Source of the DNA: Tautonia plasticadhaerens
GTDB lineage: Bacteria; Planctomycetota; Planctomycetia; Isosphaerales; Isosphaeraceae
Assembly: GCF_007752535.1 (NCBI RefSeq)
Contig: NZ_CP036426.1
Span: forward strand, 3,720,001 to 3,784,000
Reading direction: 5' to 3'
Length of the DNA stretch: 64,000 bases
Below the pieces are notes generated by a model that was given only the letters and a program-made list of their open reading frames with translations, did no database searches and was not told where the DNA came from. Shown one piece after another: positions 1-64,000 of the stretch (position 1 is the first letter of the stretch; the number at the start of each line of letters is the position of its first letter). Both the position numbers and the translations under genes were made by a program.

Positions 1-539
1 TGCTCCCAGGTCACGGCCGCGAGGCCCGTGAAGGCCCCCGAGAATGCGAAGGTCCGGAAGAAGAAGCCCTCCTGGTCCACCGAGAACGTCTGCGAGACCG
101 TCCCGCCGCCGGCGAGGATCCCCGTGAACGTCACCTCGGGGAAGCTGACGCCCGCCGACGGGTCGTTGAACTGGAACTCCCGCGCCAGGTCGATGGAGAC
201 GAGCTCGAAGGGGAGGCCGTCTTCGTGGGTGAGCGTGACGAGCCCCGGTCCGAATGGGGCCAGCGACGTCGTGATCATCCCCGAGCCCTCCGACGTCTCC
301 GGGGTGAGGCTGGACGTCGCCCCCGCACCGCGCGCCTGGAAGTCGCCGGCCAAGAAGAACCCCGACCCGGGATCCTCATAGAGTCCGAAGACGTTCGCCG
401 TCCCGTCCGGCCCGAGCGCGATGTCGTCGAACGTCAGGACGGACGCCGACGAGGGGGTCGAGGCCAGGCCCAGCAGGGCGAGGGCCAGGGCCAGCGGCAG
501 GCCCCGTCGGGTTCGAGGCGTGCGGAGACTCAGAGACAT
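1..539 (-). CDS. Secreted protein, PEP-CTERM-like N-terminal part (truncated by window edge)
   Basis: Reading from ATG at 539, the frame stays open for 179 codons to the window edge, so the C-terminus is missing. The product starts with a basic stretch (RTPRTRRG) and a Leu/Ala-rich core (LALALALLGLAS, about residues 16-27) followed by SSASVLTFDD. This is a Sec signal peptide plus the FDD-type start common in planctomycete PEP-CTERM and autotransported-looking exported proteins. The rest is Gly/Ser/Thr-rich beta-type sequence without Cys. GGGAGG lies 12 bases before the ATG. No enzyme motif is visible. The missing end would show whether a PEP-CTERM tail is present, so the family assignment is inference; that it is an exported protein is well supported. 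Confidence 0.7.
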   Translation of the reverse strand, partial: MSLSLRTPRTRRGLPLALALALLGLASTPSSASVLTFDDIALGPDGTANVFGLYEDPGSGFFLAGDFQARGAGATSSLTPETSEGSGMITTSLAPFGPGLVTLTHEDGLPFELVSIDLAREFQFNDPSAGVSFPEVTFTGILAGGGTVSQTFSVDQEGFFFRTFAFSGAFTGLAAVTWE

Positions 540-958
540 CCGGTCGGTCCTCCCGTATCATAATGCCATCCGCCCGCACGGCGGGCCACGCGGCCGACGA
601 TCACGGGCCCCGACAGCCTACTCCGACGCCGATCAGCCCGGCAAGTCGCGTCACGGCCGCGTGTTGTGCCCCAGCAACGCGGCGAGCGCGTCGGCCCCCG
701 AGCGTCGCCGGCAGGCCCCGCCCGGGTCCCTCGCGGCCGGAGGGGCCTGGGAATGCCCCCGGCTGGCCTGGCCAGCGGGGCTGGTCCCGGATTAGGCTCG
801 GGGGCCGGCCGGGCGCCCCCGGCGGCGCCGGAATTCTCGGAGCCCCCGGGCCGGGACCGGGCATGATGGGATGACGAAACCGGCCGGGCCGGGACGACCG
901 GCCCGCTCCCCCCCGGGCGACGAGCGCGACACCGAGAGTCGAGACGAGAGGGCCGGAC
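540..958. other. Intergenic region between divergent genes, no gene seen
   Basis: About 420 bases between the minus-strand secreted protein and the plus-strand MCE gene. On the minus strand TATGAT (557-562 region) sits close before the Shine-Dalgarno of the secreted protein and could be its -10 box, but no good -35 is present. A hairpin with CCCC/GGGG and GCTGG/CCAGC arms occupies 757-780. Open frames crossing the region have no Shine-Dalgarno and no sensible protein composition, so I read none as genes. Confidence 0.5.
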
Positions 959-2080
959 ATGAACGAACGCGTGATGCAGTTCCGGATCGGCATGTTCGTC
1001 ATCGTCACGGGCATGGTGCTGACGATGCTGATCGTCTGGTTCGAGGCCCCGGCGCTGATCCAGGAGCGGCATTACGTGACCGTCTTCTTCGCCGAGGCCC
1101 CCGGCATCGACCGGGGCATCCCCGTGCGCAAGAGCGGCGTCCGGGTCGGCGAGGTCTTCGGCTTCACCTTCACCGAGCCCCGGCAGCCCGACGGGGTGCT
1201 CGTCACCCTCTCGCTCGACCCCGAATACACGATCCGGACGGGGACCATCCCCCGGCTCGGCCGGGCGTTGATCGGCGACGTGGCCATCGACCTGCTGCCC
1301 GGCCCCGGCGACGGCACCGGCGCGATGGAGACCTTCGACTCCCCCGACGAGGCCGCCCGCCCCGACCACTGGGTCGACGGCCTGGTCGCCACCGACCCCT
1401 TCCTGCTGCTGACCGACGCCTCCAAGGTCTTCGAGCGGGCCGACAGCACGATGGTCGCCATCGAGGCCGCCGCCACCAACCTCTCGGCGATCGTCGGCAA
1501 GGCCGACTCGATCGACGAGTTCCTCGACACCTGGGGGGAGACCGGCCGGAGCATCGACGCGGTGGCCGACGACCTCGGCCGGGTCCTCCGCGAGAACGAG
1601 GCCGAGATCAAGCCGACGGTCGCCACCATCCGGAGCGTCGCCGAGAAGCTCGACGGCGCCTTCGACGACGCCACCACGGACCAGGTGAAGCAGACCCTCG
1701 CCCGGGTTGCCTCCGCCTCCGAGCGGCTCGACGCCATGCTCGCCGCCCTGGAGCCGGTCGCCGCCGAGTTAAAGTACGGCCCCGCCGATAAGCCCCGGAC
1801 CAACCTCGGCCAGACCCTCCTCCGCGCCAACAAGATCGCCTACGACATCAGCGTCCTCACCGCCTACCTCCAGGACGGCAAGGGCCGCCTGAACACCCGG
1901 GGCACGCTCCAGCGCCTGGTGGCCGACCCCCAGCTCTACGAGGACGTCCGCCTCGTCGTCCGGGCCGCCGAGGCCACCGTCAACGACGCCCGGTCCGTCC
2001 TCCGCACCTTCGGCTCCTTCGCCGAGAAGATCTCCCGGGACCCCGGCCTCATCACCACCGGGGTCCTCAACGGCCGGTGA
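959..2080 (+). CDS. MCE/MlaD-family substrate-binding protein
   Basis: Membrane-anchored MCE (mammalian cell entry) protein of 373 residues. In this family the periplasmic MCE domain forms a ring or tunnel for lipids in an ABC-type system such as Mla. Visible parts are a short N-terminus, one hydrophobic helix at about residues 9-28, an MCE core at about 35-120 (APGIDRGIPVRKSGVRVGEV is the typical loop and strand), then a long, mostly helical region with repeated D/E/R-rich heptads to about 350. GAGAGGG precedes the ATG by six bases. An MlaE-type permease and MlaF-type ATPase, the normal neighbours, are absent on both sides. It is therefore an orphan or works with subunits encoded elsewhere. 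Family assignment is firm; lipid transport is inferred from the family. Confidence 0.88.
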   Translation: MNERVMQFRIGMFVIVTGMVLTMLIVWFEAPALIQERHYVTVFFAEAPGIDRGIPVRKSGVRVGEVFGFTFTEPRQPDGVLVTLSLDPEYTIRTGTIPRLGRALIGDVAIDLLPGPGDGTGAMETFDSPDEAARPDHWVDGLVATDPFLLLTDASKVFERADSTMVAIEAAATNLSAIVGKADSIDEFLDTWGETGRSIDAVADDLGRVLRENEAEIKPTVATIRSVAEKLDGAFDDATTDQVKQTLARVASASERLDAMLAALEPVAAELKYGPADKPRTNLGQTLLRANKIAYDISVLTAYLQDGKGRLNTRGTLQRLVADPQLYEDVRLVVRAAEATVNDARSVLRTFGSFAEKISRDPGLITTGVLNGR

Positions 2081-2105
2081 GGGCGATCCGGCGGAGGCCA
2101 TCCTC

Positions 2106-2432
2106 GTGGCGGACCACTGGCGGGGCTACCGGCTGCTCGTCCTCGGCGGCCGACGATTCCGGTGGACCTGCTCCTTCAACGAGCCGCTCGACGTCCATTC
2201 TCGGGCGTACGCGGAGCATGGCGGTTCCTGGCCTCCGGACCGGTTGCTGGTCCGCCCCGAGGACGGCCCGCACCGGCTCCTCGCGGTCGAGTGGCCCGCC
2301 TGCCGGGGGCCGGTCGTGCGGCCGGCCCTGGTCCGTCGCTGCGTCGAGGAGGCGATCCGGAGGGGTTGGCCCGACTCGGGCGCCGCCCTGGTCCTGGATG
2401 GACCAGGCCCCGCCGAGGAGGCCGGGCCGTGA
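2106..2432 (+). CDS. Conserved hypothetical protein, 108 aa
   Basis: The frame starts at GTG, 25 bases after the MCE stop, with GGAGG eight bases upstream, so it may be translated from the same message. The product is soluble, rich in Trp, Arg and Pro, with a run of ordered hydrophobic and aromatic positions (RFRWTCSFNEPLDVHSRAYA, then WPPDRLLVRPEDGPHRLLAVEWP) that looks like a real folded domain. No signal peptide, membrane segment or catalytic motif is visible. I do not recognise a named family. Codon use matches its neighbours. Linkage to the MCE protein is suggested only by spacing. Confidence 0.65.
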   Translation: MADHWRGYRLLVLGGRRFRWTCSFNEPLDVHSRAYAEHGGSWPPDRLLVRPEDGPHRLLAVEWPACRGPVVRPALVRRCVEEAIRRGWPDSGAALVLDGPGPAEEAGP

Positions 2433-2480
2433 CGCCGAACGCCCCGGCCTGGACCGGTCCCGGTTCGGGGCGATCCCGGA

Positions 2481-3098
2481 TCAGTTCTCGATCAGCCGAT
2501 CCATCTGGCTGTTGTTGACCGGCGCCGACTGCACCTCGCCCGAGAAGTCGGGGACGGGCATGGACGGGGCCTCTCGGGTCAGATTGGTGTAGGGCGTCAC
2601 CTGGGTCATGGCCGAGCCGGTGGGGGCGCCCCCGGCGGCGTGGTGGCCGCCCATGCCGGTGTAGGGGATGAAGCGCTGGCCCCGGGTCACGAACGGGTTG
2701 TAATAGCTCGGCAGGAACATCGAGGGCGCCGGCACGGCCATGTAGCGGCGGAAGTAGTACGAGGTGGTCCGGTCCTCCCGGATCGGCAGCGAGGTGCCCG
2801 GGTCGTACCAGCCGTAGCCGTCCGGGGCGCCGTTGGGGAACCCCCAGCCGTCCCCGGGGCCCGGGGGCAGGATGAAGCCGCTGTCGTGGCCGTGCCCGTG
2901 AGCGTATCCGTATCCGTGCCCGTGGCCGGCGGGGATCCCCCCGTGGGCGATCGCCTGGCCGCCCGGGGAGAGGGCGGGCACGGTCGTGCCGACGACTGGG
3001 TGCGACGGGATCGGTGGCGGGGCGATCGTCCCGCCCCCCCCGTACGGCGGGCCCCCGGCGACGGTCAGGCCCAGGGCGATCGTCAGGCTCGCGATCAT
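2481..3098 (-). CDS. Secreted Gly/Pro/His-rich protein, 205 aa
   Basis: I chose ATG at 3098 because GGAGGAGGAG lies just upstream and the first residues (MIASLTIALGLTVAGG) form a short export signal. A longer frame reaches 3206 but adds a charged, Pro-rich stretch in front of the signal. The mature part is low in charge and rich in Gly, Pro, Tyr and His, with a HGHGYGYAHGHGH segment about 60 residues in, then aromatic sequence (YYFRRYMAVPAPSMFLPSYY). The His cluster could bind metal, but this is speculation. It has no recognised domain. It is transcribed divergently from the downstream amidotransferase gene. Confidence 0.7.
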   Translation of the reverse strand: MIASLTIALGLTVAGGPPYGGGGTIAPPPIPSHPVVGTTVPALSPGGQAIAHGGIPAGHGHGYGYAHGHGHDSGFILPPGPGDGWGFPNGAPDGYGWYDPGTSLPIREDRTTSYYFRRYMAVPAPSMFLPSYYNPFVTRGQRFIPYTGMGGHHAAGGAPTGSAMTQVTPYTNLTREAPSMPVPDFSGEVQSAPVNNSQMDRLIEN

Positions 3099-3242
3099 CG
3101 GCTCTCCTCCTCCGCTCGGCGTCGATCGATCGATCGGCCCGGATCCTCCGGGCCGAGACGGTCCCAACTTCCGAAGCATACCATCGGCCGACGCGCCGCC
3201 CCCCACCCTCCCGATCGCCCCGACCGCCCCGCCCTCGCTTCC

Positions 3243-3279
3243 GGTCGTGACGGCTGGCCGGTAAAATACGGTCGTGACG
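3243..3279 (+). promoter_or_regulatory. Putative -10 box flanked by a 10-bp direct repeat
   Basis: GGTCGTGACG occurs at 3243-3252 and again at 3270-3279. Between the copies lies TAAAAT (3262-3267), a 5/6 match to a -10 box and one of few AT-rich hexamers here. No good -35 is present, which would fit activator control. A start near 3274 would give a leader of about 40 bases to the amidotransferase ATG at 3315. The direct repeat is seen; its role as operator is inference. Confidence 0.35.
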
Positions 3280-3314
3280 CCCGATCACCGACCGCCACCA
3301 CCCGCAGGACCGGC

Positions 3315-3887
<573 letters not shown>

Positions 3888-3903
3888 CCGATGGGGACCG
3901 GCC

Positions 3904-4287
3904 ATGAAGGAGGTCGACCCCCGCACGAGGGCCGAGGCCGCCCGGCGCTACGCCTCCCTGCGACGTTGGTGGTGGCAGTCGTTCCTCGCCATGCCCGTCA
4001 TCTGGGTCGTCCTGGCCGTCTCCCTCGTCGCGTTGGGTTCATGGCCGTCTCCCGTAGTGCGTGCCGCCCTCACCGGCGCGGGGACCGCCGGGTTCTTCGG
4101 GTGCTGGGTCATTGCCCTGGTGTCCTGGCTCCGACTCCTGCGGTTCCGCTGCCCCCGATGCGGGGGCCGCTTCCTGCTGTCCTGGTGGAGCAGCTGGTCG
4201 ACCTCGACCTGCAAGCACTGCGGCCTGGACCTGGGATCGTCCCGAGGACCGGACGCCAAGGGCCCGCCCTGGGACCCCGACCTCTGA
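3904..4287 (+). CDS. Two-helix membrane protein with C-terminal zinc ribbon
   Basis: This 127-residue protein starts 16 bases after the amidotransferase stop. It has a charged N-terminal helix, two hydrophobic segments (about residues 25-46 and 53-78), then a cytosolic tail with two CxxC knuckles: Cys83/Cys86 (CPRC) and Cys103/Cys106 (CKHC). The spacing is that of a zinc ribbon. Proteins of this plan are common in planctomycetes, but I know no function for them. It probably shares a transcript with the amidotransferase gene. Confidence 0.75.
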   Translation: MKEVDPRTRAEAARRYASLRRWWWQSFLAMPVIWVVLAVSLVALGSWPSPVVRAALTGAGTAGFFGCWVIALVSWLRLLRFRCPRCGGRFLLSWWSSWSTSTCKHCGLDLGSSRGPDAKGPPWDPDL

Positions 4288-4419
4288 TCCTGCCCGGCCC
4301 CGCCGCCCTCGGCCGACGCCCGTTGCGCGGCCCAGTCTCCCCCCCCAAGACGCCCCGCAGCCATGCGGGCCCGAGTGCCGTGCGGTGTGCCGAACTTTTC
4401 ACGAGAATTCCGAAATCCG

Positions 4420-4449
4420 TGGACAGCGGCTTCACAAGGCTCTTACAAT
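4420..4449 (+). promoter_or_regulatory. Sigma70-type promoter for the first DUF1559 gene
   Basis: TGGACA (4420-4425) and TACAAT (4444-4449) are each one base from the consensus boxes and are 18 bases apart. The surrounding 80 bases are clearly less GC-rich than the flanking coding DNA. Transcription from about 4456 would give a leader of roughly 105 bases to the ATG at 4562. This is among the best-matching promoters in the window; it is a sequence match only. Confidence 0.6.
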
Positions 4450-4561
4450 CCCGGGATCGATTCCAGGGTTCCCGATCCACCAGGGGTCTGGATCGATCCC
4501 ATGTCTCGATATCAACACTCCACTCCATTCGCCGATCCCAAGGCATTCGCGGAGGTCCACG

Positions 4562-5641
4562 ATGCGCGACGCATCTCGACGTGGCTTCACGCTGATCGAG
4601 CTGCTGGTGGTGATCGCCATCATCGGCGTGCTCATCGCCCTGCTCCTGCCCGCCGTCCAGGCGGCCCGCGAGGCGGCCCGACGCGCCCAGTGCACCAACA
4701 ACCTCAAGCAGATCGGGCTGGGCATCCATAACTACCATTCCACCCACGGCGTCTTCCCCCTGGGCGGCTCCCGGGGCTTCTGCGAGGCGGCGGCGGCCGA
4801 GAACCCGGCGGTCCCGTCGTACTCCTGGAACAACTGGAGCGCCCACGCGATGCTCCTGCCCTTCATCGAGCAGGTCCCGCTCTACGGCGCCATCAACTTC
4901 GACCTCGCCCCCTGGTATGACGGCATCTGCCCGTCGGGCACCTCGGCCAACAGCACCGTCTTCAACACCCGGGTCGCGGGCTTCCTCTGCCCCTCCGACG
5001 GCGAGGCCGGGTTCTTCCAGCTCAACAACTACCACTTCAGCACCGGGGCCACCACCACCGGCTTCTCGCCGGGCAGCGGGGTCTTCGTCCCCCTGCTGGC
5101 CTACGGCATCCAGTCCATCCGAGACGGCACCAGCAACACCGTCGCCGCCTCCGAGGCCCTCGTCGGCGCCGGCCAGCCCTGGGTCGGCCGCCCCACCTGG
5201 CGGGGCAACCGCCGCAACTCCGTCACCGGGGTCGACGGCATCCCCGGCGAGGCCTGGCAGGGGAACGTCTTCCGCGACCCCGACGCCGTGATCGCCGCAA
5301 TGCAGGCCTGCACCCAGACCTGGATGACCGGCGACGACAGCCGATATGCCAACACCCGGGGCACGCGGTGGGGCTGGGCCACCCCGGGGGCGACCCTCTT
5401 CGACACCGTAGTGACCCCGAACTCCCGGCAGCACCCCTGGAGCTCCTGCCGCTTCGGGTGCGCCGGCTGCGGCACCGACGCGACCAACATGACCGTCGCC
5501 ACCAGCGAGCATCCCGGCGGCGTCAATGTCGGCTTCGCCGACGGCAGCGTCAAGTTCGTCAAGGACACCATCGAGATGCGGATCTGGTGGTCCCTCGGCA
5601 CGAGGAACGGCGGCGAGGTCGTCAGCGCCGACCAGTTCTGA
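4562..5641 (+). CDS. DUF1559 pseudopilin-like secreted protein (copy 1)
   Basis: DUF1559 protein of 359 residues, the large planctomycete family of type II/IV pseudopilin-like proteins. The prepilin signal is RRG8-FTLIE13, with cleavage expected after Gly8 and Glu at +5. A hydrophobic helix runs over about residues 9-30, followed by [19 protein letters not shown]. The C-terminal family motif HPGGVNVGFADGSVKFV is at about 317-333. The ATG at 4562 puts the prepilin peptide right at the N-terminus; the open frame upstream to 4061 is a shadow. The mature domain has several Cys (FLCPS, CRFGCAGCG) that could pair outside the cell. A promoter (4420-4449) and a very long terminator-like hairpin (5648-5716) bracket it, so it is probably a single-gene unit. 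No pilus machinery is nearby. Confidence 0.93.
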   Translation: MRDASRRGFTLIELLVVIAIIGVLIALLLPAVQAAREAARRAQCTNNLKQIGLGIHNYHSTHGVFPLGGSRGFCEAAAAENPAVPSYSWNNWSAHAMLLPFIEQVPLYGAINFDLAPWYDGICPSGTSANSTVFNTRVAGFLCPSDGEAGFFQLNNYHFSTGATTTGFSPGSGVFVPLLAYGIQSIRDGTSNTVAASEALVGAGQPWVGRPTWRGNRRNSVTGVDGIPGEAWQGNVFRDPDAVIAAMQACTQTWMTGDDSRYANTRGTRWGWATPGATLFDTVVTPNSRQHPWSSCRFGCAGCGTDATNMTVATSEHPGGVNVGFADGSVKFVKDTIEMRIWWSLGTRNGGEVVSADQF

Positions 5642-5647
5642 TGCGGG

Positions 5648-5716
5648 CTCGCGCGGACTTCCTCCCAGGGTCGGGCCCACTCGGCGGGCCCGACCCTGGG
5701 AGGAAGTCCGCGCGAG
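5648..5716 (+). terminator. 31-bp perfect inverted repeat after DUF1559 gene
   Basis: The arms 5648-5678 and 5686-5716 are perfectly complementary over 31 bases with a 7-base loop. The hairpin begins six bases after the DUF1559 stop. No T-run follows, so if it terminates transcription it does so by the stem alone or with Rho; it could also protect the 3' end of the message. The stem is far longer than a usual terminator. Confidence 0.7.
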
Positions 5717-5752
5717 TTGGCCTGTTGCCGAGGGGGCGATTCAGTCGACCCG

Positions 5753-6580
5753 ATGAACACCGGAGCGACCCCAGCGATGACCCCAGGCCATCCCGACCGA
5801 CCCGCCGAGGTCGCGGGGCCGCCGGGCGGACCGGCCCCGCATCCCACCCCGGACGCCGGCGCCCCCCCCGCGGCCTCCTCCCGGTCCTGGCCCCTCTGCC
5901 TGGCCGCCGGCCTGATCGCCGCGGTCGGCTCCTGGGGCATCGGCGAGGCCGTCCACGACCGCTATGAAGTCCCGCTCGTCGCCGCCTATGGCGACGCCGA
6001 GGCGACCGCCGCGAACGCCCGGGAGATCCTGGCGGCCCAGCGGCAGCGGGCCGCCATCGCCTTCGGCAGCCTCGGCGCGCTGCTCGGCCTGCTGCTCGGG
6101 GTCGCCGGTGGCCTGGCCCGGGGATCGATCCGCCGTGGCCTGGGCGCCGGCCTGCTCGGCCTGGCCCTCGGCGGCGCCGGGGGCGTAGGCTCCTGCTTCG
6201 GGCTGATCCCGGCCTTCCATCGTCTCATCGACCGCGACTCCGACGACCTGATCCTGCCCATGCTCTTCCATGCCGGCTACTGGATCCTGCCGGGGGCCCT
6301 GGCCGGCCTGGCCTTCGGCATCGGCCTCGGTGGCCGGAGCCGGGTGGCCCGGGCGCTGCTGGGCGGCCTGCTCGGCGCGATCGTCGGCACGATGCTCTAC
6401 GAGGTCGGCGGCGCCGTCGCCTTCCCCCTGGTCAGGATGTCCGAACCGCTGCCCGATTCCCCGACCGCCCGCCTCTTCGGCCGGCTGGCCGTGGCCATCC
6501 CCATCGCCGCCTGCATCGCCGCCGCCGCCCGGGAGCCCGTGCCGAAGCCGGGACCAGCCCCCCCCCCTGTCGCGGATTGA
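5753..6580 (+). CDS. Polytopic membrane protein, unknown function
   Basis: Starting at ATG 5753 gives 275 residues; an internal ATG at 5777 is possible. The N-terminus is Pro/Ala-rich and likely cytosolic (about 40 residues). About six hydrophobic, very Gly/Leu-rich segments follow (for example AFGSLGALLGLLLGVAGGLA and ALLGGLLGAIVGTMLYEVGG), and the protein ends in a Pro-rich tail. The glycine-rich helix pattern suggests tight helix packing. No transporter signature or catalytic residue set is visible. The gene stands alone after the long hairpin. Confidence 0.72.
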   Translation: MNTGATPAMTPGHPDRPAEVAGPPGGPAPHPTPDAGAPPAASSRSWPLCLAAGLIAAVGSWGIGEAVHDRYEVPLVAAYGDAEATAANAREILAAQRQRAAIAFGSLGALLGLLLGVAGGLARGSIRRGLGAGLLGLALGGAGGVGSCFGLIPAFHRLIDRDSDDLILPMLFHAGYWILPGALAGLAFGIGLGGRSRVARALLGGLLGAIVGTMLYEVGGAVAFPLVRMSEPLPDSPTARLFGRLAVAIPIAACIAAAAREPVPKPGPAPPPVAD

Positions 6581-6745
6581 CCCCCTCGCATCGTCCCCCG
6601 GCCGGGCTCGTCGGCCCGACGACGATCCCGATCGACCCGGGGCCCGGCCCTTGATCCGGCGGGCCTTGGTCCGTCATGATCCGATGTGGTCTCCCGAGTC
6701 GCGCGACCCGCGTCGGGGGCCCGTCTCTTCCCCAGGAGGCGATCG

Positions 6746-6946
6746 ATGTCCGGCGTCCGATCGTTCCGATTGCGTGTCGTGCTCCTCGGCCTGGCCGGAC
6801 TCGGCCTGGCCTCGCAGCCCGGATGCGGCGGCGAGAGCAGGGAGCCGGGGACCGTAGCCCCCTCCCTGAGCTCCGAGGAGCAAAACAAGGTCATGAAGGA
6901 ATCGGCCGACTACTACCGGTCCAACCAGGGCCAGTTCCCCCCGTGA
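6746..6946 (+). CDS. Small putative lipoprotein, 66 aa
   Basis: AGGAGG lies six bases before the ATG at 6746, which decides the start over an upstream ATG at 6686. The product has an Arg-rich start, a hydrophobic core (VVLLGLAGLGLAS), and Cys27 in SQPGCGGES, which looks like a lipoprotein cleavage site although Gln at -3 is unusual. The mature part is only about 40 residues and ends NKVMKESADYYRSNQGQFPP. This charged, Tyr/Asn-rich tail recurs in small planctomycete exported proteins as I recall them. Function unknown. Confidence 0.68.
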   Translation: MSGVRSFRLRVVLLGLAGLGLASQPGCGGESREPGTVAPSLSSEEQNKVMKESADYYRSNQGQFPP

Positions 6947-7046
6947 TCGCGGCCGACGACGAGCCCCCCGAGGGGGCTCGCCGAGCCGCCCCGTCATCGC
7001 CCGAGATCCCGGCCAGACCCCGCCTCGCCCTCGCCCCCACCCCCCC

Positions 7047-8285
7047 ATGCTCAGCGTCGCCGAAGCCCTCCGCGCCGTCCTCGACCACGCCGCCCCGCTC
7101 CCGCCCCGCCGTGTCGGGCTGTCCGAGGCGCTCGGCTGCGCCCTGGCCGAGTCCGTGACGGCCGACCGGGACCTCCCCCCCTTCGACAAGGCCCTGCTCG
7201 ACGGCTTCGCCGTCCGATCCGCCGACCTGGCCGGCCCCGTCCCGTTCGAATTGGAGGTGATCGAGGAGATCACCGCCGGCCGGGTCCCGACCCGGTCCCT
7301 CGGCCCCGGGCAGTGCTCGGCGATCATGACCGGCGCCCCGATGCCCGACGGCGCCGACGCCGTCGTGATGGTCGAGGACAGCGATCGCCGGGGGGCTCGC
7401 GTCCTGCTCTCCCCCCGCAAGCCGGTCTCCCCCGATGCCGGCCGCCTCACCCGGGGCCGGGAGATGCGCCAGGGCGAGGGCCTGCTCTCCCCCGGCGCCC
7501 GGCTCGACCCGGTGAAGCTCGGCCTGCTCGCCTCGGTCGGCCATGCCGACCCGCTGGTCGCCCCCCGCCCCGTCGTGACGATCGCCTCGACCGGCGACGA
7601 ACTCGTCCCCCCCGATCAGGTCCCCGGGCCCGGCCAGATCCGCAACAGCAACGCGACGGTGCTCGAAGGGCTCGTCCGGGCCTCCTCCGGCCTCCCCGAC
7701 GTCGCCCCGATCGCCCCCGACGTGCCCGAGGCCCTCCGGGCCGTCCTCTCCCGGGGGCTGGCGAATGACGTGCTGCTCGTCACCGGGGGCGTCTCGGCCG
7801 GCAAACTCGACCTCGTCCCCGGCACCCTGGCCGAGCTGGGCATGACGGCCGTCTTCCACAAGATCCGCCTCAAGCCCGGCAAGCCCCTGCTCTTCGGCAT
7901 CGGCCCGCCGAGGGCCGACGGCCGCCCCGGCACGCTCGTCTTCGGCCTGCCCGGCAACCCGGTCAGCGGCGTCGTCGGCTTCCTCCTGTTCGTGGCCCCC
8001 GCCTTGAAGGCGTTGCGTGGCCTGGGCGCCGAGCCCCCCGAGGCGATCCCCGCCCGCCTCTCCAAGCCCTTCTCCCACCGGGGCGACCGCCCCACCTATT
8101 ACCCGGCCCGGCTCCTCGACCGGGGGGAGCCAGGAGGCCCCGCCGTCGAGCCCCTCGACTGGGCCGGATCCGCCGACCTCCGCACCGTCGCGACGGCCGA
8201 CGGCTTCGCCTCCTTCGAGGCCGGCGACCGCGACTACGAGCCCGGCACCCCCGTCCCCTTCCTGCCGCTGCCCCGGCCCGATTGA
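7047..8285 (+). CDS. moeA: Molybdopterin molybdenumtransferase MoeA
   Basis: MoeA inserts molybdate into adenylated molybdopterin, the last common step of molybdenum-cofactor synthesis, in the cytosol. At 412 residues it has the usual length. Motifs in order are DLPPFDKALLDGFAV (about 46-60), IMTGAPMPDGADAVVMVE (about 93-110), STGDEL (about 177-182), LVTGGVSAGKLDLV in the MoCF_biosynth domain, KPGKPLLFG and FGLPGNPVS, then a C-terminal MoeA_C barrel. The usual SAMDG loop reads ALLDG and the usual GGVSVGDYD reads GGVSAGKLD. These are conservative changes that do not argue against function. No Shine-Dalgarno is visible; the ATG fits the family start. No other moa/mob genes are close. Confidence 0.93.
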   Translation: MLSVAEALRAVLDHAAPLPPRRVGLSEALGCALAESVTADRDLPPFDKALLDGFAVRSADLAGPVPFELEVIEEITAGRVPTRSLGPGQCSAIMTGAPMPDGADAVVMVEDSDRRGARVLLSPRKPVSPDAGRLTRGREMRQGEGLLSPGARLDPVKLGLLASVGHADPLVAPRPVVTIASTGDELVPPDQVPGPGQIRNSNATVLEGLVRASSGLPDVAPIAPDVPEALRAVLSRGLANDVLLVTGGVSAGKLDLVPGTLAELGMTAVFHKIRLKPGKPLLFGIGPPRADGRPGTLVFGLPGNPVSGVVGFLLFVAPALKALRGLGAEPPEAIPARLSKPFSHRGDRPTYYPARLLDRGEPGGPAVEPLDWAGSADLRTVATADGFASFEAGDRDYEPGTPVPFLPLPRPD

Positions 8286-8590
8286 GGCCGATTGACGCCC
8301 GGTGGCCGCGTCAAGGCGCCCGAGCCCGGATCCAGGACCCTTCGATCGATGCCGTCATGACCGGGCCGGGCCGCCCCCGACACCGCTCCGGGGCACCCCG
8401 CGAGGCGGGCCGCCCGCCGGCCCGAGGGATCGATCAGGACGCATGCCCGTCACGCAATCCGAAACCCCCTCCTTCGATTTTTTGGGAAACCAAAAAAACC
8501 GATTTGCTCGAATTGGTTTTGTCGGTAGGATGACCGAATCGTGAAATTCGATCACCGTCGGATGGCGAGCCAAGGTGAGAAGGAGGGGTG
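8286..8590 (+). promoter_or_regulatory. Leader region of second DUF1559 gene with AT-rich promoter segment
   Basis: The first 170 bases are ordinary GC-rich spacer. From 8475 to 8545 the DNA becomes strikingly AT-rich, with TTTTTT, AAAAAAA and an imperfect palindrome (AAAACCGATT / AATTGGTTTT). TTGCTC (8504-8509), a 16-base gap and TAGGAT (8526-8531) make a plausible weak promoter about 60 bases before the gene. AGGAGG at 8581-8586 is the ribosome site. The promoter hexamers are poor matches; the AT-rich block is the stronger evidence. Confidence 0.4.
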
Positions 8591-9695
<1,105 letters not shown>

Positions 9696-9706
<11 letters not shown>

Positions 9707-10118
9707 CCGCCGATCGGCGACCGGGGCCCCCGGGCCGGTCCTCCCGGCGTCTCCCCGTCGCCGCGGCGATCGTCCCGGGGCCGGGGAGGCGATCGTCACG
9801 GGCCGCCTCGCCATCCGGGCGGCCGCCGCGGTGCTCTGCCTGGCCGCGATCGCCGGATGCGGCCGGGCGCCGGCGATGGGCCCCGACGAGGACGCGTTCA
9901 CCACCATCGACGCCCTCTACACCGCCGTCAGCCTCCAGGACCCCGGCCAGCTCGAGCGCAACGCGGCGACGCTGGACCAGCTCAACCAGGCCGACCGCCT
10001 GCCCGACGCCGCCCACGACGCCCTGACCGGGATGATCGCCGAGGCCCGGGGCGGTGACTGGGAGTCGGCCCGCCAGGCGCTCCGCGACTTCATGCTCGAC
10101 CAGCGTCCCGAGCACTGA
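9696..10118 (+). CDS. Small putative lipoprotein downstream of DUF1559
   Basis: ATG 9696 lies inside the end of the DUF1559 gene (11-base overlap) and gives 140 residues. The lipobox LAAIAGC places the lipid-carrying Cys at residue 55, after a hydrophobic stretch ([13 protein letters not shown]). The 36-residue polar lead is unusually long for a signal peptide, but there is no other ATG or GTG before the hydrophobic part. The mature domain is a helical, Asp/Gln-rich segment (about 85 residues) with [23 protein letters not shown]1559 genes followed by such small lipoproteins are, as I recall, common in this group. Function unknown. Confidence 0.7.
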
Positions 10119-10123
10119 CGGGC

Positions 10124-10196
10124 GGCCGGGGCGACGCGCGGCGAGCCCCGGATCGGAGGCATCCGAGCCCGGGGCTCGCCGCGCGTCGCCCCGGCC
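10124..10196 (+). terminator. 28-bp perfect inverted repeat after lipoprotein gene
   Basis: Arms 10124-10151 and 10169-10196 pair over 28 bases without mismatch, and inside the loop TCGGA/TCCGA can add five more pairs. It starts six bases after the lipoprotein stop. As with 5648-5716, no T-run follows. The remaining DNA to 10459, where the convergent vWA gene ends, holds nothing I can identify. Confidence 0.65.
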
Positions 10197-10459
10197 CCGA
10201 GGTCGGTGACCGACGGCTCCCCCGACTCCCCGCCGATTCGCCCATTACCCCTGACTGCAACTCCGCCGTTCCCCGATGATCTCGGTGCGGGGCGTCGCCG
10301 CGCGTGCCCTCGCCGACGGTCCCCGGATCGCCCGTCCGCGTCCGTCCTGGCCGTCGATCGGTCGCCCGGAGGCGTCCCCTCGCGCGGGCACGCCGGGACG
10401 CGACGATCGGGGGGCATCGGGGCCCGGGAGGCGGGCCGAGGGCGGGCCGTGCGGGAGGC

Positions 10460-11545
10460 CTAGGGGACGGGCCCTTCCCCGGCGGCCGGCTCCGGCTCCT
10501 GCTCCGGCTCGGGGACCGGCTGCGCGGCGAACCGGGCGGGGAAGGTCATCACGTCGATGTAGCGGTAGGAGCCGCCGGTGGCGTTGGCCAGGGTGCGGAG
10601 GGGGACGGAGAGGCCGGTGTCGGGGCCGATGCCGAACTCGATGGCCTGGATGCGGATCCGGCCGGCGGACTCGATGAGCAGCTCGGCCTCCCGGTCGGTC
10701 ATCTGGTCGGCGTCGGTGAGGAAGAAGATGACCTCGGGGTGCATCCGGAAGCTCGCCATCAGGGCGTCGACGTGGTTGGTGCCGCCGTCGGCGGGGGTGG
10801 CGGCCAGGCGGGTCTCGAAGCGGGACTTGTTGCCGGAGGTGGCGGGCATCAGGCTCGGGTTGCCCGAGGCGTCGAGGAACGGGGTCGGCTTCTCGTTGTA
10901 GAAGATGACCCCGAAGCGGGCGTCGGGCGGCAGGCGGCGGAGGCTGGCCAGCAGCTCCCGCTTGGCGATGTCGATCGAGCCCCGGTTGGTCATGCTGGCG
11001 GAGCGGTCGATGACGTAGGCGAACGAGGTGGCCCGCTCCTTCGCGCCGAAGAACTCGGTGCCGGCGCCGATCCCCTCGCCGCGGCCGCCGCCGGAGCCGC
11101 CCCCCTCGCCGCCCCCTCCCCCGGTGCCGGGGCCGGGCAGGACGCCGATGCCGGGCAGCTCGGGCAGGGGGAGGGGGTCGGCCGAGGGATCCGAGGCGGC
11201 GGGCAGGGCGAGGATCTCGTCGACCAGGGAGTCGGCCAGGTCGTCGGGGTTGGCGGCGGCCTCGACGGCCGGGGCGGCACCGAGCCGCTGCATCTGCTCG
11301 GCGGTGAGCGTGCCCCCCAGATCCTGCGGCCCGCCCCCGGGGGCGACGCCGGAGGAGGCCCGGTTGTCGACCGGCCCCAGCTCCCCCACCAGGCCCGGCG
11401 GCTCGTCGTCGTCCCGGCCCGGCAGCACGGCCTGGAGGACCAGCAGCGAGCAGGCCAGCAGCAGGAGGCCGTGGAAGGCCGCCGAGCTGGCCAGGGCCCG
11501 GAGGTCGGTCAGCGGCGATCGGCCGAGTTCAACGGTCCGGGGCAT
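10460..11545 (-). CDS. vWA-domain protein with TonB-like N-terminal helix
   Basis: 361 residues. A short cytosolic start leads into one helix (about residues 18-40, SSAAFHGLLLLACSLLVLQ). It contains Ser21-x3-His25, the same motif and almost the same position as the SxxxH of TonB and TolA that couples them to ExbB/ExbD or TolQ/TolR. A Pro/Gly/Ala-rich linker (about 45-160, ending in a run of glycines) crosses the periplasm. The C-terminal half is a von Willebrand A domain with MIDAS motif DRSAS starting at Asp180, then GGTNH and FLTDAD, and a Pro/Glu tail. It is the last gene of an operon with exbB and two exbD genes. Function as an energised vWA effector is inference. The vWA domain is certain; the TonB resemblance is by motif and context. 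Confidence 0.85.
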   Translation of the reverse strand: MPRTVELGRSPLTDLRALASSAAFHGLLLLACSLLVLQAVLPGRDDDEPPGLVGELGPVDNRASSGVAPGGGPQDLGGTLTAEQMQRLGAAPAVEAAANPDDLADSLVDEILALPAASDPSADPLPLPELPGIGVLPGPGTGGGGGEGGGSGGGRGEGIGAGTEFFGAKERATSFAYVIDRSASMTNRGSIDIAKRELLASLRRLPPDARFGVIFYNEKPTPFLDASGNPSLMPATSGNKSRFETRLAATPADGGTNHVDALMASFRMHPEVIFFLTDADQMTDREAELLIESAGRIRIQAIEFGIGPDTGLSVPLRTLANATGGSYRYIDVMTFPARFAAQPVPEPEQEPEPAAGEGPVP

Positions 11546-11587
11546 GGTGGGAAGGGCCTCGGTCGGTTCGAATCGGTGCGATCCGGG

Positions 11588-12352
11588 TCACGACGGGTCG
11601 CCGGGCGGGCCGTCGGGCGGGCCCGGCCCATTATAGGGGTCGGCGTCGGCCGGCCCGTCGACGAACCGGGGGGGCGGGCCCTCCACGTCGGCCCGCTCGC
11701 GTCGGCTTCGCCTCGGATTCGGCCGGGAGAGGGCCTGGCGGAGGATCGCCGAGGCGACCGCCGCGGCCACGATCGCCCCGACCAGCCAGTCCACCCCCCG
11801 GAACGGCCCGACCGGCCGCCACGGGCCCCTCGCCGGGCCGCCCGACGGCCCCCGGAGGACCGCCGGGGGCCCCGGGCCGACGATCAGCGGCGCGAGCCTC
11901 GGCTCGTCTCCCGCCCGGTATTCGAGCCGCTTCTGGTAGGTGCCGGGGAACCGGACGGTCGCCCCCAGCGGGGTGGGGTCGCCCCCCTCGGGCTCGGGGT
12001 AGACCACGCAGGACGGGTTCCCGGCCCGGTCGGCCAGCCACAGTTCCACCAGGGGGGGGTATTCCCCCACCGCCGGCTGGCGGAACCGCCGGGCCGCGCG
12101 GCCCTCGATCGCCACCCGGCGGCCGAGGAAGTCGCCGGGACGGCCCCAGAGGTCGGCGAAGGCGACCGGCTCGGGGGCGGGGGCGTCGGGGTCGTCGGGC
12201 CGGAGGGCGGACCGGTAGGAGTCGAGGTCGGCGATCGTCAGCGGGGCGTCGTCCTGGGCGCGGGCCGGGGCCGGACCCGGGGGGCCGGGGGCCCAGAGCG
12301 CCAGGGCGAGGCCCAGGCCCAGGAGCCGGGACCGGGTCGGGCGGCCGATCAT
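11588..12352 (-). CDS. Exported single-pass membrane protein with OB-like domain
   Basis: 254 residues, with a signal peptide (LLGLGLALALWAPGPPGPAPARAQ, cleaved after about residue 32 at ARAQ-DD). The periplasmic domain at about 60-165 contains FADLWGRPGDFLGRRVAIEG and VRFPGTYQKRLEYRAGD, a beta-barrel, OB-fold-like pattern. One helix follows (about 188-206, WLVGAIVAAAVASAILRQ), then a charged cytosolic Pro-rich tail. Its ATG overlaps the stop of the preceding exbD by four bases (ATGA), indicating translational coupling. It lies between the exbD genes and the vWA gene, so it may be a periplasmic partner or regulator of that complex. No named family is recognised with certainty. Confidence 0.72.
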   Translation of the reverse strand: MIGRPTRSRLLGLGLALALWAPGPPGPAPARAQDDAPLTIADLDSYRSALRPDDPDAPAPEPVAFADLWGRPGDFLGRRVAIEGRAARRFRQPAVGEYPPLVELWLADRAGNPSCVVYPEPEGGDPTPLGATVRFPGTYQKRLEYRAGDEPRLAPLIVGPGPPAVLRGPSGGPARGPWRPVGPFRGVDWLVGAIVAAAVASAILRQALSRPNPRRSRRERADVEGPPPRFVDGPADADPYNGPGPPDGPPGDPS

Positions 12353-12873
12353 GGCCCGGCCTCCGAGGCCGATCCGGCGAGGCGGACGGAGTCGACCCCG
12401 GCGGCGGAGCAGGCGCCGATGACCCGGGCGGCCTCCTCGTACCGGAGGCGGTCGTCGGCCTCGATCCGGACCTTCACCGGCTCCCCGGCGAGCTGCTCGC
12501 GATACCGGCGGAGGCGGCCCGCCAGGGCGTCGGCGTCGGGCACGTCGGAGCCCTGGAGGGAGAGCGAGACGAGGTCCCCCAGCTCGTCGGCCTCGGCCCG
12601 GACGACCAGGTCCGTCTCCAGGTCGGAGGTCGCCCCCGGCACCGGGCGGTTCCGGCCGGTCGAGGCCGAGTCGGGGGCGGCGACCAGGGCCGCCGGGGCC
12701 GAGGGCAGGTACAGGTCGATCCGGCTCTCCCCCGTGGGGGCCTGGAAGGTGAGGATGAAGAAGGCGAGCAGCTGGAAGGACATGTCCAGCATGGGGGCCA
12801 CCGGGAACTCGAAGGGTTCCTCGGGCGTCCTCCTGCGGGGCCTGGGGGCGGGCGTGCCGTCGGGGCCGGTCAT
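12349..12873 (-). CDS. exbD: ExbD/TolR-family proton-channel subunit (second copy)
   Basis: 174 residues with a 20-residue Arg/Pro-rich cytosolic lead, one helix at about 24-45 (FPVAPMLDMSFQLLAFFILTF) and a periplasmic domain. Asp30 in the helix is the proton-carrying Asp of ExbD/TolR/MotB relatives. The periplasmic end (VRIEADDRLRYEEAARVIGACSAAGVDSVRL) is the typical TolR fold closing strand and helix. ATG overlaps by four bases with the stop of the first exbD. Two different ExbD proteins may form a heterodimer in the channel. Choice of ExbD over TolR rests on the absence of tol genes. Confidence 0.85.
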   Translation of the reverse strand: MTGPDGTPAPRPRRRTPEEPFEFPVAPMLDMSFQLLAFFILTFQAPTGESRIDLYLPSAPAALVAAPDSASTGRNRPVPGATSDLETDLVVRAEADELGDLVSLSLQGSDVPDADALAGRLRRYREQLAGEPVKVRIEADDRLRYEEAARVIGACSAAGVDSVRLAGSASEAGP

Positions 12874-13346
12874 GGGGCGGCCTCCTCCGTCAGGACCACC
12901 AGGCTGAAGCGGGCGAATCCGGCCCGCTGGGCCTCGGCCAGGGTCGAGCGGACGGAGCCGTAGGGGGCGTCGCGGTCGGCCCGGACGATGACCTGGGTCG
13001 GCAGTTCCTGCCCCGAGTCGCCGAGCGAGGCCGTCCCCCGGAGCCGCCTGCGGGCCTGCTCGCCCCACCAGCCCGGGGCCCGGGAGGCGTCGAGCGCCCG
13101 CCCGCCGGCGATCAGGGTGCCGGCCTCGTCGACGACCACGACCATCCGGTCCTCGACGGTCATCGCCCCCGGCAGGGCCGAGGGGGCGACCGGCAGCCGG
13201 ACCTCGCGCTCGGCCGCCTCGATCGCCGTGCCGAAGTGGACGAGCATCATGAAGAACGTGATCAATTGCAGGACCACGTCCAGCAGGGGGGTCAGGTTCA
13301 GGTCCAGGCGGTAGGGGTCGGTGCCCTGTCGGTCTCGTCTCGGCAT
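12870..13346 (-). CDS. exbD: ExbD/TolR-family proton-channel subunit (first copy)
   Basis: 158 residues with a short basic start, then helix LNLTPLLDVVLQLITFFMMLV (about 16-36) with the conserved Asp23. The periplasmic domain includes VEDRMVVVVDEAGTLIAGG and ends APYGSVRSTLAEAQRAGFARFSLVV, a standard ExbD/TolR C-terminal pattern. It lies 85 bases after exbB and overlaps the second exbD by four bases. In the known complexes an ExbD pair sits inside an ExbB pentamer and converts proton flow into movement of a third protein. Here the likely third protein is the vWA protein at 10460-11545. Confidence 0.87.
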   Translation of the reverse strand: MPRRDRQGTDPYRLDLNLTPLLDVVLQLITFFMMLVHFGTAIEAAEREVRLPVAPSALPGAMTVEDRMVVVVDEAGTLIAGGRALDASRAPGWWGEQARRRLRGTASLGDSGQELPTQVIVRADRDAPYGSVRSTLAEAQRAGFARFSLVVLTEEAAP

Positions 13347-13431
13347 GGTGGGACCGGTCCGGGGGCGGGGGCCGATGGGGGATCACCGGGGACGGGGGGC
13401 GGTGGCCGGCGGCCGGGCCGTCGGCCCGGGA

Positions 13432-14427
13432 TCACTCCCCCTCCTTCGGCCCGCCGAGCGAGGTCCGGAACGGGGGGGGCTGGGGGGGCATCGGCATGGG
13501 GCCGCCGCCGGATCCGCCGCCCCCCCCGGGGGCGAGCGGGTGGGGGGGGCGGACGCCGGGGGCGAACTGCTCCAGCAGCGACTCGGCGGCCAGCTCCACC
13601 TCCAGCGACAGCCGGGAGATCCGATTGCGGAAGACGGCGTAGAAGGTGATCGCCGGGATCGCCACGCCGATGCCCATCAGGGTGGCGAAGAGGGCCGTCG
13701 AGATGCCGCCGGCCAGCAGGCTCGCCTCGGGCTGGCCGGCGGCCGACATGGCCCGGAAGGCGACGATCATGCCGTAGACCGTGCCGAACAGGCCGATCAG
13801 CGGGCCGAGCGTGCCGACCGTGGCGAGGTACGCCGTGCGGTGCTCCATCTCCATCGTCACGTCGTCGTTGACCATCTGCATCGCCCGGACCGCCGCCGGC
13901 TGGCCGCCCGGCAGCTTGCGGACGCCGGCCGTGAGCACCCGCCCCAGGAACGACGGGTCCCCGCTCACCCGCTCGAACGCCGAGGAGAACTGCCGCTGCA
14001 TGAGCTGGGTGCCCAGGTCCCTGGTCAGGCGCTCGGGGATGGCGTTGACCCGGCGGTACTCGAAGTACATCCAGGCGACCAGCGCGATCAGGTAGAACGA
14101 CATCAGGAGCAGGACCACGCCGATCGGCCCGGTCGAGGTGATCATCAGCCGCAGGAACGACGTGTCGAACCCGCCGCCCCCCCCCTCGGCCGTCGCCGTC
14201 GCAGGTGCCTCGCCCTCCTGGGCCAGGGCCGACGGGGGCGCGAGCATCGCCGTCGCGGCGAGCAGCAGCAGGGCCAGGGCCGCCGTCGGGGCGCTCCGGC
14301 CGGTTCGAGAGCGGGGCAATCGGGGCACGGGTAGGTCCACCGCGGGTCGTCGGCTCGGCTCGATCGGTCTCGCGGGCCCCGGCGACGCCGCTTCGGTCCG
14401 GCCGCCGGCCCGCCCTAATCCCTTCAT
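13432..14427 (-). CDS. exbB: ExbB/TolQ/MotA-family proton-channel protein
   Basis: 331 residues from ATG 14427. An N-terminal export signal (about 46-70, PTAALALLLLAATAMLAPPSALAQ) and a short Gly-rich periplasmic stretch come before the first channel helix (STGPIGVVLLLMSFYLIALVA). A cytosolic loop follows, then the conserved TolQ/ExbB block LATVGTLGPLIGLFGTVYGMIVAF and a third helix GISTALFATLMGIGVAIPAITFYAV. Both conserved Thr/Gly-rich helices are complete. The tail is Gly/Pro-rich. An N-terminal signal is seen in some ExbB proteins. The start is uncertain: a promoter candidate overlaps this ATG, and GTG at 14340 would still retain the signal peptide. It is the first gene of the vWA operon. 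Confidence 0.88.
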   Translation of the reverse strand: MKGLGRAGGRTEAASPGPARPIEPSRRPAVDLPVPRLPRSRTGRSAPTAALALLLLAATAMLAPPSALAQEGEAPATATAEGGGGGFDTSFLRLMITSTGPIGVVLLLMSFYLIALVAWMYFEYRRVNAIPERLTRDLGTQLMQRQFSSAFERVSGDPSFLGRVLTAGVRKLPGGQPAAVRAMQMVNDDVTMEMEHRTAYLATVGTLGPLIGLFGTVYGMIVAFRAMSAAGQPEASLLAGGISTALFATLMGIGVAIPAITFYAVFRNRISRLSLEVELAAESLLEQFAPGVRPPHPLAPGGGGGSGGGPMPMPPQPPPFRTSLGGPKEGE

Positions 14428-14455
14428 GGTAGACCATTCCCCCCCCGACCGACAA
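14426..14455 (-). promoter_or_regulatory. Putative promoter of exbB operon
   Basis: On the minus strand TTGTCG (14450-14455) and TACCAT (14426-14431) are 18 bases apart, like other promoter candidates in the window. The -10 box overlaps the chosen exbB ATG (14427), so either translation begins at GTG 14340 or this site is not the promoter. Confidence 0.4.
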
Positions 14456-14587
14456 CGCCGGCCGGCCGGCCGGCCCGGGGTCGGGCCGGCAGAATCGTTC
14501 GCGTCTTCCCGGCTTACGCCGCCCCCCATCGGGCCTTGACCCCCCCGGCGATCCCGGGCACACTCCGCCGCCAGGAGGGATCGCCCC

Positions 14588-16729
14588 ATGCCCGACGGAT
14601 CGCCCAGGCCCGCACCCGCCCGGATCTCCTACGCCCTGCTGTTCGGCCTCTCCCTGACCCTGCAGGGCTACCGGTCCCTCGACGGCGACCAGGCCTACCG
14701 CCTGCCGATCCTCCTGAACCGGCAGGACCCGGCCGTCTTCGCCGACGACCCCTTCGTCCGCGCCTTCGACGCCTTCAACCCCCACCGGGGCTACCTCGCC
14801 CTGCTCGACGCCCCGAGCCGCCTGATCGGCCTGCCCGCCTCGCTCTTCCTGCTCTACGCGGCCACCTTCGCCGTGACCTGCGTCGGCCTCCGGGCCCTGG
14901 CGAGGGCCGCCTGGCCGGGGTCGGGGGAGTGGGCCGGGATCCTGACGGTCGCCCTCGTCCTGCTGGCCGACGCCGGCAACGTCGGCACGAACCACCTGTT
15001 CGAGCCGATGCTGCTGGACCGCCTGATCGGCTTCGGCCTGGGCTGGGTGGCGCTCTCGGGGTTCGTCCGGGGCCGGGGGGGGATCGGCGGCGCGGCCCTG
15101 ATCGGCCTGGCCGGGCTGGTACACCCGTCGGTGGGGATCCAGCTCGGGATGCTGCTCGGGGCCGGGTGGGTGGCCTGCCTGATCCGGCCGGGGACGCTGG
15201 GGGTCGGTCGGCGATCGGCCTGGCTCGGGATCGGGGCGCTGGGCCTCGCCCTGCTGCCGACGGTCCTGATCCAGGCCCCGCAGAAATCGGCCCTGTTCGA
15301 CGGGCTCGACCCGGAGACGTTCCGCCTGCTGAGCTTCCACGTCCAGGGGCCCCAGCACATGCTGCCGGGGCTCTGGCGGGGGATGCAGTGGCTCGCCTGG
15401 TTCGGGTATCCGGCGCTGGCCGGGTTGACGCTCCTCGCCAACGGCCGGCCGATCTCGATCGAACGCCTCCGACTGTCGGCCCTGCTCGGCCTGCTCTTGC
15501 TCGGGCTATCGACGAGTTGGGTGGCGGTCGAGGTGCTCGAAGACCCCCGGGTCACCGTCTTCCAGCCGTTCCGGATGGCGACGATCGCCCGGGGGCTCTG
15601 CCTGGTGCTCGTGGCGGAGCGGGTCCGGTCGCACTGGCGGGCCGGGGGGCTGCCCGGGACGCTCCGGGGCTGCCTGCTCGTTGCCGGGCTGGGGAGCGAC
15701 GGCTCGATGGTCGTCGCCGTGCTGGCCGAACTGGCCTGTTCGCTGGGGGATCGGCTCGCCCTCAAGCTGAGGGGACTGCGGTCGGACGCCCGGCTCGACG
15801 CCCCGTCGTCGGCCCCCTCACCCGGGCTGCGCCCACCCTCTCCCCCGAAGACGGGGGCGAGGGTCGGATTCGGACCCCCTCTCCCCGCTCGCGGGGAGAG
15901 GGACGGGGTGAGGGGTCTTGGGTCGGACGCCGGGCCCGGGGCGATCGCCGGCCTGGTGGTCCTCGTCGTAGGCCTGGCGTATCTGGCCCGTCACGACCCG
16001 GAGTCCGGCCAGTGGCCGCTGCTCGGGGGGATCGTCCTGGCGGTGGCCCTTTGGGGGATCCGACGCCGATGGGCCGCCCCTCGATGGACGATCGGCCGGG
16101 CCCTCCGGCTGGCCGCCGTCTCCTACACGGTGCCCGCGCTCGCCCTGCTGGCCGCCCTGCTGCCGCCCGAGGGAACGCCCGCCTACCGGGCGGCCCGGGA
16201 GGCGCTCATCAGCCGGTGCCGGTTCGGGGAGTCTCCCACGGACGACGTCGAGCGGCTCGCCCTCTGGGCCCGGGCCCACACGCCGGAATCGGCCCGGTTC
16301 GTCGGCCCTCCGGGGCCGAAGACGTTCCGCCTCTGGTCGCGCCGGGAGGTCGCCTTCAACCGGGCCGCCGGCCCGTACGACGCCACCGGCCTGGCCGACT
16401 GGGCCTCCCGGTTCGCCGACCACGTCGCCTTCGACGGACCGACCGAGGCCTTCGCCCTCGCCTACCTTTCCGACCGCCACGCCCTGGAACGCCGCTATCA
16501 GCAGATGTCCGACGCCGATCGGGCCGCCCTCGCCCGTCGCCAGGGGGCCGACCACGTCCTCGCCGCCGCCCCCGACGGGCCGCCCGACCCGGCCTCGCCG
16601 CTCGAACTGCTCCGGGTCGACGGCCGGTATGCCATCTACCGGCTCCGCGACGAGGCCAGGCCCGGGCCGATCCCCGCCCTGGCCCGACGGGGGCGAATGC
16701 CACCGCAGGACCGGGTTGCCGTCGATTGA
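14588..16729 (+). CDS. Large polytopic membrane protein with dispersed repeat inside
   Basis: 713 residues from ATG 14588, with GGAGG upstream in the spacer. About ten hydrophobic helices lie in the first 400 residues, interrupted by loops with YRSLDGDQAYRLPILLNRQ near the N-terminus. Residues 409-443 are encoded by a dispersed hairpin repeat (SSAPSPGLRPPSPP-like, Pro/Gly/Arg-rich). More helices follow at about 450-535, then a soluble C-terminal domain of about 170 residues (ARAHTPESARFVGPPG, LLRVDGRYAIYRLRDE). The layout of helices, then a WARAHTP motif in the C-terminal domain, resembles planctomycete proteins I have seen described only as DUF6798-type or glycosyltransferase-like membrane proteins. 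The assignment is weak and no catalytic motif is certain. Confidence 0.75.
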   Translation: MPDGSPRPAPARISYALLFGLSLTLQGYRSLDGDQAYRLPILLNRQDPAVFADDPFVRAFDAFNPHRGYLALLDAPSRLIGLPASLFLLYAATFAVTCVGLRALARAAWPGSGEWAGILTVALVLLADAGNVGTNHLFEPMLLDRLIGFGLGWVALSGFVRGRGGIGGAALIGLAGLVHPSVGIQLGMLLGAGWVACLIRPGTLGVGRRSAWLGIGALGLALLPTVLIQAPQKSALFDGLDPETFRLLSFHVQGPQHMLPGLWRGMQWLAWFGYPALAGLTLLANGRPISIERLRLSALLGLLLLGLSTSWVAVEVLEDPRVTVFQPFRMATIARGLCLVLVAERVRSHWRAGGLPGTLRGCLLVAGLGSDGSMVVAVLAELACSLGDRLALKLRGLRSDARLDAPSSAPSPGLRPPSPPKTGARVGFGPPLPARGERDGVRGLGSDAGPGAIAGLVVLVVGLAYLARHDPESGQWPLLGGIVLAVALWGIRRRWAAPRWTIGRALRLAAVSYTVPALALLAALLPPEGTPAYRAAREALISRCRFGESPTDDVERLALWARAHTPESARFVGPPGPKTFRLWSRREVAFNRAAGPYDATGLADWASRFADHVAFDGPTEAFALAYLSDRHALERRYQQMSDADRAALARRQGADHVLAAAPDGPPDPASPLELLRVDGRYAIYRLRDEARPGPIPALARRGRMPPQDRVAVD
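15813..15916 (-). repeat. Dispersed hairpin repeat, in-frame copy inside a gene
   Basis: About 104 bases built of two hairpin halves. The first has CCCCTCACCC and CCCACCCTCTCCCCCG elements, the second CTCTCCCCGC facing GCGGGGAGAG and ending GGGGTGAGGGG. Compared with the intergenic copies at 38063, 52228, 54898 and 55040, it is in reverse orientation and holds the junction between two units without the 37-base spacer. The reading frame of the membrane protein passes through it unbroken. Confidence 0.8.
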
Positions 16730-16754
16730 ACGCCTGATCGTCGCTCCTCCTCCC

Positions 16755-16787
16755 TCTCTTCTCCGAGTCTCTGCGCCTCTGCGTGAG
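16755..16787 (+). repeat. Short pyrimidine-rich dispersed-type repeat
   Basis: The motif CTCCGAGTCTCTGCGCCTC followed by TGCGTGAG resembles a sequence I know scattered through many bacterial genomes between genes. Only one copy is visible here, so its repeat nature is recalled, not shown. Downstream, TAGAAT (16832-16837) could be a -10 box for the ABC gene, without a good -35. Confidence 0.3.
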
Positions 16788-16906
16788 GTCCCCTCCCCGC
16801 CCCCCGGGTGTGCGGCCCGAAATCCTCCGGCTAGAATGTCCCCTCCCGAGGGGGCCGGCCGTCGCGTCGCCCCGAACCCGAGATCGACCCGCACCGAGCC
16901 CCCGCC

Positions 16907-17938
16907 ATGACCGACCTCGCCCCCGGCTCGCACGCCATCCTCGTCCGGGGCCTCCGCAAGGTCTACCCCGGCCGCACCGGGCCGGTGACGGCGGTCGATG
17001 GCCTGGACCTGGAGGTCTTCCCCGGCGAGTGCTTCGGCCTGCTCGGGCCCAACGGCGCGGGCAAGACGACCACGGTCGAGATCCTCGAAGGGCTGAACGA
17101 GCCGACCGAGGGAGAGGTCGAGGTCCTCGGCCGGCGCTGGGAGGCGGAGGCCGACGACATCCGGGAGCGGATCGGCGTCACCCTCCAGGAGACCCGGTTC
17201 CCCGAGAAGATGACCGTCCGGGAGCTGCTCCGCCTCTTCCGCAGCTTCTACCGATCGGGCCCCGATCCCGACTCGCTGCTGCCGCTGGTGTCGCTGGAGT
17301 CCAAGGCCGACACCTACGTCGAGACCCTCTCCGGGGGCCAGCAGCGTCGGCTCGCCGTGGCCCTGGCGCTGGTGGGAGACCCGGAACTGCTCTTCTTCGA
17401 CGAGCCGACCACCGGCCTGGATCCCCAGGCCCGCCGCCAGCTCTGGGACGTGGTCCGGGGCCTCCGCGAGAAGGGGCGTTCCATCGTCCTGACCACGCAC
17501 TACATGGACGAGGCCGAGCGGCTCTGCGACCGGATCGCCATCGTCGACCACGGCAAGGTGATCGCCCTCGGCGCCCCCGACGAGTTGATCTCCCGGCTCG
17601 GCGGCGAGCACATCGTCGAGTTCAGCCTCGGCGGCGACGGCCCCCCGGCCGACCCGGCCTCCTTCGACGGCCTGCCGACGGTCGCCTCCTCCCGGCTCGA
17701 AGGCGAGGGCTACGCCCTTTCCGTCGTCGAGCCCCACGCGGCGATCCCGGCCCTCCTCGCCCTGCTGGAGCAGCAGGCCCGCCCGCTCCTCCGACTGACC
17801 ACCCGCCGCGTCAGCCTCGAAGACGTCTTCGTCGACCTCACCGGCCGACACCTCCGGGACGACGGCCCCGAGGCCGCCAACGGCGGCGAGGCCCCCGCCA
17901 ACGGCCGGGGGAGACGGAGGAGGTCGAGGGCGGGGTGA
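16907..17938 (+). CDS. ABC transporter ATP-binding protein (DrrA/CcmA type)
   Basis: 343 residues. Nucleotide-binding domain with Walker A GPNGAGKTT (47-55), Q-loop VTLQETRFPEKMT (91-103), signature LSGGQQRRLA (141-150), Walker B LLFFDEP (161-167) and H-loop LTTHYMDEAE. The C-terminal 110 residues (PDELISRLGGEHIVEFSLGG onward, then LTTRRVSLEDVFVDLTGRHLR) are the DUF4162-like extension typical of ABC-2 exporters of the DrrA family. It powers export of a lipid, drug or polymer through the ABC-2 permease encoded at 19001-20062. The pair is separated by an unrelated gene. Substrate unknown. Confidence 0.92.
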   Translation: MTDLAPGSHAILVRGLRKVYPGRTGPVTAVDGLDLEVFPGECFGLLGPNGAGKTTTVEILEGLNEPTEGEVEVLGRRWEAEADDIRERIGVTLQETRFPEKMTVRELLRLFRSFYRSGPDPDSLLPLVSLESKADTYVETLSGGQQRRLAVALALVGDPELLFFDEPTTGLDPQARRQLWDVVRGLREKGRSIVLTTHYMDEAERLCDRIAIVDHGKVIALGAPDELISRLGGEHIVEFSLGGDGPPADPASFDGLPTVASSRLEGEGYALSVVEPHAAIPALLALLEQQARPLLRLTTRRVSLEDVFVDLTGRHLRDDGPEAANGGEAPANGRGRRRRSRAG

Positions 17939-18064
17939 AACCGGGGCATTCAGGAGAGGTGCTCGTCGATGGACCGGTTCGCCCACTGTGGCAACGGCTT
18001 TACCGTCCTGTCGGGGGGCGATTGCTCCTTCGGGCTTCGATTTCGGGAGCTGTGGAGTACGAGC

Positions 18065-18904
18065 ATGGTGCGCATGGCCTGGACGTTCGCTGCGGTCGTC
18101 CTCCTCCCGATAGTGGGAAACGGGGAGGAGATCCCCGTCGACCTGGAGGACTGGATCGCGACCGCCCCGCCCGAGATCGATTCCGAACGCGGGGTTGCCG
18201 CAGAACAGGACATCGAGCACGAATGGGTCGTGCTGCTCCGCGACGGTCGCCCCCGGGTAGCCTTGCGGAACCAGGCGATCGAGGTCTTCGGGGGGCTTCC
18301 GTTCCGGATCGAGCCGGGCTCATCCCGCGACGGGCTGGCGGGCAGGCGATTCCGCGTCGAGGTCGCCGACGGCTGGGTCGTCGCGTTCAATGGCGGCGAA
18401 TTCGGGGCGGGGCTCTGGTGGTTCTCGGCCGACGGGACCGACCGATATCGGATCGCGGAGGCCTGGGTCGAGGGCTTCATCCGGACGGCGCCCGGCCTCT
18501 TCGCCCTGGAAGGGCTTGCTCACGGGGATGTCAACCGGGGGCGGCTCCTGCGGATCGCTCGCGAACCCGGGAGCCGCTGGAGTGCCGAGGAGATCGTCGA
18601 CCTGGGCCAATTGCCCCAGGCCGCCACGCTCGATACCGATGGGACGTTGCTCGTGGTGACTTTCGATCGGCTCCTCCGGGTCGATCCATCCCGGGCGGAG
18701 ATCGAGATCCTGCTCGACCAGGCCTTCTGGCACTGGCTGGATCCCAACTCGATCGTCGTTGCCCCGTCGGGTACGATCTGCCTGGGCATGCGGCATGGCG
18801 TTGCCAGGGTCGAGATGACGGCCGAAGGCCGTCGAGTCCGCTGGCTCCTGCCGAATCGAACGTTCGACGAGATGAAGCCGATCGTAGGGTTCAAGGAAGA
18901 GTAG
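18065..18904 (+). CDS. Exported protein of unknown function inserted in ABC transporter locus
   Basis: I take ATG 18065, preceded by GGAG, which puts the hydrophobic MVRMAWTFAAVVLLPIVGNG signal first (279 residues). A longer frame from 17969 adds 32 polar residues. The body has repeated beta-strand-like units (WVVLLRDGRPRVALRNQAIEVFGG, WVVAFNGGEFGAGLWWFSADG, LLRVDPSRAEIEILLDQAFWHW), suggesting a beta-propeller. The gene is visibly less GC-rich than its neighbours and uses more A/T-ending codons (GAT, TTG, GTA). That fits recent acquisition. It splits what is normally a two-gene ABC operon. Not recognised as a named family. Confidence 0.75.
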   Translation: MVRMAWTFAAVVLLPIVGNGEEIPVDLEDWIATAPPEIDSERGVAAEQDIEHEWVVLLRDGRPRVALRNQAIEVFGGLPFRIEPGSSRDGLAGRRFRVEVADGWVVAFNGGEFGAGLWWFSADGTDRYRIAEAWVEGFIRTAPGLFALEGLAHGDVNRGRLLRIAREPGSRWSAEEIVDLGQLPQAATLDTDGTLLVVTFDRLLRVDPSRAEIEILLDQAFWHWLDPNSIVVAPSGTICLGMRHGVARVEMTAEGRRVRWLLPNRTFDEMKPIVGFKEE

Positions 18905-19000
18905 GATCGGCCCTTGGATTGTCTCGATCGGACGGCAGATCCCGGCGTGCCCGGACGGAATCGCGTTCCCAACGCCCCCTCCCTCCCAGCGACCCTCACC

Positions 19001-20062
19001 ATGCCCCGCTCCTCCCTCTGGCAGCTCTACGTCGCCCGGCTCCGGGAGTTCTACCGGCAGCCGGCCCGGATCTTCTGGGTCTACGGCTTCCCGATCGTCC
19101 TGGCCGTGGTGCTGGGCCTGGCGTTCAACTCGGGGGGGGAGCCGGAGACGGTGGTCGTCGACGTCGTCGACTCGGGGGAGGCCCGGACGATCTTCGGCCT
19201 GCTCGGCGCCGCGGCGGCCCCCGAGGGGGGGAGGGTCGGGGTCGTCATGAACCTGATCGGGCCGGAGGAGGCGAGTTTGAGGCTCCAGCGGGGGCAGACG
19301 CCGCTGGTGGTCGAATCGACGGGCCCGGATGCGGTCGAATACCGATACGACCCGACCCGGCCCGAGGCGCTCGCCGCGCGGGCGGCGTTCGACGACGCCT
19401 ATCAGCGGGCCCTCGGCCGGGTGGACGTGGCCGAGACGACCGAGTCGATCGTCGACGACCCCGGCTCGCGCTACATCGACTTCCTCATCCCCGGCCTGAT
19501 CGGCGTGAACGCGATGGGGGGGGGGCTGTGGGGGGTCGGCTTCCTGCTCGTGAACTTCCGGATCGGCAAGCTGCTCAAGCGGTTCCAGGCCACGCCGATG
19601 CCCCGCCGCAACTTCCTGCTCGCCGTGCTCGGGGCGCGGCTGACCTTCCTGATCCCGGACCTGCTGATCCTGCTCAGCCTGGGCGTCTTCGGCTTCGGGA
19701 TGCCGGTCCGGGGGAACCTCGGGCTGGTGGTCCTGATGGACGTGGTCGGGGCCCTGGCGTTCGCGGGGATCGGGCTGCTGATCGCCAGCCGGGCGCAGAC
19801 GACGGAGACCGTCAGCGGGCTGATGAACCTGGTGATGATCCCGATGTGGCTCTTCTCGGGGGTCTTCTTCTCGTATGAACGGTTCCCCGACGCGATGCTG
19901 CCGTTCATCAAGCTCCTGCCGCTGACGCAGCTCGTCGACGGCCTACGACGGGTGGTCCTCGAAGGGGCCGGGATCCTGGAGGTCGGGCCGAACCTGATCG
20001 TCCTCGGCGCCTGGGCCGTCGCCAGCTTCCTGGTCGCCCTCCGGATCTTCCGGTGGAGCTGA
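19001..20062 (+). CDS. ABC-2 type transporter permease
   Basis: 353 residues with a short cytosolic start (LYVARLREFYRQPARIFWVYGFP), first helix (about 18-37, FPIVLAVVLGLAF), a large extracytoplasmic loop (about 40-165), then five helices after DFLIPGLIGVNAMGGGLWG, including PMPRRNFLLAVLGARL and the ABC-2 block TETVSGLMNLVMIPMWLFSGVFFSYERFP. The pattern is that of the DrrB/NodJ-like ABC2_membrane_3 family. ATG 19001 aligns with the family start. It works with the ATPase at 16907. The last 120 bases overlap, tail to tail, with the glycosyltransferase gene on the other strand. Confidence 0.9.
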   Translation: MPRSSLWQLYVARLREFYRQPARIFWVYGFPIVLAVVLGLAFNSGGEPETVVVDVVDSGEARTIFGLLGAAAAPEGGRVGVVMNLIGPEEASLRLQRGQTPLVVESTGPDAVEYRYDPTRPEALAARAAFDDAYQRALGRVDVAETTESIVDDPGSRYIDFLIPGLIGVNAMGGGLWGVGFLLVNFRIGKLLKRFQATPMPRRNFLLAVLGARLTFLIPDLLILLSLGVFGFGMPVRGNLGLVVLMDVVGALAFAGIGLLIASRAQTTETVSGLMNLVMIPMWLFSGVFFSYERFPDAMLPFIKLLPLTQLVDGLRRVVLEGAGILEVGPNLIVLGAWAVASFLVALRIFRWS

Positions 20063-20845
20063 CGGGGGGGCGTCGGGCGCCGGCCCGGTTTCGGGCACCG
20101 GCTCCCGGCGGATGACCGGCTTGCGGAAGACGTCGACGAAGTCCCCCCAGAAGCCGGGGGGGCCGTGCGAGTCGGGCAGGGGGGGCACGTCCTCCTCGTC
20201 CACGAGCTGGGCGAAGAAGGACGCCTTGGCCAGCAGCTCCACGTCGAGGAACCGGGAGGCCGATTGCGGGGGCAGCAGCTCCAGCGCCTCCCGGCGGTGC
20301 AGGCGGCAGGGGGAGTGCACGTCCTTCAGCGGGATCGCGAACAGCAGGGCCCAGGGCCACGCCGCCAGCCAGCGGAGGATCCGCCCCGGCAGCGACCTTC
20401 GACGGCGGCCGAGGACGTGGTCGCAGCGGTCGATCGCGTCGAGCAGGGGCCTCAGGTGGGCCTCGGTCCAGGGCTCGGTCGCCGAGGTGACGAGCACGAT
20501 CGGCAGGTCGGCGCCGTCGAGGGCCCGGGCCAGCCGATCGGCCCGGGACTCGTGCCGGTAGGGCTCGACCACCACCTTGATCGGCCGGCCCCGGCCGCCG
20601 AGCAGGCGCCGGAGGCCCTCGGCGACGGCCCCGGCCTTCGCCTCGTCCTCGGTGAGGACGACGGCCCAGATGCCGGCCGACTTCGGCAACGGGGCCCGGA
20701 TGGCGTGGGCGTCGAGCGGGTGGAGCGGCTCCCCGGGCGACTCCCCGGAGGGGGAGACGACCTCGGTCGCGGCGATCGTCGCCACGGCCCCGGCGTTGGT
20801 TTCGGCCCCGGCCTCGGCCTCGGGGGTCCTGGTCGAGGGGTCCAA
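19943..20845 (-). CDS. Family-2-like glycosyltransferase
   Basis: 300 residues from TTG 20845, four bases after the aminotransferase stop; GTG at 20785 is an alternative. The core (about 60-240) shows a GT-A pattern: AGIWAVVLTEDEAKAGAVAEGL, KVVVEPYRHESRADRL, a probable metal region TEAHLRPLLDAIDRCDHVLGRR, and KDVHSPCRLHRREAL. The last resembles the acceptor-site motif D-x-x-S/C-G-F/C-R-L-F-R-R-E in polyprenyl-phosphate glycosyltransferases. The final 55 residues are Pro/Asp/Glu-rich and read through the overlap with the ABC permease, so they may be non-functional. It is probably co-transcribed with the aminotransferase. Confidence 0.72.
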   Translation of the reverse strand: MDPSTRTPEAEAGAETNAGAVATIAATEVVSPSGESPGEPLHPLDAHAIRAPLPKSAGIWAVVLTEDEAKAGAVAEGLRRLLGGRGRPIKVVVEPYRHESRADRLARALDGADLPIVLVTSATEPWTEAHLRPLLDAIDRCDHVLGRRRRSLPGRILRWLAAWPWALLFAIPLKDVHSPCRLHRREALELLPPQSASRFLDVELLAKASFFAQLVDEEDVPPLPDSHGPPGFWGDFVDVFRKPVIRREPVPETGPAPDAPPSAPPEDPEGDQEAGDGPGAEDDQVRPDLQDPGPFEDHPS

Positions 20846-20849
20846 GGGC

Positions 20850-21770
20850 TCAGGCCCTCCCGAGGGTGGCGGACCCGGCGGGAAAGCCGGCCGGGGCCGG
20901 CTCCCGGCCCTCCCGGAACCGGGAGACCGCCTCGGCGAAGCCCTCGACGAGCCTCCGGGCGACCGGGCCGGGCGTGCCGTCGCCGATCGGGGCCTCGTCG
21001 ATCTGCGTGACGGGGACGATCTCCAGGGTCGTGCCGCTGAGCATCACCTCGTCGGCCCGCTTCAGGTCGTCGAGGGAGATCTCGGCCTCGGCGAAGGGGA
21101 GGCCCAGCGCCTCGGCCAGCGTCAGGAGGAACCCCCGGCTGGTGCCCGGCAGGATGCCCGGCCCCTCGGGGGTGCCTTCGAGCCGCCCGCCCCGGGCCCA
21201 CAACAGCGAGGAATGCGTCGCCTCGGTCACCATCCCGTGCCGGTCGACCAGCACAGCCTCCATGCAGCCGAGCCGGTGGGCCTCCTCGTTGGCGAGGACG
21301 TTGCCCAGCAGGTTGACCGACTTCACGTCGCAGCGCCGCCACCTCAGGTCGGGGCGGCTCACCAGCGGCACGCCGGCCTTCCGCAGCTCGGCGGTGGCCG
21401 CGTCGTCATACGGGCCGACGACGATCAGCTCCGTCGGCGGGGTGCCCGGCTCGGGGAAGCGGTGGCGTCGGGGGGCCACGCCCCGGCTGATCTGGATGTA
21501 GACCGTCCCCTCCCGGACCCCGCTCGCCGCGATCGTCTCGCGGATCCGGACGACCAGGGCGTCGAGGTCGACGCCCGAGATCTGCATCTCGCCCAGGCTG
21601 CGGCGGAGGCGGGCCAGGTGCTCGGCCTCCAACCACATCCGGCCGGAGTAGAGGCGCATGACCTCGTACACGGCGTCCCCGAAGAGGAAGCCTCGGTCCC
21701 AGATCGGGACCTTCGCCTCGGAGGCCGGCATCCGATCGCCGTTGAGGCAGGCCAGGGGCTCGATGGGCAT
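20850..21770 (-). CDS. dat: D-amino-acid aminotransferase (class IV)
   Basis: 306 residues. Fold-type IV PLP enzyme. The start (ACLNGDRMPASEAKVPIWDRGFLFGDAVYEV) and the lysine motif RCDVKSVNLLGNVLANEEA with Lys150 are characteristic of D-alanine/D-amino-acid aminotransferases and not of IlvE. VTEATHSSLLW (about 181-191) is the PLP-binding loop, and SGTTLEIVPVTQID is the second. It makes D-Glu and D-Ala, building blocks for peptidoglycan, from keto acids. Planctomycetes do have peptidoglycan, so the role fits. The ATG at 21770 matches the family start; a longer frame upstream is a shadow. The next gene is a glycosyltransferase-like protein, possibly also envelope-related. Confidence 0.88.
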   Translation of the reverse strand: MPIEPLACLNGDRMPASEAKVPIWDRGFLFGDAVYEVMRLYSGRMWLEAEHLARLRRSLGEMQISGVDLDALVVRIRETIAASGVREGTVYIQISRGVAPRRHRFPEPGTPPTELIVVGPYDDAATAELRKAGVPLVSRPDLRWRRCDVKSVNLLGNVLANEEAHRLGCMEAVLVDRHGMVTEATHSSLLWARGGRLEGTPEGPGILPGTSRGFLLTLAEALGLPFAEAEISLDDLKRADEVMLSGTTLEIVPVTQIDEAPIGDGTPGPVARRLVEGFAEAVSRFREGREPAPAGFPAGSATLGRA

Positions 21771-21958
21771 GGGGGCTCTCGAACGCTCGGGCGGGAGGAG
21801 TGGATGGGGTCGGTCCCGGTCAATCCCGCCCACGATACCCGCCGGGCGGGGGGCGGGGCAAGCGTCGCCGACGCCCCCCCGGCCGGGGCCGATCGCCCGG
21901 CGGATCCGGGACTCGCCTCGCCCGGCCCGGGGGCCGGCGACGCGTCCCCCGGCCCGGC

Positions 21959-22921
21959 TCAGGGGGCGGAGCCCGCGAGGGCCCGGGGGGCCGGCAGGAG
22001 GGGTCCCTCCAGGCGGTCGCCGAGCTTCTGCAGGGCGCGGATCTCCAGCTTCCGGGCCCATTCCCGGGTGATCCCCAGCCCCTGGGCGATCTGGCCGAGG
22101 CTCTGGGGCATCTCGTCGTCGAGGCCGAGGTGCCGGGAGATGATGGCCAACTCCCGCTCGTCGAGCCGGCCGAGCCGGCCCCGGAGCACGCCGGCCTGGT
22201 CCTGGGCCTCGACCGGGGCCTCGGGCCGCTCCTGGTCGGCGGCGGCCTCCTCCAGGGCCATCGACTCCTCGACCGAGCCCCCGGGCAGGAACTGGTGGGT
22301 CAGCAGCGCCTGCTCGACCATCTTGCGGCGGGACTCGTCGAGCCCGAGGGCCTCGGCCAGCTCGTCCCGGGTCGGCGGCCGACCGTGCCGGCGGAGGTGC
22401 TCCTGCTCGGCCCTGCGCCACTGCGTCAGCAGGCTGATCATGTAGCTGGGCAGCCGGATCGGGGCGCCGTCGATGTTCAGGGCGCGGCGGATCGACTCCT
22501 TGATCCAGTACGACGCGTAGGTGCAGAACCGCACGCCGACGCCCGGGTCGAACTGCCTCACCGCCCGGATCAGCCCGAGGTTCCCCTCGCCGATCAGGTC
22601 GTCGAAGTCCAGCCCCCGGCCGCGGAAGTGCTTCGCGATCGCGACGACCAGCCGGAGGTTGGCCCGGACGAAGCGGTGGAAGGCCTCGGTGTCCCCCCGG
22701 GCGACCGCCTCGGCCAGCGCCCGCTCCTGCTCGGCCGTCAGCAGCGGCTCGTCCCCGAGGTCCCGGCTGCAGAGGTCCCGGGACTCCGCCCGGCTTGGTT
22801 GCCCCTCCTTCCGGGGCGAGTGCCGCGGCGAGGGCCGGGGCGAACTCCGGGGGCTCGAGGTGCGGGGCCCCCGACGGTCCTGCCGCGCGGGGCGGCCCGA
22901 AACTCGGACGCTGTCGATCAT
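21959..22921 (-). CDS. RNA polymerase sigma-70 family factor (group 2/3, RpoD-like)
   Basis: 320 residues. The N-terminal 50 residues are Arg/Ser/Pro-rich and probably disordered. Region 2 (about 80-150) is well conserved: ANLRLVVAIAKHFRGRG, the core-binding DLIGEGNLGLIRAVRQFDPGVGVRFCTYASYWIKESIRRAL with the -10-reading helix. Region 3 follows (PTRDELAEALGL), then region 4 (about 245-300) with a helix-turn-helix ITREWARKLEIRALQKL, where the usual R-V-R-Q-I-E is W-A-R-K-L-E. Region 1.1 is absent, so it is not the main sigma factor. No anti-sigma gene is adjacent. Which promoters it reads is unknown. Confidence 0.9.
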   Translation of the reverse strand: MIDSVRVSGRPARQDRRGPRTSSPRSSPRPSPRHSPRKEGQPSRAESRDLCSRDLGDEPLLTAEQERALAEAVARGDTEAFHRFVRANLRLVVAIAKHFRGRGLDFDDLIGEGNLGLIRAVRQFDPGVGVRFCTYASYWIKESIRRALNIDGAPIRLPSYMISLLTQWRRAEQEHLRRHGRPPTRDELAEALGLDESRRKMVEQALLTHQFLPGGSVEESMALEEAAADQERPEAPVEAQDQAGVLRGRLGRLDERELAIISRHLGLDDEMPQSLGQIAQGLGITREWARKLEIRALQKLGDRLEGPLLPAPRALAGSAP

Positions 22922-23296
22922 GGTGGTTCGTCCTCGACCGGGGGTGGCCGCTACCGGGCCACCGCGTGACGTGGGTCGTCGGCCCGGGCCGGGTCGCCGG
23001 GCAGGAACGGCCGGGTCCTTCGGGGCGGGATTCGGCGTCGAATCCCCCTCGCCCTTCGGGCACTCGCCCCGGTCCCGTCGTCTTCCTCGGGGTCACCGAC
23101 CCGCGGGGAGGTTCGGGAGAGGCGTCGCGTGCCAAATTAGAGTGTCAAGGATCAGGGGGAGAGTCAAGCCAAAAATACGTCGATCCGGCGGATTTAATCC
23201 GTTTGCGGCGGATCTTGTCGGCCAGAAATGGCTTACGCCCCGCCGTCGGCCGGGCCGACGGCGGGGCGTACGGGGGAGGTGTCGAGGGCGATCCGC
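22922..23296 (-). promoter_or_regulatory. Upstream region of sigma factor gene with tandem CTTGAC repeats
   Basis: The stretch 23128-23230 is AT-richer than its surroundings. On the minus strand CTTGACTCTC (23160-23169 area) and CTTGACACTC (23140-23149 area) repeat with a 19-base period, followed by TCTAATTT. TTGACA is a perfect -35, but no well-spaced -10 follows it. TCTAAT lies 20 bases from the upstream TTGACT. I also see the palindrome GGATTTAATCC. This is probably the promoter/operator region of the sigma gene, with an exact promoter not settled. Confidence 0.4.
23234..23270 (-). terminator. Palindromic hairpin after the redoxin-like gene
   Basis: 18-base arms around a single central G (ACGCCCCGCCGTCGGCC and its complement) form a very GC-rich hairpin 26 bases past the stop of the minus-strand gene that ends at 23297. 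No U-run follows on either strand. Confidence 0.6.
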
Positions 23297-25285
23297 TTAT
23301 TCCTTCTTCGCGAGCGCCTCGTCGAGCTGGGCCTCGGCCTCGGCGGCCGAGCGGACGTCGCGGTCGACGACCGTGCCGGAGGGGTCGACGAGGATCATCG
23401 TCGGCAGGGAGATGATCCCGAACTCGTCGGCCAGCCGGCTTTCGAGGCCGCCCTGCTCGACGATCGTCGGCCAGGGGGACGCCTCGGCGAACGCCCGGGC
23501 CGACTCGTGGTCGCCGTCGAGGCTGACGCCGATGACCGCCAGTGCGTCCTTCTTGCGGTCGGCCAGCCGGGCCAGCTCGGGCAGCTCCCGCTGGGTCGGC
23601 TGCGACGAATTCGCGCCGAAGAGGATGAGCAGGTGCTTGCCCGTCATCGTCGAGGCGTCGACCGTCCGGCCGTCGGGGCCGGTGCCCGAGAGGGCGATCG
23701 GCTTGCCGACCGAGTCCAGGCGACGGAGGGCGCCGGCCCCCTTGCGGCCGAAGGAGGTGTCGGGGAACTCCCCGGCGAGCCGGGAGTAGACGGCCTTCGC
23801 CTCGTCCTCGGCGCCGTTGAACTCCTTGATGCTGGCGAGCTGGAAGAGGGCCTCGGGCACCTCGGCCGACTTGGGGTAGTCCTCCAGGAACGCCCCCAGC
23901 TCCTCGACCCACTGCGTCTGGGCCTCGACGAGGTTGTCGGGGTCCTTGGCGGCCCGGAGGCTGTACTCGGCCGGGATGAGGCGGAAGGCGGCGTAGGAGG
24001 CCAGCGGGCCGCCCCCCTTGACGAAGTCGTCGAGCGCCTTCTTGGTGGCCGGGCCGACCTGCGGGTCGCCGGTCTGATAGGCGGCGGCCAGGCTGTTGAT
24101 CGCCTCCTTCTCGTACTCGACGCGGTCGGCCTCGGGCGCCGCGACGATCACGGCCCGGAGCTTCCGGACCCGCTCGTAGTGGTACGAGGCGATCGCCTTC
24201 TGGTCCCCCTCGGCGAAGACGGCGACGGCCTGGGCGTCGAAGTCGGCCAGGGCCCGGAGGGCCTTCTCAAGCTCGGGGCTCACCTGGGAGGCCATCGCGC
24301 CGGAGGCGCCGCCTTCCCGGTAGAGCCAGGAGCGGATGCCTTCATAGGCGGCGATCACCTCGGCCTCGGAGGGATCCGGGTTGAACGCCCGGGGCAGCCC
24401 GACGAACTTCCAGGCCTCGCCGACGCGGACCAGTTCCGGCACCTGGAGGTAGGCCACCTTGCCCAGATCCCCCATCCCGTCGGGGGAACCGGCGAAGACG
24501 ACGGCGTTCTCGAACAGCAGCAGGTCGTCCTTCAGGCCGGCGGACGCGTCGGCGGGGATCAGGTGGGGCATGTCGGCGTCGAACCGCAGCCAGGCGGTCG
24601 AGTTGGTCCAGCCCCAGCCGCCGAGCTTCTTCGACAGCTCGTCGACGGCGGCCTTGCGGCCGGCGGCCTCTCCCCGGACCTGCTCCACCAGGCCCTTGGG
24701 CAGGCCGAGCCCGGCCAGCTCGTCGGCCGAGGCCATCACGGTGCCCAGCAGGGCGTGGTCGCCGAGCACCAGGGCGTCGACCAGCACCTTGCTCGCCTCC
24801 TGGGCCGAGAGCCGCCGCCAGGAGGCGATCTTGCCCCCCTCGATCACGGCGATCCGGGTGCCGGCGGTGTTCAGCCATCGGGACTCGTCGATCTTGCGGT
24901 CGTCGTCGTAGTCGACGTCCCGGTAGACCTCGAAGCCGTCCTTGTAGTAGCACCACTGGTCGATGTTGCGGTCGCCGCTCACGTCGAGGAAGCGGCGGAG
25001 GGTGCGGCCCTGGCCGTCCCGGATGACGACGGCCACCCCCTTCACCCCGGCGCCGGAGCGGCCGGCGGGGAGGACCTCGGAGGTGCAGGAGGAGATCTCG
25101 GCCGGGTCGGCCGGGGTGTCGTACTCGACCCCGCGCTGGACCGGGCGGTTCTCCTTCAGGATGTTCGCCACGTCGAGTTGCTGGGCCCTCGCCTCGCGGC
25201 CCGATCCCGGGCCGAGCAGAGCGACGGCGGCGGCGGCGAGGGCGGTCGCGGCGAGGGCCGCGGGCCGGGAACGGACGGCAGGCAT
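23297..25285 (-). CDS. Exported protein with degenerate C-terminal thioredoxin/TlpA-like domain
   Basis: 662 residues. I choose ATG 25285 because GGAG lies six bases upstream and a signal peptide follows (PAALAATALAAAAVALLGPG, cleaved near ARA-Q). The middle 450 residues are helical, with TPR-like units (SAEVPEALFQLASIKEFNGAEDEAKAVYSRLAGEF). The C-terminal 135 residues are a TlpA/AhpC-type domain: GTGPDGRTVDASTMTGKHLLILFGAN, GVSLDGDHESARAF and the cis-Pro loop SLPTMILVDPSG. The active site should read CGPC, but the sequence is Ser561-Gln-Pro-Thr564. It has the fold without the redox cysteines, so it cannot act as a thiol reductase. It may be a binding or scaffold protein. Exported to periplasm. 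Confidence 0.85.
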   Translation of the reverse strand: MPAVRSRPAALAATALAAAAVALLGPGSGREARAQQLDVANILKENRPVQRGVEYDTPADPAEISSCTSEVLPAGRSGAGVKGVAVVIRDGQGRTLRRFLDVSGDRNIDQWCYYKDGFEVYRDVDYDDDRKIDESRWLNTAGTRIAVIEGGKIASWRRLSAQEASKVLVDALVLGDHALLGTVMASADELAGLGLPKGLVEQVRGEAAGRKAAVDELSKKLGGWGWTNSTAWLRFDADMPHLIPADASAGLKDDLLLFENAVVFAGSPDGMGDLGKVAYLQVPELVRVGEAWKFVGLPRAFNPDPSEAEVIAAYEGIRSWLYREGGASGAMASQVSPELEKALRALADFDAQAVAVFAEGDQKAIASYHYERVRKLRAVIVAAPEADRVEYEKEAINSLAAAYQTGDPQVGPATKKALDDFVKGGGPLASYAAFRLIPAEYSLRAAKDPDNLVEAQTQWVEELGAFLEDYPKSAEVPEALFQLASIKEFNGAEDEAKAVYSRLAGEFPDTSFGRKGAGALRRLDSVGKPIALSGTGPDGRTVDASTMTGKHLLILFGANSSQPTQRELPELARLADRKKDALAVIGVSLDGDHESARAFAEASPWPTIVEQGGLESRLADEFGIISLPTMILVDPSGTVVDRDVRSAAEAEAQLDEALAKKE

Positions 25286-25863
25286 CGGCATCTCCATCAT
25301 CCTCTGGCCCCGTTCGAGCGGCGATCCGATCCGCTCGGCTTCCACTTCCACTGATCCGGTCGATCGCTCGTCCGAACGATCCCCCGACGCCGGCCCCGCC
25401 GGGGCGCCTCCCTCGGGGCCGTTCCGTTCTCCGGGCCCCGGCGTCCCCCCGATCGCCCCCGGCCTCGATCGGCCTCCGGCGACGGGATGACCGGCATCTC
25501 CATCCTCTCGTTCGTTCGGCACCCCGGGGCGTCCGGGTCAAGCCGCCCGCCCCCCGACTCCGGTCGGTCGTGCCGGTCGTGCGGGATGCCCGCCCTGTCC
25601 CGGCGTCCCCGGGCGATCCGGTCGCCCTCCGCCTCGGGGTCCTCCCCTGAGCAATCGCCGTTCCCGGGCGTCCCGCGGTCGGGGCCGGGGAGCCGCCCCG
25701 ATCCGCACAAGTCCAGGCGGTCAAACGAGATTCGGTCGGGGTCGGGAGGACGATTCTCGGGGCGAGGCCCGGCCCCCGGCGAGGCCGGGGTTGCTGGCCC
25801 GCCGAGGCGCGATGTAAATCCGACAGGTCGAGCCCGCTCGCCGCCCCCGACGTGCCTCCCGCC
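25286..25863. other. Long intergenic region, one hairpin, no gene seen
   Basis: 578 bases between two minus-strand genes. Near the stop of the upstream gene a hairpin CCCCGGC-GAG-GCCGGGG (25774-25790) could end that operon. The rest must hold the promoter of the redoxin-like gene, but I find no convincing box pair. Open frames in the region have shadow-like Arg/Pro composition. Confidence 0.45.
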
Positions 25864-26460
25864 CTACGAGATCGGCCGGGGCGTCGGCAAGGGGGGGTGG
25901 CGGGCGAGGAGGTCGTCGGCCGAGAGCGGGTCGACGGGCCGGAACAGCCGGGCGGCGATCCGGTGGGAGCCCAGGGCGCATTCCTTCTCCAGGACGTAAT
26001 AGCGGTTGTAGTCCTCGATCCTCCGATTGACCGGCCCCAGGTCCAGCTCCTCGACGAACCGGGCCCAGCGCCGGTTGAACCGCTCGACGCTGGCGGCCAG
26101 GTCCCGGGCGACGGCCCGACGCCTCCGGCCCGGGGCGGGCTGGTCGGCCCACCGGGGGGGCTCCTTCGAGCCGCTGAGCGTCCAGAGGTCGGCCACCGGG
26201 CCGTCGAAAGCGTCCGACCAGTCGTCCTGCCCGGTCGCCACGGCGGCCCATTGCCGGAGACGGAGGTGGACGAACTCTAGCATCCCCGCCCTCGCGGCCG
26301 AGCATCGGCCGTGCAGGCGGGAGAGCGACGACTCCAGGTCCTGCCCCCTCCGGGCGAAGGACGGGGCGTCGAACAGGCCGAGCATCTGCCGGATCTCGGT
26401 CTCCACCGAGGCCAGCGAGGCGGCCTCCTCCTCGTCGGGCTCGGCGTCGGGGGCGGTCAT
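25864..26460 (-). CDS. Hypothetical helical protein, 198 aa
   Basis: Soluble, helix-rich protein with an acidic start (PDAEPDEEEAASLASVETEIRQML) and many Arg/Trp (RLHGRCSAARAGMLEFVHLRLRQWA, RWARFVEELDLGPVNRRIEDYNRYYVLEKEC). No signal or membrane segment. The ordered charged/hydrophobic spacing suggests a helical bundle or coiled coil. Last gene of a likely four-gene minus-strand operon (27906, 27239, 26528, 25864) with gaps of 43, 33 and 67 bases. Family not recognised. Confidence 0.7.
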   Translation of the reverse strand: MTAPDAEPDEEEAASLASVETEIRQMLGLFDAPSFARRGQDLESSLSRLHGRCSAARAGMLEFVHLRLRQWAAVATGQDDWSDAFDGPVADLWTLSGSKEPPRWADQPAPGRRRRAVARDLAASVERFNRRWARFVEELDLGPVNRRIEDYNRYYVLEKECALGSHRIAARLFRPVDPLSADDLLARHPPLPTPRPIS

Positions 26461-26527
26461 GGGGCAGGCTCAATCGGAGGGCGAACGATGGAGGTCCGGG
26501 CGTCTGGGACGTGGATCGGGCGCGTGG

Positions 26528-27205
26528 TCAGGGATCGGAGGGCAGGGGGGTGGGCTCGGGCTCGATCCAGAGGAGGATGCCGTCGGTGGGGCCCGGTGGG
26601 GTGCCCGATCGGCCTTGTCCGAGCGGCTGGTTGTAGCGGAGGCGATGGAGGACCAGGGGGACATCGGGGGGTGCCGAGGGGACTTGATCGGCCGGGGACT
26701 CGGAGCCGTAGCCCATCGCGTGGGGCTTCTCCAGCTCCAGCCGATGGCGGCCGTCCAGGGTCGCGACGACGCGCTGGAGGGGGGCGCCGTCGACGGTCTC
26801 CAGTACGACCACATGCCGCCCCGGCCGGAGGGGGAGCGACGCCCCCTCGGCCGCCAGGCCGGCTTGCGGGATCTCGCGGGTGGCCAGGCAGAGGCGATGG
26901 CCGCCCTCCGGCAGGTAGAACTCCCATCGGTTCTCGCCGAGCCAGGTCGTCTCCCGCTTCACCGCGGCGAGTCGCCGCGGGTCCTCCACCACCAATTCCC
27001 GGACCAGAGGCCGGTCTCGGGCGATCCGACGCTCCAACGTCGCGATCCGATTGCGGTCGACGGCGTACGAGGTCCAGACGGCGACCGCGGCCACCAGCAG
27101 CACCAGCGACCTCACGCCGACTTGCCATCGCGGGCCTCGGGGCCGATCGGCCGGCCGGTCGTCGTCCCCGGTCTCGGCCGGTCTCGGCGCTGGTCGTGAT
27201 GACAC
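26528..27205 (-). CDS. Single-pass membrane protein, 225 aa (paralogue of next gene upstream)
   Basis: The start is GTG with GGGAGGAC five to twelve bases before it. An Arg/Pro/Asp-rich cytosolic lead is followed by one helix (about 31-49, VRSLVLLVAAVAVWTSYAV), a short coiled segment (RNRIATLERRIARDRPLVREL), then a beta-rich outer domain with ENRWEFYLPEGGHRLCLA and LPLRPGRHVVVLE. The plan (helix, coil, DP motif, beta domain with a P-G-x-H/G element) matches the neighbour at 27239-27862. The two look like diverged duplicates. Function unknown; operon with a solute-binding lipoprotein. Confidence 0.72.
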   Translation of the reverse strand: MSSRPAPRPAETGDDDRPADRPRGPRWQVGVRSLVLLVAAVAVWTSYAVDRNRIATLERRIARDRPLVRELVVEDPRRLAAVKRETTWLGENRWEFYLPEGGHRLCLATREIPQAGLAAEGASLPLRPGRHVVVLETVDGAPLQRVVATLDGRHRLELEKPHAMGYGSESPADQVPSAPPDVPLVLHRLRYNQPLGQGRSGTPPGPTDGILLWIEPEPTPLPSDP

Positions 27206-27238
27206 CGCTCGTCCTCCCGAGGAACATCGGAGATCGGT

Positions 27239-27862
27239 TCAGGGTTTCGCGGGCCTCGGGGTGATCTCCAGGGTGAACAGGTCGGGCAGGACCTGCTGCC
27301 AGCCTCCCATCGAGGGGAGGCGTCGGGCCTCCTCGGCCAGGTCCTCCGGCAGGCTCAGGCGTAGGAGCACCGTTGTCTCGCCCTCCTCCGGCACGACCAG
27401 CTCCCCCTCGCCCGCCCGGTCGACCCGGATCTCGTCCCAGCGGCCCCGGAGCAGGTCGGCCATCGCCTCGTCGCCGAGGCTCGCGGTGTTGCCGCCCGAA
27501 CCGACGCTGGAGTAGAACTCCAGGAGCCCCGACTCCCCCTCCCGGAACCGGACCCGGCCGACGTATTCCAGGGGAGAAATGCCACTCCAGCCCGCGCCGA
27601 ACGACCCGCCGGGGGACCGGAGGCTCACCGAGGAGCCCGAGGCCGGCACGTAGATCCGCCAGGCGAAGTGCATCGGGTCGCCGGTCTCCAGCGCCGTCAG
27701 GTGGATCCGGCCCGGGTCGGTCAGGGGGAGCTCGCCGGCCTCCTCGGCGAGGTGGTCGGCCGTCGATTGCAGGTCGGCCCGCTCCCGGTTCGACCGCCAG
27801 GCCAGCACCCCGCCGACCGCGATCGCCGCCAGCAGCGTCAGGTCGATCAGCCTTCGCGTCAT
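27239..27862 (-). CDS. Single-pass membrane protein, 207 aa (paralogue of neighbour)
   Basis: ATG 27862 is favoured by GAGGAC upstream and by leading directly into the membrane helix (LIDLTLLAAIAVGGVLAW, about 5-22). After SNRERADLQSTADHLAEEAGELPLTDPGRIH comes a beta-rich domain (HFAWRIYVPASGSSVSLRSPGG, GRVRFREGESGLLEFYSS). The same order of elements is seen in the 26528-27205 protein. Positioned 43 bases after the solute-binding gene, so probably co-transcribed. The outer domain may bind a ligand or cell wall; this is not shown by the sequence. Confidence 0.72.
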   Translation of the reverse strand: MTRRLIDLTLLAAIAVGGVLAWRSNRERADLQSTADHLAEEAGELPLTDPGRIHLTALETGDPMHFAWRIYVPASGSSVSLRSPGGSFGAGWSGISPLEYVGRVRFREGESGLLEFYSSVGSGGNTASLGDEAMADLLRGRWDEIRVDRAGEGELVVPEEGETTVLLRLSLPEDLAEEARRLPSMGGWQQVLPDLFTLEITPRPAKP

Positions 27863-27905
27863 GGTCGGTTCGTCCTCCCGTGCGACGGTCCAGCCCGCCG
27901 ACGGT

Positions 27906-29456
27906 TCATCGGGGCGGCGTGTCGGCGGTCGAGAACGCGTTGAGGCTCCGCTGGTAGTGCCAGGCCTGCCGATCCCGGCCGAGTCCATCGGTGCGGGCAT
28001 CCCAGGCCCCGGCGGCGGCCTCCAGGGCGTCGCCCGGGGCCTCCTCGCCGGAGGAGGCCGAGGCGACGGCCCGGGCGAGGTCGGCCAGGTACTCCCGGGC
28101 CCCGGGGATGCGGAGGCCGACGAGGACCCGGTCGGCCAGGAACGTCTTCGAGACCGCGTCGGACCAGTCTCGACTGCTCAGGCCCGGCAGGTCCCGGGCC
28201 TGCGCCGGGCCCTGGCCGATGAGCGGGGTCCGGACGGGGATCGTGGGCACCCTCGGGTCGATCCGGAGTCGGGAGGCGGTCTCGGGCTCGATCAGGTACC
28301 GGGCGAAGTCGCCGGCCGCCCCGGGGGCCGCCGACGAGGCCGAGACGCCCACCAGCCAGCCGCCCCCGCCGGGCAGGTAGCCGGGGCGGTTGGGCGGGTC
28401 GGCCTCGTCGTAGGCGTTGCGGAGCGTCTCGAACATCTTCGGGGAGCCCGGCAGCCGGGCCACGCCCAGCTCGGCCTCGTCGTCGGGCTCCAGCCAGGTC
28501 GAGGCGCGGTCGGCCCGGTCGATCAGGAGCGCCGCCTCGCCCGACCGGAAGGCCGAGCGGGCCGCCTCGGCGTCGAACCCGGCCATCCCCTCGGGCCCGG
28601 AGTCGACGAGGGAGACGAGGGCCTCCAACGACTCGACGAACGGGGGGCTTGTCAGCCGGGGGGCCATCGAGTCGGGGTCGAACAGGAAGGAGAAATCGTC
28701 CCGGTGCAGCCCCAGGGCGGAGGCCCGGGCCAGGAACGTCTCGGCGCCGAGCCGGTCGACCTCGTCCCCCCCCAGGGCCAGGGCGATCCCCGACTCGGCC
28801 TGGCCGTCGCCGTCCCAGTCCTTGCCGTCGAGGAACCGGGCCAGGGCGTCGAGCTGTTCCCAGGTCTCCGGCACGTCCAGCGAGACGCCCCCGGCCTCGG
28901 CCTCGGCCCGGATCGCCTCCCCCTCCAGCGCCGAGGCCCGGTAGACGAGCACCAGCGCCGCGCCGCCGAGGGGCAGCGCGACCCGCTCCCCGCCGTACTT
29001 CGAGACCTGCTCGCGGTACGGCTCGGCGACCTGGTCGTAGGCCAGTTCCTCGCCGGGGAGTCCCCCGGCGTCGGCGTCGGCGTCCCGGTCGTCGTCGGGC
29101 TCGGGGGGGGCGACGAGGGAGTCGGGGAGGGGAGCCAGGGCCCCCCGGTCGATCAGGGCGCCGAGCCGGTCGCCGGGGAAGACGACCAGGTCGACGCCGT
29201 CGAGGTCGTCGGCCTCTGCCTCCGTCCGGGCGTCGATCGAGACGGAGCCGCCCCGGCTGCGCTCCCACTCCCCCCGGCGGTCGTCGATCGCCTCGGCCAG
29301 GCCCGGATCCCCCAGGACCGCGACGCGCAGGGCGACCCCCCGGTAGGGCTCGACCGGCCCGGTCGCCGTCGAGCCCCGCTGACCGCACCCCGACGCCGCC
29401 GCGATCAACCCGACCGCCAGCGCGACCGCCGCCGCCCGATCGCCCTGTCGCCCCAT
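27906..29456 (-). CDS. Extracellular solute-binding lipoprotein (SBP family 1)
   Basis: 516 residues with lipobox AAASGC (Cys24). The body fits family-1 solute-binding proteins: LRVAVLGDPGLAEAIDDRRGEWER, DLVVFPGDRLGALIDRGALAPL near the N-terminus, VALPLGGAALVLVYRASALEG, PETWEQLDALARFLDGKDWDGDGQAESGIALAL, RSAFRSGEAALLIDRAD, and a C-terminal helical lobe. It binds a ligand, usually a sugar, outside the inner membrane and passes it to an ABC importer. No ABC permease or ATPase follows; instead three hypothetical genes do. An Asp-rich loop (DDDRDADADAGG) is an oddity. A promoter candidate is at 29549-29577. Confidence 0.87.
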   Translation of the reverse strand: MGRQGDRAAAVALAVGLIAAASGCGQRGSTATGPVEPYRGVALRVAVLGDPGLAEAIDDRRGEWERSRGGSVSIDARTEAEADDLDGVDLVVFPGDRLGALIDRGALAPLPDSLVAPPEPDDDRDADADAGGLPGEELAYDQVAEPYREQVSKYGGERVALPLGGAALVLVYRASALEGEAIRAEAEAGGVSLDVPETWEQLDALARFLDGKDWDGDGQAESGIALALGGDEVDRLGAETFLARASALGLHRDDFSFLFDPDSMAPRLTSPPFVESLEALVSLVDSGPEGMAGFDAEAARSAFRSGEAALLIDRADRASTWLEPDDEAELGVARLPGSPKMFETLRNAYDEADPPNRPGYLPGGGGWLVGVSASSAAPGAAGDFARYLIEPETASRLRIDPRVPTIPVRTPLIGQGPAQARDLPGLSSRDWSDAVSKTFLADRVLVGLRIPGAREYLADLARAVASASSGEEAPGDALEAAAGAWDARTDGLGRDRQAWHYQRSLNAFSTADTPPR

Positions 29457-29548
29457 GCTCCGGGCCCGCCCCTTGGTTGCTACAGACCGGGACCTGCTCG
29501 CCGCGTGCCGAATCGCGGCCGGAGGGCCCCGGACGTTCCTCCCGGATC

Positions 29549-29577
29549 ATGGTAAATCCCCCCGGCGGGCCGGTCAA
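29549..29577 (-). promoter_or_regulatory. Promoter of the solute-binding lipoprotein operon
   Basis: On the minus strand TTGACC (29572-29577), 17 bases, TACCAT (29549-29554). Transcription from about 29542 gives an 86-base leader. The other 300 bases of this divergent region, up to the ATPase gene at 29883, contain no gene and no clear plus-strand promoter. Confidence 0.6.
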
Positions 29578-29882
29578 ACCGCCCCGGGCCTCGGGCCCAG
29601 CCCCCGGGCCGGCCGGGGGGCCGGCGTCGCCCCTGTGGTCGATTCCGCCTAGTTTGACCGGGAGCCGGCACGGCCCCGGCCCAGAGGAGGTCAAGGCACG
29701 GCCGGGCACCCTCCGATATGAGGGGGGATGGTTGACCGGAGCGACGCGGCACGTGACCCGGGCCGGTGCGGATCGATCCCAGGAGGATCGACCCGGATCG
29801 GGCCGGTCGGGCGATCGAGCCAGGGGCGACCGACCGGCCGGCCGACCGGATCGTCGGCTTCAGGAGCAGGAGAGTGGCGGCG

Positions 29883-31442
29883 ATGGACCCACGATTCGTC
29901 CCCGACCGAGCCGCGACGCAGCGCGACGGCGGACGCGACCCGATCGGCCGGCCCGGAGGCGGCGGCGGCCCCGAGCCCGTGCTGCCCAGCCGGCTCGGCG
30001 CGATGGCCGAGTGCCGGCAGGCCCTCGGCAAGGGCCGGGGGCCGGTCCTGCTGACCGGCGAGGCCGGTTCGGGCAAGACCTGGGCCTGGAGGAGGCTGGC
30101 GACCGAGCGCCCGGGGCTGGGCCCCGGCCCCGGATCCTGGCGCTGGCTGGGCCTGGACGCGACGCCGTCGGACGACGGCGTCGACCTCGTCCGGCGCGCC
30201 CTCCGCAACCTCGGCCGGGCCGACTCGGGCAGCCTCCCCGACCCCCGGTCCGCCCTGGCCGAGGAGCTCCGGGAGCAGGCCGAGGACGGCCGGCGCTGGG
30301 TCCTGGTGCTCGACGAGGCGCAGAACGCCACCGACGCCGCCCTGGAGGAGTTCCGGCTGCTCTCCAACCGGCTCGGCCGCCCCGACGGCTTCGCCGGGCT
30401 GCTGCTGGTCGGCCGCACGGAACTGGCGATGAGGCTCCGGGCCCGGGCCTGGGAGTCGCTCGAATCGAGGCTCGCCGCGGGCGTCCGGCTCGGGCCGATC
30501 GACGCCGAGGAGGCCGGGACCCTGATCTGCTGGGCCGCCCCCGGCCGACGCTGGGAGCGGCCGACGGTCGAGGAGTTGCACGCCCGGTCGATGGGCAATC
30601 CGACCCGGCTGATCCGCCTGGCCGATCGGGTCGACGCCCCCCGGGTCGAGTCGGGCCCCGCCCCTTCGCCCTCCACCCCGACGCCGGCGGTCCCCGCCCC
30701 GGCCCCTGCCGCCCCCCGCCGACGGCCCTCCGGGGAGGCCCGGGCCCCCGAGGTCGCCCGCCGGGTCGACCCGGATGCGGGGCCGGCGGCCCCCGGCCGA
30801 TCGGGCCTGGCGCGGATCGAGCCCGCCTCGGCCACCCCGCCGGCCCCCCGGCTCGTCGAGGCCCGTCCCCCGCTCCGGTTCGAGGACGGCCTGATCGAGG
30901 TCGGCTGGTCCGAGGCCGACCTCGACCTCGATGCCGATGCCGAGGCCGAGGCCGGCTTCGAGGGTGAGCAAGACGCCGACGACGAGGCCGGGGCCGACGA
31001 CGATACCGACGCCGACGACGGGGCCGGGGCCGACGCCCTCCCCTCGTCGGCGGTCGCCTGGCCGTCGGGCGGGTTGCTCGAACCGGACGAGGCCGAGGCG
31101 CCTGCCTCCCGGGCGACGACCGACCTGCCGAGGGGGCCGATCACCGAGGCGATCGACGACCCCTACGCCTCGATCCAGGCCCGGCTCGAGTGGGAGATCG
31201 CCCGGGGCGCCGCCGGGTCCGACCCGGCCCCGCCCCGCCCGGCCCCCGTCCCGGGTGCTGGCCCCGCCGAGGCCGGGGGGAGGCGAGGACCGTCGAGGCC
31301 CTTCGTCGGCGAGCGGGAGGAGGCCGACCGGCGGCCGACCCTGTCGCCGTCCCCGTCGCAGGTCCGGGCCGAGGCGGGGCAGGAATTCGCCCCGTACGGC
31401 CGCCTGTTCTCCCAGCTCGGCTCGCCGAGCGACGCGGACTGA
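29883..31442 (+). CDS. ExeA/MshM-like AAA ATPase with long acidic tail
   Basis: 519 residues from ATG 29883, chosen over an upstream ATG at 29766 because a purine-rich GGAG site precedes it. Walker A GEAGSGKT (59-66), Walker B VLVLDEAQ (140-147), sensor region LLLVGRTELAMRLRARAWESLESRLAAGVRLGPI and winged-helix-like end HARSMGNPTRLIRLADR. This matches the AAA_22 domain of ExeA, MshM and GspA-type secretion ATPases. From about residue 260 the protein is a Pro/Ala linker, then a very acidic block (about 340-385, EADLDLDADAEAEAGFE and onward) and a conserved end (ITEAIDDPYASIQARLEWEIARG, PYGRLFSQLG). No membrane helix and no ExeB partner are seen. Role in secretion is inference. Confidence 0.82.
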   Translation: MDPRFVPDRAATQRDGGRDPIGRPGGGGGPEPVLPSRLGAMAECRQALGKGRGPVLLTGEAGSGKTWAWRRLATERPGLGPGPGSWRWLGLDATPSDDGVDLVRRALRNLGRADSGSLPDPRSALAEELREQAEDGRRWVLVLDEAQNATDAALEEFRLLSNRLGRPDGFAGLLLVGRTELAMRLRARAWESLESRLAAGVRLGPIDAEEAGTLICWAAPGRRWERPTVEELHARSMGNPTRLIRLADRVDAPRVESGPAPSPSTPTPAVPAPAPAAPRRRPSGEARAPEVARRVDPDAGPAAPGRSGLARIEPASATPPAPRLVEARPPLRFEDGLIEVGWSEADLDLDADAEAEAGFEGEQDADDEAGADDDTDADDGAGADALPSSAVAWPSGGLLEPDEAEAPASRATTDLPRGPITEAIDDPYASIQARLEWEIARGAAGSDPAPPRPAPVPGAGPAEAGGRRGPSRPFVGEREEADRRPTLSPSPSQVRAEAGQEFAPYGRLFSQLGSPSDAD

Positions 31443-31927
31443 CCGGCCAGGCCGGCCCGTCCCCCGGTCCCCGGGCGGGCACGGGCGGGGCGAGCCGGGC
31501 CGGACGCGAGGACCGCGACGGAATGGGTGAACGTCCCTGGACCGATCGCCGAATAAGGATTACCAAGGAAACGCGACTTCCCTCCTCCCCCTGGGGGGCG
31601 GGATCGCTCGGGAGGGCGGGTGTCGTCGCGCGTTGCCAGAGATGCTCCCGCAGCCCCCCGATTCCCGCGGGGGGCCCTCGCGCAACGAGTGGCCTCGGCG
31701 AGCGACCCCCGGATCCGTCCGGGATCGCGGGCCGGGACACCTGGGGCGGCACCCGCCCTTCCCGTTCCCTCCGCTCCCCCCCCGGCCCGGCATGCCCCGG
31801 GCCTCGTCATGGGCCGGCCCCGGTCGCGTCCCCCCGGGCATCCTCCCGGGGCGAGGCCGGTCGAAGTGGGCTGCCGATCCCGATCGTCGGCGGATATGCT
31901 AGGGTTCCCCTGACCGGGAGGATCCAC
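31443..31927 (+). other. Intergenic region upstream of glycosyltransferase gene
   Basis: 485 bases. After the ATPase stop comes a GC-rich stretch, an AT-richer patch at 31550-31575 (GAATAAGGATTACC), and runs of C and G able to form a CCCCCC/GGGGGG hairpin near 31654-31674. TATGCT (31895-31900) is a possible -10 for the following gene, but no -35 fits. GGGAGG stands seven bases before ATG 31928. No gene seen. Confidence 0.4.
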
Positions 31928-32824
31928 ATGGCCGGAGCCTCCCCCGATCCCCCGATCGGGGGCGAGGAGGTCCCGGTCGGCCCAGCCCCGACACCGACTC
32001 CGGGATCGATCGTGAGCACCGAGCCCAACACCCGCCCCGCCGACCTCGCACCCGCCCCGGACCGGCCTCCCCGCCTGGTCGTCTCGCTCTGCACCTACAA
32101 CGAGGCCGAGAACCTCGACCCGCTCGTCCGGGCGGTCCGCAAGTACGCGCCCCATGCCGACGTGCTGGTCATAGACGACAACTCCCCCGACGGCACCGGC
32201 CGCGTCGCCGACCGGCTCGTCGCGGAGATGCCCGGCGTCCACGTGATCCACCGCGCCGGCAAGCTCGGCCTGGGCACGGCGGCCGTCGAGTCGATGAAGT
32301 TCGCCGTCCGCCACGGTTACGACTACATCCTCAACCTCGATGCCGACTTCAGCCACCCCCCCCGGTTCATCCCCGACCTGCTGGCCGGGATGGGCGAGCA
32401 CGACGTGATGATCGGCTCGCGCTACGTCCCCGGCGGCGGGATCGACAGCGCCATGTACGACGCCAAGCGGAAGCTGATGAGCTGGGGCATCAACACCTAC
32501 GCCCGCCTGCTGCTCGGCCTGCCCTCGAAGGACAACAGCGGCTCGTTCCGCTGCTACCGGGTCTCCAGGCTCGCCGAGCTGGACCTGGACGGCATCAAGT
32601 CCCGGGGCTACTCCTTCCTGGAGGAGGTGCTCTACCTCTGCCGGAGGGTCGGCTGCCGGATCGGTGAGACGCCGATCGTCTTCGAGGACCGCCGCGCCGG
32701 GGCCTCGAAGATCAACACGGCCGAGGTCGTCCGGGCCCTGGAGGTGATCGCCCGCCTCGGGATCTCCCGGCCGTTCCGGCGTCGGCCCGCGACGCGCAAC
32801 GACCGGTCGGCCGTCCGGGCCTGA
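31928..32824 (+). CDS. Polyprenol/dolichol-phosphate mannosyltransferase-like GT2 enzyme
   Basis: 298 residues. Family-2 glycosyltransferase of the Dpm1/Ppm1 type: CTYNEAENLDPLV (55-67), nucleotide site VIDDNSPDGTG (81-91), GKLGLGTAAVESMKFAVRHG, metal site LDADFSHP (137-144), MIGSRYVPGGGI and NSGSFRCYR. It transfers mannose or a related sugar from GDP-sugar to a lipid phosphate on the cytosolic membrane face. The C-terminal GtrA-like membrane part found in some homologues is missing, as in human DPM1. The first 48 residues are a Pro-rich lead; ATG 31928 has a good Shine-Dalgarno, though GTG 32011 would remove most of the lead. It has no cell-wall gene beside it. Confidence 0.9.
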   Translation: MAGASPDPPIGGEEVPVGPAPTPTPGSIVSTEPNTRPADLAPAPDRPPRLVVSLCTYNEAENLDPLVRAVRKYAPHADVLVIDDNSPDGTGRVADRLVAEMPGVHVIHRAGKLGLGTAAVESMKFAVRHGYDYILNLDADFSHPPRFIPDLLAGMGEHDVMIGSRYVPGGGIDSAMYDAKRKLMSWGINTYARLLLGLPSKDNSGSFRCYRVSRLAELDLDGIKSRGYSFLEEVLYLCRRVGCRIGETPIVFEDRRAGASKINTAEVVRALEVIARLGISRPFRRRPATRNDRSAVRA

Positions 32825-32858
32825 CCCGGCCCGAACCGCCCGGCGACCGGCGGGGCCG

Positions 32859-33392
32859 TCACAGCAGCCAGAAGGAGGCGACGACCGCCGCCGCGAAGCC
32901 GACCAGCCAGAGGACGCCGAGCGCCAGCCCCGCCCGGTCGACCCAGTCGGACTCCGGGCCCGGCGACCATCGGCCCCCCATCGCGAGGACCAGCCAGGAG
33001 ACGGCCACCAGCGGGGCGACGTTCGACGGGAACGAGGCCGCGTAGAGCCACGACTCGACCCCGATCGGGTAGTTCAGCATCAGCGGCAAGTCGTTGAACG
33101 TCTCCAGCACCAGTCCCGAGAGCACCGCGATCGAGGCGACGAAGCCGGGGCGGTCGCGGAGCAGGGCCCAGCCCGGCCTCGGCCGCCGGAGCCGGATCGG
33201 GATGAGGGCGATCGACGCGCACAGGGCGACCCAGCAGGCCCCGGCGACGGGGACCGAGAGCAGGGCGTCCACCGGGCCCCGGAGGGTCTGACGGACCATC
33301 ACCGCCCGCGTCATCGCGGACGCGACCCCGGCGGCGGCGATCAGGAGGAGCAGGTCCGCCAGGGTGAATCGCCGCCTCGGGAGAGTTCCCAT
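32859..33392 (-). CDS. Polytopic membrane protein, 177 aa
   Basis: Five likely helices: LADLLLLIAAAGVASAM, VDALLSVPVAGACWVALCASIALI, FVASIAVLSGLVLETFNDL, LVAVSWLVLAM and AGLALGVLWLVGFAAAVVASFW. The RRRFTLADLLLLIAA start resembles the FTL...LL(I/V) lead of many small planctomycete membrane proteins. No catalytic motif. It converges on the glycosyltransferase gene with a 34-base gap. Confidence 0.72.
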   Translation of the reverse strand: MGTLPRRRFTLADLLLLIAAAGVASAMTRAVMVRQTLRGPVDALLSVPVAGACWVALCASIALIPIRLRRPRPGWALLRDRPGFVASIAVLSGLVLETFNDLPLMLNYPIGVESWLYAASFPSNVAPLVAVSWLVLAMGGRWSPGPESDWVDRAGLALGVLWLVGFAAAVVASFWLL

Positions 33393-33446
33393 GCCGTGAC
33401 TGTCCCGTCGGGTGGCCGGGCCGGTGCGGATGCCCCGCTGACGCGA

Positions 33447-33578
33447 TCAGGGGTCGACGGAGAAGAGGACGTGGCGGCCGTCGGCGACGTCGTCGAGGCG
33501 GCCCCGCCCGTCGGGCAGGGCGCGGAGGTGCCGGGCCTCGTCCCCGGACGGCGCGAAGTGGACGCCTCGGCCGGCCAT
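33447..33578 (-). pseudogene. Short ORF resembling the N-terminus of a DUF1877/YfbM-like protein
   Basis: A 43-residue frame beginning MAGRGVHFAPSGDEARHLRA. The GRGVHFAxSxxEAxxL start is what I recall for DUF1877/YfbM-type proteins of about 150-170 residues, so this is either a remnant or a very short paralogue. It ends VADGRHVLFSVDP and stop, with no continuing homology that I can see. GGGAG lies upstream of the ATG. Weak evidence, recorded because the start is distinctive. Confidence 0.33.
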
Positions 33579-33669
33579 CGGATCGCCCCGTGCTCCCGGG
33601 CCTCGGATCCTCGCGGGGTCGGTGCGGGACGACGGCCGATCGGAGCCCGTCGGCGATCGGGTCGATCGA

Positions 33670-34050
33670 TCAGCCGGCGTCGCGCTCCCGGACGGTCAGG
33701 TAGACCTCCTGGCAGGTCTCGGCGACGCGCTCGCCGAGGTTGTGGTACTTCACCTCCAGCTGGCCGGAGTACATGCTCAGCACCTTGCAGAGGAAGGCCG
33801 AGTGGGCGGCGTCGGCCTCCTCCTCGGCGAACTGCTGGAGCGACTCCTCGATCTGGTCGGCCAGGTACAGGAGGAACTGGGCCTGGCCCTTGACCTCGGC
33901 CAGGGCGCGGTGCAATTCGGGGGAGCCGCCGGGGTCCCGGGGCCCCTCGGCGACGCGGCCGGGGGCCGGGCCCGGGACCTCGGAGTCGAGGGCGGCGGCG
34001 GAGCCGTCGCCATTGCTGGCGGCGGGGGATTCGACGGGTCGGCCGTTCAT
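33670..34050 (-). CDS. Small helical protein, second of an overlapping paralogous pair
   Basis: 126 residues. A 45-residue Ala/Pro-rich lead is followed by a helical domain, ALAEVKGQAQFLLYLADQIE then ESLQQFAEEEADAAHSAFLC and KVLSMYSGQLEVKYHNLGER. This aligns position by position with VERFEGESDPGTRIFLRQLI and its surroundings in the upstream neighbour. The ATG overlaps the neighbour's stop by four bases. No signal, membrane segment or known domain. Likely a helical bundle that pairs with the neighbour. Confidence 0.72.
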   Translation of the reverse strand: MNGRPVESPAASNGDGSAAALDSEVPGPAPGRVAEGPRDPGGSPELHRALAEVKGQAQFLLYLADQIEESLQQFAEEEADAAHSAFLCKVLSMYSGQLEVKYHNLGERVAETCQEVYLTVRERDAG

Positions 34051-34355
34051 GCGGCGTCCTCCGAGCCGAAGCCGGCGGGATCGCCGTTGACCAGGGTTTC
34101 CAGCGAGCCGCAGAGCTCGCCCACGAGCCTCATGTTCTCGCACTCGACGGCGAGGTTGGAGGCGTGCATCTCGATCAGCTGGCGGAGGAAGATCCGCGTG
34201 CCCGGGTCGGATTCCCCCTCGAACCGTTCCACGTCGGCGACGGCGGCCCGGACGAGGTAGTCCATGAACTGGAGCTTGCCCCGGATCGAGGTGCAGAGCT
34301 TGTCCAGCTGGCCGAGCTCGGCGGAAGGCGGGAGGGTCGAAGCAGGTAGCGACAT
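34047..34355 (-). CDS. Small helical protein, first of an overlapping paralogous pair
   Basis: 102 residues from ATG 34355 with GGGGAG six bases upstream. The helical domain runs from about residue 15 (LGQLDKLCTSIRGKLQFMDY, then LIEMHASNLAVECENMRLVG). The spacing of hydrophobic residues is that of three amphipathic helices. It is probably translated coupled to the next gene through the ATGA overlap. A promoter candidate lies at 34534-34562. Family not recognised. Confidence 0.72.
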   Translation of the reverse strand: MSLPASTLPPSAELGQLDKLCTSIRGKLQFMDYLVRAAVADVERFEGESDPGTRIFLRQLIEMHASNLAVECENMRLVGELCGSLETLVNGDPAGFGSEDAA

Positions 34356-34533
34356 CCGTATCTCCCCGACCCCGGGGGTCGGTTGCTCGACTCGACGAGA
34401 GGGTGCCTGCCCGATCGGGACGCGGTCCGATGCGTCGCGACGCGATCGACCGCGGCCCCCGGGCCGACGGCGGGCGGGGCGATGGCCCGGGGGCCGGCGT
34501 CCCGCCCGTCGACGTTCCGTGAGAGTGCACTGG

Positions 34534-34562
34534 AGGGTAACCGGATCGCCCCCGACCGACAA
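34534..34562 (-). promoter_or_regulatory. Promoter of the small paralogous pair
   Basis: On the minus strand TTGTCG (34557-34562), 17 bases, TACCCT (34534-34539). The -35 and the next eight bases (TTGTCGGTCGGGGG) are the same as in front of exbB. The leader would be about 170 bases and contains a short palindrome, CCGACCC/GGGTCGG (34366-34382). Toward the plus-strand ThuA gene the region shows only TATCAT near 34606 without a -35; no gene lies in 34356-34704. Confidence 0.5.
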
Positions 34563-34704
34563 GCGGTTTTCCCCGCCCCCCCCTGGCGAGGCGTCGGGCC
34601 CGGGGTATCATGCGCCTCGACGGCCGGGCCCCGGCCCGACGGGGGCGGGGCCGGCCTCCCCTCCGAGTCGTCCGCCAGCCGCACGCACCCCGGGAGCAAC
34701 GACC

Positions 34705-35595
34705 ATGACCCTGACCCGACGCCGCCTGCTGATGGCCTCCGGCGCCGCCGCCCTCGGCGCCTCGGCGATGAGCCGCACCCTGCTCGGCGCCCAGGACGGC
34801 GACCGCAAGCGGATCCTCTACTTCACCAAGAGCTCCGGCTTCCAGCACTCGGTGATCAACCGCGAGGCGGACCAGCTCGCCCACTCCGAGACGATCCTCA
34901 TCGAGGTCGGCAAGGAGCACGGCTTCGACGTGACCGCCTCCAAGGACGGCCGCCTCTTCGAGCCCGACCGGATCGACGAGTGGGACGGCTTCGTCTTCTA
35001 CACCACCGGCGACCTCACCGAGCCCGGCTCCGACGGCAACCCCCCCATGTCCCCCGAGGGCCTGGAGGCCTTCCTCGAGGCGATCCGGTCGGGCCGCAAG
35101 GGGTTCGTCGGCATCCACTGCGCCACCGACACCTTCCACGCCCCCCCGGACGAGGGGCCCACGCCCTTCGTCGAGATGATCGGCGCCGAGTTCATCACCC
35201 ACGGCCCGCAGCAGGTCGCCACGGTGAAGGTCGTCGACCCGGACTTCCCCGGCGCCGGGCCGTTCGGCCCGACGTTCGAGATCAACGACGAGTGGTATGC
35301 CTTCCGCAACATGTCCGACCAGATCCACGCGATCATGGTCCAGGTGACCGAGGGCATGCAGAGCGGCCCCCGCAACGACTACGGGCGCCCGGACTACCCC
35401 AACACCTGGGTCAAGCGCTACGGCGAGGGCCGGGTCTTCTACACCTCGATGGGCCACCGCGAGGACGTCTGGACCAACCCCAAATATCAGGGCCTGCTCA
35501 TCGGCGGCCTGAACGTCGCCACCGGCCGGGCCGAGGCCGACTTCACCCCGAACGTCTCCGAGGTCACCCCGGGTTACCAGACCCTGCCGGGCTGA
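34705..35595 (+). CDS. ThuA-like domain protein with Tat signal
   Basis: 296 residues. The N-terminus TRRRLLMASGAAALGASAMS is a twin-arginine export signal. The rest is a ThuA (trehalose-utilisation) domain of the class I amidotransferase-like fold: KRILYFTKSSGFQHSVINREAD, FEPDRIDEWDGFVFYTTGDLT, GRKGFVGIHCATDTFH with the Cys-His pair, DEWYAFRN, YGEGRVFYTSMGHREDVWTNPKYQGLLIGGLNVATGR. Planctomycetes have many such exported ThuA proteins, often thought to act on sugars or in keto-sugar breakdown; no reaction can be assigned here. The ATG follows a purine-rich stretch and aligns with the signal. Confidence 0.92.
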   Translation: MTLTRRRLLMASGAAALGASAMSRTLLGAQDGDRKRILYFTKSSGFQHSVINREADQLAHSETILIEVGKEHGFDVTASKDGRLFEPDRIDEWDGFVFYTTGDLTEPGSDGNPPMSPEGLEAFLEAIRSGRKGFVGIHCATDTFHAPPDEGPTPFVEMIGAEFITHGPQQVATVKVVDPDFPGAGPFGPTFEINDEWYAFRNMSDQIHAIMVQVTEGMQSGPRNDYGRPDYPNTWVKRYGEGRVFYTSMGHREDVWTNPKYQGLLIGGLNVATGRAEADFTPNVSEVTPGYQTLPG

Positions 35596-35692
35596 TCCCC
35601 GGGCGGCAGGGAGGCAGATGCCGGGGGCGGGGCGGATCGGATGAGCCCGAATCGCCCTCCGTCCCCCGGCGTCCTTCCCATTCCCCTGGCCG

Positions 35693-38023
35693 TCAGCCGC
35701 CCGCCGCCACCCCCGGCCCGGGGCGGTCGTCGGCGGGGGGCTCGATCTTGCGGATGAGCACGCCGTCCCCGACCTTCCAGAGGAAGAGCGTGCCGGTGTC
35801 GTCCCCGGCGGCGACGATCGACCCGTCGGCCGAGGTGGCGACGCCGTGGACGTAGTCGGTCGCCCCGGCATAGGACCGCTGGGCCCGGCCGTTCTCGGCG
35901 TTCCAGAGCCGCACCGTCGTGTCCCCCGAGGCGCCCAGCACCTCCTCCTTGCCGGGGATCCAGCGCACCGAGGTCACCTGGTTGCCGGCCTCCTGCGAGG
36001 TCCGGAGCTGCTCCCCCTTCTCGTAGTCCCAGAACTTCAACACCGTGTCGGCCCCCCCGCTGACGAGCCGGGTGCCGTCGGCGTTCCAGTCCACCGACAG
36101 GACGTGGTGGGTGTGGCCCTCGAACGTCTCCACCAGCTCCCAGGAGGGCACGGCCACGACCTTGACGAACTTGTCGGCCGCGGCGCTGGCCAGGGCCGAG
36201 CCGTCGGGGCGGAAGCGGAGGCCGAAGACGGTGTCGGAGTGCAGCTCGGGCAGGTCGAGCCTCAATTCGCCCGACTCCGCGTCCCAGAGCTTCACCTCGC
36301 CCGAGCCGGCCGGTTCGCCGCCCCCGGTGGCGATCAGGGAGCCGTCGGGGCTGAAGTCGATGGCGAGCACGCGGAAGGCATGGGGCCCGAGCGTCCGGTG
36401 CAAGGACCACTTGCCGGACACGCCCCAGAGCTTGATCGCCTGGTCCTCGGCCCCCGAGACGACCCGGCCGTCCCCGGCGAACGCCAGGGCGTCGACCGCC
36501 GCCACCTTCGCCGGGTCGTCCGCCGCCACGTGGCCGAAGGCCGCCACGCCGGTCCCCGTCCCCGCTTCCCAGACCTTCAGGCCCGTCGCCCCCGAGGTGG
36601 CCACCCGGTCCCCCGAGGGCGAGAACGCCACGGCCCGGACGCCCCCCTCGTGCCCGACCAGCTCGGGGCCGGCCGAGCCGTCGGCCATCGACCAGAGCCG
36701 GGCCGTGCCGTCGTCGGAGCCGCTCAGGACGGACTGGCCGTCGGGCGAGATCGCCAGGGCCCGGACCGGGCCGGAGTGGGCCTCGATCGTGCGAGTCGCC
36801 GAGCCGTCCTCCGCCTCCCAGACGCGCACCGAGCCGTCATCGCCGCCGGTGATCACCGTCGAGCCGTCCGGCGCCGAGGCGATCGCGAGCACGGCGCCGT
36901 CGTGCCCGTCCAGCTCGATCGGCTGCGCGTCCTCGGCCGGTGCGGCGGGCCCTTCGTGGAGTGTCCAGAGTCGGGCCCGGCCGTCGTCCCCGGCGGTGGC
37001 GAGGCGAGTCGTCCCCGGGCCGACGAAGGCGAGCGCCCGGACGGCCCCCTCATGCCCCTTCCATTCTCCGATCGACGAACCATCCTCCACCTTCCAGAGC
37101 CGGACGACCCCGTCCGGGCTCCCCGAGGCGGCGACGGAGCCGTCGCTCGACAGCGCCAGCGACCGCACCGGGGCCTTCTCCGGCTGGTCCATCTGGCGGC
37201 GCTGGGCGGCGTCCGCCCCGTCCCAGACCCGGATCGAGCCGTCCTCGCCCCCGGAGACGATCGTCGATCCGTCGATCGTCGAGGCCAGGGCGTTGACCTT
37301 CGCCCCGAGGCCGTCGAGGGTCTTCTCCAGGGTGCGGGTCGGCGCGTCCCAGACGGTGGCGACCCGGTAGCTGCCGGCGGCGAGCCGGGAGCCGTCGGCG
37401 CTGAACCGGACGGACTGGATCAGGTCCTGGTGGCCGCCGAGCCGGACGACTTCCAGGCCGGACCTGGTGTCGTAGACCTGCACCACGTTGGCCCGGCCGA
37501 TGGCGACCTCGCCGCCGTCGGCGGTCAGGTCCACGGCGAGCACCGGGTTGACCCCCGGGGGCAATTCTCCCAGCTCGATGGCGGGGGAGTCGGCCGGCTC
37601 CTCGGTCATCTCCGCCGGGTCGTCCTTCGCCCCCTGGTCGATCCAGAGCTTGAGCAGGCCGAGTTCGTCGGGGGTCATCGGCTCCAGGTCGTCCCCGACG
37701 GGGGGCATGAACGGCTCGACCCGGTGCGCGGCCATCTTGAACAGCAGGCTCTCGTCCGCCTTGCCGGGCACGATCGCCGGGCCGGAGTCGCCCCCCTCGA
37801 TCATGAAGGCGATCTCCTCCATGTTCAGCCCGTTCTCGGCCAGCGCGACGTTATGGCAGCCGATGCAGCGGTTGTCGAGGATGTCGATCACTTCATTCCA
37901 GAAGCTGACCGGCCCCTCCCGGTCGGGGACGGCCACCTCGATCGGCCCCCCCTGGGCGAGGGCGACGGCGGGGGCCGCCAGGGTCGTCGCCAGCAGCGCG
38001 GCGAGGGTCGGACGGTTGAGCAT
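35693..38023 (-). CDS. Exported planctomycete-type cytochrome c plus WD40 repeat protein
   Basis: 776 residues from ATG 38023: signal peptide (LAALLATTLAAPAVALAQ), then a PSCyt1-type domain with haem motif CIGCH (Cys53, Cys56, His57) and the family block FMIEGGDSGPAIVPGKADESLLF-KMA, where Met ligands are plausible (MPPVGDDLEPMTPDELGLL). From about residue 135 there are some 13 WD40 blades (GHEGAVRALAF, ITGGDDGSVRVWEAEDG, ...), enough for two seven-blade propellers. The frame upstream to 38152 belongs to the dispersed repeat. Exported haem/propeller proteins are a known planctomycete combination of unknown role. It faces ThuA tail to tail, followed upstream by a PPC-domain protein; those two may be co-expressed. 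Confidence 0.92.
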   Translation of the reverse strand: MLNRPTLAALLATTLAAPAVALAQGGPIEVAVPDREGPVSFWNEVIDILDNRCIGCHNVALAENGLNMEEIAFMIEGGDSGPAIVPGKADESLLFKMAAHRVEPFMPPVGDDLEPMTPDELGLLKLWIDQGAKDDPAEMTEEPADSPAIELGELPPGVNPVLAVDLTADGGEVAIGRANVVQVYDTRSGLEVVRLGGHQDLIQSVRFSADGSRLAAGSYRVATVWDAPTRTLEKTLDGLGAKVNALASTIDGSTIVSGGEDGSIRVWDGADAAQRRQMDQPEKAPVRSLALSSDGSVAASGSPDGVVRLWKVEDGSSIGEWKGHEGAVRALAFVGPGTTRLATAGDDGRARLWTLHEGPAAPAEDAQPIELDGHDGAVLAIASAPDGSTVITGGDDGSVRVWEAEDGSATRTIEAHSGPVRALAISPDGQSVLSGSDDGTARLWSMADGSAGPELVGHEGGVRAVAFSPSGDRVATSGATGLKVWEAGTGTGVAAFGHVAADDPAKVAAVDALAFAGDGRVVSGAEDQAIKLWGVSGKWSLHRTLGPHAFRVLAIDFSPDGSLIATGGGEPAGSGEVKLWDAESGELRLDLPELHSDTVFGLRFRPDGSALASAAADKFVKVVAVPSWELVETFEGHTHHVLSVDWNADGTRLVSGGADTVLKFWDYEKGEQLRTSQEAGNQVTSVRWIPGKEEVLGASGDTTVRLWNAENGRAQRSYAGATDYVHGVATSADGSIVAAGDDTGTLFLWKVGDGVLIRKIEPPADDRPGPGVAAGG

Positions 38024-38062
38024 GGGATGATTCCTGTTGGGGCGAGGTTCGATCGGTCGTTC

Positions 38063-38196
38063 CCGACCCTCGCCCCCGTCCGCGGGGGAGAGGGTGGGCG
38101 AAGCCCGGGTGAGGGGGATCGGACGACGCGCACGGCATCGAGTCCGACGCATCGACCCCTCACCCCGGCCCTCTCCCCGCCTGCGGGGGGAGGGGG
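38063..38196 (+). repeat. Dispersed two-hairpin repeat, single intergenic copy
   Basis: Unit of 134 bases with a first hairpin half (CCGACCCTCGCCCCCGTC ... GGGGGAGAGGGTGGGCG, ending GCCCGGGTGAGGGGG), a 37-base spacer and a second half (CCCCTCACCCCGGCCCTCTC ... GGGGGGAGGGGG). It lies just upstream of the cytochrome/WD40 gene, between it and the PPC gene. The same unit occurs at 52228, 54898 and 55040, and reversed at 15813. Confidence 0.8.
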
Positions 38197-38224
38197 CATG
38201 AATTCAGGACGGTGATATCCGAGC

Positions 38225-40459
38225 TTATTTCTTCGTGATCGTCAGCCGGATCGGGTTGGACGGCTCGCTGAGCGTCACCTCCCGGGCCTTGCTCGGGTCG
38301 TTCGGGTCGGGGATGGAGGCCTTCCCGACGGCCCGGAGCAGCAGGGTGTAGGGGCCGGGCTCGGCGTCGTCGGGCACGGTGATCGTGATCGGGGCGGAGT
38401 CCTTGCCCTGCTCGACCTTGGCCTCGGTGGCGGTCACCCGGTCGGGCAGGGCGTCGGCGGTGACCTGGAACTCGGCCTCGACCCCCTCGGCCCGGGAGAC
38501 GGTGGCGGTCAGCTCGGCCGAGCCGCCCTGGGGCACGGTCAGCTCCCCCGGGGCGGCCGAGAGCCGGGCCGGGGCGCCGGGGAGGACGGCCACCGCCAGG
38601 CCCCGGGTCACCCGGGCCACCGGGGTCGGGTCGCGGCCCCCGGCGGGGGGGAGGGTGATCGACCCGGCCAAGGCGACCCGACCCGGCCCTCCCGTCGGCG
38701 CGCCGTCGGCGCCGATCGGGATCCCGACGAGCCGGGCCGTGCCGAGCTTGGTCGGCGCCCCCTCGGAGGCGCTGAAGACGATCGGCGCCTGGGCCTGGTT
38801 CGCGCCGATCACCACCGGCTCAGCCGACACACCCGCAGGCAGGCCCTCGGCCTCCACCCGGATCGGCCCGGCCAGGCCGTCCCGGCGATGGACCAGGACC
38901 TGGGCATTCGTCCGCCCCCCGGCCCGCACCGAGACGGCGGCGGGGCCCCCGGCGTCGCCGGGGGCGGCGAACAGGAGGAAGTCGGGCCGCTCGGGGCGGA
39001 TCACCAGGCGGTAGACGGCCCCCGGGGCCGGCTCGGCCGCGTTGTACAGGTCCCCCACGGTGATTCGGTAGGTGGCGTCCTCGGGCGCCTGGAACTTCAG
39101 GGCCGGGTCGACGGTCGCCCGGGGGAACCGGGGGGCCGTGCCGGGGTCGCCCTGGTCGTCGGCCTCGGCCACGTCCCGGGCGACGCCGCCGTCCTCGCCG
39201 AGCTGCTGCACGAGCAGGGTCGTGTCGACCGGCGAGCCGATCCGCTCGGCGAAGACCTCGATCATCCAGGTTTCCCCCTTGGCGGCCCGGAATTCGTAGA
39301 GATCCACGTCCCCGACCCGCCGGAAGTCGGCCGACACGTCGCAGGGCGGGGAGAGCGGCATGGCGGCCTCGTCCGCCCCCTCGCCCGAGGGCTCCTCCTC
39401 GACGACGACCGGCGCCAAGGCCTCGGCGATGAAGACCGGGTCGGCGGCCCCTCCCCCGGCCTCGTGGACGTGCCAGAACCCCCGGACGCCCGCCCCCGGG
39501 CTGCCGGAGTAGCCCGCCCCGGGGCGGTCGGGGTCGATCGCCAGGTCGGCCGGCACCGGGATCGAGACCTCCAGGCGCTCCAGCGGCCGGCCGCCGGGCA
39601 GGATGTCGCCGGTCGAGGTCGCCCCCTCGCCGAGGTCGCGGCCGAGCAGGGTGAAGGCCGTCATCGAGCCCGGCTCGGCGGCCCGGGGGACGACCGCGTC
39701 GACGACCGGCCCGTCGAGCAGGCCGAGCCGGTAGACGTGCGCCGGGGAGCCCGAGTAGACCACGTCCCGGACCTCGACCCGGTACGTCCCGTCGGCCGGC
39801 AGGACGCAGTCGAGCCTCGGGTCCCGTCCCACGTCGTCGTGCCCGTAGGCCAGCTCCCGGCCCTCGGCGTCGAAGAGGCGGATCTCGGCGTCGAGCGGGG
39901 CGTCGAGCCGGGAGGCGAGCAGGGTGACGAGCACCCGCCGATCGGCCTTGCCCTCGAAGGAGAACCAGTCGACATCGGTCGCGCCGTCGATCCGGCCGTT
40001 GACCGTCCGGCCGACCTCGACCGGCCCCGCCTCGTCCGGCCCATTGTTCGGCTCCCGCTCGGCCTCCTCGGGCCGGAGCCCGACGGCGAAGGCCCTGGGG
40101 TTGCTCACGCCGAGCGGGCCGACCGCCCGGACGTCATGGAGCCCCGGGGGCACGTCCGGGGCGATCGACACCCGGAACCTCGGCGGCGTCGCGTCCCCCC
40201 CCGCCCGAGCGGCCCGGATCCCCGGGTGGTCGAACCAGAGCCCTTCGACCGACTCCAGCTCGCCCCCGACGAGCTGCACCTCGGCTTCCTGCCCGAGCTG
40301 CCCCCCGGCCGGGAAGACGGCGTCGAGCCGATGCTGGGGCACCTGGGCCCGGGCGGGGGCCGCGATCAGCAGCAGCAGCGCCAGCAGGGCCGTCGGGGCG
40401 AGTCTAGGGGGTCGGAGGCGGGCCCGGCGCTCGGGCCCGAGCGGGAGGGGGCGGCTCAT
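38225..40459 (-). CDS. Exported PPC (pre-peptidase C-terminal) domain protein
   Basis: 744 residues. Signal peptide with LAPTALLALLLLIAAPARAQ. Several beta-sandwich modules follow: an IPT-like start (HRLDAVFPAGGQLGQEAEVQLVGGE), two PPC-type domains (PVEVGRTVNGRIDGATDVDWFSFEG; DVSADFRRVGDVDLYEFRAAKGETWMIEVFAERIGSP) and C-terminal Ig/CARDB-like modules (LSAAPGELTVPQGGSAELTATV; ITVPDDAEPGPYTLLL). PPC domains are known as stabilising or carbohydrate/protein-binding parts of secreted enzymes, and planctomycetes have many long proteins made only of them. No protease domain is present. ATG 40459 opens the signal. The next gene downstream on the strand is the cytochrome/WD40 protein. Confidence 0.87.
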   Translation of the reverse strand: MSRPLPLGPERRARLRPPRLAPTALLALLLLIAAPARAQVPQHRLDAVFPAGGQLGQEAEVQLVGGELESVEGLWFDHPGIRAARAGGDATPPRFRVSIAPDVPPGLHDVRAVGPLGVSNPRAFAVGLRPEEAEREPNNGPDEAGPVEVGRTVNGRIDGATDVDWFSFEGKADRRVLVTLLASRLDAPLDAEIRLFDAEGRELAYGHDDVGRDPRLDCVLPADGTYRVEVRDVVYSGSPAHVYRLGLLDGPVVDAVVPRAAEPGSMTAFTLLGRDLGEGATSTGDILPGGRPLERLEVSIPVPADLAIDPDRPGAGYSGSPGAGVRGFWHVHEAGGGAADPVFIAEALAPVVVEEEPSGEGADEAAMPLSPPCDVSADFRRVGDVDLYEFRAAKGETWMIEVFAERIGSPVDTTLLVQQLGEDGGVARDVAEADDQGDPGTAPRFPRATVDPALKFQAPEDATYRITVGDLYNAAEPAPGAVYRLVIRPERPDFLLFAAPGDAGGPAAVSVRAGGRTNAQVLVHRRDGLAGPIRVEAEGLPAGVSAEPVVIGANQAQAPIVFSASEGAPTKLGTARLVGIPIGADGAPTGGPGRVALAGSITLPPAGGRDPTPVARVTRGLAVAVLPGAPARLSAAPGELTVPQGGSAELTATVSRAEGVEAEFQVTADALPDRVTATEAKVEQGKDSAPITITVPDDAEPGPYTLLLRAVGKASIPDPNDPSKAREVTLSEPSNPIRLTITKK

Positions 40460-40702
40460 CGGGGCGGCTCCGGAGGGTGGTCGGGCGGGGCGGGATGGTG
40501 TCGGCGGGCGACCTCGGTCGGGGTTCATCATAAATCCAACATCGGGCCGAGGGGAGTCCAAGCCGGGCCCGATCGACGCAAAGGCCGGTTCACGCCGGGT
40601 CTCCGGCGTGCAAGAATTGGGGACACGTCGCCGGGCCGTCGGGGGATGGCCCGGCCCCGATCCCCCCGACCGAGTGTCGGCCCCCCCCGCCCGGAGGTCG
40701 CC

Positions 40703-42997
40703 GTGACCAGGCGAACGGCCAGCATCAAGGCGTCGAACGCCGGATCGAAGCCGAAGTCGAGCCCGAAGCCGAAATCGAAGCCGAAGCCCAAGGAACCGGC
40801 CGCCTCCTGGGTCGACCTGACCTGGGACCACCTCGACCGCTGGGCCGGCTCCCGGTCGGTCGAACGGGGGCGGTCCTACGAGCGGGGGGGCCGGGTGTCG
40901 GGCCTGTCGATCACCGCCGACGGGAGCCTGCTGGCCTGGGTGGACGGCACGTATCGCTATGCCACCACGGTGTCCCTCGCGGGGACCGGGGCGAAGCCCC
41001 TGCTGGAGTCGTCCTGCACCTGCCCGGTCGGCTTCGCTTGCAAGCACGCCGTGGCGGTCGTCGCCTCCTACCTCGACGCCGTCGCCTCCGGGGAGGACGT
41101 GCCGGTCGCCGACGAGGACGACGATCGCTGGGCCGAGCTGGAATCCGGCGGCTATACGGGGGACGAGTGGGACGCCTACGGCGCCGACGACGACCCCTGG
41201 GAGGAGGACGACCCGGACGACGAGCCCGCCCCCCCCCGACGCCGGGGCCGCAAGGCGCGCGGGGTCGGGGCGAAGGGCAAGGGCGAGGGCGGGTCGGCCT
41301 GGGACGCGAAGATCGAGCGGCACATCCGGTCGAAGTCCGAGGAGGAGCTGGCCGACCTCGTCCTGGCGCTGACGAAACGGTTCCCGGAGCTATATCGGGA
41401 GCTCAAGGATCGGGTCGCGCTGCAGGACGGGGACGCCGACCTGCTCGTCGCCGAGACCCGGAGGGAGATCCGCCGGGTCACCGCCCAGGAGGCCTGGGTC
41501 AACGCCTGGACCGGGGAGGGCAGCCTGCCCGACTACGAGCCGATCCGCCGCCGCCTCGCCCGGCTGCTGGAGCTGGGCTGCGCCGACGAGGTCGTCTCCC
41601 TCGGCCGGCTGCTCCTCGCCGAGGGCCTCCGGCAGGTCGGCGAGTCGCACGACGAGGGGGAGACCTCGCTCGCCCTCTCGAAGTGTTTCCCCGTCGTCTT
41701 CCGGGCGGTGACGCGGTCGAGCCTGTCCGGCCCCGATCGCCTGCTCATGGCCATCGACGCCGTCCTGGAGGACGACTACGGCGTCCTCGACGAGGCGGTC
41801 GGCCTCGTCCTCGACGGCCCCTCCTCCGCCGAGGACTGGTCGATGGCGGCCGACCGGCTGCTCGAACGCCTGGAGGACCAGGACGAGCCCGGGGGCGACC
41901 CCTCCGAGCCGGGCCACTTCCACCGCTCCTACGGGCGGGACCGCATCACCGACTGGATCGCCACCGCCCTGGAGCACTCCGGGCGCCCGGACGAGCTTGA
42001 GAAGATCTACGAGGCCGAGGCCCGGCGCACCCTCAGTTACGAGCGGCTGGTCGACTTCCATCTCAAGCGTCGACGGCTCGACGACGCCGAGCGCTGGGCC
42101 CGGGAGGGGATCTCGCAAACGATCGACCGCCTCCCAGGCATCGCCACTCACCTGGCCGATCGCCTGCTGGAGGTGGCCCGGGCCCGCAAGAAATGGGACG
42201 TCGTCGCCTCCCACGCCGCCGTCTCCTTCTTCGAGCGGCCGCGCCCCTCCGGCTTCGACGAGCTGATCAAGGCCGCCCGCAAGGCGAAGGCCGAGCCCGC
42301 CGTCCGGGAACACGCCCTCCGCTTCCTGGAGACCGGCGTCCTGCCCGTCCGCCCCCCCGCGCCGCCGCCCCGGCCGTCCCGGCCGCGGTCGAAGTCTCGG
42401 GCGAGGTCCACGGGGTCGAGTTCGGCCGGGCCCGCCCCGACGCCGGAGGCCCCGAAGGCCCCGGTGGTCGACCCCGGCTGGCCCCTGCCGACGCCCGACT
42501 ACCTCGTGCCGTTCCTCTCCCAGGCCCTCCGCTTCGACCCCGAGCCCCGCCCCCACCTCGACGTGCTCCTGCAAATGGCGATTGCCGCCAAGGACCCCGA
42601 GGCGGTGCTCCGCTGGTACGACCGGATGAAGGCCGAGCCGTCGCGGTCCCCCTACTCCTACGACCACGCGCGGGCCTACGCCGATCGGGTGGCCGGGGCG
42701 GTGGCCGACTCCCATCCCGACCGGGCGATCGCCATCTACCGCGATGCGCTGGACGCCCAGCTCCCCCACGCCCGGCCCTCGGCCTACGAGGCCGCCGCCG
42801 GCTACCTCCGGAAGCTCCGGCCGCTGTACATGGCCGTGGGACGGCCGGAGGAGTGGGAGGTGCTACTCTCCTCGATCCGGGAGTCGTACCGCAACCGCCC
42901 CCGGTTCATGGAGCAGCTCGACCGCCTCGACGGCCGCCCGATCGTCCAGTCCCCCCGGGGCCGGTCTCGGTCGGGCCCGAACGGGCGACGCCGTTGA
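40703..42997 (+). CDS. SWIM zinc-finger protein with helical repeat domain
   Basis: 764 residues from GTG 40703, which has GGAGG five bases upstream; an open frame continuing further upstream to 38888 is a shadow. A Lys/Pro-rich start (about 8-33) is followed by a SWIM domain: Cys105, Cys107, Cys113, His115 (CTCPVGFACKH), spacing CxC-x5-CxH, with the typical GRSYERGGRVSGL before it. Acidic linker and a basic PPRRRGRKARG segment follow. The remaining 480 residues are alpha-helical repeats (ALEHSGRPDELEKIYEAEARRTL and similar TPR-like units). SWIM domains bind DNA or proteins; the Lys-rich lead fits nucleic-acid binding. No partner gene is adjacent. Confidence 0.87.
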   Translation: MTRRTASIKASNAGSKPKSSPKPKSKPKPKEPAASWVDLTWDHLDRWAGSRSVERGRSYERGGRVSGLSITADGSLLAWVDGTYRYATTVSLAGTGAKPLLESSCTCPVGFACKHAVAVVASYLDAVASGEDVPVADEDDDRWAELESGGYTGDEWDAYGADDDPWEEDDPDDEPAPPRRRGRKARGVGAKGKGEGGSAWDAKIERHIRSKSEEELADLVLALTKRFPELYRELKDRVALQDGDADLLVAETRREIRRVTAQEAWVNAWTGEGSLPDYEPIRRRLARLLELGCADEVVSLGRLLLAEGLRQVGESHDEGETSLALSKCFPVVFRAVTRSSLSGPDRLLMAIDAVLEDDYGVLDEAVGLVLDGPSSAEDWSMAADRLLERLEDQDEPGGDPSEPGHFHRSYGRDRITDWIATALEHSGRPDELEKIYEAEARRTLSYERLVDFHLKRRRLDDAERWAREGISQTIDRLPGIATHLADRLLEVARARKKWDVVASHAAVSFFERPRPSGFDELIKAARKAKAEPAVREHALRFLETGVLPVRPPAPPPRPSRPRSKSRARSTGSSSAGPAPTPEAPKAPVVDPGWPLPTPDYLVPFLSQALRFDPEPRPHLDVLLQMAIAAKDPEAVLRWYDRMKAEPSRSPYSYDHARAYADRVAGAVADSHPDRAIAIYRDALDAQLPHARPSAYEAAAGYLRKLRPLYMAVGRPEEWEVLLSSIRESYRNRPRFMEQLDRLDGRPIVQSPRGRSRSGPNGRRR

Positions 42998-43028
42998 GGG
43001 GGCGAGGCGACGCGACGCGGGGGCCCGG

Positions 43029-43056
43029 CCCGCCGGGGCTTTGCCCTCCCGGCGGG
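43029..43056. terminator. Bidirectional terminator candidate
   Basis: Nine-base arms CCCGCCGGG (43029-43037) and CCCGGCGGG (43048-43056) with a 10-base loop containing TTT lie between the converging ends of the SWIM gene (42997) and the small DHp gene (43139). No T-run follows. Confidence 0.45.
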
Positions 43057-43138
43057 GTCGGCGAGGCTCCAGGGCGGTCCGACCGGGACCAGTCCCGGGC
43101 CCCGGACGGGGGCCGCGGACCGATCGGCGAGCGCCGAA

Positions 43139-43351
43139 TCAGGGGCGGTGGCCGTTGGTCTCTCGGGACTCGCTCAGCTCCTTGAGCGTCTCGGTGGCGC
43201 GCTCGACGTTGTTGCGGATGATGTCGACCATCTCCTCGCCCAACTCGCTCTCGAAGTTCGACTTGCGGATCGCGTTCGCGGCCGAGGAGATGGCGCTGAG
43301 CCGGTTCCGGAGGTCGTGGACCACCTCGCGGAGGTCGGTGGGGTCTGGCAT
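43139..43351 (-). CDS. Stand-alone histidine-kinase dimerisation (HisKA/DHp-like) protein
   Basis: Only 70 residues from ATG 43351 (GAGG five bases upstream). DLREVVHDLRNRLSAISSAA resembles the H-box of HisKA domains (HELRxPLxAI), with His12 as the would-be phosphorylation site; a second helix (EEMVDIIRNNVERATETLKEL) completes a DHp hairpin. There is no ATPase domain, receiver or sensor attached or adjacent. It may be a phosphotransfer or dominant-negative partner for kinases. An upstream ATG at 43441 is in frame but lies before the predicted transcription start from the sigma54-type site at 43446-43463. Family call is by motif and moderately sure. Confidence 0.72.
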   Translation of the reverse strand: MPDPTDLREVVHDLRNRLSAISSAANAIRKSNFESELGEEMVDIIRNNVERATETLKELSESRETNGHRP

Positions 43352-43445
43352 GGAGTCCTCGAAAGCTCGCCAGTCGGAGGGCGTGGTCGGCGGGATCGCA
43401 ACCCGGCGGGATCGGGGGGAGGGATCCACGATGTGAAACATTTTT

Positions 43446-43463
43446 ATGCAACTTTCATGCCAG
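43446..43463 (-). promoter_or_regulatory. Sigma54 (RpoN) type -24/-12 promoter
   Basis: On the minus strand the sequence reads CTGGCATG-AAAG-TTGCAT. It matches the -24/-12 consensus (YTGGCACGrNNNTTGCW) at every position except T for the seventh C, with GG and GC the required ten bases apart. Transcription would start about 12 bases beyond GC, near 43437, giving a leader of about 86 bases to the DHp protein. Needs an enhancer-binding protein; no such gene is in the window. Confidence 0.65.
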
Positions 43464-43472
43464 CCCCCGCGA

Positions 43473-43562
43473 GACCGAGGCCCGAGTTGCCGACGGGGGC
43501 GACCCCTGCGTAGGCTGTCGGGGTCGGGGTCGGCTACGGATCCCGCAACTCGGGCCTCGGTC
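43473..43562. repeat. 18-bp perfect inverted repeat spanning a divergent promoter region
   Basis: GACCGAGGCCCGAGTTGC (43473-43490) and its exact complement (43545-43562) are 54 bases apart; beyond one mismatch four further bases also pair. The left arm overlaps the -35 of the plus-strand promoter candidate. It may bind a regulator at two half-sites or form a large stem in a leader RNA. Confidence 0.6.
43487..43516 (+). promoter_or_regulatory. Putative promoter for the 179-aa membrane protein
   Basis: TTGCCG (43487-43492), 18 bases, TAGGCT (43511-43516). The -10 and spacer are those of the better candidate at 63780-63809. Leader about 85 bases. Confidence 0.4.
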
Positions 43563-43609
43563 GCGCGGCCGGGGCCGGGCGGATCGATCCGGGGGCGAAG
43601 GGGGCAGCG

Positions 43610-44149
43610 ATGGGCCGGATGGTCCTGATCGTGGCGGCCGGGTGGGCCGCGCTGCTCTGCGGGTGCTTCGTCCTGGGGCTGGGCCCCGGCGGGGGAGGGG
43701 GGCACGGCGCGATCGGCTGGGGAGCGACCGCGGCCGGGGTGCTCGTCCATGCGTCGGCGGTGGCCGTCCTGCGGGTCGTCGGCCGTCGGGTCCGAGGGGC
43801 CGAGCGGTCCCATCCCCCCGCCTCGCCGGGCGGTCGGTTCGGCCCCCGGGCGGCCCGGAACGCCGACCGGGTCGTGCCGATCGCCGGCTCGGCCCCGCTG
43901 CTGCTCCTGCTCGCCGCCCTGACCGGCCCGACGGCCCGCCCGACCCCGCCCGGCGAGGCGGGCCTCGGGCACCTCGCCCTCTGCTCGGTGGCCCTCGGCT
44001 TCAACCTCGCCGCCCTCGCGATCGAGGTCGTCTCGATCCGATCCCAGCTCCGGTTGCTGCGCGACGCCTCCTCCCCGGCCGACCCCCCGGGCCCGACCCC
44101 CGACCGCCGATCGGTCGCCCCCGGCACGTCCCCGGGCCGGCCCCCCTGA
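43610..44149 (+). CDS. Membrane protein, 179 aa
   Basis: Four hydrophobic segments in two pairs: MVLIVAAGWAALLCGCFVLGLG and GWGATAAGVLVHASAVAVLRVVG, then RVVPIAGSAPLLLLLAAL and LGHLALCSVALGFNLAALAIEVV. A basic cytosolic loop (RRVRGAERSHPP) lies between the pairs, and a Pro-rich tail ends the protein. Divergent from the DHp gene, from which it is separated by the 18-bp inverted repeat. No known family. Confidence 0.72.
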   Translation: MGRMVLIVAAGWAALLCGCFVLGLGPGGGGGHGAIGWGATAAGVLVHASAVAVLRVVGRRVRGAERSHPPASPGGRFGPRAARNADRVVPIAGSAPLLLLLAALTGPTARPTPPGEAGLGHLALCSVALGFNLAALAIEVVSIRSQLRLLRDASSPADPPGPTPDRRSVAPGTSPGRPP

Positions 44150-44525
44150 TCGGGGCGGGAGGCCGGCCGGCCGATCGCCCCGGTCCCGCCCGTCACCCCG
44201 GGGACGCGGGCCCGAGCCGACGCGACTCGACGTGAGCCGGTGAAACTCCGATGGCGGATCCCGACCGCTTTGGACTACCATCCAGGGGCGAGGTCGCCCC
44301 CACCGGTCGGGTCCCCGAGGTCCCGGGCCGATCCCCGGCCCCTGGTCCCCGGTCGACGGCCCCCGGTCCCGAGGCCGACGGCGTCCGCCCGTCCTCGGTC
44401 CCGGCCCCGCCGACCCGGCCTCCGTCGCCCCGCCCCCCCGAGCCGGACCCGGCCTCGACGCCGATCCTCGATCCCGCCGCGCCCGACGCCGCGGGGACCC
44501 GCCGCACCCGGAGCGCCTCCCGCCG
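44150..44525. other. Intergenic region, nothing recognised
   Basis: 376 bases, GC- and Pro-codon-like, with several overlapping open frames of shadow composition running into the MFS gene. I see no promoter, hairpin or Shine-Dalgarno that would support a gene. The MFS gene may begin further upstream at an alternative codon, but no helix-forming sequence is lost with the chosen start. Confidence 0.4.
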
Positions 44526-45788
44526 ATGTCGCCCCTGCTGGTCATCGTCTCGATCGTCCTGGTCGATCTGCTCGGCTTCTCGCTGGTCATGCCGCTGTTG
44601 CCGAGGTATGCGGAGCTGTACGGCTTCGACGAGCGGATGATCGGCGCCCTGCTCGCCGCCTTCCCGCTCTGCCAGCTCGTCGCCGGGCCGGTGCTCGGCC
44701 GCCTGAGCGACCGCTACGGCCGCCGGCCGATCCTGCTGATCAGCCAGGTCGGCACGACGGCCTCCTTCCTGATGATCGGCCTGAGCGACTCCTTCGTCCT
44801 GATGCTGCTGGGCCGGATGCTCGACGGCTTCTCCGGCGGGAACATCCTGGTGGCCCAGGCGTACATCGCCGACGTGACGAAGCCGGAGGGGCGCTCCAGG
44901 GGGCTGGGGCTCATCGGCGCCGCCTTCGGCGTGGGGTTCGTGCTCGGCCCGCTGCTGGGGGGCGTGCTCGTCTCGCTGCCGATCGGCCCGACCTGGCAGC
45001 TCCGCCTGCCCTTCCTGGTGGCCGCCGGGTTCTCGACGGCCGCCTGGATCCTGACCATCTTCTGGCTGCCGGAATCCCGCCCCCCCGGGGAACGGGGGGG
45101 GCCGGACGCCTCCCGGGCCGCCGCGAGGGCCCCCAGCTGGCTGGGCGTCTTCCGGGCCCTGGGGGACCGCCGGGCCGGCCCCCTGGTGCTGCTGGGGGCC
45201 CTGCTCGTGCTCTCGTTCGCCAGCCTGGAGGGGACCTTCAGCCTGTTCCTGGAGCGTCGGATGGGCTGGTCGGCCGGGATCGCGGCCTACTGGTTCGCGG
45301 GCCTGGGGCTGGTCAGCGCCCTGATGCAGGGGGGGCTGATCCGCCGCCTCGTCCCCCGGTTCGGCGAGGCCCGGCTCATCCCCGCGGGGCTGCTCCTGCT
45401 GGCCGGGGGGCTGGCCGCGCTGGCCGTCTCCGACGAGGTCGCCGGCCTGGCCGCGGCCGTGCTGCTGGTCGGCCTCGGCCAGGGGATGGCGGCGCCGACG
45501 ATCTCGGGGCTGCTCTCCCGGGGCGTCCCCCCCGACCGCCAGGGCCGGATCTTCGGCGCCTTGCTCTCGGCCCAGACGCTCGCCCGGCTGGTGAACTACC
45601 AGGCCTCCAACGAGCTGCTCGGCCGCCTCGGCCCGGCCGCCCCCTACTGGCTCGGCGCCGCCATCGGCGGCCTCGCCCTGGCCCTCTGCCCCTGGGCGAT
45701 CCGGGCCTCGGGCAAGCCCGCCGACCCCCCGGACGAGTTCCCCCGGGCCGCCGTCCCCGCCGAGGAACCCGCCGCCCGGGATGCCTGA
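44526..45788 (+). CDS. MFS transporter, TetA/DHA1-like
   Basis: 420 residues with twelve predicted helices. The first helix SPLLVIVSIVLVDLLGFSLVMPLLPRYAE is typical of the TetA/MdtG branch. The loop 2-3 motif GRLSDRYGRRPILL is the classic MFS motif A, and motif C-like LIGAAFGVGFVLGPLLGG is in helix 5. A cytosolic Pro/Arg-rich loop separates the two halves (about 185-210). Helix 11 carries GLLSRGVPPDRQGRIFGALLSAQTLAR, a second motif A-like element. It probably exports small molecules using the proton gradient. Nothing indicates the substrate. The following gene is an ECF sigma factor on the same strand, 191 bases away. Confidence 0.9.
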   Translation: MSPLLVIVSIVLVDLLGFSLVMPLLPRYAELYGFDERMIGALLAAFPLCQLVAGPVLGRLSDRYGRRPILLISQVGTTASFLMIGLSDSFVLMLLGRMLDGFSGGNILVAQAYIADVTKPEGRSRGLGLIGAAFGVGFVLGPLLGGVLVSLPIGPTWQLRLPFLVAAGFSTAAWILTIFWLPESRPPGERGGPDASRAAARAPSWLGVFRALGDRRAGPLVLLGALLVLSFASLEGTFSLFLERRMGWSAGIAAYWFAGLGLVSALMQGGLIRRLVPRFGEARLIPAGLLLLAGGLAALAVSDEVAGLAAAVLLVGLGQGMAAPTISGLLSRGVPPDRQGRIFGALLSAQTLARLVNYQASNELLGRLGPAAPYWLGAAIGGLALALCPWAIRASGKPADPPDEFPRAAVPAEEPAARDA

Positions 45789-45979
45789 GCCCGAATCGCC
45801 GGCATGACGGTCCGTCCCCCGGCGTCGCAGGCGACCGGCCGGGCGGCCGTACGCCCGGCGATTCGGTCGCCGATCGTCGTCCGTCCGACAGTCGTCCGGG
45901 GAATCCGTCGCAATTCCCCGGGCCGGCGTGTAAGAAAAGGGGCGGCGTGTTGTGTCCCTCGGGTGGAGGGCGTTGGGCC

Positions 45980-46582
45980 TTGGCTGACTCTCCAGAAACC
46001 CGGCCGAGCCTGCTGGTCCGCCTCGGGTTACCCCGGGACGACCGGGCGTGGGAGGAGTTCGTGGAGCTGTACGGCCCGCTGGTCCGCCGACTGGCCCGGC
46101 GCAGCGGGTTGCAGGAGACCGACGCCGACGACCTGGCCCAGGACGTCTTCCGGGCCGTGGCCGGGGCGATCGACCGCTGGGATCCGGACCCCTCCCGGGG
46201 GTCGTTCCGGGCCTGGCTCTCCCGGATTTCCCGCAACCTGATCGTCAACCTGATCGCCGCCCGACGCCGGCACCCGGCCGGCACGGGGGCCGGGGGGACC
46301 GACATGGTGGCGATGCTCCACGCCCAGCCCTCCTCCGACGAGGACTCGGCCCTCTTCGACCTCGAATACCGCCGTCGCCTCTTCGCCCTGGCGGCCGATC
46401 GCGTCCGGGGCACCGTCCGGGGGGCCACCTGGCAGGCCTTCTGGAGGACCGGCGTCGAGGGCCAGGACGCCCGGGCCGTGGCCGAGGCGCTGGGCCTCAG
46501 CCCCGGCGCGGTCTACGTGGCGAGGAGCCGGGTCATGGCCCGGCTCCGTCGGGAGATCGAGGCCATCGAGGGGGACGGGTGA
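45980..46582 (+). CDS. ECF-type RNA polymerase sigma factor
   Basis: 200 residues from TTG 45980, chosen because ADSPETRPSLLVRLGLPRDDRAWEEF is the usual start of this planctomycete ECF family; GTG 45947 with AAGGGG upstream is an alternative. Region 2: YGPLVRRLARRSGLQETDADDLAQDVFRAVAGAIDRWDPDPSRGSFRAWLSRISRNLIVNLIAARRR. Region 4: VRGTVRGATWQAFWRTGVEGQDARAVAEALGLSPGAVYVARSRVMARLRREI. Both are complete. The following gene is a kinase whose N-terminus looks like an anti-sigma zinc finger, so regulation is probably through it. Planctomycete ECF groups next to Ser/Thr kinases are known. Confidence 0.9.
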   Translation: MADSPETRPSLLVRLGLPRDDRAWEEFVELYGPLVRRLARRSGLQETDADDLAQDVFRAVAGAIDRWDPDPSRGSFRAWLSRISRNLIVNLIAARRRHPAGTGAGGTDMVAMLHAQPSSDEDSALFDLEYRRRLFALAADRVRGTVRGATWQAFWRTGVEGQDARAVAEALGLSPGAVYVARSRVMARLRREIEAIEGDG

Positions 46583-46618
46583 GACCGCATTGCCTGGAAG
46601 ACACGCCTTCGGGTGGCT

Positions 46619-46721
46619 GGGGTCTCGCGGACGAGACCCCGGTCGCCGAGGCCACCGGACCGGGGTCTCGCGGACGAGACCCCGGCCACCCGACGGACCG
46701 GGGTCTCGCGGACGAGACCCC
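46619..46721. repeat. Three copies of a 22-bp palindrome
   Basis: Arms GGGGTCTCG and CGAGACCCC with loop CGGA occur at 46619-46640, 46662-46683 and 46700-46721; flanks (GGACC before, GGCCACC after) are also repeated in the last two. They sit between the ECF sigma stop and the kinase start, on a probable shared transcript, and could stack as hairpins that attenuate or stabilise the message, or bind a protein as DNA. Confidence 0.75.
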
Positions 46722-46810
46722 GGCCACCCGAACGTGATTGATTCAGGCGATTCCGTATGTGACGCCCCGCCCGCCGAGGACGCCGACGACCCAGGACGAG
46801 GAACCGCGCC

Positions 46811-49800
46811 ATGCCGACCTGCCCCCTCGACGGCGACCCCGGCCGCCTCAACCTGCTGCTCTCCGGCGACCTGCCCGAGGCCGAGCAGGCCGAGCTGGCC
46901 GACCATCTCGAAGCCTGCGAGCCCTGCCGCAAGGCCCTCGACGCCCTCTCGGCCCGCAGCGGCCTCTGGGAGGACCTCGCCCTGCTCCGGGACCCGGCGC
47001 CGGACTCGGACCCCGAGCTGGAGATCCGGGACGCCGAGGCCGAGGCCGTCGCCCTGCTCGAGCCGGCCGACGCCCCTGAGGCCCTCGGCCGGCTCGGCCG
47101 CTACGACGTGCTCCGGGTGGTCGGCCGGGGGGGGATGGGCGTGGTCTTCCAGGCGGTCGACCGCTCGCTCGACCGCCCGGTGGCGATCAAGATCCTCGCC
47201 CCCGCCCTGGCCGCCACCGGCGCCGCCCGCCGCCGGTTCGCCCGGGAGGCGAAGGCCGCCGCGGCGGTCGTCCACGAGCATGTGGTGACGATCCACGCCG
47301 TCGACGCCACCCCGAGGGGCATCCCCTATCTCGTGATGGAGTACGTCGACGGCCGGTCGGCCCAGGCCCTCGTCGACGGCGATCGGGCCCCCGAACTGGC
47401 CGAGATCCTCCGGATCGGCTCCCAGGCCGCCCGGGGGCTGGCCGCCGCCCACGCCCAGGGGCTGATCCACCGCGACATCAAGCCGGCCAACCTGCTGCTG
47501 GAGGACGGCGTCGAGCGGGTCAAGCTCACCGACTTCGGCCTCGCCCGGGCCGTCGACGACGCCTCCATGACCCAGACGGGCGTCGTCGCCGGGACCCCGC
47601 AATACATGTCCCCCGAGCAGGCCCGGGGCGACCCGGTCGACCACCGGACCGACCTCTTCAGCCTCGGCAGCGTCCTGTATGCCCTCTGCACCGGCCGGGC
47701 CCCGTTCCGGGGCAGCTCCAGCCTGGGGACCCTGAGGCGCGTCAGCGAGCAGGACCCCGAGCCGATCGCCTCGCACAACCCCGAGATCCCCGCCTGGCTC
47801 GCCACGATCGTCTCCCGGCTCCAGGCCAAGGCCCCGGCCGACCGCTACCGGTCGGCCGACGAGGTGGCCGACCTGCTCGGCCGCTGCCTCGCCCACGTCC
47901 GGCAGCCCGCCACGGTCCCCCTCCCGGCCGGGCTCGCCCGACGGCCCGGGAGACGCCGAGTCGCCGCCCTGGGCACCCTCGCGGCCTGCGTGCTCCTGCT
48001 CGCCTCGCTGGCCCACTCCGACGTCCGGGCCGCCGCCCAGGAGGCCGCCGACTCCCTCGCCGTCGTCCTCCGCCTGAAGACCCCCTCCGGCGTCCTCGTC
48101 ATCGAGACCGACGACCCCGGCGTCTCGATCCGCCTCGACGGCTCGGACCTGATCGTCGCCGGCGCCGGGGTGAAGGAGCTGAAGCTCGACGTCGGCCCGC
48201 ACAGCGTCGAGGCGATCCGCGACGGCGAAGTCATCCGCGAGGAACTCGTCACCATCACCCGGGGGGACCGCACGCTCCTCTCCATCCGTCGCGAAGGTGA
48301 AGGGAGGCTGGAGACGGCGGAGACCGTCGGGCGACAGGACCCGATCGATGAAGTCATCTCCTCCATGTCGGCCCGGCCCCCGACCATGGAGGAGTATCGG
48401 GCCAACCCGGGGTTGATGGGCAGCTCCATTCCCCGGGAGAAGACGAGGCGGCCGGGCGACGGCGCGATGGATCGAGGAATGGCGTCGGACCTCCTGTACC
48501 CGGGCCTGAGGTTCGCCCCCCCTCGGGGGGCCGGCCGCTTCTCGACCGAACCGCAAGAGCCCGGGACGGATTCCCCGGAGACGGCGGCCCGACGCCTCGC
48601 CGAGGCGCTGGAACGCCTCCCGGCCGAGCCCACCGAGGACGACGGCCGCACCCGGATGCAGATTTACCTGAGGGATCTCCAGGGGGACCGGGTGACGCTC
48701 ATCGCCGACGAGCCGATCCGGGGGCTGACCCGCACCTCGACGCCCACCTGGTCCCCCGACGGGACCCGGATCGCCTTCCACGCGACCCCGGACAACGACG
48801 GGTCCCGCTCCCAGATCCTTTTCCTCCAGGCCGAGGACGGCTGGCCGGTCGTCCGCGCGTTCGCGCATCAGGGGATCAGCAGCCCGAACTTCTCCCCCGA
48901 CGGCCGTACCATCGCCTATCTCAAGTGGTCCGGCCCCGACTCCGGCACCTGGCTGATGCAGTCCGACGGCTCGGGCAGCCGCCGGGTCGCCGACTTCGGC
49001 TCCCCCTACTGGTCGCCCGACGGCACCCGGCTGATGCTCCATCCCTTCTCCGAGCAGCCGACCCGGACCCGGGTCCACGACCTCAGGACCGGGGAGGAGG
49101 AGATCATCCAGGTCGACGGATTCGAGATGATCTCCTGGCCGAGCTGGGTCGATGCCGACACGGTCGTGGCGACCCTGAACACCGGCGCGGACAAGGACGA
49201 CGAGCGGCTCGTCCTGCTGGACGTGACCGACCCGAGCGACTCAAAGGTCGTCCGGGTGCTCTGGGAGCGGGGCCCGGACCAGGACGTCGTCCCGCGATGG
49301 CCGGCCATGCGCCCCTCGACGGGCGAGTTCTTCTTCGCCGGCGTGGTGCAGGAGCCGGATCTGCGGAACCTCTACCGCCTCTTACCCGACGAGTCTCCCC
49401 TGGCCGTCCCGATGCAGCCCGAACCCCGGGAAGACCACCTCGGCGAACTCGCCTTCTCCCCCGACGGGCGCTACCTCCTCTTCAACGCCAATCGCCGCGA
49501 CCGCCAGTTGGTTGAGCGGCTCCGGGAGGGCGAGGAAGAGGCCCTGATCGGCCGCGGGCGGGGCGTGCCGATCTCTCCCCTGGGCTACTCAGAACTCGTG
49601 CCCGAGCCGACCCCGGCCGAGGAAGTCCACCGCCTTGCCGAGGCCCTGAAGATCCACCCGGCCCAGCCCAGCGAGGACCGGCAGATGGGCCAGCAGCCGA
49701 ATTACCGGATGCAGCTTTATATGAAGGATCTCCGGGGAGGAGAGGTCACGCTCGTCGCCGACGAGCCGCTCACCGGATACCCCGACTCCTTCTCCCCGGT

Positions 49801-51604
49801 CTGGTCCCCGGACGGGACCCGGATCGCCTTCCACGCGGGCAAGACCTTCCGGTGGACGGACTCCGAGCTGTTCGTGCTGGAGGCCCCGGACGGCCGGCCG
49901 GCCGTCACCTCGCTGGGTGCGGGCAGCAGCCCCTCCTGGTCCCCGGACGGGACCCGGATCGCCTTCCTCCGCTGGGAGGAGTTCGATTCCGACGCCAACC
50001 CGGTCAACGGGGCCTGGGTGATGGACGCCGACGGCTCGGACCGCCGCCGGGTCGCCGACCGAGGGGCCCCGTTCTGGTCCCCCGGCGGGGGCAAGCTGCT
50101 GATCAACCCCATGCCGGAACCCGGCCCGATCCGCATCTTCAACCTCGAGCGCGGCAGCGAGCTGGAGGTCAAGGTCGAGGGCCTGCAATTCATCTCCTGG
50201 CCGCGCTGGGCCGACGACGAGACGCTGGTGGCGACCCTCAACACCTCCCGGGCCGCCGGCGACGAGCGGCTGGTCCTGCTCGACGTGAACGACCCCCCGA
50301 ACGCGACCCTCAAGCGGATCCTCTGGCAACGGGGGCCGGGCCAGGATCTCCTGCCCCGCTGGCCCATGGTCGGGGAAGTCCCCGGGAACTACTTCTTCAT
50401 CGGCGTGGGAGAAGGGAACACGAGGGGCATCTACCGGGTGCTGCGCGGGGAGCCCGGCCCGCCCGCCCCGGCCGAGACGGTCGACGCCACCCGTCACGAC
50501 GGCAAGGGGGGCCTCTCCATCTCTCCCGACGGCCGTTACCTCCTCTTCAACGCCAACCGCCCCGACCGGGCCGGGGCGGGGCGGAAACCCGAGCCAGAGG
50601 AGGAGCTGGGGGCCGCCATCCGGGCCGCCCCCGACCTCAATCTCATCTTGCCCGACCCGGTCGAGGAGGCCGACCGCCTCGCCCAGGCGCTGCGACGCAG
50701 CCCGGTCGAGCCGAGCGAGGCCGACGGCCGCACCCGGATGCAGATCTACATGCGTGATCTGGAGACCGGCGAGGTCACGTTGATCGCCGACGAGTCGCTC
50801 ACGGGGCTGGCCGTCTCCGTCATCCCCGACTGGTCCCCGGACGGCCGCCGGATCGCCTTCCACGCCAACCCCGACTTCAACTATCGGCGTTCCCAGATGT
50901 TCGCCCTGGAGGCCCGGGACGGCCGACGGACGCTGACCCCGCTCGGTCCGGGGGACAGCCCCAATTACTCCCCGGACGGGACCCTGATCGCCTTCGCCCA
51001 GTGGCACGGCTCCGGCCCCGATCCCGGCGTCTGGCTGATGGACGCCGAAGGCGGCGACCGCCGCCGCGTGTCCGACGTCGGCGCCCCGTACTGGTCCCCC
51101 TCGGGCGAAAAACTCCTGATCCACGACTTCTCCGACCCCACCTCGAGCCGCATCAAGGACCTCGCCACCCGGCATGAGGAGGTGGTCCGGGTCGCCGGGT
51201 TCGAGTTCGTCTCCTGGCCGAGCTGGGTCGACGAGCGGACGCTGGTGGCCCCCATCAGCACCGGCAAATCGTCGGCCGACGATCGGCTGGTCCTGCTGGA
51301 CATCTCCAACCCGTCCCATGCCGAGATCACCCGGGTGCTCTGCGAGCGTGGCCCCGATCAGGACGTCGTCCCCCGATGGCCCCTGAAGCGGGCTTCGATG
51401 GAGGAATACCTCTTCGTCGGCGTGGAGGGGTCGACGCCGGGGGACCGGGGCGACCTCCGGAACCTCTACCGACTGTCGCCCGACCGGCCCGACCGGGCCG
51501 TCCCGGTGCAGGACCAGGGCCATCGAGACCTGCTCGGCGGACTTTCCTTCTCCCCCGACGGGCGCTACCTCCTCTTCAACGCCAACCGGCCCGATCGCCG
51601 ATAG
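46811..51604 (+). CDS. Giant Ser/Thr kinase with anti-sigma-like zinc finger and triple propeller
   Basis: 1597 residues. Order: (1) residues 1-45 resemble an anti-sigma zinc finger, LADHLEACEPCRKAL with His32-x3-Cys36-x2-Cys39 and Cys4. (2) Kinase domain about 97-362: GRGGMGVVFQ, Lys127 in VAIK, His220-Arg-Asp222 in HRDIKPAN, Asp241-Phe-Gly, APE-like MSPEQA; all catalytic residues are present. (3) One membrane helix (about 385-403). (4) A PEGA-like domain (about 425-495). (5) Three long tandem modules, each about 310-320 residues, starting near 590, 936 and 1284, with TolB/WD40-like blades (WSPDGTRIAFHA, FSPDGRYLLFNANR). The propellers are outside the cell if the single helix holds, the kinase inside. 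It probably senses an external ligand and signals to the upstream sigma factor; the pairing is inference. Confidence 0.92.
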   Translation: MPTCPLDGDPGRLNLLLSGDLPEAEQAELADHLEACEPCRKALDALSARSGLWEDLALLRDPAPDSDPELEIRDAEAEAVALLEPADAPEALGRLGRYDVLRVVGRGGMGVVFQAVDRSLDRPVAIKILAPALAATGAARRRFAREAKAAAAVVHEHVVTIHAVDATPRGIPYLVMEYVDGRSAQALVDGDRAPELAEILRIGSQAARGLAAAHAQGLIHRDIKPANLLLEDGVERVKLTDFGLARAVDDASMTQTGVVAGTPQYMSPEQARGDPVDHRTDLFSLGSVLYALCTGRAPFRGSSSLGTLRRVSEQDPEPIASHNPEIPAWLATIVSRLQAKAPADRYRSADEVADLLGRCLAHVRQPATVPLPAGLARRPGRRRVAALGTLAACVLLLASLAHSDVRAAAQEAADSLAVVLRLKTPSGVLVIETDDPGVSIRLDGSDLIVAGAGVKELKLDVGPHSVEAIRDGEVIREELVTITRGDRTLLSIRREGEGRLETAETVGRQDPIDEVISSMSARPPTMEEYRANPGLMGSSIPREKTRRPGDGAMDRGMASDLLYPGLRFAPPRGAGRFSTEPQEPGTDSPETAARRLAEALERLPAEPTEDDGRTRMQIYLRDLQGDRVTLIADEPIRGLTRTSTPTWSPDGTRIAFHATPDNDGSRSQILFLQAEDGWPVVRAFAHQGISSPNFSPDGRTIAYLKWSGPDSGTWLMQSDGSGSRRVADFGSPYWSPDGTRLMLHPFSEQPTRTRVHDLRTGEEEIIQVDGFEMISWPSWVDADTVVATLNTGADKDDERLVLLDVTDPSDSKVVRVLWERGPDQDVVPRWPAMRPSTGEFFFAGVVQEPDLRNLYRLLPDESPLAVPMQPEPREDHLGELAFSPDGRYLLFNANRRDRQLVERLREGEEEALIGRGRGVPISPLGYSELVPEPTPAEEVHRLAEALKIHPAQPSEDRQMGQQPNYRMQLYMKDLRGGEVTLVADEPLTGYPDSFSPVWSPDGTRIAFHAGKTFRWTDSELFVLEAPDGRPAVTSLGAGSSPSWSPDGTRIAFLRWEEFDSDANPVNGAWVMDADGSDRRRVADRGAPFWSPGGGKLLINPMPEPGPIRIFNLERGSELEVKVEGLQFISWPRWADDETLVATLNTSRAAGDERLVLLDVNDPPNATLKRILWQRGPGQDLLPRWPMVGEVPGNYFFIGVGEGNTRGIYRVLRGEPGPPAPAETVDATRHDGKGGLSISPDGRYLLFNANRPDRAGAGRKPEPEEELGAAIRAAPDLNLILPDPVEEADRLAQALRRSPVEPSEADGRTRMQIYMRDLETGEVTLIADESLTGLAVSVIPDWSPDGRRIAFHANPDFNYRRSQMFALEARDGRRTLTPLGPGDSPNYSPDGTLIAFAQWHGSGPDPGVWLMDAEGGDRRRVSDVGAPYWSPSGEKLLIHDFSDPTSSRIKDLATRHEEVVRVAGFEFVSWPSWVDERTLVAPISTGKSSADDRLVLLDISNPSHAEITRVLCERGPDQDVVPRWPLKRASMEEYLFVGVEGSTPGDRGDLRNLYRLSPDRPDRAVPVQDQGHRDLLGGLSFSPDGRYLLFNANRPDRR
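48580..51601 (+). repeat. Three tandem ~1-kb coding modules in the kinase gene
   Basis: Module 1 begins near 48580, module 2 near 49617, module 3 near 50661. Each starts with RLAEAL-type sequence, MQ(I/L)Y(L/M)(R/K)DL, VTL(I/V)ADE, has the same six blade-like elements, and ends GRYLLFNANR. Linkers between modules are 30-40 residues. The modules differ at many positions, so the duplication is old and the DNA is only partly alike. Confidence 0.85.
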
Positions 51605-51643
51605 CGGGCGGCGCGAGGGCGGTCCCCCCGGGCGCTCGGCCGG

Positions 51644-51704
51644 TTGATTTGCGGGGGCCTCGCCGGTAGCTTCGGTGGTCTCGATCGAAGACCCCCACCG
51701 AAGC
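51644..51704 (+). promoter_or_regulatory. Weak promoter and hairpin before RidA-like gene
   Basis: TTGATT (51644-51649), 17 bases, TAGCTT (51667-51672) is a poor but well-spaced pair. Overlapping it, GCTTCGGTGG and CCACCGAAGC (51669-51704) form a hairpin with further GGTCT/AGACC pairs. It can also act as terminator of the kinase message. Confidence 0.35.
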
Positions 51705-51729
51705 CCCCGACCCGAGGGACCGAACGACC

Positions 51730-52191
51730 ATGGGAGCCGACGCCCGGATCCAGGAACTGAAGCTGGAGCTGCCCCCCGCCCCCAAGCCGGTCGCCACGTA
51801 CGTGACCGCCCTCCGGCAGGGGGACCTGCTGTACGTCTCGGGGCACGGCCCGCTCAAGGCCGACGGGACGCTGATCACCGGCAAGGTCGGCGCCGAGCTG
51901 GACCTGGAGGCCGGCAGGGCCGCCGCCCGGCAGGTCGGCCTGGCGATCCTGGCCACGTTGAAGTCGCACCTCGGCTCGCTCGACAAGGTGACGCGGCTGG
52001 TCAAGTCGCTCGGCCTGGTCAACTGCACCGCCGAGTTCGCCCAGCAGCCGCAGGTCATCAACGGCTACTCCGACCTGATGAAGGAGGTCTTCGGCGACCT
52101 CGGCGTCGGCACCCGGAGCGCCGTCGGCACCAACGCCCTGCCGGGGAACATCGCCGTCGAGATCGAGGCCATCTTCCAGGTGGCCGACTGA
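51730..52191 (+). CDS. RidA/YjgF-family protein
   Basis: 153 residues, the length of the RidA-like group with a longer N-terminus. Family blocks: GDLLYVSGHGPLKADGT, GKVGAELDLEAGRAAARQVGLAILATLKSHLGSLDKVTRLVKSLGLVN and the C-terminal GTRSAVGTNALPGNIAVEIEAIF, with Arg129 in the position of the substrate-carboxylate-binding Arg of RidA. True RidA deaminates 2-aminoacrylate and other reactive enamines. The TNALPGN sequence instead of the usual AALPxN suggests a related subgroup, so substrate is unsure. ATG has GAGGGA upstream. Confidence 0.88.
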   Translation: MGADARIQELKLELPPAPKPVATYVTALRQGDLLYVSGHGPLKADGTLITGKVGAELDLEAGRAAARQVGLAILATLKSHLGSLDKVTRLVKSLGLVNCTAEFAQQPQVINGYSDLMKEVFGDLGVGTRSAVGTNALPGNIAVEIEAIFQVAD

Positions 52192-52227
52192 CCCGCCCCG
52201 GTCGCCCGACGGGCCCGAGGTGCCCGA

Positions 52228-52364
52228 CTCCGACCCGCTCCCCCGCGCGGGGGAGAGGGCGGGCGAAGCCCGGGTGAGGGGGGCTCGGACGGTTCGCAAG
52301 GCCAGGAGGTCGCTCGAAGACCCCTCATCCCGACCCTCTCCCCGCAGGCGGAGAGAGGGGGTCG
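52228..52364 (+). repeat. Dispersed two-hairpin repeat, single intergenic copy
   Basis: Same unit as at 38063, more diverged: CTCCGACCCGCTCCCCCGC ... GGGGGAGAGGGCGGGCGAAG, 37-base spacer, CCCCTCATCCCGACCCTCTC ... GGAGAGAGGGGG. It lies in the 316-base gap between the RidA-like gene and the 76-residue gene; the rest of the gap has no gene. Confidence 0.75.
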
Positions 52365-52507
52365 GATTTGCGCCCCAAACCCCGGACGGCTGCCCGGGGG
52401 CCAGCAAGGGGCCTGGGTCGAGCCGGCAGGCCGCACGGAGGACGTGTCCTGCCGCCGAGACGCCGCACCGATCGATCGATGCTATGTCAAATTGTTGAGA
52501 AAGTCCC

Positions 52508-52738
52508 ATGAACGACCCCCGGGAATTCCAGTACGTCATCCTCGACTACAACGGCGTCAGCTGGCTCGTCCGCGACAATGCCACCGAGCGGGGCCCCGGC
52601 CTCCCCTCGCTGCTGGCCGACGGCTGGAAGCCGGTCCGGGAGACGCCCTTCCACAGCGAAAGCTCGGTGACGCCCTACGTCCTGATCCTGCTCGAACGCG
52701 ACCACAAGGACCGCGGCAGCGGCTTCGGCTTCGCCTGA
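52508..52738 (+). CDS. Small conserved hypothetical protein, 76 aa
   Basis: A soluble small protein with ordered sequence FQYVILDYNGVSWLVRDNATERG and PSLLADGWKPVRETPFHSESSV, then PYVLILLERDHKD. The beta-alpha-beta pattern with the WKPV turn recalls DUF4177-like folds. As I recall, near-identical small proteins are common in Isosphaeraceae. ATG follows a purine-rich GAGAAAG. No partner evident; the downstream gene starts 42 bases on. Confidence 0.7.
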   Translation: MNDPREFQYVILDYNGVSWLVRDNATERGPGLPSLLADGWKPVRETPFHSESSVTPYVLILLERDHKDRGSGFGFA

Positions 52739-52779
52739 ACCGTCGCCCGGATCAGTCCGATGGGTCGGGAGGCGATCCG

Positions 52780-53241
52780 ATGCGACGACTCCTCCGCTGG
52801 CGCGTGGTCACGATCATGGCGATCATCGCCGTCATCGCCCTCCTCCTCGCGGGGTATCGCACCGCGGCCGTGCGGCGCCACTTCTTCAGGATGAGTTCGA
52901 TCAATTACGAGATCGATTGCCAGCGAATGCGGCTCGAGATCCTGAAGCTCGATACCCGGGCCCGCAGGTCGGAGGCCGATCCGACGATCGACCCCGGACT
53001 GGACGAATTGGCTGCATTGCTCCGGGCCATGGGAGTCGACCCCGGTGACGATCCTCGGGGCGCCTACGCCAGCCTTCTCGACCGGCACCTCTCCTTGGTC
53101 GCCTCATACAACGAGGCGGCCCGGTCACGCCTCGCCTGGCTCCGATTCGAACCCGTCAATCGTTCATGCGGGTGTCGATTTTGCGATTTCGTCGCCGGAA
53201 GACGCTACCCGATGTGGTGGGATCGCCGTGAACGCCGCTAA
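52780..53241 (+). CDS. Small membrane-anchored protein, 153 aa
   Basis: Start ATG 52780 with GGGAGG seven bases upstream. A short basic lead, one helix (about 10-26, VVTIMAIIAVIALLLAGY) and a periplasmic helical domain with EIDCQRMRLEILKLDTRARR follow. Near the C-terminus are three Cys in SCGCRFCDF, an arrangement able to bind metal, then WW. GC content is lower than that of its neighbours. The last bases overlap the start of the SDR gene by 14. Family not recognised. Confidence 0.68.
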   Translation: MRRLLRWRVVTIMAIIAVIALLLAGYRTAAVRRHFFRMSSINYEIDCQRMRLEILKLDTRARRSEADPTIDPGLDELAALLRAMGVDPGDDPRGAYASLLDRHLSLVASYNEAARSRLAWLRFEPVNRSCGCRFCDFVAGRRYPMWWDRRERR

Positions 53242-54067
53242 TCGACTCGACGGCCGCTCCTGCCTGATCGTCGGCGGCACCGGCGGCATCGGCCTGGCCA
53301 CCGCCTCCCGGTTCCTGGCCGAGGGGGCCCGCGTGGTCGTCTCGGGCCGGACGGGCGACGAGGTCCGGGCCGCCCGGGGACACCTCGCCCCCCTCGGCCC
53401 GGCCTGGGCAGAGGAGGCCGAGACCTCGGACGGAGACGCCGTCTCCTCGCTGTTCGACCGCGCGATCGACCGCCTCGGCGGCCGGCTCGACGTGCTGGTG
53501 CACGTGGCGGGGATCAGCGGACGCCGATATGGCGATGGGCCGCTGCACGAGTGCTCCGAAGCCGGCTGGGACGCCGTGATGGGCGTCAACGCCCGGGGCG
53601 TCTTCCTCACCAACCGGGAGGCGGCCCGTCGGATGCTCGCGCAGGGTCCCGACGAGGTCGGCCTGAGGGGCACCGTCCTCAACCTCGGCTCGGTCACCGC
53701 CTGGTCCTTCTCCCCCGAGTTCTTCGGCACCTACGCCTACGCCGCGAGCAAGGCGGCCGTGCACGCCATGACCCTTCAGGCCGCCAGCCGGTACGCCGCC
53801 GACCGGATCCGGTTCAACGCCGTGGCCCCCGCGCTGGTCGAGACGCCGATGTCGGCCCGGGCCTGCCAGGACCCGGCCATCCGGGCCTACCTCGCCACCA
53901 AGCAGCCGATCGCCGGGGCCCCGGGCACCCCCGACGACGTGGCCGAGGCGATCCTCTACCTCTGCGAGCCGGCCTCCCGGTTCGTCACCGGCGTGGTGCT
54001 GGCCGTCGACGGCGGCTGGTGCGTCTCCGAGGGGCAGCACCCGAGCGATGACGGAACGGACGGATGA
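53228..54067 (+). CDS. Short-chain dehydrogenase/reductase (SDR)
   Basis: 279 residues from GTG 53228. Classical SDR: nucleotide site VGGTGGIGLATA (glycine motif near 15-23), Asn-Ala-Gly variant VHVAGISGRR, catalytic Ser in LGSVTAW, Tyr-x3-Lys as YAYAASKAA, and C-terminal PDDVAEAILYLCEPASRFVTGVVLAVDGGW. It oxidises or reduces a hydroxyl/ketone with NAD(P). The usual NAG is VAG in the substrate-adjacent strand. It may form a pair with the SIS protein four bases downstream; both could act in sugar metabolism. Confidence 0.9.
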   Translation: MNAANRLDGRSCLIVGGTGGIGLATASRFLAEGARVVVSGRTGDEVRAARGHLAPLGPAWAEEAETSDGDAVSSLFDRAIDRLGGRLDVLVHVAGISGRRYGDGPLHECSEAGWDAVMGVNARGVFLTNREAARRMLAQGPDEVGLRGTVLNLGSVTAWSFSPEFFGTYAYAASKAAVHAMTLQAASRYAADRIRFNAVAPALVETPMSARACQDPAIRAYLATKQPIAGAPGTPDDVAEAILYLCEPASRFVTGVVLAVDGGWCVSEGQHPSDDGTDG

Positions 54068-54071
54068 ACCG

Positions 54072-54857
54072 ATGAGCGAATCCCCCCGAGACCCCCTCTC
54101 CCAGTACCTCGACGCCGCCCGGTCGGCCCTGGACGCGATCGAGGCCACCCAGCTCGGGCCGATCCGGGAGGCCGCCCGGCGGTTCGCCGACGCCATCCTG
54201 GCCGACCGCCTCGTGCACGTCTTCGGCACCGGCCACTCCCGGATGGCCGTCGAGGAGCTGTTCCCGCGCTACGGCTCGTTCCCGGGCTTCCACCCGATCG
54301 TCGAGCTGTCGATGACCTTCCACAACCCCGTGGTCGGCGCCAACGGCCAGCGGCAGGCGATGTTCCTGGAGAACGTCCAGGGCTTCGGCCCGGTCCTCTG
54401 GCGGAACTTCGTCACGGATCCGCGCGACTGCCTGCTCGCCATCTCCACCAGCGGCTGCAACGCCGTGACGATCGACGTGGCCCTGGAGGCGAGGCGCCTG
54501 GGCATGGCGGTGGTGGCCCTGACCTCGGTGGCGCACAGCGAGGCCTCCACGTCCCGGCATTCGTCCGGCGAGAAGCTGCACGAGGTGGCCGACCTCGTCC
54601 TCGACCAGAAGGCCCCCGCCGGCGACTCCGCCGTCTGGATCGAGGGCCTCCCGACGCCGGTCTCGCCCATCTCCTCGGTCAGCGGCTGCACGATCATCAA
54701 CCTGATCAAGGCCGAGGTCGCCCGCCTGCTCACCGCCGCCGGCCGGCCGCCGAAGGTCCTCACCGCCTCCTGCCACGTCGGCGCCGATCGGGCCCGGGAG
54801 CTGTTCGAGCAGACCTACGACGACTACCGGAGGCGCGTGGGGGTGCTCTACCGATAG
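54072..54857 (+). CDS. SIS-domain protein of the UPF0309 type
   Basis: 261 residues from ATG 54072, four bases after the SDR stop; ATG 54048, inside the SDR gene, is an alternative. Sugar-isomerase fold: VHVFGTGHSRMAVEELFPRYGSFPGFHPIVEL, then NGQRQAMFLENVQGFGPVL, and LLAISTSGCNAVTIDVALEARRLGMAVVALTSVAHS. The last is the SIS phosphosugar-binding Ser/Thr loop. The whole sequence order matches UPF0309 proteins. They probably bind a phosphosugar, but the reaction is unknown. Likely co-translated with the SDR gene. Confidence 0.88.
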   Translation: MSESPRDPLSQYLDAARSALDAIEATQLGPIREAARRFADAILADRLVHVFGTGHSRMAVEELFPRYGSFPGFHPIVELSMTFHNPVVGANGQRQAMFLENVQGFGPVLWRNFVTDPRDCLLAISTSGCNAVTIDVALEARRLGMAVVALTSVAHSEASTSRHSSGEKLHEVADLVLDQKAPAGDSAVWIEGLPTPVSPISSVSGCTIINLIKAEVARLLTAAGRPPKVLTASCHVGADRARELFEQTYDDYRRRVGVLYR

Positions 54858-54897
54858 GCGGTCCATCCGGGACGATCCCCGACGAGTGCAGTCGTCT

Positions 54898-55030
54898 CCG
54901 ACCCTCGCCCCCGTCCTCGGGGGAGAGGGTGGGCGCAGCCCGGGTGAGGAGGGATCGGACATGTCACCAGGCTCCGCGTCCCCGACGCCGACCCCTCACC
55001 CCGGCCCTCTCCCCGCGAGCGGGGAGAGGG
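54898..55030 (+). repeat. Dispersed two-hairpin repeat, first of two tandem copies
   Basis: CCGACCCTCGCCCCCGTCCT ... GGGGGAGAGGGTGGGCGC and, after a 37-base spacer, CCCCTCACCCCGGCCCTCTC ... GCGGGGAGAGGGGG. The next unit follows after nine bases. Confidence 0.8.
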
Positions 55031-55039
55031 GGAGATATT

Positions 55040-55177
55040 CCGACCCTCGCCCCCGTCTGCGGGGGAGAGGGTGGGCGCAGCCCGGGTGAGGGGGGATCGG
55101 GCGACGCGCAGGGCGTGGCGATCCATCGAAGGCCCCTCACCCCAGCCCTCTCCCCGCTGGAGGGGAGAGGGGGAGGG
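55040..55177 (+). repeat. Dispersed two-hairpin repeat, second tandem copy
   Basis: Same structure as the previous unit, with its own spacer sequence (GGGCGACGCGCAGGGCGTGG region), so the units vary mainly between the hairpins. Confidence 0.8.
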
Positions 55178-55578
55178 AACCGATCCGTCCATCGGTCGGG
55201 CGGATGGGCCAGGACGATGGTGGCCGGCCTCGACCGGCTCCGCGCCTCGCCTCTGTCGTCCGCCCATCGCCCTCCCTTCCCGATCGCCCGGGAACTTTTT
55301 GTGAGTAAACCTGCCGATTTTCACGACAGTATTGGATAGGAAGCGGGCGCGGGCCCGGCGGATGATCGCCGGGCCCGGGCCGTCGCGACGGCGAGGGAGC
55401 GATTCGGATCCCACTCGAATCGCGGAGCGTCCCCCGATCGGCGTCGGAGCCGGGACCGGGGGGAGGATCGACGGCCGACCGGAATCGGCGACCCCACCCG
55501 GGCCGAGCGAGGAGCGACTCCCTCGCGCCCGACCGATCGTCCCACGCCCGACCGGCCCCCGGCCACGAGTCGCCCCCA
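55178..55578. other. Intergenic region with AT-rich patch
   Basis: No gene in this 400-base stretch. A patch at about 55288-55340 (AACTTTTTGTGAGTAAACC and on to CGACAGTATTGG) is much more AT-rich than its surroundings and may be the promoter region of the 55579 gene; no convincing box pair is visible. Confidence 0.4.
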
Positions 55579-56394
55579 ATGAGTCGCCCCCGCCCCGGCA
55601 AGTCGCAATCGCAGTCGCAGTCGCACCCGGACCATGCCCAGCCGGTCGCCCCGGTCGATGCGGCCCCCGACGCCCTCCGGCCGATCGGGCCGTCGGTGCC
55701 GGTGCCGTCGATCAGCGTCCTGATGCTCCGGGACGCCACCGGCAATCAGTTCGCCGCCTTCTGCGCCGAGCTGTTCGCGTGCCTCGACCCGACCGACCTG
55801 ATCGGCCGGCTCCTCGCCGAGTTGCTCGTGATGGCCGTCGAACGCCTCCGACGCGCCGCCCGGCTCGAGCCCGAGGACGCGCTGCCCAGCTCCGACTGGT
55901 GCCGCTTCCAGGCCCTCGCCGAACGCAACGCCCGGGCCGCCGCGAAGGAGCTCGCCCGCCACCTCGAACGCCCCTCCCGGGCCCCCGCCGCCAAGCCCGC
56001 CCGCGCCTCCTCCGCCTCCCCGGGCGTCGCCGGGCCGGCGCCGGTGCCGAAGCCCGAGCCCGAGCCCGCCCCGGTGCCCGAGTCGACCCCCGAGGAGATC
56101 GCCGAGGCGTCGGCCCACTGGCGGCGGCACATCGCCCTGGTGCGGGGCATCAGCGAGGAGTGGCCGATCCTGCTCCGGACCGGTCGGGAGGTGGAGGCCG
56201 TGGCCGCCTGGTTCGGCGACGGCAAGTCCGACGACGAGCTGATGCGGTGGTACCCCGACGTGAGCCGGGCCGACCTGGCCGCCTGCCGGGCCTGCGACGC
56301 CGAGGGGCTCTGCGGCCCCTTCGACCCCGCCGACGGCCCCTATCCGCCGGGCCTCCCCGTCCTCGACGACCTGCCCGCCGACCCTCCCGAGTGA
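55579..56394 (+). CDS. Hypothetical protein with C-terminal DUF433-like segment
   Basis: 271 residues. Ser/Gln/His-rich start (GKSQSQSQSHPDHAQ), then a helical domain (about 50-135, GNQFAAFCAELFACLDPTDLIGRLLAELLVMAVERLRRAARL), a Pro/Ala linker, and at about 205-255 ILLRTGREVEAVAAWFGDGKSDDELMRWYPDVSRADLAACRAC. This resembles DUF433, an antitoxin-like winged helix (ILxG, then GxSxDEILxxYPxLxxxDIxAAL). DUF433 proteins are often found with toxins, but no toxin gene is adjacent. The match is by eye. Confidence 0.65.
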   Translation: MSRPRPGKSQSQSQSHPDHAQPVAPVDAAPDALRPIGPSVPVPSISVLMLRDATGNQFAAFCAELFACLDPTDLIGRLLAELLVMAVERLRRAARLEPEDALPSSDWCRFQALAERNARAAAKELARHLERPSRAPAAKPARASSASPGVAGPAPVPKPEPEPAPVPESTPEEIAEASAHWRRHIALVRGISEEWPILLRTGREVEAVAAWFGDGKSDDELMRWYPDVSRADLAACRACDAEGLCGPFDPADGPYPPGLPVLDDLPADPPE

Positions 56395-56443
56395 TCGGGC
56401 GTCCGGCGGGCGATCCGGGCCGACGGGGACGGCGGGGGCGGGA

Positions 56444-56704
56444 TCAGGCCCCGCCTCCCGGGGGCTTCCCCCGCGCCTCCCGCGCCTCGTGCATCCGCCT
56501 GGTCGCCTCGGCCACGTCGGGGATCGCCTTCACGAGGCTGAGCACGCCGTACAGGAAGATGCCGTGGTGGACGCCGATCTCGATCCGCTCCCACTCCGAC
56601 TCGAACGACTCGCTCACCTCGCCGATGCTGGTGAGGACCAGGCCCAGCGCCGCCAGGATGTTGAAGTACGGGTGTTCCGTCACCCCCCTGAGCTTCTCCA
56701 GCAC
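56444..56704 (-). CDS. Small membrane protein, 86 aa
   Basis: GTG start with GGGAGG six bases upstream. Residues 12-30 (PYFNILAALGLVLTSIGEV) and 46-63 (HHGIFLYGVLSLVKAIPDV) are moderately hydrophobic, with an acidic loop (SFESEWERIEIG) between them. A basic helix ends the protein. I recall similar short proteins in planctomycete genomes; function unknown. Confidence 0.65.
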   Translation of the reverse strand: MLEKLRGVTEHPYFNILAALGLVLTSIGEVSESFESEWERIEIGVHHGIFLYGVLSLVKAIPDVAEATRRMHEAREARGKPPGGGA

Positions 56705-56857
56705 GACGCACCTCCCCCGACCGACTGACCGACTGCCGAGACGACCGAGCCGGCCCCGCTCGATCGGGGACCCGGACCGCCGAGCATAGCCGAACGGCCG
56801 ACCCCGGGCCAGCCGCCGCGCTGCAGTCTCGTCTCCCTCGGCCCCGACCCCGGCGCC

Positions 56858-57898
56858 TCAGCGGGCGACCTCGCCCCCGCAGCTGGAGCCGGCGCCGGCG
56901 GTGCAGCCGTAGCAGTGCAGGCCGGTGACGATCGGCCGTCGGGCGAGGGCCTCGGCGTCGAACTCGGCGACGTGGCGGGGCAGTCCGGGGCCGGTGGTCA
57001 GGTCGAGCTGCTGGTTGAAGTCGCAGTCGTAGAGGCGGCCGTCCCAGCCGACGGAGAGCGTGGTCCGGCACATCACCGCCTCGGCGGCGACGGGGTTGTA
57101 GGCCGAGACGAGGCGGTCCATGTAAGCCTCGTACTGCCCGGTGCGGAGGAGGAATTCGAGGAAGCGGTTGATCGGCATGTTGGTGATGACATACAGGTGG
57201 TTGAACACCACGTCGTATCGAGCCTTCAGCTCGCGCCGGAAGTCGGCCTCGATCGATCCCTGCCTCGGCGGCAGGAAGGCGCCGGTGGGGTTGGAGACGA
57301 GGTTCAGGGTCAGGCCGGAGCCCTCGACGCCGTATCCGAGGCCGTTGAGGAGGCGGATGGCGGCGATCGAGTCCTCGAAGACGCCGACCCCGCGCTGGGC
57401 GTCGGTGTTCCGGGCGAGGAAGTAGGGGAGCGAGGCGACGACCTCGACCCGATGCCCAGCCAGGAACTCGGGGAGGTCCCGGAAGCGGGGGACCATGAGG
57501 ATCGTCAGGTTGCAGCGGTCCATCACCGACCGGCCGAGGTCCCGGATCCGTTCGACCAGCCAGCGGAAGTGCGGGTTCAGCTCCGGGGCGCCCCCGGTCA
57601 GGTCCACCCGGGGGATGTCGGTCGATCCCAGGGCCCGGAGGCAGTGCTCCATCGTCTCCCGGGTCATGATCTCGGTGCGGTCGGGCCCGGCGTCGACGTG
57701 GCAGTGCTTGCACGTCTGGTTGCACATCTTGCCCAGGTTGAGCTGCAGGACCCCGATGCCGGTGGCGGTCAGCGGGTCGAGCCCGTGCGAGCCGAGCGAC
57801 CGCTCGAACGGCCGGAACCGGCCGGACGGGCGGAGGACCCGGAGTTGCTCGTCGAGGGCGGCCAGGGGGTGCCCCTGGCCGAGGAGGGATCGGGGCAT
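56858..57898 (-). CDS. arsS: Arsenosugar-biosynthesis radical SAM protein ArsS
   Basis: 346 residues. Radical SAM site CNQTCKHC (Cys59, Cys63, Cys66) with QLNLGKMCNQTCKHCHVDAGPDRTE, the family hallmark, and GGAPELNPHFRWLVERIR. The C-terminal DUF3641 domain ends with CYGCTAGAGSSCGG (Cys329, Cys332, Cys340), the Cys-rich tail that in some homologues carries selenocysteine; here all are Cys. ArsS joins the 5'-deoxyadenosyl group to methylated arsenic on the way to arsenosugars. Its usual partners are ArsM and a CMD peroxidase-like protein. The peroxidase is present at 59478-59813, with a glutamate decarboxylase between; no arsM is seen in the window. Confidence 0.9.
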   Translation of the reverse strand: MPRSLLGQGHPLAALDEQLRVLRPSGRFRPFERSLGSHGLDPLTATGIGVLQLNLGKMCNQTCKHCHVDAGPDRTEIMTRETMEHCLRALGSTDIPRVDLTGGAPELNPHFRWLVERIRDLGRSVMDRCNLTILMVPRFRDLPEFLAGHRVEVVASLPYFLARNTDAQRGVGVFEDSIAAIRLLNGLGYGVEGSGLTLNLVSNPTGAFLPPRQGSIEADFRRELKARYDVVFNHLYVITNMPINRFLEFLLRTGQYEAYMDRLVSAYNPVAAEAVMCRTTLSVGWDGRLYDCDFNQQLDLTTGPGLPRHVAEFDAEALARRPIVTGLHCYGCTAGAGSSCGGEVAR

Positions 57899-58016
57899 GT
57901 CGCGCTCGGGGCTGGTCGGTCGGTCGAGGGGCTCGGGCCCGGGCTGGTCGATCGCGGCGGGCTCCCATCGTACCAGACTCCGCCTCCCCGGCCGCGGCGC
58001 GATCGGCCCGAGCGGG

Positions 58017-59402
58017 TCAGCAGACGCCCTGCACCCGGCCGGTCGGCGGCTCCGAGGGGTGCGGGGGGCGGAGGCGGTCGACCCGGGCGAGGGCGGCCTC
58101 CACGTCGTCGGCGAACAGCTCGGCGAGGTCCCGGCTGAAGTTCTCCCGGACCACGGCGCGGAGCACCCGGATCTGCTGGGCGTCGGGCGGCAGCGGGTAG
58201 GCCGGGACGATCCAGCCGGATTCCCGGAGGATCTGCGAGACCAGGTCGAGCGTCTCGGGGGGCTCGTCCGGGTCGGCCAGGGTGAGGGCGATGATCGGGA
58301 TCGACTTCGCGTCGCTCAGGCGACGGAACCGGCCGAGGCGGTCGAGCCGGTCCTCCAGGTACCGGGCGTTCTCCATCACGTTGCCGAGGATCCGGGCATA
58401 TCCCTCGTGGCCGAGCCGGAGGAAGTTGTAGTACTGGAGCAGCACCTGGTTGCTCGCCTTGGAGAAGTTCAGGCTGTAGTTGCTCATCTCGCCGCCGAGG
58501 TAGCTGATCTTGAAGACCAGCTCGTCGGGCAGGCAGGAGGCGTCCCGGAAGACCACGGTGCCGATGCCGGGGTACACAAGCCCGTACTTGTGGTTCGATA
58601 CGTTGATGGACCGGACCCGCCCCAGGCGGAAGTCCCAGGCGAAGCCGGGGTCGTGGAACGGGACGACGAAGCCGCCGCTGGCGGCGTCGACGTGGATCGG
58701 GATGTCCCAGCCCTTCTCGGCCTGGACGCGGTCGAGCAGGGCGTCGATCTCGGCGATCTTGTCCACCTGGCCGGTGAAGGTGGTCCCCAGGACGCAGCCG
58801 ACCCCGATCGTGTTCTCGTCCACCCGGGCCTCGACCGCCTCGGGGGTGAGGATGTGGCAGTCGGCCGACAGCGGGGCGATGCGGGCCTCCACGTCGAAGT
58901 AGAGGGCGAACTTCTCCCAGCACGTGTGGACGTCGGCGCCGAAGACGACGTTGGGCCGGTCGGCGGGCAGCCCGGCGGCCTTGCGGCGGTTCCGCCAGGC
59001 GAACTTGTGGGCGAGCATGCCGAGCATGATCGCCTCGGACGAGCCCACGGTGCAGGAGCCGACGGGCGTCTCGGCCTCGGGGGCGTGGAAGAGGCGGCCG
59101 ACCATGCTGACCACCCGGCGGTGGATCTCGTCGGTCCGGGGGTACTCGTCCTGGTCGATCAGGTTCTTGTTCAGGGCCTCGGCGGCCAGCGCGTCGGCCT
59201 CCGGCTCCATCCAGGTGGTGACGAAGCTCGCCAGGTTCAGGGCGGGGTTGCCGTCGAGCTGCAGCTCGTCCCGGATCATCTGGTGGGCGACGTCGGCGGG
59301 CATCCCCCGGTCGGGGATGCGGTCCCGGGGGACGGGCCGGGAGAAGTCCCGGGAGGCGTAGGCGGGGGCGAGGCGGTCCTCGCCGTGTCGGATGCGTCTC
59401 AT
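58017..59402 (-). CDS. gad: Glutamate decarboxylase
   Basis: 461 residues, full length for bacterial GadA/GadB. PLP group II decarboxylase: NPALNLASFVTTWMEPEADALAAEALNKNLIDQDEYPRTDEIHRR, VGSCTVGSSEAIMLGMLAHKF, HVDAASGGFVVPF, and the PLP-lysine SNHKYG with Lys272. It turns glutamate into GABA and CO2, using a proton, usually for acid resistance. No GadC antiporter is adjacent. It stands between a peroxidase-like gene (75 bases upstream) and arsS (118 bases downstream), all in one direction. A link to arsenosugar synthesis is not known to me. Confidence 0.93.
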   Translation of the reverse strand: MRRIRHGEDRLAPAYASRDFSRPVPRDRIPDRGMPADVAHQMIRDELQLDGNPALNLASFVTTWMEPEADALAAEALNKNLIDQDEYPRTDEIHRRVVSMVGRLFHAPEAETPVGSCTVGSSEAIMLGMLAHKFAWRNRRKAAGLPADRPNVVFGADVHTCWEKFALYFDVEARIAPLSADCHILTPEAVEARVDENTIGVGCVLGTTFTGQVDKIAEIDALLDRVQAEKGWDIPIHVDAASGGFVVPFHDPGFAWDFRLGRVRSINVSNHKYGLVYPGIGTVVFRDASCLPDELVFKISYLGGEMSNYSLNFSKASNQVLLQYYNFLRLGHEGYARILGNVMENARYLEDRLDRLGRFRRLSDAKSIPIIALTLADPDEPPETLDLVSQILRESGWIVPAYPLPPDAQQIRVLRAVVRENFSRDLAELFADDVEAALARVDRLRPPHPSEPPTGRVQGVC

Positions 59403-59477
59403 GGGCGTCGGGTCCTCGGCGTCGGCGTCGGCGTCGGCGGCCGCGACCGCCCCCGGCCGCCGTCGGCCCGGGGGCGA

Positions 59478-59813
59478 TCACATGGAGAGCTTGTCATGAA
59501 CGTCCTTCATCTGGACCCCGTGGACCAGCGTGATCCCCGCCCTCAGGGCGGCGGCGACCTGGACGGCCTCGGTCATCTGCTCCAGGTTGGAGCCCCGCTC
59601 CAGGCAGCTCCTGGTGTAGGCGTCGATGCAGTACGGGCACTGTTCCGAGTGGGCCACGGCCAGGGCGATCAGCGCCTTCTCCCGGGCCGAGAGGGCGCCC
59701 TCCTCGAAGACGGCCCCGTACCACTGGTTGAATTTCTCCCAGAGGGCGGGGGCCCCCTCGCCGATCTCGGGGAATCGCGGGAGGTCTTCGGGCTTGTAGT
59801 AGGAGGACGACAT
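59478..59813 (-). CDS. CMD/AhpD-like protein of arsenosugar cluster
   Basis: 111 residues of the carboxymuconolactone decarboxylase family: ALSAREKALIALAVAHSEQCPYCIDAYTRSCLERGSNLEQMTEAVQVAAALRAG, with Cys59-Pro-Tyr-Cys62, the AhpD-type redox pair, and His55. In genomes with ArsS this small peroxidase-like protein is a regular neighbour, and its annotated name refers to that. It may keep an arsenic intermediate reduced; no mechanism is established by the sequence. First gene of the arsenosugar-type group, ATG preceded by AGGAGG-like sequence read on the minus strand. Confidence 0.88.
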   Translation of the reverse strand: MSSSYYKPEDLPRFPEIGEGAPALWEKFNQWYGAVFEEGALSAREKALIALAVAHSEQCPYCIDAYTRSCLERGSNLEQMTEAVQVAAALRAGITLVHGVQMKDVHDKLSM

Positions 59814-59906
59814 GGCGGGCTCGGCTCGGGCTGGGGGGCGATGGGGTCCTCGGACGCGATCGCCTCCCAGCCTATCCGCCCCCCCAAAGGGACCGCCACC
59901 GCGTGG

Positions 59907-62126
59907 TCAGGGGCCGGCGACGGCCCCCCGGCCGCCCCGGAGCAGGGCCGAGAGCAGGTAGAAGCCCACCGCCACCCAGAGCAGGTTCGTGAACCCCATC
60001 GCCAGCGACAGGTTCTCGCTCAGGCCGCCCACCACCACCCCGGCGATGTTCGCCCCCAGGGCGAGGTCCGGGCGGTCCCGGTCCCGGAAGGCCATCGCGA
60101 AGACCATCCCCGCGAACAGCACCGGCAGGAACACTACGGCGCAGGAGACCACGACGCGAACCGCCCCCGGCAGGGCCAGGTACGTCTCCAGCGGCACCAG
60201 CACGTTGGCCAGCAGGGCGAGGACCAGGCCCGCGTAGTACGGCCACTGCCGCGACGGCCGCGCCAGCACGACGAACAGGTTCGCCAGCAGGATCATCACC
60301 AGGATCGCCCCGAAGACGATCGAGTTCACCGCCCAGGTCGCGCCGAAGAGCAGGGCCATGTGGACGACCCCCTTGGTCTCCAGCAGCATGAAGCCCGCCC
60401 CGAGGAAGAACATCTGGGCGTCGGGCCGGATCCGGCGGCCCGGGGAGAAGCCGACCAGCAGCGCCAGCGACAGCACCGCCACGATCGCCATGCCCCGGAG
60501 GTTCAACGCCGGGATGCCCCGGTCCCTGAGGTAGAGGAACGGCCAGGAGTCCCCGGGGAGGTGCTCGATCCCCCCGGTGTCGACCCGGGCGGGTCGGAGG
60601 GCGTCCCCGGGGGCCTCGCCCCGGGGGAGGAAGGAGGCGTCCCAACCCCCGGCCTCGGGGTCCTGGCCGGTCCGGAGCACCTCCCCCCCGGCGAAGCGGT
60701 CCCGGGCGGATTCGAGGGCGGGGTTCGGCCCGCCGGAGGCCATGAGGAAGGTGATGTGGTTGGTCTGCGACTCGGTCGGGCGGATCTCGTCCTGGGGGGG
60801 GAGCGAGAAGACGACCGGGCGGGCGCCGAAGGCGTCGGCGATCATCAGGTCGATCCGCCCCACCACCCAGCCCTGCCGGTAGTAGTTGTAGGCCGCGAAG
60901 ACGCCGCCGGGCTTCAGGCGGGCCCGGACGTCCCGCATGGCCTGGTCGGTGAACAGGAAGCTCTCCAGCCGGAGGCTGGAGTAGCCGGAGTGCAGGACCA
61001 GGGAATCGACGAGGGCATAGATGATCAGGTCGTACTTCTTCTGCGTCGTCCGGAGGAAGCCCCGGCCGTCGGTGAGGTGGACGGTGACCCGGGGGTCGTC
61101 GTAGGGGCGGTTGGGGTGGTCGCGTCGGCCGAGGCGCTGGAGCGTCGGGTCGATCTCGACGGCGTCGACGTGCTCGGCCCCGGCGAGCAGGGCGGCGGCC
61201 ACGTCGTTGCCCGAGCCGGCGCCGATGATCAGCACGTCCTTGAACGTCGATCCGCCGCCGGCCCGATTCAGGAGGTGGGGGAGGTGGTAGGCCCGGCCGG
61301 TCTGCTCCACGTCGACCATCTGCTGGTGGCCGATGTTGTTCGTCTCGATCAGCTTCGGGCCCGGGTCGTACTCGACCTTGTAGTAGGGCGACCACAGGAT
61401 CTGCCTCGCCGTCCCCGCCCCCGGGTCGAAGGCCGAGAGGGCGGCCACGTAGATCAGGCCCACGAGGCAGCCGACCTGCACCGCCGACCTCCTCCGCAGC
61501 AGCATGGCGAAGAGCCCGGCGCCGACGGCGAACCAGAGCAGGGGGGTGGTCTCGTACCTCGAGGCCAGCCCGAAGGCGGCGATCCCGGCCAGGCTGCCCC
61601 CCACGTCGGCCGAGTAGGCCCGGACCCGGTCGGGGATGGCGTTGAACCGGCGGCCCATGATCTGGCCGATGCCGACGAACATCACCGCGATCAGCACGAA
61701 GAAGAACCCGGCCATCGCCTCGATCGGCACATTCCAGGCGAAGGGGTCGCGCACCAGGTACTCGGTGCCGAAGTAGACCTGCTGCGGCGACCCCCGGCCG
61801 CCGACCTCGACCATCAACGCCCCCCCCGACCGGTGGGCCCGGAGCAGCCATCGGGCGAGCAACGCCCCGGCCAGGCCCACGGGCAGCGTCAGCCGACTGT
61901 AGTCCCTCGGCGACGACGAGGCCAGCAGCCCGACCGACAGGCCGAGGAAGCAGGCCATGAGCACGAGGTTCGTGAAGAAGGTCAGGAAGGCGACCGTGGC
62001 GCCGAACCAGCGGATGCAGGCCAGCTCCAGGAACAGGGCCGCGAAGCTGATCAGGAACAGCTCGACGTAGGCCCGCCGCGTCGGCCTCGTCGGGGGGGGC
62101 GGCTCGGCTGGGGTCGGGGAGTCCAT
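59907..62126 (-). CDS. Membrane-embedded spermidine-synthase-like protein
   Basis: 739 residues from ATG 62126. Six or seven helices in residues 20-235 (YVELFLISFAALFLELACIRWFG at the start) are followed by a soluble methyltransferase-like domain (about 285-465) with the SAM motif VLIIGAGSGNDVAAAL, the acidic AVEIDPTLQRLG and DPRVTVHLTDGRGFLRT. Then come a further soluble part and another seven helices. The domain is that of spermine/spermidine synthases, but fused proteins like this in planctomycetes have no proven polyamine activity. The first helix motif LxxELxxxRW is a hallmark of this fused family. Directly upstream of the arsenosugar group on the same strand (93-base gap), which may be chance. 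Confidence 0.85.
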   Translation of the reverse strand: MDSPTPAEPPPPTRPTRRAYVELFLISFAALFLELACIRWFGATVAFLTFFTNLVLMACFLGLSVGLLASSSPRDYSRLTLPVGLAGALLARWLLRAHRSGGALMVEVGGRGSPQQVYFGTEYLVRDPFAWNVPIEAMAGFFFVLIAVMFVGIGQIMGRRFNAIPDRVRAYSADVGGSLAGIAAFGLASRYETTPLLWFAVGAGLFAMLLRRRSAVQVGCLVGLIYVAALSAFDPGAGTARQILWSPYYKVEYDPGPKLIETNNIGHQQMVDVEQTGRAYHLPHLLNRAGGGSTFKDVLIIGAGSGNDVAAALLAGAEHVDAVEIDPTLQRLGRRDHPNRPYDDPRVTVHLTDGRGFLRTTQKKYDLIIYALVDSLVLHSGYSSLRLESFLFTDQAMRDVRARLKPGGVFAAYNYYRQGWVVGRIDLMIADAFGARPVVFSLPPQDEIRPTESQTNHITFLMASGGPNPALESARDRFAGGEVLRTGQDPEAGGWDASFLPRGEAPGDALRPARVDTGGIEHLPGDSWPFLYLRDRGIPALNLRGMAIVAVLSLALLVGFSPGRRIRPDAQMFFLGAGFMLLETKGVVHMALLFGATWAVNSIVFGAILVMILLANLFVVLARPSRQWPYYAGLVLALLANVLVPLETYLALPGAVRVVVSCAVVFLPVLFAGMVFAMAFRDRDRPDLALGANIAGVVVGGLSENLSLAMGFTNLLWVAVGFYLLSALLRGGRGAVAGP

Positions 62127-62212
62127 GGGACGCGAGGGTTCCTGATCGGGGGGGCGGGGCGTCGGTGGATCGGTCCGGTCCGGTGCGATCCGAGGCGTCG
62201 AGTCGCGGGCGA

Positions 62213-63607
62213 TCAGGGGGGGCCCTCGGCGCGGTCGGGCTCGGGGCGGTCGCCCTGCCGGTCGCCGGGCGGGTCGCCGTCGGCGGCGAGGCGGCCGCCG
62301 GCGGCGGGCTCGACCCGGACGCGCCGGATGCGGTTCGGGTCGGCCTGGGTGACGAGCAGGCGGTGGCGGCCGACGATCACCTCGTCGCCGGGCAGCGCCA
62401 GCCGGCCGAGCTGCTCGACCACCAGGCCGCCGGTGGTGTCGGAGTCGACCTCCTCGGGCATGGTCACCCCGGTCATCTCGGCCAGCACGTCGACCGGGCA
62501 GCTCGCGTCCACGTCGAAGGCGCCGTCGCCCAGGGGGACGACCTGGGGCGTCTCGCGGTCGAACTCGTCCTGGATGGGGCCGACCAGCTCCTCCAGCACG
62601 TTCTCCAGGGTGACCATGCCGGCCACGTCGCCGTACTCGTCCAGCAGCATCGCCAGGTGGACCCGGTTGGTCCGGAACTCCAGCAGCAGGGCGTCGAGCC
62701 GCAGCGACTCGGGCAGGAAGGGGATCTCCCGGGCGATCTTGCGGAGGTCGGGGCGGCCGACGTCGGAGCCCCCGGAGCGGAAGAGGTCCTTGACGTGGAC
62801 CATGCCGACGACGCTGGTCAGGTCGTCCTCGCAGAGCGGGAACCGGGTGTGGCCGGCCCGCCGGGCGATCCGGAGGTTCTCGTCGACCGGGCGGTTGAGG
62901 CTCAGGTAGACGACGTCCGGGCGGGGGACCATCACCCGTCGGGCGGTCTTCTCCTCCAGGTTCAGGACGTTCTCGATCATCACCCGCTCGGCCCGGCTGA
63001 GGTGGCCGCCCTGCACGCTCTCCGAGACGATGTGCCGCAGCTCCTCCTCGGTGTGGGCCACCGCGGCGTGGTCCAGCACCCCGATGCCGGCCAGCCGGAG
63101 GATCAGGTCGCTGAAGGCGTTGAGCAGCCAGATGACCGGGAAGAACAGGTAATAGAAGGCCATCATCGGCGGCGCCGTGACCAGCGCCACCGGCCTGGCC
63201 GCCCGGATCGCCAGGCTCTTGGGCACCAGCTCGCCCAGGGAGATGTGCAGGAAGGTGACGAGCAGGAAGGCGAAGGCCGGGATCACCGGCAACATCCGGC
63301 CGTTGACCTCCAGCGCCGTCTCGGGCAGGCCGAAGGCGTGCAGGGCGGCCTCGATGCCCGGCTCGACCGACCGCTCGATGACGAAGCCCAGGCCCAGGCT
63401 CGCCAGCGTGATGCCGAACTGCGAGGCCGAGAGGTAGGCGTCGAGGTGGTCCAGCAGCTTGCCGGTGATCTTGGCCGCCCAGTTGCCCCGCTCGACCAGC
63501 TCGTCGATCTGGCTGGAGCGGACCTTGACCAGGGCGAACTCGGCGGCCACGAAGAAGGCGTTGGCCAGCAGCAGGCCGGCGACGACGAAGAATTCGGCGA
63601 TGCCCAT
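62213..63607 (-). CDS. CNNM/CorC-type membrane protein (DUF21, CBS pair, CorC_HlyC)
   Basis: 464 residues from ATG 63607. DUF21 domain about 1-190 with AEFALVKVRSSQIDEL, ASQFGITLASLGLGF and HISLGELVPKSLAIR, which are the three conserved stretches of CNNM transporters. Two CBS domains about 210-335 (VMVPRPDVVYLSLNRPVDENLRIARRAGHTRFPLCE; FLPESLRLDALLLEFRTNRVHLAMLLDEYGDVAGMVTLENVLEELVGPI) follow, then a CorC_HlyC domain to about 440. Such proteins move or sense Mg2+ or other metals and are sometimes called haemolysins. No Mg transporter is next to it. Confidence 0.9.
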   Translation of the reverse strand: MGIAEFFVVAGLLLANAFFVAAEFALVKVRSSQIDELVERGNWAAKITGKLLDHLDAYLSASQFGITLASLGLGFVIERSVEPGIEAALHAFGLPETALEVNGRMLPVIPAFAFLLVTFLHISLGELVPKSLAIRAARPVALVTAPPMMAFYYLFFPVIWLLNAFSDLILRLAGIGVLDHAAVAHTEEELRHIVSESVQGGHLSRAERVMIENVLNLEEKTARRVMVPRPDVVYLSLNRPVDENLRIARRAGHTRFPLCEDDLTSVVGMVHVKDLFRSGGSDVGRPDLRKIAREIPFLPESLRLDALLLEFRTNRVHLAMLLDEYGDVAGMVTLENVLEELVGPIQDEFDRETPQVVPLGDGAFDVDASCPVDVLAEMTGVTMPEEVDSDTTGGLVVEQLGRLALPGDEVIVGRHRLLVTQADPNRIRRVRVEPAAGGRLAADGDPPGDRQGDRPEPDRAEGPP

Positions 63608-63779
63608 CCGCGGGGTGGGTTCGGGAGGGTGTGGGGCCGGGCCCGATCTCCGCGCGGCGGGGGCCCGATTGCGACCCCGCCGCCGATCGAGCCGTCCGGG
63701 CCCGCGTCGCCCGGATCCTACCCGAACCGCCCCCCCTCCGCACTCCCATACCGCCCCGATTGTCGGATGCATCGATCCG

Positions 63780-63809
63780 TTGACATGCCCTCGGCCGCCG
63801 TCCTAGGCT
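63780..63809 (+). promoter_or_regulatory. Promoter of the secreted protein at the window end
   Basis: TTGACA (63780-63785, perfect -35), 18 bases, TAGGCT (63804-63809). Leader about 60 bases to the ATG at 63876. The -10 matches that at 43511. Confidence 0.6.
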
Positions 63810-63875
63810 TACCCCGACCGGAGGGCCCCCGGCCCCTCCCCGGCATCCCCGACCCTTCCCCTGGAGGAGACCTTC

Positions 63876-64000
63876 ATGACCACCCGCGTCCCCTTTGCCC
63901 CCGAGACGGCCCGACGCGCGATCGCCCCGGGCCTGGCCGCGCTGATCGGGCTCTGCTCCGGGACGGCCGGCGCGGCGGCCGCGCAAGGCGAGGAGGGCTC
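63876..64000 (+). CDS. Secreted protein, N-terminal part (truncated by window edge)
   Basis: Starts at ATG 63876 with GGAGGAG nine bases upstream and remains open to the window end (41 full codons). Residues RRAIAPGLAALIGLCSGTAG followed by AAAAQGEEG form a Sec signal peptide with a cleavage site near AAA-Q. Nothing of the mature protein is visible. Confidence 0.7.
   Translation, partial: MTTRVPFAPETARRAIAPGLAALIGLCSGTAGAAAAQGEEG

Follow-up and report, generated by a model that had tools for sequence, protein, structure and literature searches.

Organization of the locus

The window, by which we mean the whole stretch of 64,000 nucleotides of Tautonia plasticadhaerens DNA that was analysed, carries on its minus strand a short gene for a HisKA/DHp protein of 70 residues, preceded by a ribosome-binding site and, further upstream, by a sequence resembling a sigma54 promoter; a probable membrane protein and an MFS-type transporter are encoded on the opposite strand (Table 1). 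The order DHp gene, divergent membrane protein, MFS transporter is the same in all four of the Tautonia genomes that formed our genus set, namely G000 (the window's genome), G040, G041 and G042. The divergent protein has no Pfam match, and when the list of ORFs between 38 and 49 kb was read by eye, no gene for a receiver or a histidine kinase was recognized next to the DHp gene.

Table 1. Features at the DHp locus, in window coordinates.
Feature	Position	Strand	Remarks
70-residue kinase-less HisKA/DHp protein, H12-D13-L14-R15-N16 box	43139..43351 (stop codon included)	minus	68-residue orthologues in three relatives, start Met aligned
Ribosome-binding site GAGG	43357..43360	minus	equal distance to the ATG in 4/4 genomes
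Putative sigma54 promoter, 18-mer CTGGCATGAAAGTTGCAT	43446..43463	minus	from sequence; 1 mismatch; kept in 4/4 Tautonia genomes
-24 element TGGC of the putative promoter	GG at 43461-43460	minus	
-12 element TTGC of the putative promoter	GC at 43449-43448	minus	
Inverted repeat, left arm	43467..43490		begins 4 nt from the sigma54 site on its upstream side
Conserved block TTGCCG-N18-TAGGCT, divergent sigma70-like promoter by eye	43487..43516	plus	alignment of 4 upstream regions
Inverted repeat, right arm	43545..43568		
Divergent 179-residue probable membrane protein (by eye)	43610..44149	plus	syntenic in 4/4 genomes, 35-37% identity
MFS-type transporter (named by eye from sequence)	44526..45788	plus	syntenic in 4/4 genomes, 78-82% identity

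Alignment of the upstream regions revealed blocks of the form TTGCCG-N17/18-TASSCT, conserved on the plus strand across the genomes, which by eye look like the promoter of the divergent gene but could instead be an activator site. A strict consensus scan of positions 42990-43700 returned no sigma70-type promoter or terminator, and the TTGCCG-N18-TAGGCT block did not register in it either. The same region of the window contains an inverted repeat with arms of 24 nt that are 96% complementary and separated by 54 nt, for which the three relatives showed no counterpart in a repeat search. Elsewhere in the window, a short repetitive stretch (46580-46740) lies between a sigma-factor-like ORF and a serine/threonine-kinase-like ORF, with repeated peptide motifs in overlapping ORFs.

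The sigma54-type site and its conservation

The 16-mer core of the site, TGGCATGAAAGTTGCA, differs from the consensus TGGCACG-N4-TTGCW by a single mismatch (C to T), and the sequence-only reading, which had described a fit in all but one position with correct spacing, was therefore right on this point. GG at -24 and GC at -12 lie 10 nt apart inside TGGCAC-N5-TTGC, the arrangement that marks a sigma54 promoter; the published consensus is TGGCAC-N5-7-TTGCT (PMC12316311). At one mismatch or fewer, the site is the sole match to the consensus in the whole window, where 0.14 such matches would be expected from shuffled windows; because 13 of 100 shuffles contained at least one equal match, the sequence by itself is no more than suggestive of a sigma54 promoter. 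Tolerating up to three mismatches gave 38 matches in the window against 45 expected, so that loose matching is uninformative. The ATG lies 95 nt downstream of the 16-mer, which confirms the earlier placement of the site 95 bases before a DHp-like protein of 70 residues. From the usual spacing to the -12 element, transcription is predicted to start at about 43436. The AT-rich setting described in the same reading holds for some 15-20 nt directly downstream of the -12 element in the window's genome, but not, by eye, for the three relatives.

A site in the same orientation precedes the gene in all four genomes of the genus, at -111 from the ATG in G000 (TGGCATGAAAGTTGCA), -114 in G040 (CGGCGCACCATTTGCA), -112 in G041 (CGGCGCGGCAATTGCA) and -107 in G042 (CGGCCCGGTATTTGCT), and the GG-N10-GC doublets, whose conservation in orthologous loci had been set as a check beforehand, are kept in every one. 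In the three relatives, the sites show two to three mismatches to the general consensus and fall outside the 39 exact pattern matches considered below. Of the 16 aligned columns of the site, eight are identical in the four genomes, GGC and TTGC among them, as compared with 13 of 94 in the leader and 20 of 71 just upstream. In dinucleotide shuffles, a site of equal quality arose between -116 and -106 in 0 (G000), 31 (G040), 11 (G041) and 8 (G042) of 20,000 trials; with any position in 250 nt allowed, the counts were 1, 796, 155 and 134 of 20,000, respectively. This test takes the genomes one by one, and the four are not independent, because G040 and G041 are closely related to each other. We regard the promoter as well supported on these comparative grounds.

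The machinery for its use is encoded in each of the four genomes, with one match to rpoN (PF04552) and 18-22 matches, weak ones included, to the activator-type family PF00158, some of which have receiver domains by eye. The pattern YGGCAYGN4TTGCW was found 15 times in G000 against one occurrence of its reversed control, 10 times against four in G040, five against three in G041 and nine against three in G042, giving a genus total of 39 against 11; the excess stands out in G000 and is modest in G041. In the 41 genomes of the family outside Tautonia, 467 occurrences compare with 191 of the control, with an excess in 35 of the 41. One sequence, TGGCATGGAGTTTGCG, has many letter-identical copies in G000 (at L031 and L040, for example) and, in the two loci that were read, lies close to copies of a single protein of 423 residues; it seems to belong to a mobile repeat, and its recurrence inflates counts of sigma54 sites with one mismatch.

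The 70-residue protein

The window protein matches HisKA (PF00512) with 27.3 bits (E 3.9e-6; cut-off 26.9). Three of the four orthologues score 27.3, 27.3 and 27.5 bits, and the fourth 25.4, below the cut-off, with E-values over the four ranging from 3.2e-6 to 1.5e-5; in a genome-wide HisKA scan, which gave 57 matches in the window's genome including the lone DHp, the window copy scored 26.1 bits, just below 26.9. The proteins of the relatives are 63-65% identical to the window copy. The box H12-D/E-L-R-N16 is invariant in the four (HDLRN or HELRN) and fits H-E/D-x-x-T/N. Five residues after the His, all four proteins have Arg, while the five nearest kinases of the genome have Pro; this proline forms the helix kink of ChpT (PMC3433190), and its replacement by Arg might alter activity.

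The AlphaFold model, a monomer of moderate confidence (mean pLDDT 76.5, pTM 0.48), consists of two long helices, residues 4-30 and 35-66. Pfam gives no match to a HATPase/CA domain and the ORF stops at 70 residues (68 in the relatives), so that the protein does not qualify as a sensor kinase, and Hpt (PF01627) is absent from the Pfam matches up to E = 1. The 70 residues hold no further domain of the degenerate ATPase kind carried by phosphotransferases of the Spo0B/ChpT/PhyT type; Spo0B, too, keeps a C-terminal ATPase-like domain. Since there is no ATPase domain, the protein is presumably unable to autophosphorylate. Foldseek returned no match in the PDB at E up to 0.001, and the weak matches to the DHp domains of ZraS, CpxA and RetS-GacS were not significant and were not counted as evidence; a sequence search of the PDB gave a histidine kinase as its best match (E 0.027). 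The protein is an isolated HisKA/DHp domain of two predicted helices with no ATPase domain match, as had been proposed when it was called a lone kinase dimerization domain. At the level of sequence both halves of that reading hold, the sigma54-type site being kept at all four loci, and the protein may, as was suggested there, carry out a signalling step.

Among 45 genomes of the family, strong matches to the protein occur in four, all Tautonia, and weak matches in three others (L005, L006 and L007), two of which (L006 and L007) were read as kinases and rejected as homologues. With a limit of E = 1e-6, the 391 other genomes of the phylum sample yielded no homologue, and a scan of GTDB contigs, which may not include the window's own genome, gave one confirmed locus, in T. 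sociabilis. By these similarity searches the DHp-only gene is limited to the genus within the genomes searched.

Stress-type genes behind sigma54-type sites

Directly behind nine of the 39 exact sites stands a gene of a Pfam-confirmed stress-type family, namely glutaredoxin, DUF2171, a Dps-like ferritin, Pyrid_ox_like, Mn_catalase, HSP20, Usp and, twice, DUF1328. Two further sites (L097 and L083) precede genes recognized by eye as orthologues of the Dps-like gene and the catalase gene; the remaining exact sites lie before membrane, lipoprotein, metabolic or unassigned genes, and four of the 39 (L037, L086, L099 and L101) have no assigned gene. The Pfam set comprised 20 proteins or pieces, three of which (one YflT-like piece, one CsbD piece and one DUF2188 protein) do not come from the gene immediately behind an exact site. 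The loci read with sigma54-type sites before stress-type genes were L013, L016, L020, L022, L024, L035, L084, L093, L094, L097, L098 and L108, and near-consensus sites were also seen before divergent DUF1328 and CsbD genes in Tautonia.

The last two families were examined throughout the genus by scanning the 300 nt upstream of all DUF1328 genes above the cut-off and all CsbD genes for sites with at most two mismatches; 18 of 19 genes were used, one CsbD gene being dropped because its locus was cut (L133), and a DUF1328 gene below the cut-off (L126) was left out. Such a site was present upstream of 11 of the 18 (nine of 12 DUF1328 and two of six CsbD genes), where shuffling predicts 0.15, and seven had none; these figures are to be read knowing that the two families were picked after sites had been seen before some of their members, that two of the 11 sites (L114 and L121) were already among the 39 and that several of the genes are mutual orthologues. 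In the comparison set, drawn from the window and the loci of the three relatives, two of 63 other genes had such a site, gene starts having been set differently for the two sets.

Judged by these patterns, a group of general-stress-type genes in Tautonia is very probably driven by sigma54. The lone DHp gene has the same type of promoter as these genes, and this apparent stress gene set is a larger context that the sequence-only reading missed. For Planctomycetia, sigma54 promoters have been predicted before genes for Usp, chaperones and proteases, and before csrA in Pirellula, and this predicted regulon resembles that of Tautonia in placing sigma54 promoters before stress-type genes such as Usp (PMC12316311); in the main text of that source, the terms 'Dps', 'catalase', 'Isosphaer' and 'general stress' have no occurrences. 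In other Isosphaeraceae (L147, L151 and L154), exact sites were observed before two Hsp20-like genes and one CsrA-like gene, named by eye.

Search for an activator and a partner

An activator site common to the DHp and stress promoters was not found by counting dyads against shuffles or against real background, nor by a repeat search, and co-control with the stress genes is for that reason unproven. The dyad counts against shuffles were swamped by CGATCG-like words that occur genome-wide, and against real background none went beyond multiple testing, the best reaching 7e-7 in 169,373 tests. This best dyad, GTCA-N13-GCGG, was rejected as a common site, being limited to four orthologous bPH_2/DUF1328 promoters and one other site; the repeat GGTCA-N16-GGTCA, with at most two mismatches, was likewise rejected, being no commoner upstream of the sites (11 of 42) than in the background (134 of 400).

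One receiver-type sigma54 activator, at C1:3888626-3890068 with its receiver domain recognized by eye, was chosen by neighbourhood only and is a candidate regulator of the stress set. The distance to the sigma54 sites of the bPH_2 gene is 5-6 kb in G000, G040 and G041, an activator match lying about 6 kb from the orthologous site in the last two; in G042, the corresponding contig carries none of the 18 PF00158 matches. Inspection of its locus (L110, G000:C1:3885792-3890068) by eye showed that a hybrid kinase and this activator adjoin a DUF1328/bPH_2 gene pair of sigma54 type, and the two regulators lie 2-7 kb from the sigma54-type sites at C1:3.883-3.890 Mb. We found no direct link between the lone DHp and this activator. 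A search by sequence for a cognate kinase led to what are, by eye, ordinary hybrid kinases as the nearest DHp domains of the genome (best E 0.0024), and the kinase beside the candidate activator gave no match to the lone DHp; as the closest kinases are only weakly similar and this one is unlike the DHp, no partner is indicated.

Proposed role and alternatives

Several known systems bear on what such a protein could do. The DHp of NtrB or EnvZ suffices for phosphatase activity, carries the conserved box H-E/D-xx-T/N and, when isolated, gives a constitutive phosphatase phenotype in vivo (PMC3510030). Like these pieces, the Tautonia protein is a HisKA DHp alone with the same box; unlike them, it is not an expressed piece of a full kinase but the product of a free-standing gene kept in the genus. 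The closest analogue is PhyT (formerly PhyP) of Sphingomonas melonis, a phosphotransferase and negative regulator of the general stress response, which was first taken for a phosphatase; tests in vitro detected no such activity, and its negative effect was attributed to the formation of a complex (PMC5898713). The likeness lies in a DHp-containing protein that has no working kinase and, for PhyT, is tied to the general stress response. However, PhyT is anchored in the membrane, combines a DHp of the HRxxN type with a degenerate ATPase domain and belongs to the PhyR/EcfG system, whereas the Tautonia protein is a 70-residue HisKA alone behind a sigma54-type promoter. Spo0B and ChpT, which form dimers of helical hairpins and accept phosphate on a His, are cited as degenerated kinases (PMC5898713, PMC3433190), and we liken the Tautonia protein to them by organization; ChpT has a C-terminal ATPase-like domain (PMC3433190), which the Tautonia protein lacks. 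Certain archaeal regulators are likewise natural HisKA proteins with no HATPase domain, but they add receiver and PAS/GAF domains to it, whereas the Tautonia protein is HisKA only (PMC5847659).

The reading that we favour, to which we give a probability of roughly 0.43, is that the site functions as the sigma54 promoter for what is probably a one-gene transcription unit, whose product damps a phosphorylated receiver in trans. An enhancer-binding activator would switch the promoter on, probably along with the sigma54-driven stress genes. The product would be a minimal DHp with no ATPase domain, unable to phosphorylate itself and presumably assembled as a homodimeric four-helix bundle, and it would most likely act on its receiver by dephosphorylation or by holding it in a complex. 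It would then restrain, by feedback, a circuit of the two-component or NtrC type, the partner and the direction of the effect being our conjecture. By analogy with PhyT and with the isolated DHp domains, we take damping to be the most likely action and a phosphorelay to be its main rival.

In that rival, the promoter is equally real and the protein is a relay intermediate that passes phosphate from a receiver phosphorylated by hybrid kinases to His12 and on to an output receiver, so that the signal is amplified and not damped. H12 and the acidic residue adjacent to it are kept in all four proteins, and such an acidic residue has been tied to kinase function (PMC3510030); the five nearest kinases in the genome look by eye like hybrids with receivers, and ChpT, Spo0B and PhyT are all phosphotransferases (PMC5898713, PMC3433190). 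However, in the same sources ChpT and PhyT retain the ATPase-like domain that is absent here, and the ORFs between 38 and 49 kb, read by eye, offered no recognizable receiver or kinase gene beside the DHp gene, so we consider a relay somewhat unlikely, if still the strongest of the alternatives. A good deal less probable is that the protein has no chemistry of its own and serves as a dominant-negative subunit or adaptor, titrating full histidine kinases into mixed dimers under stress. The DHp hairpin is, by established knowledge and in agreement with the predicted helices, the dimerization unit of HisKA kinases, and the genome's HisKA complement would supply possible partners; a pure dimerization decoy would have no need of the catalytic box, which is nevertheless invariant in the four proteins.

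A different kind of explanation would deny the promoter itself, with the sigma54-like sequence arising by chance or serving as a conserved element of another use, such as activator binding for the divergent gene, while the DHp gene would have another promoter. The frequency of equal matches in shuffled windows allows for chance, further conserved blocks adjoin the site, and no activator site was identified. Nevertheless, it is the core letters of sigma54 recognition (GGC and TTGC) that are kept in the four genomes, in the right orientation and at a near-constant distance from the ribosome-binding site and ATG; the pattern is in excess over its control genome-wide, and the consensus scan around the gene offered no sigma70-type promoter in its place. 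We therefore hold this explanation to be very improbable.

Returning to the damping of a receiver, the favoured role could be set in a wider scheme, in which the general stress response of the Tautonia lineage runs on sigma54 and a genus-limited, free-standing DHp, itself induced through sigma54, adjusts how active the NtrC-type activator is and so closes a feedback loop; the protein would then be a 70-residue analogue of PhyT with no ATPase remnant. This fuller scheme is speculative, and we think it unlikely as a whole.

Significance

Searches of open-licence literature brought up no natural protein that consists of a DHp alone and is described as being under sigma54 control, which is no proof of absence. 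To our knowledge, a DHp protein with no working kinase is in most cases a degenerate two-domain kinase, a multidomain regulator or a laboratory construct. A natural, conserved gene for nothing but a DHp would come close to the smallest case in which the action of this domain on its own could be tested. The survey of the genus suggests that sigma54, a factor dependent on an activator and ATP, stands behind the genes for Dps-like ferritin, Mn catalase, Usp, Hsp20 and DUF1328 proteins and some of those for CsbD proteins, and the activator of such a stress programme becomes a concrete and searchable target. Its gene having a promoter of the same kind, the 70-residue protein may adjust a stress signalling circuit.
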